Assembly: GCA_003280495.1 (NCBI GenBank)
Contig: QCET01000006.1
Span: 1-45,834 of the forward strand
Length of the DNA: 45,834 nt
Origin: Pelagibacteraceae bacterium AG-359-E06
Lineage (GTDB): Bacteria > Pseudomonadota > Alphaproteobacteria > Pelagibacterales > Pelagibacteraceae
Reading direction: 5' to 3'
A model generated the notes under the pieces. The model was not told where the DNA came from and ran no database searches. It saw only the letters and a program-made list of their open reading frames with translations. Below are positions 1 through 45,834 of this stretch, piece after piece. Both the position numbers and the translations under genes were made by a program. How positions within the stretch are numbered: the stretch's first letter is position 1; each line of letters starts with the position of its first letter.

Positions 1-451
1 TTAGCTGTTGAAAATCCTTCTCACCTAAATACAATTTACTACATTTTATAATGTTAAGTAATTTTTCCATAACATTTAAAACACCTAAAAAATGCCCCTT
101 ACGAAATTTTTGCTCCATTATATTTTGTATATTTGGAAATTTAGTTTTTTTATTTTTCCAATTATAAACTTCTTTAAAATTTGGAATAAAAAGTAAGTCC
201 ACTCCATTTTTTCTGCATACAATTTTATCTTTCTCAATATCAAGGGGATAGGTTTTTAAATCTTTCTTATTATTAAATTGTTTTGGATTTAAAAAAATAC
301 TCACTATACATATTTTGTTCTGTTTTTTTGCTTTTTTAATTAGAGACAAATGGCCCGCATGCAAAGATCCCAAAGTAGGTACAAAACCAATTTTTTTGTA
401 ATTATTATTGCAAAAAGTGTTTATTTGATTAGATTTTTTTACTATTTTCAT
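1..451 (-). CDS. panC: Pantothenate synthetase, N-terminal part (cut by window edge)
   Basis: Joins pantoate and beta-alanine with ATP to make pantothenate, the coenzyme A precursor, in the cytosol. About 150 codons are visible, reading leftward from an ATG at 451. The N-terminal region carries the family signature GFVPTLGSLHAGH (usually VPTMGALHxGH), which holds the HxGH nucleotide-binding motif, followed by SIFLNPKQF and, near the cut end, LGEKDFQQ. These are well-known PanC motifs in the expected order. The C-terminal domain lies outside the window. Only 19 bp separate this start from the divergent galU start, so any promoters must overlap the two coding regions. The assignment is secure; whether the gene is intact beyond the edge cannot be seen. 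Confidence 0.93.
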   Translation of the reverse strand, partial: MKIVKKSNQINTFCNNNYKKIGFVPTLGSLHAGHLSLIKKAKKQNKICIVSIFLNPKQFNNKKDLKTYPLDIEKDKIVCRKNGVDLLFIPNFKEVYNWKNKKTKFPNIQNIMEQKFRKGHFLGVLNVMEKLLNIIKCSKLYLGEKDFQQL

Positions 452-470
452 TTATTTATATTAATACTTA

Positions 471-1268
471 ATGATAACTCAGGCAATAATACCTTTAGCT
501 GGTTTAGGCACAAGAATGTTGCCATTGACTAAGGCTGTTCCAAAAGAATTATGGCCTATGGGCAGTAAATCAATTTTAGAAATTATTCTTGATGAGTGTT
601 TTGATATTGGAATAAAAAATATAATACTGGTGATTTCAAGTGAAAAAGAAACCATTAAAGAATTATTTAAATTTAAGAAAAAAATAAATAATAAAATTAA
701 GAATAAAGCCGACATATTTGCTAGAGTAAAAAAATTAGAAAAATACGGAAAAAAAATTAAATTTGTATACCAAAATAAACCAAAAGGTCTTGGTGATGCA
801 GTTTTAACATGTAAAAACTTGATAAACAAAAGTCATTTCTTATTATTACTACCTGATGATATTATAGTAAAAAAAAATTGCTCAAAAGAACTATTGCATA
901 TACATAAAAAACGAAAATGTTCTGTAATTGCATTAAGAAATGTTAAAAAAAAACAAGTAAGCAGATATGGAATAGTGGGTTTTGAAAAAAAAATTAGAAT
1001 GAAAATTTCCAAAATGGTTGAAAAGCCATCAATAAAAAAATCTCTATCTAATTCAGCAATAATAGGAAGATATATACTCTCAAAAAAAATTTTTAAGTTT
1101 TTATCATCTCAAAACAAAGGTAGTTTAGGTGAAGTACAAATTACAGATGCAATAAACGCAATGATAAAAGTAGAAAAAGTATTTGGATGTAAATTTAAAG
1201 GTAAATATTTAGATTGCGGAACAATTGACGGATATATTAAATCTTTTAAATATTATAATTCTATATGA
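471..1268 (+). CDS. galU: UTP--glucose-1-phosphate uridylyltransferase
   Basis: Makes UDP-glucose from UTP and glucose-1-phosphate in the cytosol. The N terminus shows the nucleotidyltransferase signature PLAGLGTRMLPLTKAVPKE (GxGTR loop plus the downstream catalytic lysine). LLLPDDII carries the metal-binding Asp region, followed by a VEKP segment and GEVQITDAI, all typical of GalU. At 265 residues it is somewhat shorter than common GalU proteins (about 290-300). It is lysine/asparagine-rich like the rest of the window. It overlaps the next gene, ugd, by 4 bp (ATGA), so the two are very likely co-transcribed and together supply UDP-glucose and UDP-glucuronate. The ATG at 471 places the nucleotide-binding loop at the usual distance from the N terminus. 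Confidence 0.93.
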   Translation: MITQAIIPLAGLGTRMLPLTKAVPKELWPMGSKSILEIILDECFDIGIKNIILVISSEKETIKELFKFKKKINNKIKNKADIFARVKKLEKYGKKIKFVYQNKPKGLGDAVLTCKNLINKSHFLLLLPDDIIVKKNCSKELLHIHKKRKCSVIALRNVKKKQVSRYGIVGFEKKIRMKISKMVEKPSIKKSLSNSAIIGRYILSKKIFKFLSSQNKGSLGEVQITDAINAMIKVEKVFGCKFKGKYLDCGTIDGYIKSFKYYNSI

Positions 1269-2572
1269 AAATCACAATTATAGGAACAGGTTACGTTGGT
1301 CTTGTTTCGGGAGTATTATTTGCAGACTTGGGAAATGATGTAATTTGTGTAGATAACGATAATAAAAAAATTAATTTACTAAAAAAAGGTATAGTCCCTA
1401 TTTACGAACCTGGTTTAGAAGAAATACTTAAAAAAAATATAAAATCTAAAAGAATTAAATTTACAAGCAATATATCTGAAGCGATTAAATTATCAAAAAT
1501 AATTTTTATCGCTGTAGGCACGCCAACTGCCAAGGACGGAATTTCAGCAGACCTAAAAAACGTTTATAAGGTTGCAAAAGATATTTCAAAAAATATAAAT
1601 AATTATAAAATTATTGTAAATAAATCTACTGTGCCTATTGGTACAGGCGATGAAGTAGAAAAAATTATTTTAAGAAAAAATAAAAAAAATAAGTTTGATA
1701 TTATTTCTAACCCTGAGTTTTTAAGAGAGGGTGAGGCAATTAGAGATTTTAAATATCCTGATAGGATTGTTATTGGATCAAATAATTTAAAAAAAACAAA
1801 GCCTATTTTAGAAAAGTTATATTTGCCAATAATAAATAAAGGTGCAAAGTTTTTGGTGGTAAGCAGAAGAAGTTCTGAATTAATAAAGTATGCATCTAAC
1901 GCTTTTTTGGCAACCAAAATCACCTTTATTAATGAAATTGCTAATCTTTGTGAATCAACAAATACAAATGTCGAAGATATAGCTATTGGCATAGGAACTG
2001 ATCAAAGAATTGGATCAAGATTTCTTAGAGCTGGACCTGCTTTTGGCGGATCATGTTTTCCAAAAGATATAAGAGCTATCGTTAAAACTGCAAATAAATT
2101 TTCAGTCGATTTATCAATTATAAAAACTGTAATTAAAAGTAATGAAAATAGAAAAAAATTAATTACAGATAAAATTATAAAAATATTAGGTTCAGTAAGA
2201 AGAAAAAGAATTGGTTTTTTAGGGGTAACATTTAAAGCAAATACCGATGATATGAGAGATAGCCAATTTTTGAAAATTTACCCAAAATTATTAAAAAGAG
2301 GTGCATTACTATCTTATTATGAACCTACGGGAAAAAAATACGAAATTAAATCAAGTAAAATTAAATTCGTAAGTTCCATAAAACAAATTTTAGAAAACAA
2401 TGACATGATTGTTATACATACAGAGTGGGATGAATTTAGATCTATAAACTTCAGTAATTTTAATATTAAAAAAGGAACTAAGATTTTTGACCTTAGAAAC
2501 TTATATAAAATTAAAAATATTTCAAATAAAAAAATAAGGTATTATTCCATTGGCAGGCCAAATTATGAATAA
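1265..2572 (+). CDS. ugd: UDP-glucose 6-dehydrogenase
   Basis: Oxidises UDP-glucose twice with NAD+ to UDP-glucuronate, a precursor of acidic surface sugars. The 435 residues match the family length. The N terminus has the Rossmann motif GTGYVGLVSG. Further on are VGTPTAKDG, the KSTVPIGTGD segment and the active-site region PAFGGSCFPKD with the catalytic cysteine. GVTFKANTDDMRDS is the C-terminal UDP-binding signature. The start ATG overlaps the galU stop by 4 bp, so translation is probably coupled. The C terminus overlaps the clpS start by 8 bp. UDP-glucuronate could serve the glycosyltransferases encoded further along, but nothing here proves that. Confidence 0.95.
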   Translation: MKITIIGTGYVGLVSGVLFADLGNDVICVDNDNKKINLLKKGIVPIYEPGLEEILKKNIKSKRIKFTSNISEAIKLSKIIFIAVGTPTAKDGISADLKNVYKVAKDISKNINNYKIIVNKSTVPIGTGDEVEKIILRKNKKNKFDIISNPEFLREGEAIRDFKYPDRIVIGSNNLKKTKPILEKLYLPIINKGAKFLVVSRRSSELIKYASNAFLATKITFINEIANLCESTNTNVEDIAIGIGTDQRIGSRFLRAGPAFGGSCFPKDIRAIVKTANKFSVDLSIIKTVIKSNENRKKLITDKIIKILGSVRRKRIGFLGVTFKANTDDMRDSQFLKIYPKLLKRGALLSYYEPTGKKYEIKSSKIKFVSSIKQILENNDMIVIHTEWDEFRSINFSNFNIKKGTKIFDLRNLYKIKNISNKKIRYYSIGRPNYE

Positions 2573-2873
2573 TTTGTTGAAATTACCTAAGAATATTAGA
2601 AAAAAAAAAATTAATGTACCAAAAAAAATTGCCCTTTATTTGTTGAATGATGATTTTACAAGCATGGATTTTGTTGTTAAAATTTTGATAATGTATTTTA
2701 ACAAGAATAACCATGAAGCTGAAAAATTAATGATGAAAGTTCATACTTATGGCAAAGCTTTATGTGGTATTTATTCATTAGATATTGGTATAACAAAACG
2801 TAATGCAGTTAATAAATATTCTAGGGATAATTCGTACCCATTGAAATGTATATCTAAAAAATATAATGGCTAA
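2565..2873 (+). CDS. clpS: ATP-dependent Clp protease adaptor ClpS
   Basis: Adaptor that binds proteins with N-degron residues and delivers them to ClpA for degradation by ClpAP. The core has LLNDDFTSMDFVVKIL, HTYGKALCGIYSLDI and a C-terminal PLKCI, which align with the ClpS consensus (LLNDDxTPMEFVV, Vhx.G.GvcGvyt.e, PLxC). I chose the ATG at 2565 (about 102 residues). An in-frame TTG at 2550 would add five residues inside ugd and is less likely. The extended basic N terminus (KNIRKKKINVPKK) is not part of the conserved fold. It lies directly upstream of clpA with an 8-bp overlap, the classic clpS-clpA pair, which strongly supports the assignment. Confidence 0.93.
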   Translation: MNNLLKLPKNIRKKKINVPKKIALYLLNDDFTSMDFVVKILIMYFNKNNHEAEKLMMKVHTYGKALCGIYSLDIGITKRNAVNKYSRDNSYPLKCISKKYNG

Positions 2874-5133
2874 TTTTACAAAATCATTAGAAAAAGCTAT
2901 TTCAAGTGCTTTTACTTTGGCATCTGAAAAAAATCATCAGTACGTCACGTTAGAGCATTTATTATTTTCTCTTATAGATGAGGAAGACTCCCAAAATGTA
3001 ATGAAGGCATGTAGTGTAGACACAAATTTATTAAAGGAAAATTTAGAATTTTATATTGATAACGAATTAGATAATATTGTAAATTCTGAAAACAAGAATG
3101 ATCCTCAACCCACTGCAGGTTTTCAAAGAGTAATACAGAGATCTATTGTTCATGTCCAATCATCCGGAAAAAATGAAGTAACAGGTGCAAATATTTTGGT
3201 TTCGTTGTTTGCAGAGAGAGAAAGTCATGCAACGTATTTTTTACAGGAACAAGAAGTGACCAGGTACGATGTTGTAAATTTTATTTCTCACGGCATTACG
3301 AAAATAGAAAATTTTAGCTATACTGAGAATTTAGATACTAGCACCGAAACTAAAAAAAAGTCTGAAAAAACCACATTAGATACTTATTGTGTAGACTTGA
3401 TACAAAAAGCATCTCAAGAAAAAATTGATAAGTTAATTGGAAGAGACGAAGAAATTAATAGGTTAACTGAAATATTGTGTAGAAGAACTAAAAATAATCC
3501 TCTACTTGTAGGTGATCCAGGTGTTGGCAAAACCGCGATTGTTGAAGGCTTGGCTAATAAAATTTACAAAAAAGAAGTTCCTGAAATTCTTAACGGATGT
3601 AAAATTTTTTCACTAGATATGGGTTTACTAATTGCTGGTACAAGATATCGAGGTGATTTTGAAGAGAGATTAAAACTCATAATGATTGAAGCAGAGAAAA
3701 ACGAGAAAAACATATTATTTGTTGATGAAATACATAATTTAATTGGTGCTGGTTCAACCTCTGGAAATTCAATGGATGCAGCTAATATGCTAAAGCCTGC
3801 ACTTCAATCAGGAAAGATTAAATGTATTGGATCAACGACATTTGTGGAATACAGGAATTACTTTGAAAAAGACCGAGCACTGCAAAGAAGATTTCAAAAA
3901 ATAGATGTTAATGAACCATCAGTCGAAGAAACTTATCAAATTTTATTTGGGCTTAGAAAAAAATATGAAGATTTTCATAAAGTTAAATACTCAGACAAAG
4001 CGATCAAAGCAGCTGTTGATTTATCGTCAAAATATATTGGTAATAAAAAATTACCCGATAAAGCTATTGATATAATAGACGAGTTAGGAGCATTTGAATC
4101 TCTAAAGCAATTAAATAAAAAAAAACAAACATTAGATGAGCTGGATGTTGAAGGAATAGTGGCTAAAATCACAAAAATACCAAAAAAAACTATAACATTA
4201 CAAGACCAGGAGTATTATAAAGAATTACCTAAAAATTTAAAAAGACTAATATATGGTCAGGATCATGCGATTGAGTCATTATCTAGTGCTATTAAACTGT
4301 CTCGATCAGGCTTAAGAGAAAGTAGCAAAACTATAGGAAATTATCTATTTAGTGGCCCAACTGGTGTAGGAAAAACAGAATTAGCAAAACAATTATCTAT
4401 AATTCTTGGTGTTGAGTTAATTAGATTCGACATGTCGGAGTTTTCCGAAAAACATACCATTTCAAAATTAATTGGAGCACCACCAGGGTACGTAGGTTTT
4501 GAACAAGGCGGATTATTATCTGAGTCGGTTGAAAAGAATCCTCACTCAGTATTATTATTAGACGAAATTGAAAAAGCTCATCCCGATATATTTAATTTAT
4601 TGCTTCAAATTATGGATTACGGAAAAATGAAAGACCAAAATGGAAAAAATATAGATTTTAGAAATATTATCCTAATACTTACAACAAACGCTGGTGCATA
4701 TGATTTAGAAAAAAATGAAATTGGATTTGATAAAAAGAAGACAGGTATAGTTGACATAAATTCAATAAATAAATTATTTAGTCCTGAGTTTAGAAATAGA
4801 TTAGATGCAATAATTAATTTTAATAAACTTGAAAAGAATATTATCAACCAAATAACAAACAAATTTATTATGCAACTTGAAACACAACTAAATCCTCGTG
4901 ACATAACAATTCAATTAACAGAGCCTGCATATGATTTAATTAGTAAAAAAGGCTACTCTGATACTATGGGAGCAAGACCAATTGGAAGAATAATTACAAA
5001 TGAAATAAAAAAACCTCTTGCGGATGAAATAATTCATGGAAGATTAAAAAATGGTGGCTTCGTAACTATTCAAACAAGTGGAGATAAATTTGAGATTAAA
5101 GTTAATTCAAAGATTCGATTAAAAGCTAATTAA
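2866..5133 (+). CDS. clpA: ATP-dependent Clp protease ATP-binding subunit ClpA
   Basis: AAA+ unfoldase that partners ClpP and receives substrates from ClpS. The 755 residues match the family. The N domain (about 1-145) contains the paired Clp repeats (VTLEHLLFSLIDEE; VTGANILVSLFAERESHAT). The first AAA+ module has Walker A GDPGVGKT at 216-223 and a Walker B ILFVDEIHNLIGAG. The second has GPTGVGKTE near residue 497 and VLLLDEIEKAHPDIFN. It lacks the long middle domain of ClpB, which separates it from that paralogue. The start overlaps the clpS stop by 8 bp. The stop overlaps the convergent ridA stop by 8 bp, leaving no room for a separate terminator between them. Confidence 0.96.
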   Translation: MANFTKSLEKAISSAFTLASEKNHQYVTLEHLLFSLIDEEDSQNVMKACSVDTNLLKENLEFYIDNELDNIVNSENKNDPQPTAGFQRVIQRSIVHVQSSGKNEVTGANILVSLFAERESHATYFLQEQEVTRYDVVNFISHGITKIENFSYTENLDTSTETKKKSEKTTLDTYCVDLIQKASQEKIDKLIGRDEEINRLTEILCRRTKNNPLLVGDPGVGKTAIVEGLANKIYKKEVPEILNGCKIFSLDMGLLIAGTRYRGDFEERLKLIMIEAEKNEKNILFVDEIHNLIGAGSTSGNSMDAANMLKPALQSGKIKCIGSTTFVEYRNYFEKDRALQRRFQKIDVNEPSVEETYQILFGLRKKYEDFHKVKYSDKAIKAAVDLSSKYIGNKKLPDKAIDIIDELGAFESLKQLNKKKQTLDELDVEGIVAKITKIPKKTITLQDQEYYKELPKNLKRLIYGQDHAIESLSSAIKLSRSGLRESSKTIGNYLFSGPTGVGKTELAKQLSIILGVELIRFDMSEFSEKHTISKLIGAPPGYVGFEQGGLLSESVEKNPHSVLLLDEIEKAHPDIFNLLLQIMDYGKMKDQNGKNIDFRNIILILTTNAGAYDLEKNEIGFDKKKTGIVDINSINKLFSPEFRNRLDAIINFNKLEKNIINQITNKFIMQLETQLNPRDITIQLTEPAYDLISKKGYSDTMGARPIGRIITNEIKKPLADEIIHGRLKNGGFVTIQTSGDKFEIKVNSKIRLKAN

Positions 5134-5587
5134 TTTCAAATAAACTCTCAATTTCAATCATTGCACCTAATGGAAGGGACTTAACCCCGATTACGGCACG
5201 TGTATGCTTACCTTTTTCTCCAAAAATATTTACAAGCAGGTCTGAAGCAGTATTTAAAACCATCGGATGTTTTTCAAATTCCTCATTTGAATTAATATAT
5301 CCAATTATTTTTATGCATTTTTTTACTTTATTTAAATCCCCTAATGCTTTTTGAAGATGACCAATTGCATTTAGCATACAAAGTTTTGCAGCCTCATATC
5401 CTTTATTTAAATCTAAATCATTATTAATTGTTCCTTTAATTAATTTACCATTACTATCAATCGGTAACTGACCCGAAATATAAATAACCTTACCTATTAT
5501 ATTGTATGCAACGTAATTACCAACTGGCGCAGGAGGATTTGGTATTACAATTTTTAATTTTTTTAATTTTTCATTTATATCGGACAC
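5126..5587 (-). CDS. RidA family (YjgF/UK114) protein
   Basis: Small protein of the RidA family; typical members hydrolyse reactive enamine/imine intermediates of amino-acid metabolism. Visible features are the N-terminal PNPPAPVGNYVAY, the VIYISGQLPID strand, the LNAIGHLQKALGDLNKV helix, and a C-terminal HTRAVIGVKSLPLGAMIEIE containing the family arginine. This longer form resembles the alphaproteobacterial RidA-like subfamily. I place the start at a GTG at 5587, giving about 153 residues beginning MSDINEKLKKL, which fits that subfamily. An upstream ATG at 5629 would add 14 lysine-rich residues lying wholly within topA. It overlaps the end of topA by about 17 bp and is probably translated from the same message. 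The exact substrate is unknown. Confidence 0.85.
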   Translation of the reverse strand: MSDINEKLKKLKIVIPNPPAPVGNYVAYNIIGKVIYISGQLPIDSNGKLIKGTINNDLDLNKGYEAAKLCMLNAIGHLQKALGDLNKVKKCIKIIGYINSNEEFEKHPMVLNTASDLLVNIFGEKGKHTRAVIGVKSLPLGAMIEIESLFEIN

Positions 5588-8120
5588 TTTTATTTTTTCT
5601 TTCTTTTCCACCTTTTTTATTTGCATCATACGCTAATCTTTTTTCTATTAAATCCAATGCTTCTTCAATAGTGATATTTTCTGGATCTTTATCATCAGGA
5701 ATTGTTGCATTTATAGATTTATATTTAATATATGGTCCAAATTGACCTTTCATTACTTTTATGGGTTTTTTATCAATAGGGTGTTCACCTAAATTTTTTA
5801 TTTCATTTGATGATCTTCGTCCAGGTTTAGCTTCTGCAATTAGTGTTATTGCTTTATTTAACCCAATGCTAAATATATCAGATGGAACCTCTAAAGATGC
5901 AGATTTTTTTCCACATTTTAAGTAGGGTCCATATCTACCATTATAAAGCAAAATATCTTCATCATTCTCAGGATATTTTCCAAGGGTTTTAGGAAGTGAA
6001 CACAAAAATTTTGCTTTATCTAAATCAATTTGTTCTAGCTCAATACCCTTGGGTATAGAAACATTTTTGGGTTTTTTTTCATTTTCACCAGACTGAAGAT
6101 AAGGTCCAAATCTTCCATTTTTTAAGATTATTTTTTCTCCTTCGTCATTCAATCCTATTTCTTTTGGCTCTGATAGGAATTGTTGTTCTGCTGCTTTAAT
6201 TCTTGATAACGGTCTAGTAAATTTACAATCCGGATATTTTGAGCAACCAATAAAGGCTCCGAATCTTCCAATTTTTAAACTAAGTTCTCCATCACCGCAA
6301 GTACACACTCTATTTTGTTCACCATTATCTTTTTTATCGAAAATAATATCTCCAAGAGAGTCATTCATCATATCCAGGATTTCTCTTGTTCTTAATTCTT
6401 TTACTTCATTTACGTTGCTGTTGAAGTCATTCCAAAACTTTGTCAAAACATCAACCCATTGTATTTTTCCTGATGTAATATCATCAAGACTATCTTCTAA
6501 TCCTGCTGTAAAATTATAATCAACATATTTATTAAATAATTTATCTAAAAATGCTGTTATTAATTTTCCCCTATCAGTTGGTATAAATTTTTTATTAGTA
6601 AGCTCTACATAATTCCTAGTTGATAGGACTGATATGATACTTGCATAGGTAGAAGGTCTACCTATTCCTAATTCTTCTAATTTTTTAACTAGACTTGCTT
6701 CAGAATACCGAGGTGGTGGTTGGGTAAAATGTTGTTCATTAATTATTTCATTTATCTTTAAATTTTCATTAGATAATAATTTTGGCAATTTATTTTCTTC
6801 ATCATTACTATCTTTACTATCGTCATCTTTGATTTCTTTATAAACTTTTAAAAATCCGTCAAATTTTTCAACAGAGCCATTTGCTCTAAAAATATTTTTT
6901 TTTGACTCGTCTGCTATATCAACAACTGTACGTTCAAATTCAGCACTCTGCATTTGCGATGCAACTGTTCTATTCCATATGAGTTCATACAATCTCATTT
7001 GGTCTCTATCTAGTATAGATCTCAAGTCGTTAGGCGATCTTTTTATATCAGTTGGTCTAACAGCTTCATGAGCTTCCTGAGCATTTTTTGCTTTTTTACC
7101 AGAATAACTTCTAATTTCATTTGGTAAATATTTATCCCCAATATTTAATTTTATATAATTTCTACAATCTTCAATTGCTTCATTTGATATTTCTATGCCA
7201 TCAGTCCTCATATATGTAATTAGTCCAACAGTTTCACCATCAATATCAATTCCTTGGTACAATCTTTGAGCAACTTGCATTGTCCTTGAAGCACTAAAGC
7301 CTAATTTTCTAGAAGCGTCCTGTTGCATTGTGGATGTTCGAAAGGGTGCATAAGGATTTCTTTTATACGGTTTACTTTCAATGCTCTTTATAGAAAAATT
7401 TAAATTTTCTAAATTAAATTTTGCTTTATCACTCTCGTTTTTATTTCTAAAAGAAAATTTTTCAATTTTTTGATTATTTAATAGATTTAATTTTGCATTT
7501 ATTTTTTCATTTTCATTATTTTGAAATATACATTTAATTGTCCAATATTCTTCAGGTTTAAATAATTCAACTTCATGCTCTCTCTCAGAAATAATTTTTA
7601 GTGCAACTGACTGGACCCTTCCTGCGGATTTAGAACCAGGCAACTTGGTCCACAAAATGGGTGAAATATTAAATCCAACCAAATAATCTAAAGCTCTTCT
7701 TGCTAGGTAAGCGTTTACAAGTTCAATATTTATATCTCTAGGATTATTGATTCCATTTGTTACAGCTTTTTTTGTAATCTCATTAAATACAACTCGCTCA
7801 ACTTTTTTGTCTTTAGTTAAATCTTTTTGTTCTAATATGTGTTTCACATGCCAGGCAATTGCTTCTCCCTCTCGGTCAGGATCCGTTGCTAAAATAATTT
7901 TATTTGCTTTTTTTGCAGCATCAGTAATTTCTTTTATATATTTTTTTGAGGTAGAATCTATTTCCCATGTCATATTAAAATTATTTTCAGTGTCGACGGA
8001 GCCATTTTTTGAAGGAAGATCTCTAACATGACCATAGCTAGCTAAAACTATGTAGTCAGAACCAAGGTATTTATTAATGGTTTTAGCTTTTGCAGGACTT
8101 TCTACAATTAATAAATTCAT
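5571..8120 (-). CDS. topA: DNA topoisomerase I (type IA)
   Basis: Relaxes negative supercoils by single-strand passage. The 849 residues begin with the TOPRIM entry LLIVESPAKAKTINKYLG and contain ATDPDREGEA at 78-87 (acidic metal site). The catalytic tyrosine is Tyr303 in GLITYMRTDG. After the core there is one four-cysteine zinc finger (CTCGDG...GCSKYPDC), followed by several C-terminal repeats of the GRFGPYLQ type (GRFGPYL, GRYGPYLKCG, GQFGPYIKY), the usual alphaproteobacterial TopA tail. The extreme C terminus is lysine-rich. It lies downstream of plsY on the same strand with a 75-bp gap; dprA, which often sits between these genes in alphaproteobacteria, is not there. Confidence 0.97.
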   Translation of the reverse strand: MNLLIVESPAKAKTINKYLGSDYIVLASYGHVRDLPSKNGSVDTENNFNMTWEIDSTSKKYIKEITDAAKKANKIILATDPDREGEAIAWHVKHILEQKDLTKDKKVERVVFNEITKKAVTNGINNPRDINIELVNAYLARRALDYLVGFNISPILWTKLPGSKSAGRVQSVALKIISEREHEVELFKPEEYWTIKCIFQNNENEKINAKLNLLNNQKIEKFSFRNKNESDKAKFNLENLNFSIKSIESKPYKRNPYAPFRTSTMQQDASRKLGFSASRTMQVAQRLYQGIDIDGETVGLITYMRTDGIEISNEAIEDCRNYIKLNIGDKYLPNEIRSYSGKKAKNAQEAHEAVRPTDIKRSPNDLRSILDRDQMRLYELIWNRTVASQMQSAEFERTVVDIADESKKNIFRANGSVEKFDGFLKVYKEIKDDDSKDSNDEENKLPKLLSNENLKINEIINEQHFTQPPPRYSEASLVKKLEELGIGRPSTYASIISVLSTRNYVELTNKKFIPTDRGKLITAFLDKLFNKYVDYNFTAGLEDSLDDITSGKIQWVDVLTKFWNDFNSNVNEVKELRTREILDMMNDSLGDIIFDKKDNGEQNRVCTCGDGELSLKIGRFGAFIGCSKYPDCKFTRPLSRIKAAEQQFLSEPKEIGLNDEGEKIILKNGRFGPYLQSGENEKKPKNVSIPKGIELEQIDLDKAKFLCSLPKTLGKYPENDEDILLYNGRYGPYLKCGKKSASLEVPSDIFSIGLNKAITLIAEAKPGRRSSNEIKNLGEHPIDKKPIKVMKGQFGPYIKYKSINATIPDDKDPENITIEEALDLIEKRLAYDANKKGGKERKNKSVRYK

Positions 8121-8195
8121 TAAAAATTAACTCGCAAAAAAAACGATTTTTGTCAAATTAGAATTGTAAAAATAAACAAAAAACCAAGAAAACGA

Positions 8196-8771
8196 TCAAC
8201 TTTTTATTTTTGTTTCCTCACCTTTGACCATTCTCAAGATGTTTTGACGATGTGTAAAAAAATTAATAATTAAAAAAAATGACATTAAAATTATAAAATC
8301 TCTTCCTTCAAATATTGTAGAATAAATAAAGATTATCAGGAATGATATTAAAGCAGACAAAGAGGAGATTTTAAATAATTTTGCTATTATTACCCAAGTA
8401 AATAAAAATAAAATACAGATTTTAAAATTAATAATTAATAAACCGCCTATAAAAGTTGCTACACCTTTGCCACCTTTAAATTTGAGCCAAATTGGAAATA
8501 TGTGCCCCAGGTAAACAAATATAAAAGATAAAAACATTAAATCGTTAAAGAAATATTTTGTAAGTATTAATGCTAATGATCCTTTAAAAATGTCAAAAAA
8601 AAGAGTAATAGATGCCGCCAGCTTATTACCAGTCCTTAAAACATTAGTTGCACCAATATTTCCAGATCCAATCTTTCTGATATCACCAAGTTTAAAAAAT
8701 TTTGTAATTAATAATCCAAAAGGAATACTGCCAATAAAATAAGATAATATTGAAATTATTAAATAATTCAT
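8196..8771 (-). CDS. plsY: Glycerol-3-phosphate acyltransferase PlsY
   Basis: Integral membrane enzyme that transfers an acyl group from acyl-phosphate to glycerol-3-phosphate, the first step of phospholipid synthesis. The 191 residues are hydrophobic with five or so membrane segments. They carry the three PlsY motifs: SIPFGLLITKF near the N terminus, GSGNIGATNVLR, and KFKGGKGVAT. The C terminus ends in a short basic tail. The start overlaps the pyrC stop by 4 bp, so translation is probably coupled to the pyrimidine genes. The window also holds a gpsA-like gene far downstream, whose usual product, glycerol-3-phosphate, is the PlsY substrate. Confidence 0.94.
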   Translation of the reverse strand: MNYLIISILSYFIGSIPFGLLITKFFKLGDIRKIGSGNIGATNVLRTGNKLAASITLFFDIFKGSLALILTKYFFNDLMFLSFIFVYLGHIFPIWLKFKGGKGVATFIGGLLIINFKICILFLFTWVIIAKLFKISSLSALISFLIIFIYSTIFEGRDFIILMSFFLIINFFTHRQNILRMVKGEETKIKS

Positions 8772-10057
8772 TTGTTATCAAACACTAGATTGCCGTTTAG
8801 AAACGTTTTTTCTACTTTACCCTGTAATTTCTTATTTTCTATAGCAGTATTTTTTGATTTGGATCTTATATTGTCTTTTTTTATAACCCAGGGCTTATCC
8901 AAATCTAGTATTGCAATATCTGCTGGAAAGTTTTTTTCCAAGCTACCTGCATTAATATCAAATAATTTTGCTGGATTTGATGTTAAAGACCTAATTATAG
9001 TCATTAAGCTACAAGATTTATTATGATATAACTCTAAAGCTAATGATAATAGGGTTTCAATACCAGAAGCACCTGATGCAGCTTGCTGAAAGGTTAATCT
9101 TTTAGACTCCTCATCTTCGGGTTTATGATCAGATACTATAATGTCAATAAGTGAATTATTTAATCCTTCAATTAAAGCCAATCGATCCTCTTCACTTCTT
9201 AATGGAGGTGATAATTTTAAAAAAGTTCTAAATTCTCCAATATCATTTTCATTTAATGATAAATTATTTATTGAAACCGATGTAGTGAAATGTAGACCTC
9301 TTTTTTTCCAATACTCTACAATAGACAATGATTTTTTTGTTGAAATTAGAGATGCATGATATTTAGATTTATACTCACTTAACAACCTTAAATCGCGGTC
9401 TAAAATTATTTGTTCAGCTACGCCCGGTATTCCTTTTAATCCTAGCCTTGTAGAAACTAATCCCTCATTAATTACTCCATTTTTAGACAATTCGTTATCT
9501 TGGATGAATTGAACTATGAGAGAATCTTTATTTTTCGCGTAATTAAAAATATGATCCATTACTCTATTATTTTGAACACAACGCAATCCATCAGTAAATC
9601 CAAATGCTCCTCTTAAATTTAATAAACCAAATTCACACATCTCCTCACCTTTAATATTTTTAGTTAATGCTGCCAGCGGATATATTTTAATTATCGATTT
9701 ATCTCTTGCTCTTCTTTTAATAAAATCGAGTGTAGATACATTATCAATTACTGGGTCTGTATTAGGCATTGTTACCACTGAAGTAACACCTCCTGAGAGA
9801 GCTGCTTCACTTAAAGTTCTATAATTTTCTTTATATTCGAAACCAGGCTCTCCAACAAATACTCTTGAATCAATCAGACCAGGTATAGCAATTTTATTTT
9901 GACAATTGAATATCTGGATATCCCCAACATTTTCTTTTGTAATTTCAGGCCCAGACTTTTCAATTTGTCCAAGTTCATTAATTAAAATTCCACCTACTTG
10001 ATCAATATTATTTTTTGGATCAATGATTCTTACATTAACAATAGCTTTTTTTTTCAT
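8768..10057 (-). CDS. pyrC: Dihydroorotase-like protein (PyrC homologue, catalytic ligands missing)
   Basis: Amidohydrolase-fold protein of the class I dihydroorotase family, placed right after pyrB. I take the ATG at 10057 (429 residues) because it forms an ATGA overlap with the pyrB stop; an ATG at 10084 would extend into pyrB. The fold signatures are present: [17 protein letters not shown] at 58-74, [30 protein letters not shown] and DIIVSDHKP. However, the metal-binding HxH (normally GLIDxHxHxREPG) reads RVF at 65-67, and the later TPHH-type segment reads SINN. The protein may therefore be a non-catalytic partner of aspartate transcarbamoylase, like the PyrC' of pseudomonads. The family assignment is firm; the enzymatic activity is doubtful. 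Confidence 0.88.
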
Positions 10058-11004
10058 TTTTCTAGTAATAAAAGTTTTAAACATGCCATTCTTACCGCTA
10101 CTCCCATCTCTACTTGTTCGATAATAATACTTCTATTAATATCGTCAGCTAAATTTGTATCAATTTCTATTCCTCTATTCATTGGACCGGGGTGCATAAT
10201 TAATGCATCAGCTTTTGCTTTTTTTATTTTTTTATAATCTAGCGCGAAGAATTCATAGTATTCTCTAGTAGATGGAACGTATGACCCATCCATTCTTTCG
10301 GTTTGCATCCTTAGCATCATGATTATATCTGCATTTATTAAACCCTCTTCCATGTTGGTAAAAGATTTTACTCCAAGCTTTTCTACATTGCTCGGCATTA
10401 ATGTTGATGGACCGATTACTCTAACTTCAGCTCCAAGCATATTTAATAAATATATATTTGACCTTGCAACACGTGAATGCATTATGTCTCCGCAAATCGC
10501 TACAATTAATCCTTCAATTTTTCCTTTTTTCATTTTAATTGTCATTGCATCTAATAAGGCCTGTGTAGGATGTTCTCTTATCCCATCGCCTGCATTTATC
10601 ACAGAGCAATTAACCTTTTGAGACAATAGGTTAGCTGCTCCAGAATCCTGATGTCTGATCACTAAAATATCTGGATGCATAGCATTAAGCGTCATTGCAG
10701 TATCTATAAGAGTCTCACCTTTTTTAATGGCTGAATTTGAAACATTCATGTTCATGACGTCTGCACCTAATCTTTTTCCTGCAAGTTCAAAAGAACTCAA
10801 TGTTCGTGTCGAACTTTCAAAAAAAAGATTTATTTGTGTTTTTCCATTCAATAACTTAAGTTTTTTTTCAGACTGTCTGTTTAATTCAACAAACTCTAAA
10901 CTTGACGCCAATATTTTTTGAATTGTGGGAATAGATAGATCTTGAATACCTAAAAGGTGAGGTGGTGATTTTTTAACAGCTTGTTTTTTTTTCATTACAG
11001 CCAT
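10054..11004 (-). CDS. pyrB: Aspartate carbamoyltransferase catalytic subunit
   Basis: Condenses carbamoyl phosphate and aspartate to N-carbamoylaspartate, the committed step of pyrimidine synthesis. The 316 residues include the carbamoyl-phosphate signature [20 protein letters not shown], the [10 protein letters not shown] loop with the conserved HxxxGA-type contact, [15 protein letters not shown] and the C-terminal [11 protein letters not shown]. These are diagnostic for the catalytic chain. No pyrI-type regulatory gene is adjacent, as expected for this type of ATCase, which instead associates with a dihydroorotase or its inactive homologue. It overlaps the next gene, pyrC, by 4 bp. The start could be the ATG at 11004 or one at 10995; both precede the conserved core. 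Confidence 0.96.
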
Positions 11005-11044
11005 TAAAACCAGGGTAATAGGCTGATTTTACAATTTTAGCAAG

Positions 11045-11515
11045 TTATTTATTTAAATAATCTAAAAAGCCTTGCAAAATAAACCCAGCTGCATTTTCAT
11101 CAAGTTTTTCAAGTTTTTTTGTAGTATTTACATCTAAATTGGACATCATTTTAAATGCCCCTTCGCTTGACAATCTCTCGTCCCATAGCGTTAGAGGTAA
11201 TTTTGTTATTTGAGATATATTTTTAGCAAAATCCTTAGCTGATTGAGATCTCGGTCCACTAGATCCGTCCATATTTATCGGATTACCGATCACTATTCCT
11301 TTAATTTGATATTCAATTATAATTGAATTTAATTCTTGTACAAATTTCTTAAACTTTTTTAAAATAACAGTCTTGTGAGGAGTCGATATTTTTTGTCCTG
11401 GATCACTTATAGCAATACCTATGTTTTTTTTCCCAGGATCAATACCTAATAATCGACAATTTTTTCCTACAATTCCAGAAAAGTCTTTATTCTCTATTAT
11501 GTTGATTGTTTCCAT
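11045..11515 (-). CDS. ruvX: Putative pre-16S rRNA nuclease / Holliday junction resolvase homologue (YqgF)
   Basis: RNase H-fold nuclease of the YqgF/RuvX family, implicated in maturation of the 16S rRNA 5' end. Within 156 residues are the first catalytic strand LLGIDPGKKNIGIAISD (Asp26), the IVIGNPINMDGSSGPRS loop, the DERLSSEGA motif (normally DERLtTxxA) and DENAAGFILQGFLD with the C-terminal acidic residues. All expected acidic positions are present. It is divergent from gatC with a 37-bp gap and lies 40 bp upstream of pyrB on the same strand. The same neighbourhood (ruvX next to gatCAB and pyrB) is common in alphaproteobacteria. Confidence 0.93.
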   Translation of the reverse strand: METINIIENKDFSGIVGKNCRLLGIDPGKKNIGIAISDPGQKISTPHKTVILKKFKKFVQELNSIIIEYQIKGIVIGNPINMDGSSGPRSQSAKDFAKNISQITKLPLTLWDERLSSEGAFKMMSNLDVNTTKKLEKLDENAAGFILQGFLDYLNK

Positions 11516-11552
11516 CTAAATGATATTTTAAACTAAAATTTCGTTAAGTCTA

Positions 11553-11840
11553 ATGACAATTACAAAAGATACAGTCAAAAAAATTTCAAAGTTATCAAGA
11601 ATTTCAACAAATTCTAAATTTGAAGAGGAAATGATTAAAGATTTGAATTCAATTATTAAATTTGTTGACCAATTAAATGAACTTAATATCGATAAAGTTG
11701 AACCATTATCATCGGTAGTAAATGAAAAAGCTACTTTGAGAGAAGACGAAGTTAAAAAAATGAATGCTAAAAATGATATTTTAAAAAATTCTCCTGAAGA
11801 TAACGAAAATTACTATGTGGTACCAAAGGTTATAGAATAA
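11553..11840 (+). CDS. gatC: Asp-tRNA(Asn)/Glu-tRNA(Gln) amidotransferase subunit C
   Basis: Small stabilising subunit of the GatCAB complex, which converts misacylated Glu-tRNA(Gln) (and Asp-tRNA(Asn)) to the amidated forms. The 95 residues follow the GatC pattern: [11 protein letters not shown] at the N terminus, a helix with [24 protein letters not shown], then LREDEV and a C-terminal YVVPKVIE. The stop overlaps the gatA start by 1 bp (TAATG). This is the first gene of a compact gatC-gatA-gatB unit, all on one strand. The order and spacing make the assignment secure despite the short length. Confidence 0.95.
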
Positions 11841-13306
11841 TGAGTGATATTACTAAACTTTCACTAGTTGATACGGTTAATAATATAAAAAATAAATCGA
11901 TATCGTGTGAAGAGGTAACCAGCGCTTATATTAAAAGAATAAATAAATCAAAAAAATTAAATTGTTATATTGAGAGTGATTTTGAGCAAGCAATTAATAA
12001 AGCAAAAAGCTTAGATAACAAATCAGATAAAAATAAAAAATTATTTGGAGCCCCTATAGCTGTCAAAGATTTATTCTGCACAAAAAATTTACAAACTACG
12101 GCATCGAGCAAAATATTAAAAGGTTTTAAGCCACAATATGAGTCTACAGTCACATCGAAACTTTGGGACCAAGATGCGATACTTCTTGGAAAATTAAACT
12201 GTGATGAATTTGCTATGGGATCCTCTAATGAAACTAGTTTTTATGGAAATGTAATTAATCCATACAGAAATAAAAATGATTTAGTTCCAGGAGGCTCATC
12301 TGGAGGATGTTCATCAGCTGTCGCCGCTAATTTAACAGTATCTACGGTTGGAACAGATACAGGCGGCTCCATAAGACAACCCGCATCATTCACTGGTATA
12401 GTTGGATTGAAACCTACATACGGAAGATGTTCTAGATGGGGGATAGTTGCGTTTGCATCATCATTAGATCAAGCTGGTCCAATGACAAAGAACGTAAAAG
12501 ATGCTTCATTAATGTTAGAAGTTATATCTGGCTATGATCAAAAAGATTCCACATCATCAAAAAAAAATAGTGAAAACTTTTTAAATAATTTGTCAAAAAA
12601 TATTAAAGGAACAAAAATTGGTATTCCAAAAGAATACGTTGTAGAGGGTATGTCTAAAGAGATTCAAAAACTTTGGGATAAAGGTATAGAAATATGTAAA
12701 TCATTGGGATGTGAGATAATAAATGTTTCTCTTCCACATACAAAGTATGCTCTTCCTACTTATTATATAATTGCGCCTGCAGAAGCATCATCTAACTTAG
12801 CAAGGTATGATGGGGTAAGATATGGTTTTAGATCAAAGGGAAATGATTTGATAGAAATGTACGAAAATACAAGGGGTGAAGGTTTTGGTCGTGAAGTTAA
12901 AAGACGAATACTTATAGGTACTTATGTTTTGTCATCTGGATATTATGATGCCTATTATCTAAAAGCACAAAAAGTAAGGAGTATGATTAAAAAAGATTTT
13001 GATGATGTTTATAAAGAAGTAGATGCAATATTGACACCAACAGCACCATCATCTGCTTTTGCAATTGGAGAAAAAACTAGCGATCCTATTTCGATGTATT
13101 TAAACGATGTATTTACTGTACCAACAAATCTAGCTGGTTTGCCTGGAATATCCATTCCAGCAGGTTATGATCAAAATAATCTTCCATTAGGATTACAAGT
13201 AATAGGAAGACATTTTGATGAACAAAAAATTCTTGATATTTCTTATGCTTTGGAAGATGAAATAAAATTTAAAGCAAGCATAGAGGACTGGTGGATTAAT
13301 GAATAA
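11840..13306 (+). CDS. gatA: Asp-tRNA(Asn)/Glu-tRNA(Gln) amidotransferase subunit A
   Basis: Glutaminase/amidase subunit that releases ammonia from glutamine for transfer to the tRNA-bound amino acid. The 488 residues carry the amidase-signature catalytic triad: the lysine in [10 protein letters not shown], the cis-serine in [14 protein letters not shown], and the nucleophilic serine in [28 protein letters not shown] and the C-terminal [11 protein letters not shown] are also typical. Its length matches bacterial GatA. It overlaps gatB by 8 bp and gatC by 1 bp. Presence of the complete gatCAB set implies an indirect route to Gln-tRNA, as in most alphaproteobacteria. Confidence 0.97.
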
Positions 13307-14762
13307 TAAATTTAATTATTATTTAAAAGGTAAAAAAGGGGAGTACGAAGTTGTAATTGGACTGGAGGTTCATGCGCAGATTTTATCAGAGGCTAAGTTA
13401 TTTTCACCCTCAGCTACTAAATTTGGTCAAGAACCAAATTCGCAAGTTAGCTTGGTAGATGCTGCTATGCCAGGCATGTTACCGGTTATAAATAAATTTT
13501 GTGTTGAACAGGCAATCAAAACAGGGTTAGGATTAAATGCTAAAATAAATAACTTCTCAATTTTTGACAGAAAAAATTACTTTTATGCAGATTTACCTCA
13601 GGGCTACCAGATTTCTCAATATAAAAACCCAATAGTTGGAGAAGGAAAAGTAATTCTAGATATGCCATATGGTACGAAAGAAATTGGTATTGAAAGACTC
13701 CATTTGGAGCAAGATGCTGGTAAAAGTTTACATGATCAAGATCCAAACAATTCATTCGTAGACTTAAATAGATCAGGCATAGCTTTAATGGAAATTGTTA
13801 GTAAACCAGATTTAAGTTCTCCTGAAGAAGTTAGTGTTTACATAAAAAAATTAAGATCAATAATGAGATATCTTAATACGTGTGACGGAAATATGGAGGA
13901 GGGTTCGCTAAGAGCGGATGTAAACGTTTCTGTGAGAAAGAAAGGTTCAAAAGATTTTGGCACAAGGTGTGAAATTAAAAATATGAATTCTATTAAATTT
14001 ATTCAACAAGCTATTGATTTTGAAGCATATAGACAAATTGAACTGATTGAGGATGGTAAGGCAGTCAATCAGGAGACAAGATTGTTTGATAATAAGAAAC
14101 AAGAAACAAGATCAATGCGCTCCAAAGAAGATGCGCACGACTATAGGTATTTCCCTGACCCAGATTTATTGCCATTAAAATTAGATAGCGACTTTATTGA
14201 AAATATTAAAAAAAAATTACCAGAATTACCAGATCAAAAGAAACAAAGATTAATAAATGAATTTAAGTTATCTTCATACGAGGCAGGTGTTATAATTTCT
14301 GACAAAGAAACGTCAGCTTATTATGAGAATGTCGCAAAAAATTCTGATTATAAACTTGCAAGCAATTGGTTGACAGTAGAATTATTTGCAGTTTTAAATA
14401 AACAGAACAAAAATATATCTGATAGTCCTGTGTCATCGATTAATTTGGCCAAATTAATTAATTTAATAAAAAACAACACTATCTCTGGTAAAATTGCTAA
14501 AACAGTGTTCGAAGAAATGGTTAAAACAGATGGGGATCCAGAAAAAATTGTTATAGACAGAGGATTAAAACAGCAGTCTGATCCAAAGGAATTAGAAAAG
14601 ATTATTTCAAAAATTTTAGAAAATAATGGTGACAAAGTAAAACAGTATAAATCTGGAAAAGAGAAACTTTTTGGTTTTTTTGTAGGACAAGCTATGAAAG
14701 AGACTGAAGGAAAAGGCAATCCAAATCTTATAAATGATATACTAAAAAAAATGTTAAAATAA
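13299..14762 (+). CDS. gatB: Asp-tRNA(Asn)/Glu-tRNA(Gln) amidotransferase subunit B
   Basis: tRNA-binding and kinase subunit of GatCAB; it phosphorylates the tRNA-bound glutamate or aspartate before amidation. The N-terminal segment [13 protein letters not shown] is the family hallmark. It is followed by [19 protein letters not shown], the [11 protein letters not shown] metal-site region, [22 protein letters not shown] and [14 protein letters not shown]. The C-terminal third is the helical YqeY-like tail that contacts tRNA (about residues 335-487). The 487 residues are of normal length. The start lies 8 bp inside gatA, and the next gene begins 3 bp after the stop, so the unit continues into a methyltransferase gene. 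Confidence 0.97.
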
Positions 14763-14765
14763 TTT

Positions 14766-15377
14766 ATGAATACATTTTTTGAGACGAATATACAAAAAAA
14801 ACTTAGAGAGTATGTTAAAAATAATTTCTATCATGCTTCTCATATGCAGATAACACCAGATCAGGCTCATTATATTTGCTCCATACTAAATAATAATAAA
14901 TGTAAAAATATTTTAGAGATAGGAACACTGTATGGATATAGTGCTTTAAGTTTTGCTATTAATAGTCCAAATGATGCTAAAATAACATGCATAGAGAAAG
15001 ACAAGTCATCTTTAAAAGTAGCAGAAAAATTTTGGTCAGAAGCCAATATTTCGCATAAAATCAAAATAATTAATGGCGACGCCATGAATATATTAAATAA
15101 TATAGATGAAAAATATGATCTTATATTTATTGATGCTGATAAAAAAAATTACATAAATTATTTTGAAAAATCCCTGCCGTTATTGGAAAAAAACGGGTTA
15201 CTAGTATTTGATAATGTTTTATGGAAGGGTCTGGTTGCTCAAAAATCAAATAATGATAGAGTAACAATTGAAATTAGAAAATTTAACGAGTACATTAGAA
15301 AAGATAAAAGAATAAAAACTGAAATAGTTTCCATAGGAGATGGATTAGCTATATGCAAAAAAATTTTAAAATCTTAA
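14766..15377 (+). CDS. Class I SAM-dependent O-methyltransferase (CCoAOMT-like family)
   Basis: A 203-residue methyltransferase of the COMT/CCoAOMT-like (COG4122) family. The SAM-binding motif is ILEIGTLYGYSALSFA at about 56-71. IFIDADKKNYINYF contains the Asp pair used for metal binding in this family, and LLVFDNVLWKG the later metal-ligand segment. The substrate cannot be told from sequence; bacterial homologues act on diverse hydroxylated small molecules, and some are tRNA hydroxyuridine methyltransferases (TrmR type). The neighbouring gene trhO installs 5-hydroxyuridine at tRNA position 34, the substrate of TrmR-type enzymes. This makes a tRNA-wobble role attractive, but it is inference. 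The 3' end overlaps trhO by 25 bp. Confidence 0.85.
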   Translation: MNTFFETNIQKKLREYVKNNFYHASHMQITPDQAHYICSILNNNKCKNILEIGTLYGYSALSFAINSPNDAKITCIEKDKSSLKVAEKFWSEANISHKIKIINGDAMNILNNIDEKYDLIFIDADKKNYINYFEKSLPLLEKNGLLVFDNVLWKGLVAQKSNNDRVTIEIRKFNEYIRKDKRIKTEIVSIGDGLAICKKILKS

Positions 15378-16246
15378 GCTTTTATAAATTTATAAATTTA
15401 ATTGATCTAGATAATAAAAAATTTCAAATCAAAAAAAACCTTATAGATCTTAAACTTAAAGGAACTATTGTTATATCTGAAGAAGGCATAAATGGTACGA
15501 TAAGTGGTTTAGCAAATAGTATTAAATCATTTGAAGTATTCATTTTTCAATTGCTATGTTTCAATGATTTTGATGTAAAAAATTACTCCCATTCGAATAC
15601 AGATCCATTTGTAAAACCAAAAGTTAAATTAAAAAAAGAAGTTGTTCCTATTGAAAAAAAAACATGGGAGAGAAAAGGAAAATATATAAAGCCCCAACTT
15701 TGGAACAATTTTATTTCTGATCCAAATGTTTTGACAATTGACATAAGAAAGCCATTTGAATATGAAATGGGTACCTTTGTAGGTGCACTAGACCCTAATG
15801 TTAAAAACTTCAGGGAGTTTAAAATTTTTTTTGATAATTTAATTAAATCCAATATTAAAAAAAAATTAGCAATATTTTGTACAGGCGGAGTTAGATGCGA
15901 AAAAGCCTCCGACTATTTGTTTAATAAAGGTTTTAAAAATGTTTTTCAATTAGAGGGAGGAATATTAAATTATTTAAGCAATACTGGCATTGATAAAAGC
16001 AAATGGAAAGGGGAGTGTTTCGTTTTTGATAAAAGGGTAAGTGTCAATTCTTCTATGGAGAAGGGTACTTACGAAGTTTGTTTTGGTTGTAGAATGCCAG
16101 TTAATCAGCAAGGAAAGAAAAGTCATAAATACGAATATGGAGTTTCTTGCAATAAATGTCACGATTTTTTAACTACTAATCAAAAAAAGAGATTTAAAAT
16201 GCGTGAAATTAATTTGAGGGAAAAAAATCATGAAAATCGTTCCTAA
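15353..16246 (+). CDS. trhO: tRNA uridine(34) hydroxylase TrhO (rhodanese-domain protein, YceA-like)
   Basis: Oxygen-dependent enzyme that forms 5-hydroxyuridine at the wobble position of certain tRNAs. The 297 residues show an N-terminal acylphosphatase-like part with GTIVISEEGINGTISG. A rhodanese domain follows, with the active-site loop CTGGVRCEKASDYL (Cys176 and Cys182), and FQLEGGILNYL comes next. A C-terminal cysteine-rich segment has a CFGC pair and a later CNKC pair. This architecture is the one found in YceA/TrhO. It overlaps the upstream O-methyltransferase by 25 bp and the downstream peroxiredoxin by 17 bp, so the three are very likely one transcript. The ATG at 15353 puts the SFYKF segment at the expected N-terminal position. 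Confidence 0.92.
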   Translation: MQKNFKILSFYKFINLIDLDNKKFQIKKNLIDLKLKGTIVISEEGINGTISGLANSIKSFEVFIFQLLCFNDFDVKNYSHSNTDPFVKPKVKLKKEVVPIEKKTWERKGKYIKPQLWNNFISDPNVLTIDIRKPFEYEMGTFVGALDPNVKNFREFKIFFDNLIKSNIKKKLAIFCTGGVRCEKASDYLFNKGFKNVFQLEGGILNYLSNTGIDKSKWKGECFVFDKRVSVNSSMEKGTYEVCFGCRMPVNQQGKKSHKYEYGVSCNKCHDFLTTNQKKRFKMREINLREKNHENRS

Positions 16247-16709
16247 TGTAAACTTTATTTTAAGAGAAAATGGCAAATATATAAAAAAGAGTTCAGAATT
16301 TTTTTTCAAAAATAAAAAAATTGTTTTTTTTGCTTTGCCCGGTGCTTTTACACCCACATGTTCTGATTATCATTTACCAAGTTATGAACAAAGATATGAT
16401 GAGATTTTACAATATGGAGTAGATGAGATTTATTGTTTAAGTATGAATGATCCCTTTGTTCAAAATGTGTGGAAAGAAAACTTTCAAATTAAAAAAGTGA
16501 AATTCATTCCTGATGGTAATGGAGAATTTACCAAAGCTATGAATATGCTTAGTAACAGATCTGAAGCTGGTATGGGCACTAGATCTTTGAGGTATTCCAT
16601 GTATGTTGATGATATGAATATTTTAAAATTATTTAAAGATGAGAACGGAAAATTTGATGTCAGTGATTCTAATACAATGATTAATTATCTTAAAACTCTT
16701 AATGGGTAA
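16230..16709 (+). CDS. Peroxiredoxin (Prx5/type II family)
   Basis: Thiol peroxidase that reduces hydrogen peroxide and organic hydroperoxides. The 159 residues contain the Prx5 active-site motif FALPGAFTPTCSDYHLP, with the peroxidatic cysteine at Cys44 and the supporting Pro/Thr residues. SMNDPFVQNVW and the GTRSLRYSMYV strand with the conserved Arg also match the family. There is no fused glutaredoxin domain, so an external thiol reductant is expected. It overlaps trhO by 17 bp and the next gene by 8 bp. Its position after an oxygen-using tRNA hydroxylase is suggestive, but I infer no functional link. Confidence 0.92.
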   Translation: MKIVPNVNFILRENGKYIKKSSEFFFKNKKIVFFALPGAFTPTCSDYHLPSYEQRYDEILQYGVDEIYCLSMNDPFVQNVWKENFQIKKVKFIPDGNGEFTKAMNMLSNRSEAGMGTRSLRYSMYVDDMNILKLFKDENGKFDVSDSNTMINYLKTLNG

Positions 16710-16998
16710 AAAAAATTTAAGGCCTATAACTAAAGTCAAAAATCCAGAACCAAAAAAAAAACTTTCTGTTGATTGGATTATATGGGCAGCCTGGGCTGAT
16801 CGTATAACTTTTGAGGAAATAAGGGAAAAAACTGGCAAAACAGAGAATGAAGTTATTAAAATTATGAGAAAAAATTTGAAAGCTAGCTCGTTTAGATTGT
16901 GGAGGAAAAGAGTAAACAAGATTTCAATCAAGAGTAGAAAAAAATTTGAGCAAAATCGACGTTTTTTAAAAGATAAGTCCTGGAAAAGATTATATTGA
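16702..16998 (+). CDS. DUF2805 / TIGR03643 family protein
   Basis: Small basic protein of 98 residues with no established function. It matches the TIGR03643/DUF2805 pattern: a short helical core with WIIWAAWADRITFEEI, then TENEVIKIMRK and the near-invariant SSFRLWRKRV. The composition and the helix-turn-helix-like spacing suggest nucleic-acid binding, but this is inference. It overlaps the peroxiredoxin stop by 8 bp and is the last gene of the run beginning at gatC. Its stop codon (16996-16998) lies inside the first Fur-type palindrome controlling the iron transporter, so operator and coding sequence overlap. Confidence 0.85.
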   Translation: MGKKNLRPITKVKNPEPKKKLSVDWIIWAAWADRITFEEIREKTGKTENEVIKIMRKNLKASSFRLWRKRVNKISIKSRKKFEQNRRFLKDKSWKRLY

Positions 16999-17014
16999 GA
17001 ATCATTCTCAATAT
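16992..17014. promoter_or_regulatory. Fur-type operator, distal site
   Basis: A perfect 23-bp palindrome with 11-bp arms (ATATTGAGAAT and its reverse complement) around a central C at 17003. The core resembles the Fur/Irr class of operators (TGAGAATCATTCTCA). It lies just upstream of the -35 element at 17017 and covers the stop codon of the preceding gene. A second, slightly imperfect copy is centred 28 bp downstream. Regulation by an iron-responsive Fur-family protein is inferred from the motif and from the iron transporter that follows. Confidence 0.85.
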
Positions 17015-17016
17015 AA

Positions 17017-17045
17017 TTGACATTGATAATCATTCTCAATATAAA
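17017..17045 (+). promoter_or_regulatory. Sigma-70 type promoter of the iron transporter
   Basis: A consensus -35 TTGACA (17017-17022), a 17-bp spacer and -10 TATAAA (17040-17045) lie upstream of the iron-binding protein gene. Transcription should start near 17051-17053, leaving a leader of only about ten bases before the ATG at 17063. It is the best promoter match I saw in the window. The proximal Fur-type palindrome fills the spacer, so bound repressor would directly block RNA polymerase. Confidence 0.8.
17020..17042. promoter_or_regulatory. Fur-type operator, proximal site (overlaps promoter spacer)
   Basis: An imperfect 23-bp palindrome centred on C17031, with 9 of 11 arm positions paired. 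Its core TGATAATCATTCTC is close to the classical Fur consensus half (TGATAATCATTATC). It spans the spacer between the -35 and -10 elements of the iron transporter promoter, the expected position for a repressor operator. The right arm is identical to that of the distal site. Confidence 0.82.
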
Positions 17046-17062
17046 CACTCAAAAGTAAATTT

Positions 17063-18085
17063 ATGAACAAAATAATAAAACTAGTTAGCGTCTTTATGAT
17101 TATTGGATCGTCTTATTCAATAGCTAAGGAGGTTAATTTGTTCACATCAAGACACTATGACTCAGATGTAGAACTTTACAAAAAATTTACCGTTAAAACT
17201 GGAATAAAAGTTAATGTTGTAAGTGGTAAAGCAAAAGCACTAGAAAAGAGACTTTTATCAGAAGGGAAGTCATCAAGAGCTGATGTATATATAACTGTTG
17301 ATGCAGGAGCTTTAGGTTCTGCTAAAGCTAAAGGAATTTTTCAAAGAATTAATTCAAAAACTTTAAATTCTAAAATTCCAGCTAATTTTAGAACAGCGCA
17401 TTGGTATGGAGTAGCAAAAAGGGCAAGAATTATATATTACAACCCTAAACTAATTTCTGCATCAGAAGCAAAATCATTAAATTACGAGGATTTGTCGAAC
17501 CCCAAATACAAAAATTCCGTAGTTATACGAGCATCAAGTAATACTTATAACAAATCCTTAGTTGCATCTTTGATTGCTAATAATGGTTCAGGTAAAACAA
17601 GTAGCTGGGCTAAAGGGATAGTTAATAATATGGCAAGAGATCCTAAAGGTAATGATAGAGCACAAATAATGGCTGTTGCAGCTGGTAAAGCTAAATTAGC
17701 AGTAGCAAATTCATATTATATTGCTCTAATGTTGTCTGGCAAAAAAGGTCCTGAACAACAAGCTGCTGCAAAAAAAGTTAAGCCTGTATTTCCTAATCAA
17801 AATAATAGAGGTACACATATGAACATCAGTGGTGGTGGAGTTACAAAATATGCTCCAAATAAAGCTAATGCTATTAAATTCTTAGAGTTTTTATTAACAA
17901 AAGAAGCTCAACAACACATTGTTAATAATACATACGAGTATCCAATGATTAGTGGAGTTAAGCCAAATAAACTAATTGGTCAGTTTGGCACTTCATTTAA
18001 ACAGGATACAAAAACAAAAGTTTCTACTTACTATAAAAATCAGAAGAAAGCCCTTGCTCTGATGAAAAAAGCAGGTTGGAAATAA
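17063..18085 (+). CDS. Fe(III) ABC transporter substrate-binding protein (FbpA/FutA/SfuA type)
   Basis: Periplasmic ferric-iron-binding protein of 340 residues. An N-terminal signal peptide of about 21 residues (basic MNKIIK, hydrophobic core, cleavage near SIA/KEV) leads into VNLFTSRHYDSD, the usual start of the mature domain. GKAKALEKRLLSEG and RADVYITVDAGAL follow, then VANSYYIALMLSG, whose paired tyrosines are typical iron ligands. HMNISGGGVTKYAPNKANA is also diagnostic. It is the first gene after a Fur-type promoter and is followed by the permease and ATPase genes of the same system. It is separated from the permease by about 375 bp, unusual here. It corresponds to the iron-binding proteins called sfuC or idiA in different organisms, so I leave the symbol open. 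Confidence 0.94.
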   Translation: MNKIIKLVSVFMIIGSSYSIAKEVNLFTSRHYDSDVELYKKFTVKTGIKVNVVSGKAKALEKRLLSEGKSSRADVYITVDAGALGSAKAKGIFQRINSKTLNSKIPANFRTAHWYGVAKRARIIYYNPKLISASEAKSLNYEDLSNPKYKNSVVIRASSNTYNKSLVASLIANNGSGKTSSWAKGIVNNMARDPKGNDRAQIMAVAAGKAKLAVANSYYIALMLSGKKGPEQQAAAKKVKPVFPNQNNRGTHMNISGGGVTKYAPNKANAIKFLEFLLTKEAQQHIVNNTYEYPMISGVKPNKLIGQFGTSFKQDTKTKVSTYYKNQKKALALMKKAGWK

Positions 18086-18093
18086 AATATGAG

Positions 18094-18162
18094 ATTAGGT
18101 GAAACCCGTTTGGTATCAAGTTCTCCTCTCGATTACTTTTTTATCTGTGGGTCTCTCCTAAT
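18094..18162 (+). other. Inverted repeat / possible structured RNA after the iron-binding protein gene
   Basis: Arms 18094-18107 (ATTAGGTGAAACCC) and 18149-18162 (GGGTCTCTCCTAAT) pair over 12 of 14 positions around a 41-nt loop. A shorter inner pairing (GTATC with GAT-AC) is possible. The element starts nine bases after the stop codon. There is no uridine run after it, so it is not a normal intrinsic terminator. It might protect the 3' end of the binding-protein message or attenuate read-through into the permease. The identity is unknown. Confidence 0.4.
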
Positions 18163-18169
18163 TTAAAAA

Positions 18170-18331
18170 ATGAGAAAATATTTTTTAAGTACAATTATAA
18201 AAATTAGTAGTGGACTTCACTCTTGGGCTCATAAACAAAAATATAGTAAAGACCAGAAATTTTGCACATGTGAATCAAAAAAACAGAAATTATCGATTAA
18301 ATCTGATGAAAAGAGTACTAGATTACAATAG
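18170..18331 (+). CDS. Possible small protein, 53 residues
   Basis: A short frame from ATG 18170 to TAG 18329-18331, beginning MRKYFLSTIIKISSGLHSW and containing a CTC pair (KFCTCES) before a lysine/serine-rich tail. I recognise no family. Support is weak: it lies in the only long gap of an otherwise gene-packed region and starts with an amphipathic-looking segment, but no ribosome-binding site is visible and AT-rich DNA gives such frames easily. It could be a small membrane-associated protein of the iron system or simply non-coding. Confidence 0.3.
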   Translation: MRKYFLSTIIKISSGLHSWAHKQKYSKDQKFCTCESKKQKLSIKSDEKSTRLQ

Positions 18332-18399
18332 TCATAGCTTCACTTATAATATAATTAATAATCAGGTAGTAAATTTGAAAGGCCTCGGCTATTTAGATC

Positions 18400-18408
18400 T
18401 GCTATACT
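18400..18408 (+). promoter_or_regulatory. Possible extended -10 promoter for the iron permease
   Basis: TGCTATACT is a good extended -10 element (TGn plus TATACT). A TTGAAA upstream at 18375-18380 is too far away (22-bp spacer) to be a standard -35. Just downstream, AATGAGAAT (18411-18419) matches one arm of the Fur-type palindromes at 8 of 9 positions, but there is no second arm. A separate promoter for permease and ATPase is possible but unproven. Confidence 0.3.
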
Positions 18409-18462
18409 TAAATGAGAATAGAAAAAAAATCGAGTGCTATATTTTAAGAATTGAAAAAAGAA

Positions 18463-20091
18463 ATGCAATTTTATCAAAATTACTTTTCAAAAATAAAGAT
18501 AAACTTTTGGCTAATTAGTTCATTATTAATTTCATCATTAATTTGTGTACCGATATTAATAATCTTATCTAGTTTTTTTACTGAATTAAGCGGATATTAT
18601 AAATTATTAACTGAGACTTATTTATACACATATGTAATCAATACAGTAATACTTTTTATTGGTGTTATATTATTTTCATTTGTTTTCGGTGTCGGTATTG
18701 CTTACCTTGTTTCTTTTTATATATTTCCAGGATCAAAGTTTATTACATGGGCAATAATACTCTCTTTTGCCGTACCAGGATACATTTACGCTTACTCATT
18801 AACGGCTTTTTTTGAATATTTTGGAAATTTGTATTCGTTATTAACATTTTTATTTGGTGAGGCAGACTACAATAAATATATGCCAAGAGTAGATAGTATG
18901 TTTGGTAGTATTTTATCAATATCTTTCTCGCTTTTTGTTTATGTTTATTTGATAACAAGAGTTTGTTTTATTTACCAATCACAAAACCAAATTGATGCAG
19001 GTAGAAATATGGGTTTTAGTAAATATCAAATTTTTTCTAAGATTTTAATACCGGCTGCAAGACCAGGAATAATCGCTGGCCTTTCTTTGGTTGCGATGGA
19101 GACAATATCGGATTTTGGTACTGTAAGTTTTTTCAATGTGCAAACTTTGACGACTGCTATATATGATAGTTGGATATTTTATGACGATCTAAATACAGCT
19201 TATCAACTATCATTTTTCTTAATTTTATTTGTATTCATTTTTTTTAGTATTGAAAAATTTTCAAGGAGTAGATCACAATACAATATACCCAATAAAGGAT
19301 ATAAAACAGTAGAAAAAACCACACTTAAAGGTAAACAGGCTTTTATTGCATCCTTTTTTTGTTTTTTTATATTTTTTTTGTCATTTGTATTTCCAGTTTC
19401 TCAAATGTTATTTTGGGTTTTAAAATTTCCAGCATCTTTTAATTTAAACGAAATATTGACATTAAGTTTTAATACTTCTTTTCTAGTAATAATAACCACC
19501 TCTATATTAATATTTTTATCTTTCTTAACTAATTATGGAATGAGAGTCACTGATAGCAAATTACTATCTACTGTTACAAATTTTTCCATAAGTGGATATG
19601 CCATTCCGGGTATTATTTTGTCAGTTACTATATTAACTTTTGCATCGCTTTTAAGTAATTTTTTTGGAAATTCTTTTTTTAAAATAATTATTATAGGTAC
19701 TGTATTTGGAATGATAACAGCATATTGTATCAGGTTCTATGCTTTAGCAATAAACGGAATTAAATCTGGATACGAAAAATTAAATAAATCTATAGATGAT
19801 GTTAGTTATTTAATGGGATATACAAAATTTGGTACGTTTATAAAAGTACATGTTCCTTTTTTAAAACAAAACCTCGTTATAATAGGTATGATGGTATCAA
19901 TCGATATATTAAAAGAGTTACCTATAACCTTTATACTTAGACCCTATAATTTTGATACATTCGCAACAAAAGCTTATGTTTTTGCCTCACAAGATATGCT
20001 AGAATATGCGGCATCTCCAAGTCTATTTTTAATTTTATTTTCTTCAATTTTTATATTATTTTCAAGAAAATTTATTTTAAAAGGTTTCTAA
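18463..20091 (+). CDS. Fe(III) ABC transporter permease, fused two-domain (FbpB/SfuB type)
   Basis: Inner-membrane channel of the ferric-iron ABC transporter. About 542 residues form two homologous halves, each a binding-protein-dependent transport permease domain of about six membrane segments. The EAA-type cytoplasmic loops are visible as DAGRNMGFSKYQIFSKILIPAARPG in the first half (about residue 173 on) and DDVSYLMGYTKFGTFIKVHVP in the second. The fused architecture is standard for FbpB. I chose the ATG at 18463; a TTG at 18451 would add four residues. The ATPase gene follows after 5 bp. No nearby gene looks like an outer-membrane TonB-dependent receptor, so ferric iron presumably enters the periplasm by porins. 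Confidence 0.93.
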   Translation: MQFYQNYFSKIKINFWLISSLLISSLICVPILIILSSFFTELSGYYKLLTETYLYTYVINTVILFIGVILFSFVFGVGIAYLVSFYIFPGSKFITWAIILSFAVPGYIYAYSLTAFFEYFGNLYSLLTFLFGEADYNKYMPRVDSMFGSILSISFSLFVYVYLITRVCFIYQSQNQIDAGRNMGFSKYQIFSKILIPAARPGIIAGLSLVAMETISDFGTVSFFNVQTLTTAIYDSWIFYDDLNTAYQLSFFLILFVFIFFSIEKFSRSRSQYNIPNKGYKTVEKTTLKGKQAFIASFFCFFIFFLSFVFPVSQMLFWVLKFPASFNLNEILTLSFNTSFLVIITTSILIFLSFLTNYGMRVTDSKLLSTVTNFSISGYAIPGIILSVTILTFASLLSNFFGNSFFKIIIIGTVFGMITAYCIRFYALAINGIKSGYEKLNKSIDDVSYLMGYTKFGTFIKVHVPFLKQNLVIIGMMVSIDILKELPITFILRPYNFDTFATKAYVFASQDMLEYAASPSLFLILFSSIFILFSRKFILKGF

Positions 20092-20096
20092 GTTTA

Positions 20097-21173
20097 ATGA
20101 AAAACTATCTTGAAATTAAAAATTTAGATTATTCGGTTAATAGTGAACATATTTTAAATGATGTAAATTTTAATATAAACAAAAAAGGTGAGATAGTTTG
20201 TCTCCTAGGACCCTCTGGAATCGGTAAGACTACAATATTAAGATCAATTGCTGGTTTGATAAAACCACGTAATGGTAAAATAACTTTAAAAGATAAGACT
20301 TTAACAAGTGATAATGAGTTCGTAGAGCCCGAGGACAGAAATATTTCTTTAAGTTTCCAAGATAATTCTCTGTTTCCTCATTATAATGTTGAAGAGAATA
20401 TTAAATTTGGGGTCAAAAGATCTTTATTTTGTTCAAAAAATAAAAACGGTCCTCTTGGGTATTCAGTAGATGATTTATTGGATTTATTTTTTATTAAAGA
20501 ACTAAAAAAAAAATATCCACATGAAATAAGTGCAGGACAAGCTCAAAGAGTAAGTTTAGTTAGATCAATAATCCACAATCCAGATTTATTGTTGCTTGAT
20601 GAACCATTAGCAAATATTGATCAATATCTTAAAAATAAAATTCAAGACAATTTAAAGCAAGTTTTAAAAAAATCGGGGTTAACTACAATAATTGTGACAC
20701 ATGATAAATTTGAAGCCTTTTATCTTGGCGATTATTGCGGTGTACTACTTAACAAACGAATTGTACAATTTGATAGCCCCTATAATCTTCATCATTTGCC
20801 AAAAAACAAAATGGTTGTAGAATTTTTTAATAGAGGTGTTTTAATACCTGCAAAAATCAAATCCGACGATACTTTATATAATGAAGATCTAGGAGAAATA
20901 AAAGGCAATTTCTCAAATATAGATTTTCAGGGTAGAGACCAAGTAGATCTTTTAATACAACCCGAAGATTTAGAGCACGACGATAAAAGTAAACTCAAGT
21001 TTGATGTGGTGGATAAAAAATTTAGAGGATCTAGTTTTATTTACATTTTAAAAACTCATTCAAATTTGATGCTTCCAGTGTTTGTTCACTCCCATCATGA
21101 ACATTTGCATCAAGAAAATGAAAAATTTGGTATAAAACAGCCAATATATATTGATCATTTAGTGTGTTTTTAA
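20097..21173 (+). CDS. Fe(III) ABC transporter ATP-binding protein (FbpC type)
   Basis: Cytoplasmic ATPase of the iron transporter, 358 residues. Walker A is GPSGIGKT at 38-45, the Q-loop is SFQDNSLFPHYNV, the signature is ISAGQAQRVSLVRS (SAGQ instead of the common SGGQ), Walker B is LLLLDEPLANID, and the H-loop is VTHDKFEAF. The C-terminal third (from about 245) is the TOBE-like regulatory domain found in FbpC, with a histidine-rich end (SHHEHLHQ). It follows the permease by 5 bp and closes the iron-uptake unit. tRNA-Ser begins 41 bp after its stop. Confidence 0.93.
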   Translation: MKNYLEIKNLDYSVNSEHILNDVNFNINKKGEIVCLLGPSGIGKTTILRSIAGLIKPRNGKITLKDKTLTSDNEFVEPEDRNISLSFQDNSLFPHYNVEENIKFGVKRSLFCSKNKNGPLGYSVDDLLDLFFIKELKKKYPHEISAGQAQRVSLVRSIIHNPDLLLLDEPLANIDQYLKNKIQDNLKQVLKKSGLTTIIVTHDKFEAFYLGDYCGVLLNKRIVQFDSPYNLHHLPKNKMVVEFFNRGVLIPAKIKSDDTLYNEDLGEIKGNFSNIDFQGRDQVDLLIQPEDLEHDDKSKLKFDVVDKKFRGSSFIYILKTHSNLMLPVFVHSHHEHLHQENEKFGIKQPIYIDHLVCF

Positions 21174-21214
21174 ATTTGAAAATACATATAGCTTTGTGTA
21201 AATCTATTTTAGAA

Positions 21215-21306
21215 GGACAGGTGGGTGAGTGGTTTAAACCAGTCGTTTGCTAAATGACCGTACGGGTAAAACCGTACCGAGGGTTCGAATCCCTCCCTGT
21301 CCGCCA
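21215..21306 (+). tRNA. tRNA-Ser (anticodon GCU)
   Basis: A 92-nt tRNA with a 7-bp acceptor stem (GGACAGG pairing CCTGTCC), discriminator G and an encoded CCA end. The anticodon stem GTCGT/ATGAC closes the loop TTGCTAA, giving GCU. The long variable arm (CGTACGGGTAAAACCGTACCG region) is typical of serine tRNAs. The T arm is AGGGTTCGAATCCCT. It would read AGC and AGU codons. Confidence 0.97.
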
Positions 21307-21311
21307 AAATT

Positions 21312-22037
21312 ATGAATATAGGTTCTATTTTAAGCCAATCATTTAAGTATGCTTTTTCTAACTTCAGCAAAAGGATTAGAGAAGGTTTTCCACCTGTTTT
21401 AATTTTAACAATTGCTTTTAATTTATTGGATTATTTAATTAGTAATGAGATAGCTACTAAATTCACAATCATTATATTTTCTATACTAATAACACTAATT
21501 ACAAGTGCTATTGGTGTCTGTGTCCACGAAGAAATTTTATCAAATAAAAAATTTAATTTTTTAAATGAATTTTTTTCAAAAAAAAATATTAAATATCTTG
21601 CAGGATTTATATTGATAACTTTAATAGCATTATCTCCAATAATTATATTTTTTGTTTTAAAGGATAATTTAAATATCAATCAAAATACATCCGCATTATT
21701 TATAATATTATGGATATTTACAACGATTTTTGCATTAAAATTAATTTTTGTTTTACCAAAAATTGCAACTCAAGAAAATTATAAATTAAAATTAACTGAA
21801 ATAAATGACATTGGTAGTCAATTATTTATATTGATATCCATTATTACAATAGCATTCTTATTTCCTTCCTACATATATTTATTTTTACAAATATCTATTC
21901 TTAAATCTTTTACAGAAACGTCTAGTTTTTTAAAACCATTATTTGATTTGGGGTCTTTTTATATAACATACATGAACTATTTAGTTTTTTTTGCTGTTAT
22001 ATCTTTTTCCTATAAAACGACTTTAATTAAAAAGTAG
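21312..22037 (+). CDS. Conserved-looking membrane protein of unknown function, six segments
   Basis: I do not recognise a family. The 241 residues begin with an amphipathic stretch (SILSQSFKYAFSNFSKRI) reminiscent of the N termini of YciC-like integral membrane proteins. Six hydrophobic segments follow at roughly 25-43, 48-70, 93-115, 122-147, 168-193 and 215-235. There are no charged catalytic-looking residues in the membrane parts. It starts 5 bp after tRNA-Ser, so it is probably carried on the same primary transcript, and its 3' end overlaps the convergent slt gene by 15 bp. Codon and residue use match the surroundings, so there is no sign of recent transfer. Confidence 0.75.
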   Translation: MNIGSILSQSFKYAFSNFSKRIREGFPPVLILTIAFNLLDYLISNEIATKFTIIIFSILITLITSAIGVCVHEEILSNKKFNFLNEFFSKKNIKYLAGFILITLIALSPIIIFFVLKDNLNINQNTSALFIILWIFTTIFALKLIFVLPKIATQENYKLKLTEINDIGSQLFILISIITIAFLFPSYIYLFLQISILKSFTETSSFLKPLFDLGSFYITYMNYLVFFAVISFSYKTTLIKK

Positions 22038-24308
22038 CTGATCTATATTGTTTGATACGTCTTTTTTTTCTAAAACAAATTTATAAACCTGAATATTTTC
22101 AATAACTCTTTGTACATAGTTTCTAGTTTCTGAAAAAGGTATAAGTTCAATCCAATCTATCGGGTCAATTTTGTCTGTCCTTGGATCGCCAAATCTTCTT
22201 ATCCATCTTGTAACACGATGAGGCCCAGCATTATAAGCTGCTAAAGCCATGTAAATAGATCCATTGAATTCATTGTATAAATTTGTAATATAAAAAGATC
22301 CAAGTTGAAGGTTATAAAAATCATTTTCTGTTAATTTTGCTCTACTATAACCAAGACCTACCTTTTTACTTAATAATTTTCCAGTTGCAGGCATTATTTG
22401 CATTAATCCTTTTGCTCCTGCAAAACTATTTGCTTTTGAGTCAAATTCACTCTCTTGCCTAATCAATGCTAAAATGAATGGATCATCAAGAATTTTTAAA
22501 TTTTTTACTTTATTTGGTATCTTTATAGTAGGATAATTGAGATCAATTAAATTTATGTTTTTGTAAGATGACTCTTTTGCAATTTGTATTGCAAAGTCTA
22601 ATCTTTGAAGTTCTTGTGAAAGTCTACCAGCTAAGGCTTTTTCTCTTGTTGATTTTTCTTCCCCACCTAAAAATCTAAGTATATCTTTTGAATACTCGCT
22701 ACGATCTAGCTCTTCTAATAAGATAGCTACTCTAGCAAGTTTTGTTTTTTTAAATTTTTTGTATTCCTCTATATCTAATTGAAAGTCATTTTTAACTTTA
22801 AAATTTTTTTTATTTAGCTTTGTTGCAGCTAGTTGACCATAAAATGTAGTATTAAATTTTGAAGCCTTACTATACCAAGATCTTGCTTTTTCCTTGGTCC
22901 CTAGTGTTTCGTATGAATTACCTAGCCAATAAGCTGCTCTAGATTTACTAATTGGATAATTAACATTGTCAAACATAGTTTTGAAATGTTTAACAGATGC
23001 GTTTGGATTGTTTAAAAATCTTAGTGATAACCAGCCGGCATGCCACTCAGCCTCAGCTAATAATGAGCTATCTTCAACTCCATGATTTATAAATAATTGA
23101 TATGCATCTTCAAATTGTTTTTTATTAATCATTCTTCTTGCAATTATAAACTTTTCTTTAAACCATAAATCTGGTTTGACTAATTCATTTGTATTCTTTG
23201 GCAGTGTATTTATAATTTCCAAAGCTGAAAGATGCCGCCCTCTTTTACGTCTCCATTTAGCTCTGTCGTATTTTAGTCCAACGTCATTTATAAACTTTTG
23301 AGGTACTTTAGCTATCGCAGCATCAACTCCATATGATCTAGTCATCAATGCAAATCTTGCAAAATAGAGTTCTTTATAACCAGCAGGTAGATAACGAATA
23401 GTTCTTTTTAATTCCCAATAATCTTGCTCCCATGCCAAATATTGTGCTCTATCTATATAATTTTCAGGATTTAATATATACTTATACTTTTTATTAAGGT
23501 ATCTCAAATCATCTCTACTTAATTTTGCTGTTTTGAAACCTTCAATTATTAATTTCTCTCCTTTAGATTTTTCCCCCTTAATTAGATAGGCCTCTCCTAA
23601 TTTGAGTTTTCCAAAACCACTAAACGGTTCTTGGTCTTTAAAAAAATCAATAACATCATTGGATTTTACTTTTTTGAAGTCAATCTTGTGTTCAGCTAAA
23701 TATCTTAGTCGATTAATTCTTGGCCACTCTTTATTAAAATTGATGAAATTCATATAATCGTAAAAACTTGCTTTATTTACTCTCTCTTTTAAATACATCC
23801 ACTGGACTAATAATTTTAATTCTTTACTTTTAGATTTTTTCACTAATTTGTTAGCTGTATCCCATCTCTTTCTCTTAATATTGTTAAAGACTCTTTGTGC
23901 AATCAAAAAATCTTTTTCAGATAAAATTACTGATTTTTTTGACAAAAGACCAAGGTCGTCAGGTTTTTTTTCAGGAAATAAAGTATTGGTTTTTGAACTT
24001 ATTAAATTTTCTCTCTCTTTTGTTATTTTTTTTTCTTTTATTTTTTTTTCTGTTTTTGCTTTGTTTTCTTTTTTAAATTTATCTCTGTTGATTTCTTTTT
24101 TGGACTTCTCTTTAACAAATTCTTTATTAAGTTTTTTTATCTTTGCATTAAAATCCTTGTTTGTATCTACCTTACTTTTTTTTGTATTTTGATTACTTTT
24201 GTCTATATATTCATTTGGCTTAGGCTTAGGTGGTATAACTTTTGAATGTATAATATCTGAGTTAAAGAGTATTAATAAAAAACATAGAAAAATTAGTATT
24301 TTTTTCAT
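22023..24308 (-). CDS. slt: Soluble lytic murein transglycosylase (Slt family)
   Basis: Periplasmic enzyme that cleaves peptidoglycan glycan strands to 1,6-anhydro ends. The 761 residues start with a signal peptide (KKILIFLCFLLILF, cleavage near IIHS/KV). A strongly charged lysine-rich linker runs to about residue 120. A long helical superhelix of TPR-like repeats follows (about 130-580), and the C-terminal SLT domain is last. The SLT domain shows LIRQESEFDSKANS with catalytic Glu619, GAKGLMQIMPATG, and MALAAYNAGPHRVTRW. The highly basic linker is longer than in E. coli Slt. It is divergent from dapA (54-bp gap), an arrangement common in alphaproteobacteria, and overlaps the convergent membrane protein gene. 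Confidence 0.93.
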   Translation of the reverse strand: MKKILIFLCFLLILFNSDIIHSKVIPPKPKPNEYIDKSNQNTKKSKVDTNKDFNAKIKKLNKEFVKEKSKKEINRDKFKKENKAKTEKKIKEKKITKERENLISSKTNTLFPEKKPDDLGLLSKKSVILSEKDFLIAQRVFNNIKRKRWDTANKLVKKSKSKELKLLVQWMYLKERVNKASFYDYMNFINFNKEWPRINRLRYLAEHKIDFKKVKSNDVIDFFKDQEPFSGFGKLKLGEAYLIKGEKSKGEKLIIEGFKTAKLSRDDLRYLNKKYKYILNPENYIDRAQYLAWEQDYWELKRTIRYLPAGYKELYFARFALMTRSYGVDAAIAKVPQKFINDVGLKYDRAKWRRKRGRHLSALEIINTLPKNTNELVKPDLWFKEKFIIARRMINKKQFEDAYQLFINHGVEDSSLLAEAEWHAGWLSLRFLNNPNASVKHFKTMFDNVNYPISKSRAAYWLGNSYETLGTKEKARSWYSKASKFNTTFYGQLAATKLNKKNFKVKNDFQLDIEEYKKFKKTKLARVAILLEELDRSEYSKDILRFLGGEEKSTREKALAGRLSQELQRLDFAIQIAKESSYKNINLIDLNYPTIKIPNKVKNLKILDDPFILALIRQESEFDSKANSFAGAKGLMQIMPATGKLLSKKVGLGYSRAKLTENDFYNLQLGSFYITNLYNEFNGSIYMALAAYNAGPHRVTRWIRRFGDPRTDKIDPIDWIELIPFSETRNYVQRVIENIQVYKFVLEKKDVSNNIDQLLFN

Positions 24309-24362
24309 ATATATTTAATTTCTTATAAATTAAATGATGATAAAGTTAAGTATTAAAATATT

Positions 24363-25235
24363 ATGTTTAAAGGTTCAATTACAGCATTAGTTTCCCCATT
24401 TAATAATGGAAATATAGATATTGGAGCCTTTGAAAATCACATTGAATTTCAAATAAACAGTGGCTCAAACGGAATAGTTCCTTGTGGGACAACTGGTGAG
24501 TCGCCAACATTGTCTCATAATGAACATCAACAATTAATTGAAAGATCTGTAAAAGTTTCAAATGGGAGAGTTCCTGTTATTGCTGGTACTGGATCAAATT
24601 CAACCGAAGAAGCTGTTGCACTTACAAAGCATGCAGAAAAATCTAAAGTTGATGCTGTGTTAGTAGTGACGCCATATTATAATAAACCAACCCAAGAAGG
24701 TCTTTATCAACATTATAAAAAAATAAACGATAACTGCGGAATACCAATTATAATTTATAATATACCAGGAAGATCTGTTGTAGATATGAGCGTGGATACA
24801 ATGGCAAGGTGTTTTGAATTAAAAAATATAATCGGTGTTAAAGATGCTACGGGTGATTTAGATCGTGTTACTCAACACAAATCAAAGATGGGTGACGAAT
24901 TTTTAATGTTGTCTGGAAACGATGAAAATACTTATGAATTTAATAAAAGAGGTGGTTCTGGATGCATTTCAGTTTCAGCAAATGTAGTGCCAGATATGTG
25001 TTCAGAATTTCATAGTTTGTGCAATGGTAAAAATTTTGAAAAAGCTAAATTACTATTTGATAAATTGCTACCGTTACATGACATACTATTTATTGAAAGT
25101 AATCCAGTTCCAACAAAATACTCTCTTAACTTATTAGGGAAAATGAAGGAAGATGTCCGTTTGCCACTAGTCACAGCAAACTCTAAATCTAAAGAAAAAA
25201 TTAGAAAAGTTTTAATACAACTCTCATTATTGTAA
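24363..25235 (+). CDS. dapA: 4-hydroxy-tetrahydrodipicolinate synthase
   Basis: Condenses pyruvate and aspartate semialdehyde in the first dedicated step of lysine and diaminopimelate synthesis. The 290 residues are a TIM barrel with GTTGESPTL at 42-50, [15 protein letters not shown] at 104-118 and [11 protein letters not shown] (catalytic Tyr132). The Schiff-base lysine is Lys160 in IGVKDATGD. All catalytic positions are present. The last base of its stop is shared with the smpB start (TAATG), indicating coupled translation. Its divergent neighbour slt also acts on the cell wall, so the locus links peptidoglycan precursor and turnover functions. Confidence 0.97.
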
Positions 25236-25705
25236 TGAGCAAAAATGAAAAAAAAATTTCAAATATTGTTTGTCAAAATAGAAAGGCTTCTTTTAATTAT
25301 TTTTTTCAAAATATTTATGAAGCTGGCATAGAACTCTTAGGTCCTGAAGTTAAATCATTAAGATTAGGTAAAGGCAATATATCCGAGTCTTACGCGTTAG
25401 ATAGTAAGGGTGAGATATTTTTATATAATTCATATATCCCCACTTACAAAGAAAGTAGCTATAATAACCATGAGCCAAGAAGATCAAGAAAACTTCTTTT
25501 AAAAAAAAAGGAAATTTCTAAACTTATTGGAAATATTAATAGAGAAGGTTTTGCAGTTGTGCCTACTAAAATCTATTTTAATAAAAAAGGTATAGCGAAG
25601 GTACAGATTGCTGTTGGAAAAGGAAAAAAACATTATGATAAAAGACACACAAAAAAAACTAGAGACTGGAATAGAGAGAAATCTAGAATATTTAGAAAAA
25701 ATTAA
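25235..25705 (+). CDS. smpB: SsrA-binding protein SmpB
   Basis: Binds tmRNA and brings it to stalled ribosomes for trans-translation. The 156 residues have the N-terminal [20 protein letters not shown] core, [30 protein letters not shown], and the basic C-terminal tail [20 protein letters not shown] that inserts in the ribosome. These are all textbook SmpB motifs in order. It overlaps dapA by 1 bp, an order (dapA-smpB) common in alphaproteobacteria. No ssrA gene lies in this window. Confidence 0.97.
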
Positions 25706-25710
25706 ATAAA

Positions 25711-26214
25711 TTGATAATACTTTCATTTGGTTCAAACTTAAAATCTAATATAGGAAACAGAAAGCAAAATATAGAATTTGCATATAGAGAGTTAAAAAAA
25801 AATAAAGTTAGAATCATAAAGAAATCTGCATTTTATGAAACGAACTCATATCCTAACAAAAAAAATCCAAAATTTATTAATACTGTTGCTATAGTTGAGA
25901 CAATTTTAGACGAATTTAAATTACTCCAAGTTTTATTAAAAATTGAAAAAAAAGCTGGTAGAACCAGGAATATAAAGTATGACCCTAGAACTCTTGATAT
26001 AGATATTATATCTTTCAATAACCAAGTATTAAGTATAAAAAAAAATAATAAAAAATTGGTTATTCCTCACAAGCATTACAAAAATAGAGAATTTGTTATT
26101 TTGCCATTAGAAGAAATTGCTCCAAATTGGATTGATCCGCAAACTAATTACTCCATTTCACAAATAAAAAGTGAACTTGAAAAATCTAAGTTAGATAATA
26201 TTAGAAAACTTTGA
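25711..26214 (+). CDS. folK: 2-amino-4-hydroxy-6-hydroxymethyldihydropteridine diphosphokinase
   Basis: Transfers pyrophosphate from ATP to 6-hydroxymethyl-dihydropterin in folate synthesis. Features are the N-terminal ILSFGSNL strand (family SLGSNxG), SAFYETNSYPNKKNPKFINTVAIVET with the substrate-binding Tyr/Asn pattern, and KKAGRTRNIKYDPRTLDIDIISF, which contains the ATP-binding RxxKxxxRxLDxDI motif. IPHKHYKNREFVILPLEEIAP is the C-terminal signature. The start appears to be a TTG at 25711, because no ATG precedes the first conserved strand in frame. It sits 5 bp after smpB and 22 bp before rel. Confidence 0.92.
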   Translation: MIILSFGSNLKSNIGNRKQNIEFAYRELKKNKVRIIKKSAFYETNSYPNKKNPKFINTVAIVETILDEFKLLQVLLKIEKKAGRTRNIKYDPRTLDIDIISFNNQVLSIKKNNKKLVIPHKHYKNREFVILPLEEIAPNWIDPQTNYSISQIKSELEKSKLDNIRKL

Positions 26215-26236
26215 AAAATTTGATATAAATCAATTA

Positions 26237-27943
26237 ATGCTCAACGAAAATCAGCTAATAGATAAAATTAAATCTTACAATAATTTTGTTGATATAAATA
26301 AACTAAAAACAGCCTACAAGTTTGCTCATAATGCTCATATTAAACAAAAGAGATATTCTGGAGATCCTTATATAAGCCACCCCATAGCAGTAGCTAATAT
26401 TTTGGCAGAATTGAAGCTAGATGGTCCAACAATTACAACAGCACTTTTGCATGACACAATCGAAGATACAGAAACAACTTTTGAAGATGTAAAAAATAGA
26501 TTTGGAGAGGAAATAGCAGAACTTGTTGATGGAGTTACAAAGATATCAAAACTAGAAATGCAAAATAAATCTTTAACGATTGCTGAAAATTTTAGGAAAT
26601 TAATTCTAGCTACATCAAAAGATATAAGAGTTTTATTAGTAAAACTAGCAGATAGACTTCATAATATGCGAACAATTGAATCTATTAATGACTTAGAAAA
26701 AAGGAAGAGAATTGCTAAAGAAACTATGGAAATTTATGCACCGCTAGCACAAAGAATGGGGATACTAAGAGTTAGAGATGAACTTGAGGATTTGTCTTTT
26801 AAAATTTTAAATGAAGAAGCTAGAAATATGATTGTTAACAGAATTAAGGAAATTAACCCAAATACTCTTAAAACATTTAAAGAGATTTCCTCTGAAATAG
26901 AAATTTTATTATCTAAATCAAACATAAAGTCAAAAGTTACTGGAAGAGAAAAGACACCTTTTTCAATTTGGAGAAAAATAAATGAAAAAAGAATTTCTCT
27001 AGAAAAAATTACAGATTTAATTGGATTCAGAATAATTGCAGAAAATATTGATGATTGCTATAAATCTTTAGGAATCTTTCATCAAGAGTGGAGAGCTGTA
27101 CCAGGAAGATTTAAGGATTATATATCAACACCTAAATCAAATAGTTATCAATCATTACATACTACTGTGATAGGACCAAAGAACCAAAAAATTGAGATAC
27201 AGATACGAACAAGTCTAATGCATGATTTTGCCGAAAGAGGTATAGCTGCCCACTGGGTTTACAAAACTAATGAAAAAGTAAATACGAAAACTAATTTTGC
27301 TTGGCTCAGTGACTTAGTAGAACTTCTCGAGTCAGGAGAAAATCCGGAACATTATTACGAATATACTAAATTACAGCTATACGATGACCAAGTTTTTTGT
27401 TTTACACCCAAAGGTGCGATCATAAGATTACCGAAACAAGCATCACCTATTGATTTTGCTTACGCAGTTCACACTGAAATAGGGGACAGTTGTATTGGGT
27501 GCAGAATTAATGGAAAGGACTCGCCTTTGGAAACGTATTTAATGAATGGAGATAGTGTAGAAATAATTAGATCAAAAAAAATATCACCTTCTTATCATTG
27601 GTTATCGTATGCAAAAACAGGGAAAGCTAGAGCTGCGATTAGAAGATACTGGCAAGATAAGTTGCCAGCTAATAGGGATAAAAAAATTCATAAATCAAGT
27701 ATTTGGCTTTTACTTAGCCATAAGGCTGGAACTCTAGGGGAAATTGCGACCCTAATCGGTAAACATAATTGTAATATTTATAATTTAGAATTAGTAGATA
27801 AAAAAGAGGATTATTTGAGCTTTATTTTTGATGTCGAAATAAAAAATTTAAAAGATTTTACTAATTTAATTTCAGATTTAAAAACTAAATCAATTAATTT
27901 TAAAATAATAAGAAATAGAAAGATTAATGATCTCAGAAACTGA
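26237..27943 (+). CDS. Bifunctional (p)ppGpp synthetase/hydrolase, shortened form
   Basis: Rel/SpoT-family enzyme that makes and breaks the alarmone (p)ppGpp. Of 568 residues, about 45-145 form the HD hydrolase with LLHDTIEDTE (HD...ED intact, 72-77). Residues 235-345 form the synthetase, with SIWRKI, the RFKD motif at 291-294 (bifunctional type) and YISTPKSNSYQSLHTT. The TGS domain is about 385-445, with FTPKGAIIRLP. The ACT domain is about 494-560. The TGS and ACT domains are only about 50 residues apart, against roughly 180 in E. coli SpoT, so the helical and zinc-finger regions are absent. It overlaps pyrE by 17 bp. rpoZ, often upstream, is not present here. Confidence 0.94.
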   Translation: MLNENQLIDKIKSYNNFVDINKLKTAYKFAHNAHIKQKRYSGDPYISHPIAVANILAELKLDGPTITTALLHDTIEDTETTFEDVKNRFGEEIAELVDGVTKISKLEMQNKSLTIAENFRKLILATSKDIRVLLVKLADRLHNMRTIESINDLEKRKRIAKETMEIYAPLAQRMGILRVRDELEDLSFKILNEEARNMIVNRIKEINPNTLKTFKEISSEIEILLSKSNIKSKVTGREKTPFSIWRKINEKRISLEKITDLIGFRIIAENIDDCYKSLGIFHQEWRAVPGRFKDYISTPKSNSYQSLHTTVIGPKNQKIEIQIRTSLMHDFAERGIAAHWVYKTNEKVNTKTNFAWLSDLVELLESGENPEHYYEYTKLQLYDDQVFCFTPKGAIIRLPKQASPIDFAYAVHTEIGDSCIGCRINGKDSPLETYLMNGDSVEIIRSKKISPSYHWLSYAKTGKARAAIRRYWQDKLPANRDKKIHKSSIWLLLSHKAGTLGEIATLIGKHNCNIYNLELVDKKEDYLSFIFDVEIKNLKDFTNLISDLKTKSINFKIIRNRKINDLRN

Positions 27944-28508
27944 TATAATTAAAATTTTAAGAGAGACGGATGCTCTGATGAAAGGACATTTTATTTTATC
28001 TTCTGGGCTTCATAGCGCTGAGTATTTGCAATGCTCTAAGTTAACAATGTATCCAAAAAAGCTTGAAATTTTATGCAAGTCTTTAACCGAGAAAATAGAA
28101 AACAAGTATAAAAATATCGATATGATCGCTTCACCCGCATTAGGCGGCATTATTGTTGGTTATGAAGTATCTAGATGCCTAAACATACCTAATGTTTTTG
28201 TTGAAAGGGTAAATCAAATTTTCGAACTAAGAAGAAATTTTTCTGTAAAAAATAAAAAAATTTTAATTGTTGAAGATGTAATAACAACAGGCAAATCAAG
28301 CTTAGAATGTGCAGCATGTTTAATTGATGAAGGTGCAGATGTATTAGGTTATTCGTCAATTGTAGATCGATCTGACGGAAAGTCTTTAATAAAAAATGAA
28401 ATTATCTCCTTAATAAAGTTTGATATACCCTGTTATGACCCAGAAAATTTACCAGAAGAATTAAAAAAAATAGAACCAATAAAACCCGGCAGTAGAGCTG
28501 CAATATAA
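27927..28508 (+). CDS. pyrE: Orotate phosphoribosyltransferase
   Basis: Joins orotate to PRPP to form OMP in pyrimidine synthesis. The 193 residues show GHFILSSGLHSAEYLQCSK (orotate-binding region), SPALGGIIVGYEVSR, the VERV segment and the PRPP-binding loop ILIVEDVITTGKSSLE (family VEDVVTTGxS). Length and motif order match the short alphaproteobacterial PyrE type. It starts 17 bp inside rel and is followed after 7 bp by pdxJ; rel-pyrE-pdxJ order is conserved in many alphaproteobacteria. Confidence 0.95.
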   Translation: MISETDIIKILRETDALMKGHFILSSGLHSAEYLQCSKLTMYPKKLEILCKSLTEKIENKYKNIDMIASPALGGIIVGYEVSRCLNIPNVFVERVNQIFELRRNFSVKNKKILIVEDVITTGKSSLECAACLIDEGADVLGYSSIVDRSDGKSLIKNEIISLIKFDIPCYDPENLPEELKKIEPIKPGSRAAI

Positions 28509-28515
28509 TTTATAG

Positions 28516-29235
28516 ATGATAAAACTCGGGGTAAACATAGATCATATAGCAACCATTAGAAATGCTAGGGGCGAAGATCATCCGGACATTATTAAAGCCG
28601 CAAAGTTTGTTTCGAATTGTGGTGCAGACATTATAACAATACATAGAAGAGAGGATGAAAGGCATATAAATAGAAAAGATGTAATTAAACTAAAGAAAAA
28701 AATTTCTAAACCAATAAATTTAGAAATGGCAGCAAACCAAGATATGCTTAGGCTTGCGCTTAAAATAAAGCCTAAATATGTATGCATAGTCCCTGAGAAA
28801 AGAATGGAAGTAACTACTGAGGGTGGTTTAAATCTAAAAAAAAATAACTTAAGACAAATAATAAAAAAATTGAAATCATCAAAAATTGAAGTTTCATTAT
28901 TTGTTGATCCCAGTATATCAAATATCAAATTAGCCAAAAAATTAGGGGCAGATTCTGTAGAGATACATACGGGCAAATTTGCAAAACTATTTAAATTAAA
29001 GAAAAAGTCACAGCTTAACAAAGAATTTATAAAAATTGCTAGATGTAGCAACCTAGGAAAAAAAATTAATTTAAATATAAAGATGGGTCACGGTCTAGAT
29101 TATGACTCAACAAAATATCTTTGTAAAATAAAGGAAGTGTGCGAATTTAATATTGGCCATTTTATTATTGGAGAGTCTATATTTTTTGGTCTTAAACATG
29201 TCATAAAGAAATTTAAAAAAATTATAAAAAGATAA
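28516..29235 (+). CDS. pdxJ: Pyridoxine 5'-phosphate synthase
   Basis: Closes the pyridoxine ring from deoxyxylulose phosphate and 3-amino-1-hydroxyacetone phosphate. The 239-residue TIM barrel begins IKLGVNIDHIATIRNARG, the family's signature with the substrate histidine. It continues with ITIHRREDERHI, NLEMAANQDML, CIVPEKRMEVTTEGGL, VEIHTGKFA, and near the end MGHGLDYDS plus IGHFIIGESIFFGL. All typical PdxJ contacts are visible. The stop is immediately followed by the start of a membrane protein gene with no spacer, so the glycan cassette may be read from the same message. acpS, the common next gene, is not there. Confidence 0.97.
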   Translation: MIKLGVNIDHIATIRNARGEDHPDIIKAAKFVSNCGADIITIHRREDERHINRKDVIKLKKKISKPINLEMAANQDMLRLALKIKPKYVCIVPEKRMEVTTEGGLNLKKNNLRQIIKKLKSSKIEVSLFVDPSISNIKLAKKLGADSVEIHTGKFAKLFKLKKKSQLNKEFIKIARCSNLGKKINLNIKMGHGLDYDSTKYLCKIKEVCEFNIGHFIIGESIFFGLKHVIKKFKKIIKR

Positions 29236-30723
29236 ATGGTCATAAAACTTAACCAAGAAAAAAAAGAATTCATAATATTAATTATATTATCATCAATTTT
29301 TGCTTTGACAGTTCAGCAAAATTATTTATTTCAGGGAAATCATGCTCATTTAATTCATTCTTTGAAAAACATTAATTTCATAGATTTAAATAATGATTGG
29401 ATTTCATCAATAACTAATCATGTGCCTATATTCACTTTTTTTAATTACATTTTTATTAAATTTTTTTCTATAAATATAATATATATAATACATTTTCTAC
29501 TTTTGATAATAACTGCAATTTCAATATTTTACATTTGCAAAAAAATTTTAAAGAACATCAATTTTTCTGCTTATTGCTTTTGGTTTGCTTTTTTTATTAT
29601 ATTATTTCATGAAAAAACTTTTTTTAATGGTGTAGCTGGGCAAGGTGTTTTGAACCATGTATATCAACCATCAAGTTTTGGAGTTTTATTTTTTTTAAGT
29701 TTTGCATTATTTATTCATGGTAAGTATTATTTGTCAATTTTATCATTAGTAGCAAGTGTATACTTTCATCCAACGTACTTATTACACTCTGGTTTTTTCT
29801 TTATTGGTTATATTTTGTTTCTAATAAGTAAAAAAGAAACAAAAACTTTTAATATTATAATTACATATTTAGCTTTAATCTTACCAGTAGTATTTTTTCT
29901 ATTTAATAACTTTATAATCTTTGATCAAACAATTAACGCACAGGCACAAAAAATACTCGTAGAAAACAGAATTCCTCATCATGCAAATATTTTTTCTTGG
30001 TTAAGTATAAAAGATCTTAGACCACTTATCTTAATATCTATTTCGCTTTACTTAGTAAAAAATTTTAAAGAGATTTTTATTCCTTTGCTTTCAGTATTTT
30101 TATTATCGATATCACTAAGTATAATTCAATACATCATTAATAATTATTGGTTAGCTTTGCTGTTCCCTTGGCGTTCTTTTGTTTTTCTCGTGCCAATTTC
30201 AAGTCTTATAATTATAAGTTTTGTTAAAAATTTAGATAGCGGAAGATTTTCTAAATTAATTTTTATTTACCCCTTGTTTATTATTGCTGTATTTTTAAAT
30301 TTTTTCATAGATTCTAAAATTAATTTAAATAAAGATAATTTAGCCTTTAAAAAAAATTCTGAAATTTATAATTATCTAAAATCAAATAAAAATGACATAA
30401 AGAAGTTGCTTGTGCCGCTTGACCTCCCAGATATTAGATTAAATACTGGTATTCCAATATTTGTCGATTGGAAGCATCATGCTTTTAAAAATGATGAAAT
30501 CATACATTGGTATAAACGTGTGAAATTAAATGAGAGCTTTTACAACTCTAATAATGACAAAGATATGCTTGCAATTTTAAGAGAAATAAAAAAAATAGAT
30601 GAAATATCACACGTAATTTTTAAAAAATCGAATAAAACGAACAATTTTAGAATGTGTGAGAAATTTGGTGTATTTAATGATTATATTATTTATAACTTGA
30701 AATTGTGCAAGCCTAAATTGTAA
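29236..30723 (+). CDS. Polytopic membrane protein, possible GT-C-type glycosyltransferase
   Basis: I do not firmly recognise this protein. Its 495 residues contain about ten to twelve hydrophobic segments up to roughly residue 360, then a soluble C-terminal part of about 130 residues. Distinct motifs are a first periplasmic loop with NDWISS, GQGVLNHVYQPSSFGVL, SVYFHPTYLLHSG, ENRIPHHANIFSW and, in the tail, NTGIPIFVDWKHHAF with IHWYKR. This layout resembles membrane glycosyltransferases of the GT-C fold and DUF6798-like proteins, but that is inference. It begins directly after the pdxJ stop, and its own stop is directly followed by the next start. The neighbours are a methyltransferase and two glycosyltransferases, supporting a role in surface glycans. 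Confidence 0.7.
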   Translation: MVIKLNQEKKEFIILIILSSIFALTVQQNYLFQGNHAHLIHSLKNINFIDLNNDWISSITNHVPIFTFFNYIFIKFFSINIIYIIHFLLLIITAISIFYICKKILKNINFSAYCFWFAFFIILFHEKTFFNGVAGQGVLNHVYQPSSFGVLFFLSFALFIHGKYYLSILSLVASVYFHPTYLLHSGFFFIGYILFLISKKETKTFNIIITYLALILPVVFFLFNNFIIFDQTINAQAQKILVENRIPHHANIFSWLSIKDLRPLILISISLYLVKNFKEIFIPLLSVFLLSISLSIIQYIINNYWLALLFPWRSFVFLVPISSLIIISFVKNLDSGRFSKLIFIYPLFIIAVFLNFFIDSKINLNKDNLAFKKNSEIYNYLKSNKNDIKKLLVPLDLPDIRLNTGIPIFVDWKHHAFKNDEIIHWYKRVKLNESFYNSNNDKDMLAILREIKKIDEISHVIFKKSNKTNNFRMCEKFGVFNDYIIYNLKLCKPKL

Positions 30724-31551
30724 ATGTTATATAAAATTAAATTACTTATTCTAAGAATACTTGGCTATGAAAAGCCATTAAGAGTTGCCTTATTTAAATA
30801 TTTGTCATTAAAATTTAAAAAGTTTAGGCCTCATTACGAAACAGTTTTATATGAATCGTGTAAAGTTGCTAAAAAATTGGGCCATGATGATTTGTGTGTC
30901 TTAGAATTGGGCGTTGCTGATGGCAATGGTATTCTATCGTTAATTAAATATAAAAGAATTATTGAAAATGAATTAAACGTCAAAATCAAGGTTTATGGTT
31001 TTGATCTGGGATCCGGTTTACCTGAAATTAAAAAAAAAGAAGACCTGCCTTTTTTTTGGAAACAAGGAGATTATAAAAGCGAAGGTTTTGAAAAACTTAA
31101 CAATATAAAAGATGTTAAGATTTATCAAGGAGATATAAAGAACACTATTTTAGATTTTGCCAATTCGAATACATCTAAGATAGCGTGCATTTTTTTTGAT
31201 CTTGATTTGTATTCATCGACAGAATCGTTCTTATCAAATATTAATAATTTAGAAAAACACCTTTTGCCAAGAACTTTGTGTTATTTTGATGATTTATACG
31301 TTGCTGACAATTGTGTTGATAATACAAACGGGGAATTATTAGCTATTGCTGAATTCAACAAACAAAATAGTAATTTTCAACTAGGAAAACCCGTTGATCA
31401 TTTAAATGATTTTAAATTTCCACTTGCTAAAGGTCAGCTGTATACGCTTCATAATTTTAAAAATGAACAATACAATCAATATATAGGGATATATTCACCT
31501 GACTCACTTACTGGAAGTAACAATAAAATTCGTTCTTTATTAGACGACTAA
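30724..31551 (+). CDS. Class I SAM-dependent methyltransferase
   Basis: A 275-residue methyltransferase. The SAM-binding motif is VLELGVADGNGILSLIKY at about 60-77, followed by KVYGFDLGSGLPE (acidic end of strand 2). IACIFFDLDLYSSTES carries a DLDLY motif, and LCYFDDLYV resembles the metal-binding acidic pair of TylF-like sugar O-methyltransferases. The C-terminal half is unusual and may bind a glycan acceptor. Start and stop are tightly packed: no spacer from the previous gene and 7 bp to the next. The cassette context suggests methylation of a sugar or lipid-linked glycan; the actual substrate is unknown. Confidence 0.78.
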   Translation: MLYKIKLLILRILGYEKPLRVALFKYLSLKFKKFRPHYETVLYESCKVAKKLGHDDLCVLELGVADGNGILSLIKYKRIIENELNVKIKVYGFDLGSGLPEIKKKEDLPFFWKQGDYKSEGFEKLNNIKDVKIYQGDIKNTILDFANSNTSKIACIFFDLDLYSSTESFLSNINNLEKHLLPRTLCYFDDLYVADNCVDNTNGELLAIAEFNKQNSNFQLGKPVDHLNDFKFPLAKGQLYTLHNFKNEQYNQYIGIYSPDSLTGSNNKIRSLLDD

Positions 31552-31558
31552 TTAGTTT

Positions 31559-32251
31559 ATGAAACTTAATTATACTGTTTCAATTATAATTCCTATTATA
31601 AACGAAATTATATCACTTAAGAAAACATTATTAATAATAAATAAAATTCCAATTAAAAAAGAATTTATAATCATATATTCAGAAAAATTAACAAATAAAA
31701 AAACTTTAGATGAAATTAAAAAAATAAAAAAAAAATATAAAGATTTAAAATTATTTAAACAAAAAAAACCATATGTTGGAGGGGCAATTATGACAGGCAT
31801 TAAAAAATGCACTAAACAATATATAGTTATAATGGCTTCAGATTTAGAAACAAATCCATATGAATTAAAAAAAATGATTAAAACTTCACAGAAATTTCCA
31901 GATTCTATTATTTCTGCCGACAGATGGGTATCTGGAGGTAAATTTAAAAATTATGGACTATTAAAGTTTTTGGCAAATTTTACTTTTCAGAAATTACTAA
32001 AGTTATTTTATAAAAATGAAATTTTAGATTTTACTTTTGCATACAGAGTATATCCACATAAGGCACTTAAAAAAAACAAGTTTTATGAGTTGCGTCATGG
32101 TTTTGCTCTTGAAATGTTACTAGCTCCTATAAAACGTGGATATAAGGTCATAACCGTAGCATCTACATGGAAATCTAGATCAGAAGGCAGTTCTTCTATT
32201 ACTTTACTAAGTTACATTTCTTATTTAAGAGTGTTATTTAAATATTTATGA
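31559..32251 (+). CDS. Family 2 glycosyltransferase (divergent, DPM1-like)
   Basis: A 230-residue GT-A fold protein. The N terminus VSIIIPIINEIISLKKTL is the usual GT2 opening (normally PxYNE, here PIINE). YVGGAIMTGIKKC corresponds to the KGxAxxxG segment, and VIMASDLETNPYELKKMI to the DxD region, here SDLE, so the metal-binding acidic pair is altered. SADRWVSGGKF and FAYRVYPHKAL match the later conserved region of dolichol-phosphate-mannose-synthase-like enzymes. The donor and acceptor are unknown. It overlaps the next gene by 4 bp. Basic residues and isoleucine dominate, in line with the AT bias. Confidence 0.8.
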   Translation: MKLNYTVSIIIPIINEIISLKKTLLIINKIPIKKEFIIIYSEKLTNKKTLDEIKKIKKKYKDLKLFKQKKPYVGGAIMTGIKKCTKQYIVIMASDLETNPYELKKMIKTSQKFPDSIISADRWVSGGKFKNYGLLKFLANFTFQKLLKLFYKNEILDFTFAYRVYPHKALKKNKFYELRHGFALEMLLAPIKRGYKVITVASTWKSRSEGSSSITLLSYISYLRVLFKYL

Positions 32252-33168
32252 TTTATATTGCTACAACTACTATTAATCCTCCCACAAAAGCTTTAAAAAA
32301 ATTTGCATCAAATAAAAATTGTAAATTAATTGTTGCCCTAGATAAAAAATCTAAAAAATTTAAACTTAAAAATTCAATTGTGTTATCAACGTCATATCAG
32401 CATAAAAAATGGAATAAATTATCAAATATGATTGGATGGAATTGTATTCAACGAAGAAATTTTGCTATTTTAGAGGCTTATGAAAGAGGTGCAGAAGTAA
32501 TTGCATTAATTGACGATGATAATATTCCATACAATAATTGGTTTAAAAATATTTATGTAAATAAGAAGATATATTGTTCAAAAGTAAATACTAATAAATT
32601 AGTTTTTGATCCAGTCGGATATACAAATCATACTAATCTTTGGCATAGAGGTGTTCCGTTGGAGCAGGTAAATAATAGAAAATACAAAAAAGCTGGTAAA
32701 AAAATAATTAAAGCTGATATACAGGCAAATTTTTGGGATGGAGATCCTGACATAGATGCAGTGTGTAGAATGATTTATAAACCAGAGTGTAAGTTTAAGA
32801 AAAAATACTTCCCTTTTTTTTCAGACAAAATATCACCGTTTAATTCACAAAACACTTTGATATCTAGAAAAATGATAAAAGATTATTTTTTATTTCCTCA
32901 TATTGGAAGGATGGATGATATTTGGGCTTCATTTTACGTTACTTCAAAAAAATATAAGGTTGTTTATAATGAGTCTACCGTTTACCAGGCAAGAAATGTT
33001 CATAATTTAATAAAAGATTTTAAAGATGAAACAATAGGTTATGAAAATTCTTTAAAGTTAATTGAAGCTTTATATAAAAATTCTGAAAAAATTTATGACT
33101 TTTTACCCCTATTAAGTTCTAAAGCATTTGATGAGTGGAAAAAAATTATATCAAAAATTAAAAAATAA
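32248..33168 (+). CDS. STELLO/DUF288-like putative glycosyltransferase
   Basis: A 306-residue protein resembling the STELLO (DUF288) glycosyltransferase group, otherwise known mostly from eukaryotes and scattered bacteria. It opens YIATTTINPPTKALKKFA, then NCIQRRNFAILEAYERGAE followed by VIALIDDDNIPYNNWF, an acidic DDD likely to bind a metal-nucleotide. NLWHRGVPLEQV matches the RGxPLE-type signature. ANFWDGDPDIDAVCRM and PHIGRMDDIWASFYV follow, reminiscent of DIWRGY in STELLO. The start overlaps the GT2 stop by 4 bp. Function is inferred by similarity I recall, not by search. It ends the cassette; a homocysteine methyltransferase follows 11 bp later. Confidence 0.72.
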   Translation: MIYIATTTINPPTKALKKFASNKNCKLIVALDKKSKKFKLKNSIVLSTSYQHKKWNKLSNMIGWNCIQRRNFAILEAYERGAEVIALIDDDNIPYNNWFKNIYVNKKIYCSKVNTNKLVFDPVGYTNHTNLWHRGVPLEQVNNRKYKKAGKKIIKADIQANFWDGDPDIDAVCRMIYKPECKFKKKYFPFFSDKISPFNSQNTLISRKMIKDYFLFPHIGRMDDIWASFYVTSKKYKVVYNESTVYQARNVHNLIKDFKDETIGYENSLKLIEALYKNSEKIYDFLPLLSSKAFDEWKKIISKIKK

Positions 33169-33179
33169 TTAATAATTCA

Positions 33180-34076
33180 ATGCACAAAGATTTTTTTCAT
33201 AAATTAAGAATTTTTGACGGTGGAACTGGACAAGAACTTATAAATAGAGGATTGATACCACAAAAAAATCTCTGGTCTGCTACAGCATTACTAAACGAAA
33301 AATATCATAAGTTTATACTAGATACACACCTAGATTTCATAAATGCAGGAGCTGAAATTATTTTAACTAATACATTTGGTTCAAGAAAAAGAAGACTAAT
33401 AGAAAACAATTTATTAAATAGATATCAAGATTTAAATACTATAGCAGGTAAAATAGCTAAACAAGCGGTGCAATCCTCAAAAAAAAATATTCTTATTGCG
33501 GGAAGTATTCCCCCACAAAATTTTACTTATCAGTCTGATTTAGGAAATGATTTAAATTTTATACGGGAAGCCTTTTATCAACAAGCTAGCTATTTAGATC
33601 CTTACGTTGATTTTTTTTATTTAGAGGTAATGTGTAGTAAAAAAGAGTGTGAATTAGCTATTGAAGCCTTGCAACCACTAAAAAAAAATATAGTTGTTGG
33701 ATTGCATTTAAAAAGCAAAGGATTGTTACCGTCTGGAGAAAAGTTTATTGATGTTGCAAACTATCTATCAAAGTTTGATCTATCAGGTATTACTGCATCT
33801 TGCGTAAATCCGGATGAGTATGATTTTATTAGAAATGATATTTCAAAATTATCCGTACCGTATGGATTTAAATTTAATGCATTTGAACAAATTCCTGAAG
33901 GTTGGAAGCCTGATGGAAAAAATACCTCGTTACTAGGAAAACGTAACGACATTACCCCTGATGAATTTTTAAAAATTTGTGAGAAATATGCTAAGTTAGG
34001 AGCCACATTAATAGGTGGTTGTTGTCAAATAACTCCTAGTCACATTTCTAAATTAAAAAAAATTAAAAAATCCTAG
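33180..34076 (+). CDS. Homocysteine S-methyltransferase family protein
   Basis: Zinc-dependent methyltransferase of the MmuM/BHMT family, transferring a methyl group to homocysteine to make methionine. The 298 residues include LRIFDGGTGQELINRG at the N terminus, ILTNTFGSRKRRL, and the zinc-ligand cysteines in TASCVNPDEYDF and GGCCQITPSHI. All three expected cysteines are present. The donor (S-methylmethionine, betaine or another methylated compound) cannot be told from sequence. No SAM riboswitch fits in the 11 bp before it, so the gene is probably read from the upstream cassette transcript. The stop is 54 bp before tRNA-Leu. Confidence 0.9.
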   Translation: MHKDFFHKLRIFDGGTGQELINRGLIPQKNLWSATALLNEKYHKFILDTHLDFINAGAEIILTNTFGSRKRRLIENNLLNRYQDLNTIAGKIAKQAVQSSKKNILIAGSIPPQNFTYQSDLGNDLNFIREAFYQQASYLDPYVDFFYLEVMCSKKECELAIEALQPLKKNIVVGLHLKSKGLLPSGEKFIDVANYLSKFDLSGITASCVNPDEYDFIRNDISKLSVPYGFKFNAFEQIPEGWKPDGKNTSLLGKRNDITPDEFLKICEKYAKLGATLIGGCCQITPSHISKLKKIKKS

Positions 34077-34130
34077 GATGAACTTGTTAAGTCTATAATT
34101 TTAGCATAAATAGTGGTGAAACTTATACGT

Positions 34131-34216
34131 GCCCTCGTGGTGGAATTGGTAGACACAAAGGACTTAAAATCCTTGCCCTTCGGGGAGTGCCGGTTCGAGT
34201 CCGGCCGAGGGCACCA
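34131..34216 (+). tRNA. tRNA-Leu (anticodon UAA)
   Basis: An 86-nt tRNA with acceptor stem GCCCTCG/CGAGGGC, discriminator A and encoded CCA. The anticodon stem AAGGA/TCCTT encloses CTTAAAA, giving UAA, which reads UUA and UUG. The long variable arm (TGCCCTTCGGGGAGT) and the T arm GCCGGTTCGAGTCCGGC confirm a leucine type. UUA is expected to be a very common leucine codon in this AT-rich genome. Confidence 0.97.
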
Positions 34217-34219
34217 TAA

Positions 34220-36151
34220 TTAGACATCTAAATTTAAATTTTTATTTGCATTATCAGAAATAAACTTTAATCTATTTTCTGGATTTTTACCCATGAGGTT
34301 ATCAATAAATTTTGAAACTTTAGAAACTTTAGATTTCAAATTTGGCAAGGTAACTTTTATAAGTTTTCTTGTTTCTTTATTCATCGTAGTTTCTTTTAAT
34401 TGAGCAGGCATCATTTCACCCAGCCCCTTGAATCTACTTATTTCATAATTTTTACCATTTTTTTTAATTAATTTGTCTTTCGCTTTGTCGTCATTGACAT
34501 ATATAACTTCTTTTCCAGACGATATTTTGTATAACGGTGGGACTGCTAAAAATAATCTTCCATCTTTTATAAGTTGTGGAATTTCTGAAAAGAAAAATGT
34601 TAGTAATAATGTTGAGATATGATCTCCATCAACATCGGCATCAGTCATAATAATAATTTTTTCATATCTCAAATCTTTTGAATTATATTTTTTTCCTCTT
34701 TGACACCCCAAGGCTTGTAAAAGATTGCTGATTTCAGTATTTGCAAGTATTTTTGCAGCATTTGCATTTTTAACATTTATTATTTTCCCTCTTAATGGAA
34801 GGATTGCTTGTGTTAATCTTTCTCTAGCTTGCTTTGCGGAACCACCTGCCGAGTCTCCTTCAACAATAAATAACTCGGTGCCCTCAATTTTGTCACTAGT
34901 GCAATCTGCTAATTTCCCAGGCAATCTAATTTTTCTTGTTGCTGATTGTCTATCAATATTTAAATTTATATTTTGTAAATTTTTTTCTCTTATGATTTCC
35001 TCAAGATAATTGATAATATTTTTTGAATGTTTTTGATTTCTATTTAGCCATTCTTCAAAAATGTTTTGAGTTATCTTTTCGGCTATTTTTTGAACAAATG
35101 AAGATGATAACTTATGTTTCGTTTGTCCTTCAAATTCAGGATTTTCTATAAAAGCAGATAAAATAAAAGAGCAATTTTGAAAAACATCATCCGAAGTTGC
35201 TTTTGCTACGAGCTTATTTTTTCTTAAAGAAGAGAATTTTCTAATCGCTTTAGTAATTCCTGTTTTAAATCCTACTTCATGAGTACCCCCGTTTATATTA
35301 TATACGGTATTACAAAAAGATTTTTTAATTGGATTAATTTTTTGGTGCCACTGTAAAGCAAATTCAAATTTGCTTTTTGTGTCATTATCATACCCTTTGC
35401 CAAAACCTATTTTGTCATTGATTGCAGTTTTTTGACTAAGCTCTGTTTCTAAATAATCTTGTATTCCATTTTTAAAACATAACGTTTCTTTTTTAGGAAT
35501 ATCAGAATTTCTTTTTATTAACTCTCTTTTGCATTCCCAATTAATTTTTACATCTTTTATCAAATATGCCTTATTTTTACATACCTCATAAATTTTGGTG
35601 ATATCAAAACAGATATCATTTTTAAAAATTTCTTTATCAGGTGTAAAGGTAATAGAGGTTCCTGAGTTTTGTTTTTTCTTTATACCTTTTTTCAAAATAG
35701 TTAAAGCCTTACCTTTTGAGTACTTTTGAACGAAAGATTGTTTTTTTTTAATAATTTCTACAATTAATTTTGAACTTAATGCATTAACAACTGATAGTCC
35801 TACGCCGTGTAGTCCAGCAGATGTGTTATAGACACCAGATTTAAACTTTCCACCTGCATGTAGGCTAGTCATGACAATTTCTAAGGCTGTCTTTTTCTTC
35901 TTTGGATGTTTTTCTATTGGTATACCTCTACCGTCATCTGAAATTTGTATAGTTTGTTTATTTAAAACTTTAACATCTATGGTTTTTGCGTGACCTGCAA
36001 CGACTTCATCCATACTATTATCGATAATCTCTGAAAATAAATGATGATATGCGTTTTCATCCGTACCACCGATATACATCGCTGGTCTTTTACGGACTCC
36101 GCTTAGACCTTCTAATATTTCTATATCTTTTGCTGTGTAACTGGAGACCAT
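34220..36151 (-). CDS. parE: DNA topoisomerase IV subunit B (ParE)
   Basis: ATPase subunit of topoisomerase IV, which decatenates chromosomes. The 643 residues have the GHKL fold with SYTAKDIEILEGLSGVRKRP and MYIGGTDENAYHHLFSEIIDN (catalytic Glu and Asn), ISDDGRGIPIEKHPK, and GLHGVGLSVVNALS. The TOPRIM part has ELFIVEGDSAGGSAKQARER and IIMTDADVDGDHI. The short C terminus GKNPENRLKFI is typical. I call ParE rather than GyrB because of the YTAKDIEILEGL start, which matches alphaproteobacterial ParE, and the compact length; GyrB is the alternative. It is 41 bp downstream of glnA on the same strand. Confidence 0.88.
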   Translation of the reverse strand: MVSSYTAKDIEILEGLSGVRKRPAMYIGGTDENAYHHLFSEIIDNSMDEVVAGHAKTIDVKVLNKQTIQISDDGRGIPIEKHPKKKKTALEIVMTSLHAGGKFKSGVYNTSAGLHGVGLSVVNALSSKLIVEIIKKKQSFVQKYSKGKALTILKKGIKKKQNSGTSITFTPDKEIFKNDICFDITKIYEVCKNKAYLIKDVKINWECKRELIKRNSDIPKKETLCFKNGIQDYLETELSQKTAINDKIGFGKGYDNDTKSKFEFALQWHQKINPIKKSFCNTVYNINGGTHEVGFKTGITKAIRKFSSLRKNKLVAKATSDDVFQNCSFILSAFIENPEFEGQTKHKLSSSFVQKIAEKITQNIFEEWLNRNQKHSKNIINYLEEIIREKNLQNINLNIDRQSATRKIRLPGKLADCTSDKIEGTELFIVEGDSAGGSAKQARERLTQAILPLRGKIINVKNANAAKILANTEISNLLQALGCQRGKKYNSKDLRYEKIIIMTDADVDGDHISTLLLTFFFSEIPQLIKDGRLFLAVPPLYKISSGKEVIYVNDDKAKDKLIKKNGKNYEISRFKGLGEMMPAQLKETTMNKETRKLIKVTLPNLKSKVSKVSKFIDNLMGKNPENRLKFISDNANKNLNLDV

Positions 36152-36192
36152 TAAGTAATACTAATGGAATTTGAGCTATATTTAAACTAATA

Positions 36193-37599
36193 TTAACAGC
36201 TATAATACATTTGAAACTCTATAGGATGTGGAGTGTGTTCAAAGTTTTGAACCTCTTCCATTTTTAATCCAATATAAGCATCAATTTGGTCGTCAGTAAA
36301 TACTCCACCTTGAGTTAAAAAAGATCTGTCTTTGTCGAGGGACTCTAAAGCTTCCCTTAATGAACCACAGACTGTTGGTATTCCGCTCAATTCATTCTCT
36401 GGTAAGGCGTACAAATCTTTATCTAGTGCATCACCAGGATTAATTTTGTTTTTTATTCCATCTAATCCCGCCATTAACATAGCCGAGAATGTAAGGTATG
36501 GATTTCCCGCTGCATCTGGAAACCTTACCTCAACTCTTTTGCCTTTTTCACTGGTGCTAAAAGGTATTCTACAACTTGCTGATCTATTTCTTGATGAGTA
36601 AACTAATAATACAGGAGCTTCAAAGCCAGGTATTAATCTTTTATAGCTATTTGTTGTAGCGTTGGAGAAAGCATTAATCGCTCTTGCATGTTTAATAATG
36701 CCACCAATATAATGTAAACATTGATCAGATAAACCAGCATATTTTTTTCCTGCAAATAATGGTTTTCCATCTTTCCATATTGATTGATGAGTATGCATAC
36801 CTGAACCATTATCGCCTTTCACTGGCTTAGGCATAAAGGTTGCAGATTTACCAAAAGATTGTGCAACATTTTGAACTGCATACTTATAAATTTGCATCCC
36901 ATCGCCTTGGTAAGTTAGAGTATTGAATAAAGTTCCAAGCTCATGTTGACTTGGAGCAACTTCGTGATGGTGCTTTTCGACCTTTACACCCATATCCTTC
37001 ATGGCTTTTAAACATTCCGATCTTAAATCTTGAGAACTGTCAACAGGGGGAACTGGAAAATATCCTCCTTTTACACCGGGTCTATGTCCTAAGTTTCCAT
37101 TTTCATATTTTTTTCCAGTGTTATATGGACCTTCAATACTATCAATTTCAAAACCTGTTTTATTCATGTCATTGTTGTATTTTACATCATCAAAAACAAA
37201 AAACTCTGGTTCAGGTCCAAAATAAGCAGTATCACCAACACCAGACTTTTTTAAATATTCTTCAGCTTTTTTTGCTGTTGAACGAGGATCTCTTTCATAG
37301 AATGTTTTTGTAATAGGATCCATAATATCACAAAACAAACAAAGGGTATTATGCGAAAAAAAAGGATCTACGTATGATGTAGTTAAATCAGGTTTTAAAA
37401 TCATATCAGATTCATTAATTGCTTTCCATCCAGCAATAGAAGAGCCATCGAAAAACACTCCGTTATTTAACATATCTTCATCGACAGTAGATAAATCCTG
37501 TGTTAAATGCTGAAGCTTACCTCTTGGGTCGGTAAATCTTAAATCAACGTATTCTATTTCTTTATCTTTAATAATCTTTAAAATTTCTGATGCGCTCAT
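36193..37599 (-). CDS. glnA: Glutamine synthetase type I
   Basis: Assimilates ammonium by making glutamine from glutamate and ATP. The 468 residues match the GlnA type Ib (beta) size. Visible motifs are [26 protein letters not shown] (metal-binding His/Glu), [14 protein letters not shown] and NRSASCRIP. The adenylylation loop [11 protein letters not shown] places its tyrosine at residue 397, the position modified by GlnE in E. coli. No glnB gene precedes it, although glnB-glnA is the usual alphaproteobacterial order. A strong AAGGAG ribosome-binding site lies 8 nt upstream of the ATG at 37599. It sits in a nitrogen-focused neighbourhood with aapJQMP about 1 kb away. Confidence 0.97.
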
Positions 37600-37607
37600 T
37601 AAAATAA

Positions 37608-37613
37608 CTCCTT
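37608..37613 (-). promoter_or_regulatory. Strong ribosome-binding site of glnA
   Basis: Read on the minus strand this is AAGGAG, eight bases before the glnA ATG. Few genes in this window have so clear a Shine-Dalgarno sequence; most rely on overlap or A-rich leaders. It fits high expression of glutamine synthetase. The 135-bp gap to the divergent glycosyltransferase gene holds the glnA promoter, but I could not settle on a convincing -35/-10 pair. Confidence 0.75.
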
Positions 37614-37734
37614 AATTATAATTGTTTAGCATGTCTTTTAATGATACACCAAAGAATTACACTATATTTTTAGTTATGTCAGATATGCGTTATATTCAAG
37701 CTCAACTAATAATTGAAATTTTTTAATAATAAAT

Positions 37735-38427
37735 ATGAAATTATCAATTTTAATACCGGTCTATAATGAAAAGAATACAATCAATTTAATCTTACAAAAA
37801 GTACTAGACACAAAATTAAATTATGAACTAAAAAAAGAAATTATTATTGTTGATGATTTCTCGAACGATGGAACAAGAGAAATTTTAAAAGGTTTAGATC
37901 TTAGTTCAAATGAAAATATCAAACTATTATTTCATGATATAAACAGTGGCAAGGGCTCAGCTATCCAAACAGGCCTTAAGGCCGTGACAGGTGAATTTAC
38001 AATAATTCAAGACGCCGATTTAGAGTATGATCCGAATGATTACAATAAATTATTACATCCCATTATAAATCAAGGAGCAGATGTAGTTTATGGCTCTAGA
38101 TTCGTTGGAGCAGGTTCAACTAGAGTACTTTTTTTTTGGCATAGAATTGCAAACGGTATTTTAACTTTATTAAGCAATATGAAGTCTAATTTAAATCTTA
38201 CCGATATGGAATGTGGTTACAAAATATTTAAAACTTCTGCAATTACATCAATTAAATTAAAAGAAAAGAGATTTGGATTTGAACCTGAAGTTACACTTAA
38301 GCTAGCAAAACAAGGTTTCAGTTTTTATGAAGTCGGGATTTCATATAATGGAAGAAATTATGACCAGGGAAAAAAAATTGGTATTAAAGATGCATTTGCT
38401 GCACTTTTTTGTATTCTAAAATATTAA
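37735..38427 (+). CDS. Family 2 glycosyltransferase (DPM1/undecaprenyl-phosphate type)
   Basis: A 230-residue GT2 enzyme. It has LSILIPVYNEKNTINLIL, IIIVDDFSNDGTREIL (first acidic pair), NSGKGSAIQTGLKAVTGE and IIQDADLEYDPNDYNKLL (DAD motif). VVYGSRFVG and TDMECGYKIFK follow, and GFEPEVTLKLAKQGFSFYEVG closes the fold. Such enzymes transfer a sugar from a nucleotide donor to a polyprenyl phosphate or to a glycan. There is no membrane segment within the protein. It stands alone between glnA (divergent) and aapJ, so it is not clearly part of the other glycan cassette. Unlike the divergent GT2 at 31559, all acidic motifs are intact. Confidence 0.88.
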   Translation: MKLSILIPVYNEKNTINLILQKVLDTKLNYELKKEIIIVDDFSNDGTREILKGLDLSSNENIKLLFHDINSGKGSAIQTGLKAVTGEFTIIQDADLEYDPNDYNKLLHPIINQGADVVYGSRFVGAGSTRVLFFWHRIANGILTLLSNMKSNLNLTDMECGYKIFKTSAITSIKLKEKRFGFEPEVTLKLAKQGFSFYEVGISYNGRNYDQGKKIGIKDAFAALFCILKY

Positions 38428-38558
38428 ATTTAAACAACTAATGGTTGTATCTTTTAAATTGTTTTGTGAAAGAAATAGTTAATTAATTAAAACTTAAAAT
38501 AATACTTTTCTAAATTTAATAGTTATCTATACTAGTTCTAATCTTAATAATTATTAAA

Positions 38559-38565
38559 GAAGGGG
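38559..38565 (+). promoter_or_regulatory. Strong ribosome-binding site of aapJ
   Basis: GAAGGGG, five bases before the aapJ ATG, is one of the strongest Shine-Dalgarno matches seen here and fits a highly expressed binding protein. About 25 bases further upstream, TATACT (38528-38533) could be the -10 element, although no good -35 is present at the right distance. Confidence 0.65.
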
Positions 38566-38570
38566 AACAA

Positions 38571-39611
38571 ATGAAAAAAGCATTAAAGTTAATTTGCGGC
38601 TTCTCTATATTTGCGTTTTTATTAGCGTCATGTGGTGGAGATAGCTCAAAAAATAACACTTTAGAGGCTACAAAAAAACAAGGATTTGTTAAATGTGGAG
38701 TCTCTCAAGGTTTACCTGGATTTTCAAATGCTGATGAAGCAGGAAAATGGTCGGGTATAGACGTGGATGTATGTAGAGCAGTTGCAGCTGCAGTTTTAGG
38801 TGATGCAAGCAAAGTTAAATATACTCCATTAAGTGCTAAAGAAAGATTTACAGCACTACAAGCTGGTGACATAGACGTTTTGTCAAGAAATACTACTTGG
38901 ACTCTAGAAAGAGATGCAGGTATTGGTCTTACATTCGTAGGTGTAAACTTCTATGATGGTCAAGGATTTATGGTTAGAAAAAATTCAGGGATCACATCAG
39001 TAAATGGTCTAAACAATACAAAAGTTTGTACTAATACTGGAACAACAACAGAGCTTAACATGAGAGACTTTTTTAAATCTAAAGGTTTCAGTTATGAGCC
39101 AGTTGTTTTCGAAAAAGCTGACGAAGTTGTTGCAGCGTATGACTCAGGCAGATGTGATACATATACTACTGATAAGTCAGGTCTTGCAGCACAAAGAACT
39201 AAAATGAAAAATCCAGATGAACATGTTGTTTTACCTGAAACAATATCAAAAGAGCCATTAGGCCCTGTTGTTAGAGAAGGTGATTCAGCGTGGGAAGATG
39301 TTGTCAGATGGTCTTTAAACGTAATGATTGAAGCAGAGGAGTATGGTGTAACTTCAAAGAACATAGATTCAATGATGAGCACTGAAAACCCTGCTATCCA
39401 AAGGATCATTGGAGCTGAAGGATCTAAAACTGGAGAAGGATTAGGCTTAGATAACAAATGGAGTTATAGAATAATAAAACAAGTTGGTAACTACGGCGAA
39501 ATTTATGAGAAGCATGTAGGAGCCAATACTCCAATTGCACTTCCAAGAAAAGGTTCTGCAAATGCTAGCTGGAGAAATGGCGGAGCTTTATACGCACCAC
39601 CAGTTAGATAA
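38571..39611 (+). CDS. aapJ: General L-amino-acid ABC transporter substrate-binding protein (lipoprotein)
   Basis: Binding protein of the broad-specificity AapJQMP amino-acid transporter (also called YhdW). The 346 residues begin with a lipoprotein signal, FLLASCGG, with the lipid-modified cysteine at residue 21. The mature part shows GFVKCGVSQGLPGFSNAD, SGIDVDVCRAVAAAVLGD, LSAKERFTALQAGDIDVL and NTTWTLERDAGIGLTFVG, then CTNTGTTTELN and GRCDTYTTDKSGLAAQR. These are diagnostic for AapJ. Most AapJ proteins are soluble periplasmic, so the lipobox is notable. It is separated from the permease genes by an intrinsic terminator, and followed by aapQ, aapM and aapP in the standard order. Confidence 0.95.
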   Translation: MKKALKLICGFSIFAFLLASCGGDSSKNNTLEATKKQGFVKCGVSQGLPGFSNADEAGKWSGIDVDVCRAVAAAVLGDASKVKYTPLSAKERFTALQAGDIDVLSRNTTWTLERDAGIGLTFVGVNFYDGQGFMVRKNSGITSVNGLNNTKVCTNTGTTTELNMRDFFKSKGFSYEPVVFEKADEVVAAYDSGRCDTYTTDKSGLAAQRTKMKNPDEHVVLPETISKEPLGPVVREGDSAWEDVVRWSLNVMIEAEEYGVTSKNIDSMMSTENPAIQRIIGAEGSKTGEGLGLDNKWSYRIIKQVGNYGEIYEKHVGANTPIALPRKGSANASWRNGGALYAPPVR

Positions 39612-39623
39612 AAATCAAATATC

Positions 39624-39658
39624 CAAAAAAAGGGCTAGATTTTCTAGCCCTTTTTTTT
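39624..39658 (+). terminator. Intrinsic terminator between aapJ and aapQ
   Basis: A perfect 8-bp GC-containing stem (GGGCTAGA/TCTAGCCC at 39632-39639 and 39643-39650) closes a TTT loop. An A-tract before and a T-tract of eight after it can extend the stem and supply the uridine run. It lies 20 bp after the aapJ stop and ends 14 bp before aapQ. Partial read-through would give much more binding protein than permease. Confidence 0.93.
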
Positions 39659-39671
39659 ATAAACTCTCTGT

Positions 39672-40862
39672 ATGATCAGTAATGCATTAAAGTCATTTAA
39701 TATTTTTTTAGAAAATAACCCTAGATTTAAAGTATATTTTCCTCAAGGATTGTTAATTTTTTTCCTACTCATAGTTGTTTTATATTTTTCAATCAATGCC
39801 GGGACCAATATGGCATCTAGGGGCATTGAAACCGGATTTGGATTTTTAAATAAAAAAGCACAGTTTGATATTCAGTTTAGTTTAATTGAGTACGATGGAG
39901 GCATGTCCTATGGGAGAGCATATCTTGTTGGTTTATTAAATACGATTTTAGTATCAGTTATTGGAATATTTTTTGCAACAATTTTAGGTTTCTTTTTTGG
40001 TATATTGAGGCTCTCCTCAAATCCTTTGGCATCGGGATTAGCAACAGGCTACATTGAGCTATTTAGAAACATTTCTTTATTATTACAAATTTTCTTTTGG
40101 TACTTTGCTGTTTTAAGATTGCTCCCACCACCTGAAAATTCTTTAATAATTTTTGATTTTGTATTCGCAAATATTAAAGGAATATATATACCTCGATTTG
40201 ATTGGACTAATTTAGATTATTTTTTATATGGATTATTATTTACGTTTTTACTGATATATTTTTTTAATTCTTACACAAAAAAATTAAGAAATATCACAGG
40301 TAAGCAATTGCCAAATATATCAATTTCTTTTTTGATCCTTTTCTTGGTACCGACAATAGTAATATTTTTATTTAATGTGAAACTTGAGTTTATTTATCCG
40401 GAATTAAAAATGAGTAAAAATATATACAATTATGAGGGTGGAGTAACTATAATACCTGAATTAATAGCATTAGCTTTTTCGTTGTCTTTATATACATCAA
40501 CTTTTATAGCAGAGTGTGTAAGAGCTGGTATTTTGGGTATAGATAAAGGCCAAAAGGAAGCTGCGGCATCTATAGGTTTAACAAAAAACCAAATATTAAG
40601 ATTAATTGTTATCCCGCAAGCTTTAAGAATAATTATTCCTCCAACTACAAATCAATATTTAAATCTTACAAAAAATTCGTCTCTTGCGGCTGCAATAGCA
40701 TATCCAGATATTGTTTTAGTTTTTGCTGGAACAGCTTTGATGCAAACTGGTAGGGCTATTGAAATAGTAAGTATTACAATGTTTACATATTTAACTTTAA
40801 GTATATCGATTTCAATTTTAATGAATTGGTATAATAAAAGAATTTCAATAACGGAGAGATGA
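39672..40862 (+). CDS. aapQ: General L-amino-acid ABC transporter permease AapQ
   Basis: First inner-membrane permease of the AapJQMP amino-acid transporter. The 396 residues have a hydrophobic N-terminal segment, a GTNMASRGIETGFGFLN region typical of AapQ, and then permease segments with GLLNTILVSVIGIFFATILGF. The EAA loop is GQKEAAASIGLTKNQILRLIVIPQALRIIIPPTTNQYLN; the family's SLAAAIAYPDIV follows. Its length and the long loop between early membrane segments match AapQ rather than shorter HisM-type proteins. It overlaps aapM by 4 bp (ATGA) and follows the intrinsic terminator, so its transcript may depend on read-through from the aapJ promoter. Confidence 0.94.
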   Translation: MISNALKSFNIFLENNPRFKVYFPQGLLIFFLLIVVLYFSINAGTNMASRGIETGFGFLNKKAQFDIQFSLIEYDGGMSYGRAYLVGLLNTILVSVIGIFFATILGFFFGILRLSSNPLASGLATGYIELFRNISLLLQIFFWYFAVLRLLPPPENSLIIFDFVFANIKGIYIPRFDWTNLDYFLYGLLFTFLLIYFFNSYTKKLRNITGKQLPNISISFLILFLVPTIVIFLFNVKLEFIYPELKMSKNIYNYEGGVTIIPELIALAFSLSLYTSTFIAECVRAGILGIDKGQKEAAASIGLTKNQILRLIVIPQALRIIIPPTTNQYLNLTKNSSLAAAIAYPDIVLVFAGTALMQTGRAIEIVSITMFTYLTLSISISILMNWYNKRISITER

Positions 40863-41911
40863 TGAAAAACTTAAATTTATTATGGTTTAAAGAAAAGTTT
40901 TTTTCAACACCATTAAATGCCTTTTTAACTATAAGTATAATTTACCTTGGATTTATTACAATTCCTCCTTTAGCTAATTGGATTTTTTTTGATGCAACCT
41001 TTATTGGATCTAAGAAATCAGACTGTGTTTCGGGTGGCGCTTGTTGGGTATTTGTGAATGTATGGTTTGAGAGATTTATTTATGGTCTTTATCCAGCAGA
41101 AGAAATTTGGAGAATTAATTTAGCCTTCGGTATTTTGGCTGCAAGTATTTTGGTTTATAATTTTGCCAATCAAAAAATTAGAAAATATATCTTAATATTC
41201 TTATTTGGGGTATTTCCATTTATATCGTTATTTTTATTTCATGGTGGCGCATTAGGCTTACCAGTAGTTGATACGCGAGAGTGGGGAGGGTTATTTCTTA
41301 CGCTTGTAATCTCTGTTTTTGCGATTATTTTTTGTTTTCCATTGGGTATAATTTTGGCCATGGGCAGAAGAAGTACACTCCCAGTCTTTAAGTATTTCTC
41401 AATAGGTTTTATTGAATTTTGGAGAGGCGTTCCATTAATTACTGTTTTATTTATGGCGGGTGTAATGTTTCCATTATTTCTCCCTGCTGGAAGTAATTTA
41501 GATAAATTAATAAGAGTTATAATAGCCATTACTTTATTTGAAGCTGCTTATATGGCAGAAGTAGTAAGAGGTGGTCTGCAGGCCATAACAAGAGGGCAAT
41601 ATGATGCTGCAAAATCACTTGGTATGGGTTATTGGAAAAGTCATTTTTTTATAATTCTTCCTCAAGCACTTAAAATAGTTATACCAGGAATAACTAATAC
41701 ATTTATCGCATTGTTCAAAGACACACCGTTGGTTTTTGTAGTTGGACTACTGGAAATTTTAGGAATGATAAATTTAGCAAAAACTAACCCAAACTGGCTA
41801 GGATTAGCAACCGAGGGTTATGTATTTGCGGCATTTGTATACTGGGCCTTTTGCTTTTGGATGAGCAGATATAGCCTTAAGCTAGAAAATAGATTAAAAA
41901 CATCTAATTAA
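40859..41911 (+). CDS. aapM: General L-amino-acid ABC transporter permease AapM
   Basis: Second permease of the AapJQMP system. The 350 residues open with a hydrophobic segment and a cysteine-bearing loop ([25 protein letters not shown]) characteristic of AapM. Further segments include [19 protein letters not shown] and the EAA loop with [56 protein letters not shown] is the conserved GTPL-like region of this family. The C terminus ends in a basic tail. The start overlaps aapQ and the ATPase gene follows with 1 bp between. AapQ and AapM form a heterodimeric channel with two AapP subunits. Confidence 0.95.
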
Positions 41912-41912
41912 A

Positions 41913-42644
41913 ATGGAAAAAATAATCGAATTAAAAAAAGTAAATAAATGGTTTGGCAAATTTCAAGTTTTAAAAGATATTAATTTATCAGTTTCAACTA
42001 AAGAAAAAATTGTTATATGTGGACCGTCGGGATCCGGCAAGTCTACTTTAATAAGATGTATTAATAGATTAGAAGAGCATCAACAAGGAGAGATAATTGT
42101 TGATGGTATTAAACTAGACGGAAATACAAAAAATATTGATAAGATTAGAAGTGAGGTTGGAATGGTGTTTCAGCAATTCAATTTATTTCCTCATTTATCA
42201 ATTATAGATAACTGTACTCTGGCACCTATGTGGGTTAAAAAAAAATCAAAAAAAGAATGCGAGACACTTGCAAAAGAGTATTTAGAAAAAGTTCAAATTT
42301 TAGATCAAGGTAATAAATTTCCTGGACAACTTTCTGGTGGTCAACAACAAAGAGCAGCAATCGCTCGTGCACTTTGTATGGAGCCAAAAATAATGTTATT
42401 TGATGAACCAACATCCGCGCTAGATCCTGAAATGATTAAAGAGGTTTTAGATGTTATGGTTGATTTAGCAAAAGGTGGAATGACCATGTGCGTCGTAACA
42501 CATGAGATGGGTTTTGCAAAAGAAGTTGCTGATAGGGTAATATTTATGGATGAAGGCAATATAGTTGAAGAAAAAAATACAAAAGAATTTTTTGAAAATC
42601 CAGAAAATGATAGAACAAAGCTATTTCTAAGCCAAATTTTGTAA
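41913..42644 (+). CDS. aapP: General L-amino-acid ABC transporter ATP-binding protein AapP
   Basis: ATPase that powers the AapJQMP transporter. The 243 residues have Walker [19 protein letters not shown], the Q-loop [14 protein letters not shown], the signature [19 protein letters not shown], Walker [16 protein letters not shown] and the H-loop [15 protein letters not shown]. These match the polar amino-acid (HisP/GlnQ) class exactly. It lies at the end of the aap unit, and a small zinc-ribbon gene starts 2 bp after its stop, so that gene is probably co-transcribed. Confidence 0.96.
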
Positions 42645-42646
42645 TT

Positions 42647-42856
42647 ATGCATGTTGAATGTCATAATTGCGGAATTGTTTATGATGTTAATGATAAGGAT
42701 ATACCTTTAAGCGGCAGAGAAGTACAATGCAATGAATGCAAAAAAGTTTGGATAATTAAGAAAGATATTAAACAAAAATTTTTAAAGGATTATGAGTCTA
42801 GTATTCCAATTAATACAGAGGATCTAATTACAAAAGCTGAGAAATCAATTGAATAA
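42647..42856 (+). CDS. MJ0042-type zinc-ribbon protein, small
   Basis: A 69-residue protein with the MJ0042 zinc-ribbon pattern: VECHNCGIVYDVNDKDIP, then GREVQCNECKKVW, giving two CxxC pairs about 20 residues apart. The rest is a short acidic/lysine tail with no membrane segment. Such ribbons occur at the N terminus of various alphaproteobacterial proteins of uncertain role, often next to cell-division genes, but none are visible here. It follows aapP by 2 bp and its end overlaps the next, convergent zinc-ribbon gene by 29 bp. The function is unknown; the two ribbon genes are probably paralogues. Confidence 0.75.
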   Translation: MHVECHNCGIVYDVNDKDIPLSGREVQCNECKKVWIIKKDIKQKFLKDYESSIPINTEDLITKAEKSIE

Positions 42857-43181
42857 CTTCCTTCATAAAGAAATTTAAATTTTTAATTAATTGATAGTTT
42901 AGTTGATAAATATAGTCATAAAATATATTCATAGAAGGATTTAATAGCAATATTTCCTTTTTAAAAGTAATCATTACACCAACAAAAACTAATATTAACA
43001 ACAAAATTAAAAATAAATTAGCAATATAGTGTTTCTTTCTAATAATTTTTTCAACTACTCCATGTGGTTTTTGTAACCATTCTAAATTGCATATTCCACA
43101 TTTAACGATCCTACCATTATTAGGTATTTCATTTTTTTTAATTAAAAATTGGAACTTTCCACATTGACAACTAATGATCAT
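42828..43181 (-). CDS. Zinc-ribbon protein with one membrane segment
   Basis: A 117-residue protein with an N-terminal MJ0042-like ribbon (ISCQCGKFQFLIKKNEIP, then GRIVKCGICNLEW). One hydrophobic segment follows at about 53-72 (IANLFLILLLILVFVGVMI), then a C-terminal helical tail of about 45 residues. The first cysteine pair is CxC rather than CxxC, so the metal site is altered. The topology suggests a cytoplasmic ribbon anchored in the inner membrane. It is convergent with the soluble ribbon gene on the plus strand (29-bp overlap), and its start overlaps the upstream gene by 4 bp. No function is known to me. Confidence 0.75.
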   Translation of the reverse strand: MIISCQCGKFQFLIKKNEIPNNGRIVKCGICNLEWLQKPHGVVEKIIRKKHYIANLFLILLLILVFVGVMITFKKEILLLNPSMNIFYDYIYQLNYQLIKNLNFFMKEVIQLISQLL

Positions 43182-43519
43182 TTTTTTTTACTTTCCCAAA
43201 TACCTTTTTTTAAAAACGTGAAATTTATTTTTTTTCCGACTATATTGTCCAAAAATAAAATCTTTTCATCATCAGGTTTATATTTTAATATATTGTTTAA
43301 CAATAAAACATCATTTTTATTTAGAATTTTTTTTGTTTTCTTTCTTCTTTTTATTTTTTTAATTACTTTTTTATTAGAAATTATTTTAACTTTTTTGGTT
43401 AGTAATAAAGGATTCTCACCAAGAGGTTTTTTGGTTTTATTTTGATTTGTTCTTTTAAAGTTATCAAATATTAAGTTTGTGGCATCTATTAATTCTTTTT
43501 GTGCTATTTTCTTTTTCAT
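43178..43519 (-). CDS. Small basic protein of unknown function
   Basis: A 113-residue protein with no family I recognise. It is strongly basic, with a run of lysine/arginine motifs (VIKKIKRRKKTKKIL) near its middle and a KPLGENPLLLTKK segment before it. No cysteine pairs or membrane segment are visible. The stop overlaps the downstream membrane zinc-ribbon gene start (ATGA), so the two are probably translated together and may act together, perhaps on nucleic acid; that is inference from charge only. The start is the ATG at 43519. The 133 bp up to tRNA-Thr hold nothing else I can identify. Confidence 0.65.
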   Translation of the reverse strand: MKKKIAQKELIDATNLIFDNFKRTNQNKTKKPLGENPLLLTKKVKIISNKKVIKKIKRRKKTKKILNKNDVLLLNNILKYKPDDEKILFLDNIVGKKINFTFLKKGIWESKKK

Positions 43520-43652
43520 ATATTAATCGAAGTATATTATGTTGAGATTTATAATTTAATACAAAAATTTCAAGATTTGATTAATATCATAATACAAAAA
43601 AGCCTATTTATAAGTTGTTAATATACAAAAAAACTAGTATTAACAAAACTCA

Positions 43653-43728
43653 GCCCCTGTAGCTCAATTGGTAGAGCAACTGATTTGTAATCAGTAGGTT
43701 CGTGGTTCGATTCCGCGCGGGGGCACCA
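43653..43728 (+). tRNA. tRNA-Thr (anticodon UGU)
   Basis: A 76-nt tRNA with acceptor stem GCCCCTG/CGGGGGC (one G-T pair), discriminator A and encoded CCA. The anticodon stem ACTGA/TCAGT closes TTTGTAA, giving UGU, which reads ACA and ACG. The D arm (GCTCAATTGGTAGAGC) and T arm are regular. A TAGTAT at 43635-43640 may be its -10 element. Confidence 0.97.
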
Positions 43729-43739
43729 TAAATTATTTT

Positions 43740-44741
43740 ATGAAAAGTAATAAAATTCTAGTGCTTGGATATGGGGTTGCCAGCAATGCATATCTTTCAC
43801 TTTTAGAGAATAACAATCAAAATACAATTGTTCTTGGTTCACCTTTGGATAAAAAAAAAATAACACGAGCAAAAACTAATTTCAAAAATTTTTCAAATAA
43901 TATTTCATTTTCAAAAAAAACTAAATTTTATTTTCATAATGAACATAATAAATTAAATTTTAATAAAATTAATTACATAATTATTGGCACGAATTCTAAG
44001 GGGATTAAATGGGTGTGTGATATTATTAAAAAAACTAACATACATACAAAATTTCTAATTTTAACAAAGGGTTTAATGTTTTATCAGAAGAAAATTATAA
44101 CGATAAGCGAATATTTAAAAAAAATTACTGGAAGAAAAAATTTTGTAATGTCTGCCGGTCCTTGTTTAGCTAATGAATTATTAAATAAAAAATTTACACA
44201 AACAATTTTTTCTTCTAAAAATATTTTGAATGCAGAAAAATTTAAAAAAATTTTGTGTACAAAATATTATATTCCTGAAATTAATAATGACTTAATAGGT
44301 TCTGAAATATGCTCTGCTATAAAAAATATTTATGCAATAATTATAGGCTCAAGTTTATCAAGCAATAAAAAAAAAAACTTAACAAATTTCAACACTTCGT
44401 CTTACTTATTTAATCAGAGTTTAAAAGAAATGAGTATCATAACAAAAAAATTTGGAGGAAATCACAGCAGCGTATTTGGAATTGCTGGGGTTGGAGATTT
44501 GTATGTAAGTATTTTAGGGGGACGAAATAGCAAGTTAGGATCTTACCTAGGTGAGAATTTAAATTATAAAAATATTTTAAAAAATAAAATGAAAAATACA
44601 ACTGTTGAAGGGGCTGATCTTGTAATATCCCATGGAAAATTACTTATCAAAAAGATTGGAAGAAAGAATCTTCCCCTGTTAAATTCATTATGCAATTCAC
44701 TATTAAGCAATAAAAAGTTAAATTTAAGCATAAACAGTTAA
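43740..44741 (+). CDS. GpsA-like NAD(P)-dependent glycerol-3-phosphate dehydrogenase, divergent
   Basis: Related to GpsA, which reduces dihydroxyacetone phosphate to glycerol-3-phosphate for phospholipids. The 333 residues have the family length and several anchors: the SAGPCLANELLNKKF segment (family SGPSFAxEV), GSEICSAIKNIYAI with the catalytic lysine, FGIAGVGDLYVS and GGRNSKLGSYLG. The N-terminal nucleotide loop reads LGYGVASNA, keeping GxG but losing the usual GxW-G part. The family NxKAALxTRG stretch is replaced by FNTSSYLFNQSLKEM. It is clearly a homologue, but whether it is the only GpsA of the cell or a paralogue with another substrate cannot be decided here. It starts 11 bp after tRNA-Thr. 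Confidence 0.75.
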   Translation: MKSNKILVLGYGVASNAYLSLLENNNQNTIVLGSPLDKKKITRAKTNFKNFSNNISFSKKTKFYFHNEHNKLNFNKINYIIIGTNSKGIKWVCDIIKKTNIHTKFLILTKGLMFYQKKIITISEYLKKITGRKNFVMSAGPCLANELLNKKFTQTIFSSKNILNAEKFKKILCTKYYIPEINNDLIGSEICSAIKNIYAIIIGSSLSSNKKKNLTNFNTSSYLFNQSLKEMSIITKKFGGNHSSVFGIAGVGDLYVSILGGRNSKLGSYLGENLNYKNILKNKMKNTTVEGADLVISHGKLLIKKIGRKNLPLLNSLCNSLLSNKKLNLSINS

Positions 44742-44749
44742 TTAATTAA

Positions 44750-44779
44750 GCTTTTTTGTGTTTTTTATGACAAAAAAGC
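44750..44779. other. AT-rich hairpin between the gpsA-like gene and nuoA
   Basis: Arms GCTTTTTTGT (44750-44759) and ACAAAAAAGC (44770-44779) pair perfectly over 10 bp around a 10-nt loop. There is no uridine run after it on the plus strand, so a classical terminator call is weak. It lies 8 bp after the stop of the gpsA-like gene and may end or stabilise that transcript before the nuo operon. Confidence 0.4.
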
Positions 44780-44818
44780 ACACTTAAACTCTAACGATTA
44801 AAAGATATATATACGCTA

Positions 44819-45187
44819 ATGTTATATGACTTTTTAAAAGATTACGCGACTATCTTAATATTCTTATTCATATCAATTGGAATTGGAGTAGGATTTATAT
44901 TTTTAAACCTACTATTTTCTCCCAATAATCCAGATAGTGAAAAGTTATCAGCTTATGAATGTGGTTTTGAAGCATTTGGAGACGCTAGAATGAAATTTGA
45001 TGTAAGATTTTATCTTGTAGCTATATTATTTATTATTTTTGATTTGGAAGTAGCTTTCCTTTTTCCATGGGCTGTCTCACTTGGAAACATAGGCTTACTG
45101 GGTTTTTGGTCTATGATGTTTTTTTTATTAATTTTAACTGTTGGTTTTGTATATGAATGGAAAAAAGGAGCTTTAGATTGGGAGTAA
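44819..45187 (+). CDS. nuoA: NADH-quinone oxidoreductase subunit A
   Basis: Membrane subunit of respiratory complex I. The 122 residues have three hydrophobic segments and the family hallmarks [40 protein letters not shown] and FPWAV. The ATG at 44819 gives the standard N terminus. It shares one base with the nuoB start (TAATG), so translation is probably coupled. It opens the nuo operon, which continues off the right edge. Confidence 0.97.
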
Positions 45188-45705
45188 TGATAGAAAGTAA
45201 AATTAAACAAATTCCGCCAGAATTTAAAGACGTTGCTGAAAATTTTAGCAGGGACGGTTTCGTAACTATAGCAAGTAATACTTTGATAAATTGGGCTAGA
45301 ACAGGATCTCTACATTGGATGACATTTGGTTTAGCATGTTGCGCTGTTGAAATGATGCAAACTTCTATGCCTAGATATGATTTAGAAAGATTTGGTGCTG
45401 CACCCCGAGCATCACCCAGACAATCAGATGTAATGATTGTTGCAGGCACATTAACTAACAAAATGGCTCCGGCCTTAAGAAAAGTATACGATCAAATGCC
45501 TGAACCTAGATATGTTATTTCAATGGGTAGCTGCGCAAATGGAGGAGGTTATTATCATTATTCTTATTCAGTTGTCAGAGGATGTGATAGAATTGTACCA
45601 GTAGACATTTATGTTCCTGGGTGCCCGCCCAGTGCGGAAGCTCTATTGTATGGAATTTTACAATTACAAAAGAAAATTAGAAGAGAAGGTTCATTAAAAA
45701 GATGA
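45187..45705 (+). CDS. nuoB: NADH-quinone oxidoreductase subunit B
   Basis: Peripheral-arm subunit that carries the terminal iron-sulfur cluster N2 of complex I. I chose the ATG at 45187 (172 residues), which overlaps the nuoA stop by one base; a TTG further upstream at 45157 would add ten residues inside nuoA. The cluster ligands are visible as [12 protein letters not shown] (two adjacent cysteines), [12 protein letters not shown] and [31 protein letters not shown] is also conserved. The stop overlaps nuoC by 4 bp. Confidence 0.98.
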
Positions 45706-45834
45706 TAAATAAAGAAACAGAAAATTTAATCAATTTGTTAAAAAATGAGACTAAATTAAATTTTCAAAATTATACAAGCGTTAATAATTTCGTTGTATGT
45801 TTGGCTGAAACAAAGGACTTATACAATAATTTAA
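45702..45834 (+). CDS. nuoC: NADH-quinone oxidoreductase subunit C, N-terminal fragment (cut by window edge)
   Basis: The first 44 codons of a gene starting at the ATG that overlaps the nuoB stop (ATGA). The fragment ([15 protein letters not shown] and on) is too short to show the conserved NuoC core, so the name rests mainly on its position directly after nuoA-nuoB, which is the standard order. The rest lies outside the window. Confidence 0.75.

Follow-up and report, generated by a model that had tools for sequence, protein, structure and literature searches.

The 45,834-nucleotide stretch analysed here (hereafter the window; contig QCET01000006.1 of the SAR11-type marine Pelagibacteraceae bacterium AG-359-E06) carries four tightly packed genes between pdxJ and a tRNA-Leu gene, which raises two questions: what do these genes make, and how did they come to lie there? 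As the best overall explanation we consider it likely that they form a swappable island module behind a methylated surface glycan that contains a furanose, the rare five-membered-ring form of a sugar. The ORF coordinates confirm that the four genes directly follow pdxJ, with spacers of 0, 0, 7 and -4 bp, and the tRNA-Leu gene, noted about 1 kb downstream, begins 962 nt past the last cassette stop codon (Table 1).

Table 1. Features of the cassette region, with window coordinates and supporting matches
Feature	Coordinates	Strand	Basis and remarks
pdxJ	28516..29235	+	Left neighbour; PF03740, E 6e-87; stop codon abuts the cassette; very probable rearrangement junction at 29235/29236
Polytopic protein with C-terminal DUF6798	29236..30723	+	PF20604, E 2.5e-9, above cut-off
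SAM-dependent methyltransferase, putative sugar O-methyltransferase	30724..31551	+	phrog_6608 methyltransferase, E 2e-12
GT2, related to DPM synthase and GtrB	31559..32251	+	PF00535, E 1e-18, above cut-off
GT75/MtdL-like putative NDP-pyranose mutase (the 'STELLO-like' gene)	32248..33168	+	Profile and fold match to MtdL
Homocysteine S-methyltransferase	33180..34076	+	PF02574, E 5e-48; starts 11 nt after the cassette
tRNA-Leu(taa)	34131..34216	+	Right border of the island; border in relatives too
Type II topoisomerase B subunit (labelled parE)	34220..36151	-	Conserved tRNA-Leu neighbour in G010 and G022

The identity of the fourth gene is central to the first question. Originally predicted to encode a STELLO-like transferase, it is better explained as a GT75/MtdL-like mutase, a kind of enzyme defined by reversible pyranose-furanose conversion without FAD. 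MtdL was the top match by profile, whether the search used the single window protein (E 3e-11) or the mutase-family profile A3 (E 8e-33), and by fold, where the AF2 model (pLDDT 95.7) retrieved MtdL first (TM 0.86, E 7e-20) and the rice enzyme UAM2 (OsUAM2, 8cid) next. At the positions equivalent to MtdL D109-D111, N112, R159, D195, Q229, R257, D260 and R289, all 80 genomic and all 80 viral homologues have the identical residue, the viral counts covering the best 80 of 244 viral relatives found by alignment A2, and the S228 equivalent is kept in 80/80 and 78/80, respectively. In the window protein the DDD motif, present in all 80 homologues of each set, corresponds to D89-D91, the reactive arginine (MtdL R159) to R134 and the general-base aspartate (MtdL D260) to D224, the latter two being kept in 160/160 homologues. 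Two further MtdL positions are replaced: the metal-coordinating His287 is Q247 in the window protein and Gln in 80/80 genomic and 76/80 viral homologues (Gln in 156/160 overall, Ser in 4), and Asp87 gives way to Ile or another hydrophobic residue. The MtdL study assigns the reactive role to R159, the base role to D260 and Mn binding to His287, and describes Asp87 as essential (PMC9937993).

With the bacterial GT75 NDP-pyranose mutases MtdL and Hyg20 the window enzyme shares its fold, the DDD-N motif, the reactive Arg, the base Asp and the phosphate-binding Arg, whereas it differs in the His-to-Gln and Asp87-to-Ile replacements, in an identity to MtdL of only about 18% in the structure alignment, and in lying within a surface-glycan-type gene set rather than an antibiotic cluster (PMC9937993). 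The plant RGP/UAM UDP-arabinopyranose mutases (GT75, PF03214) provide the second-best fold match through OsUAM2, but PF03214 was matched in just 1/48 family members (E 0.27), so the link rests on MtdL and an RGP/UAM assignment by Pfam was rejected. Taken together, sequence and predicted fold make it highly probable that the fourth gene encodes a mutase-type enzyme. Since its metal-coordinating His is replaced, we label it GT75-like rather than GT75, as a putative sister lineage that uses a metal ligand of its own, and because of the changes at His287 and Asp87 its activity or sugar could differ from those of MtdL. With the Arg, Asp and DDD motif of an MtdL-like mutase invariant, a supply of NDP-furanose is predicted.

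The three remaining genes can be assigned putative roles around this enzyme. Profile searches related the GT2 to DPM synthase (5mlz, E 6e-9) and the GtrB-like phrog_841 (E 3e-16) and, below cut-off, to dolichyl-phosphate hexose transferase and AglJ, and by this analogy we propose that it is a polyprenyl-phosphate sugar synthase. In its subfamily the DxD motif no longer keeps its first Asp, and almost every one of the 47 members aligned reads SDLET-P there. For the methyltransferase, originally called 'TylF-like', the TylF macrocin O-methyltransferase family PF05711 scored 12.6 bits against a gathering score of 23, the match to Methyltransf_24 was also below cut-off, and CalS11 was matched weakly (E 0.007). 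We propose a sugar O-methyltransferase, its substrate being a guess from these weak matches. Its homologues in the five other cassettes described below are 60-63% identical, and those of the DUF6798 protein 39-42%. The AF2 model of the latter (pLDDT 52.7) was too poor for fold assignment, and we propose a GT-C-like extracytoplasmic transferase. No match to a flippase family was obtained with any of the four cassette genes.

Combined into a pathway, which as a whole we judge to have an even chance of being correct, these assignments would work as follows. An NDP-pyranose, supplied by an SDR epimerase such as many relatives, unlike the window, have beside the mutase, would be contracted by the mutase to an NDP-furanose via a covalent arginine-sugar intermediate, as its fold and invariant catalytic residues suggest. 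By analogy with DPM synthase and GtrB, the GT2 would load the sugar onto polyprenyl phosphate, so that a polyprenyl-phosphate donor is perhaps used. In the weakest step, the DUF6798 protein would move the sugar to a surface glycan outside the cytoplasm in the manner of GT-C enzymes, and the methyltransferase would methylate it. A close parallel is Gtr-type three-component periplasmic glycosylation, including pentofuranose systems with GT136, which combine a polytopic protein with a GT2 of the kind that the window GT2 resembles by profile (GtrB/DPM-like); there the donor comes from phosphoribosyl pyrophosphate, whereas here it would come from NDP-furanose via the mutase, the furanose itself is predicted, no flippase is recognisable in the cassette and its GT-C transferase is putative (PMC11127046).

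Two other readings of the biochemistry have to be weighed against this pathway. The fourth gene might encode a genuine glycosyltransferase, either of STELLO type or GT75-like without mutase activity, and the methylated glycan would then be built from pyranoses. Matches to STELLO, the best (E 3e-5) still short of the Pfam cut-off, were obtained for 9/48 family members; in the window protein PF03385 covered residues 222-276 only and scored 23.5 bits against a gathering score of 27.8; the loss of the metal-binding His and of Asp87 points the same way, as do certain plant GT75 proteins with neither mutase nor transferase activity (PMC9937993). However, MtdL is the best match by a wide margin in both sequence and fold, and all 160 homologues keep the residues that the mutase reaction requires, namely the Arg, the acids and those that bind phosphate. 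A STELLO transferase was therefore rejected as the main reading, and any glycosyltransferase here is improbable. A less remote alternative, which we nonetheless find rather doubtful, accepts the mutase and has its product used directly: the GT2 would be an ordinary furanosyltransferase of the cytoplasm that extends a growing O-chain from NDP-furanose, the membrane protein a polymerase, a ligase or unrelated, and no polyprenyl-phosphate donor would be involved. The altered DxD motif of the GT2 subfamily favours such direct use, and so does the distribution of the membrane protein, which is missing from most loci with a GT2, a mutase and an SDR (only 5 loci had it) and occurs without GT2 and mutase in G160, G292 and G141; the best relatives of the GT2, being polyprenyl-phosphate sugar synthases, argue instead for the lipid-linked donor.

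Beyond the window, the mutase has recurrent neighbours. Among 80 mutase loci a GT2 was adjacent in 55, all in the subfamily of the window GT2, an SDR in 45 and both in 38, and these 38 loci, spread over many phyla, show one order, with a single GT2 subfamily upstream of the mutase and a single SDR epimerase subfamily downstream. The literature surveyed, mostly abstracts, yielded no description of this trio. The window mutase has no dedicated SDR beside it, and the best SDR match in its own genome, which is about 80% complete, was weak (E 1.3e-9). Long mutase ORFs in L164, L188, L195 and L197, considered as fused GT2-mutase proteins, look like upstream read-through in G+C-rich loci and were discarded. 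Viral scans with a single mutase or methyltransferase protein returned no relative, the 244 viral relatives above came from the alignment, and the GT2 and membrane protein had no match in phages. In two Synechococcus phages the mutase homologue sits among heptose-metabolism and glycosyltransferase genes. Tentatively, the trio may represent a widespread, undescribed, flavin-free bacterial route to polyprenyl-phosphate-linked furanose donors for extracytoplasmic glycosylation, with the mutase also acquired by phages and the family hidden in databases as 'STELLO glycosyltransferase'.

Turning to the position of the cassette, five further Pelagibacteraceae genomes (L136-L139, L144) carry genes for the membrane protein, methyltransferase, GT2 and mutase in this order, directly after cinA, which supports the predicted single functional glycan unit. 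The expected variability of the locus is likewise borne out, as different gene sets occupy the same site in relatives; 120 relatives gave one weak partial match for the mutase gene and four for the methyltransferase, and none of the cassette genes was found in either of the two congeners among them (G001, G002). Of 397 genomes in the wider Pelagibacterales, 15 have the mutase family and 8 the membrane protein, numbers too small to support a co-occurrence statistic. The cassette is a plausible candidate for a phage-receptor variation locus.

The cassette had been described as inserted after pdxJ, where acpS-lepB would be expected. That expectation holds: in 32 distinct relatives (45 loci, duplicates merged by hand) pdxJ is followed by acpS in 27, argS in 3, lepB in 1 and a contig end in 1. 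The insertion point does not, as the cassette belongs to a cinA/tRNA-Leu island and meets pdxJ through a rearrangement, a reading in which we have high confidence and whose rearrangement is deduced from drafts, namely the window contig plus a single contig from either congener (G001, G002). Where traceable, in three other genomes, the cassette sits, equally oriented, in the interval from cinA to tRNA-Leu, and this interval spans 56 bp to 25 kb across seven genomes (24.7 kb in G120, 18.1 in G122, 15.3 in G124, 5.5 in G003, 2.8 in G126 and 0.06 in both G010 and G022). A tRNA gene at the border and content varying between relatives mark it as a tRNA-associated island. The absence of flanking repeats noted earlier is true of the window, where positions 28000-37000 held only short, diverged, mostly A+T-rich direct or inverted matches and no partial tRNA copies beside the cassette, but the islands of three relatives contain 5'-half copies of the same tRNA-Leu (two in G124, one each in G003 and G126). 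No integrase is present among the four cassette genes. G010 and G022 show cinA followed by tRNA-Leu and pdxJ by acpS, 83 kb apart in G010; the congener G002 runs from cinA through two transporter genes to acpS, and the window from pdxJ through the cassette to tRNA-Leu. A lineage-specific rearrangement would thus have broken the island on the cinA side and joined its cassette/tRNA-Leu side to pdxJ. Searched against the five cassette SAGs, the window parE found just 43-45% matches, in four SAGs; these lie next to tRNA-Ser and are probably gyrB, so the site is marked there by tRNA-Leu and not by parE.

It is unlikely that a transfer postdating the rearrangement instead brought the cassette to pdxJ as a new insertion, with its proximity to tRNA-Leu a coincidence or a second integration. 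A different gene adjoins parE in G001, neither congener yielded cassette genes and tRNA sites do get re-used, all of which would suit a new insertion; against it, in the three other traceable genomes the four genes keep their order and orientation upstream of this tRNA-Leu, and from the cinA-acpS junction of G002 it is clear that both borders, pdxJ/acpS and cinA/tRNA-Leu, were broken in this genus. That G002 junction, which independently separates acpS from pdxJ, also weighs against an assembly artefact at the pdxJ-cassette junction, as do the continuous composition and the gene ends abutting without a gap or broken frame, and we regard an artefact as very improbable even though the window genome (G000) is a draft of 34 contigs and the junction is absent from both congener assemblies. 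The cinA/tRNA-Leu island resembles the SAR11 O-chain/HVR2 island in being flexible and carrying surface-glycan genes but differs in location, since HVR2 splits the rRNA genes (PMC7318151).

If these readings are true, a family filed publicly as STELLO glycosyltransferase is a furanose-supplying mutase, and its conserved three-gene neighbourhood allows furanose-containing surface glycans to be recognised directly in uncultured bacteria, one of the sea's most abundant groups among them. Pelagibacteraceae would have a second surface-glycan hotspot besides the rRNA-linked island, its turnover traceable by tRNA-Leu scars, and phage-host work a concrete candidate, open to testing, for variation in cell-surface chemistry. 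A fifth gene, for homocysteine S-methyltransferase, follows the cassette after 11 nt and probably shares its transcript; in relatives it is sited elsewhere.

The window makes up the entire contig C6 of G000, an 842 kb SAR11-type genome (~80% complete) with Pelagibacteraceae among its relatives. Five close-packed genes fill the interval from pdxJ to tRNA-Leu(taa), with spacers of 0, 0, 7, -4 and 11 bp, and gene calls and family profiles showed the original prediction to be accurate on the first four and their packing.

Features of the pdxJ to parE interval of the window
Feature	Position	Strand
pdxJ	28516-29235	
Gene 1, polytopic DUF6798 protein		+
Gene 2, methyltransferase		+
Gene 3, GT2		+
Gene 4, 'STELLO-like' protein	32248-33168	+
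Gene 5, homocysteine S-methyltransferase	33180-34076	+
tRNA-Leu(taa)	34131-34216	
parE	34220-36151	-

The fourth gene had been taken for a STELLO-like transferase, but its STELLO Pfam match lies below the cut-off and spans 55 residues. In PDB sequences, a profile of 48 family members instead retrieved MtdL, a GT75 NDP-pyranose mutase with a solved structure (PMC9937993), at E 8e-33, all four sequences matched up to E 10 being MtdL versions, and the window protein alone found MtdL at 3e-11. An AlphaFold model of the protein (pLDDT 95.7) likewise placed MtdL first in a fold search (TM 0.86, E 7e-20), followed by rice UAM2 (E 4e-10), with all transferases lower. We then transferred residue roles, as given in PMC9937993, by profile alignment to 160 homologues, namely the best 80 of 117 cellular and the best 80 of 244 viral relatives from a search that included Synechococcus phage relatives. 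The MtdL DDD-N motif, the reactive arginine R159, D195, Q229, R257, the general base D260 and R289 were identical in 160/160, and S228 in 158. With MtdL as best profile and fold match and these positions invariant, the mutase assignment replaced the STELLO one.

Two differences from MtdL are family-wide: the metal ligand H287 is replaced by Gln in 156 homologues and Ser in 4, and D87 by Ile (151), Val (6) or Met (3). MtdL lost its activity when D87 was replaced by Asn or by Ser, and plant members also deviate there, carrying Ser (PMC9937993). We read the family as a sister branch that binds its metal through a different ligand and has a distinct sugar pocket. Its GT75 membership is incomplete, and we infer that the fourth protein works like a GT75 mutase. 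Distant relatives on plasmids (matches H27-H31; Azospirillum, Sphingomonas) are labelled 'STELLO glycosyltransferase family protein' in public annotation, which may be a widespread misannotation.

The most interesting outcome is a wider trio of GT2, mutase and SDR epimerase. Across the 80 genomic loci (best 80 of 117), picked by the mutase alone, one specific GT2 subfamily adjoins the mutase gene upstream on the same strand in 55 and one specific SDR subfamily adjoins it downstream in 45 (each within 400 nt); both are adjacent in 38 and neither in 18. By record titles, these loci span Alphaproteobacteria, Prochlorococcus, Bacteroidetes, Verrucomicrobia, Lentisphaerae, Planctomycetota, Acidobacteria, Actinomycetota and others. 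The counting models were derived from the 80 loci themselves, but single-sequence searches from SAR11 members separated partners from background by the same gap. The GT2 search returned -1 neighbours down to E 1e-32 (except two copies at -3), with other GT2s from E 9e-17, and the SDR search returned +1 neighbours down to E 4e-95, with background from 6e-37. Among the 80 viral loci, none has an adjacent GT2 and ten have an adjacent SDR match, well above background in only one (L217). The window's mutase lacks an SDR neighbour, and a search of G000 gave no close copy.

The GT2 resembles polyprenyl-phosphate sugar synthases in profile comparisons, but where those relatives have DxD, nearly all 47 aligned members of its subfamily show SDLET-P; the methyltransferase is weakly like TylF/CalS11 sugar O-methyltransferases. 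In the best-supported order of steps, a sugar nucleotide would be ring-contracted by the mutase, the sugar loaded onto polyprenyl phosphate, transferred extracytoplasmically and methylated. Only the mutase, the first enzyme of this chain, is strongly supported; those of the loading, transfer and methylation steps are putative. PMC11127046 describes a pentofuranose pathway of the same logic, with a different donor enzyme. A putative phage-receptor role, as originally suggested, is reasonable for such a locus.

The cassette's home is an island between cinA and tRNA-Leu. The four-gene order recurs in five of the 13 annotated Pelagibacteraceae loci among the 80 (L136-L139, L144), which supports the glycan-cassette reading, and all five run cinA, GGACT gene, cassette, SDR. 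Downstream tRNA-Leu(taa) lies on the same contig in genomes G120, G122 and G124, on a different contig in G121, and was not found in G123. The distance from cinA to tRNA-Leu is 24.7 kb in G120, 18.1 in G122, 15.3 in G124, 5.5 in G003 and 2.8 in G126; in G010 and G022, both complete genomes, it is just 56 bp. G003 holds different glycan-type genes there (GT17, GT8, formyltransferase), and G160, G292 and G141 share the border of cinA and GGACT gene as well as a membrane protein with ~46% identity to its window counterpart, but show no window-type methyltransferase, GT2 or mutase within the stretch read. In G160, where the genes were identified, their place is taken by an oxidoreductase, a C-methyltransferase and a different GT2. 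Of 397 genomes of the order, G000 included, 15 showed the mutase family and 8 the membrane protein. Given this occurrence and the varying gene sets, the cassette is flexible rather than core content, in line with the predicted variable locus.

Copies of the tRNA-Leu(taa) 5' half (39-43 nt, 91-97% identical) lie inside the island, two in G124 and one each in G003 and G126, and look like scars left by repeated integration at a tRNA gene's 5' half; the window has none beside the cassette. The sites (L317/L318, G124:C5 ~37988 and ~41144; L319:9546-9584; L324, G003:C2 ~195375) are all upstream of the intact tRNA gene. With the window's parE as query, G120, G122, G123 and G124 gave only 43-45% matches, next to tRNA-Ser(gga); part of the family may lack topoisomerase IV.

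The proposed insertion after pdxJ gave way to a probable rearrangement, since the same four genes lie between cinA and tRNA-Leu elsewhere and G010 has both cinA>tRNA-Leu><parE and pdxJ>acpS, separated by 83 kb. Of 32 distinct relatives, 28 have acpS or lepB after pdxJ, three have argS and one reaches a contig end. The window runs pdxJ, cassette, tRNA-Leu><parE, and its congener G002 runs cinA, two glycine-betaine-type transporter genes, acpS-lepB-rnc. These are the two junctions expected had a segment from tRNA-Leu to pdxJ been excised, closed into a circle and reinserted at another place, although a different course of events could also produce them. The lepB contig of G000 ends 133 bp upstream of lepB, short of the partner junction. 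In the congener G001 a different gene lies directly beside parE, a 213-aa ORF (L068:7631-8270, G001:C55) open at the contig end; its relative is a GT2-like gene that viral contig L216 carries in a glycan cassette, at 1.3 kb from a mutase gene. This one case suggests gene turnover at the spot within the genus. The argS cases (L022, L025 and L029, from G060, G071 and G032) belong to one genus, so the pdxJ-acpS junction was broken more than once. In the single-contig genome G039, the pdxJ match (C1:1036402-1037114) is split in two and interrupted by several stop codons, reflecting a pseudogene or sequencing errors.

In a tree of the 160 homologues and the window protein, the latter forms one clade with L136-L144 (support 1.0), and the tree requires at least four switches of carrier between cells and viruses. 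Relatives of 46% identity occur in Synechococcus phages S-T4 and Sf-CH8, where the genes around them carry the labels heptose kinase, phosphoheptose isomerase and glycosyltransferase. The MtdL-like mutase genes of Synechococcus phages at L133:8043-8900 and L134:7992-8900, which public annotation calls hypothetical or membrane protein, are part of heptose/LPS-type cassettes whose sugar could be a heptofuranose. A mutase-like gene, 31% identical, also occurs in the unannotated record of a 735 kb huge uncultured phage (L135, LR756501.1).
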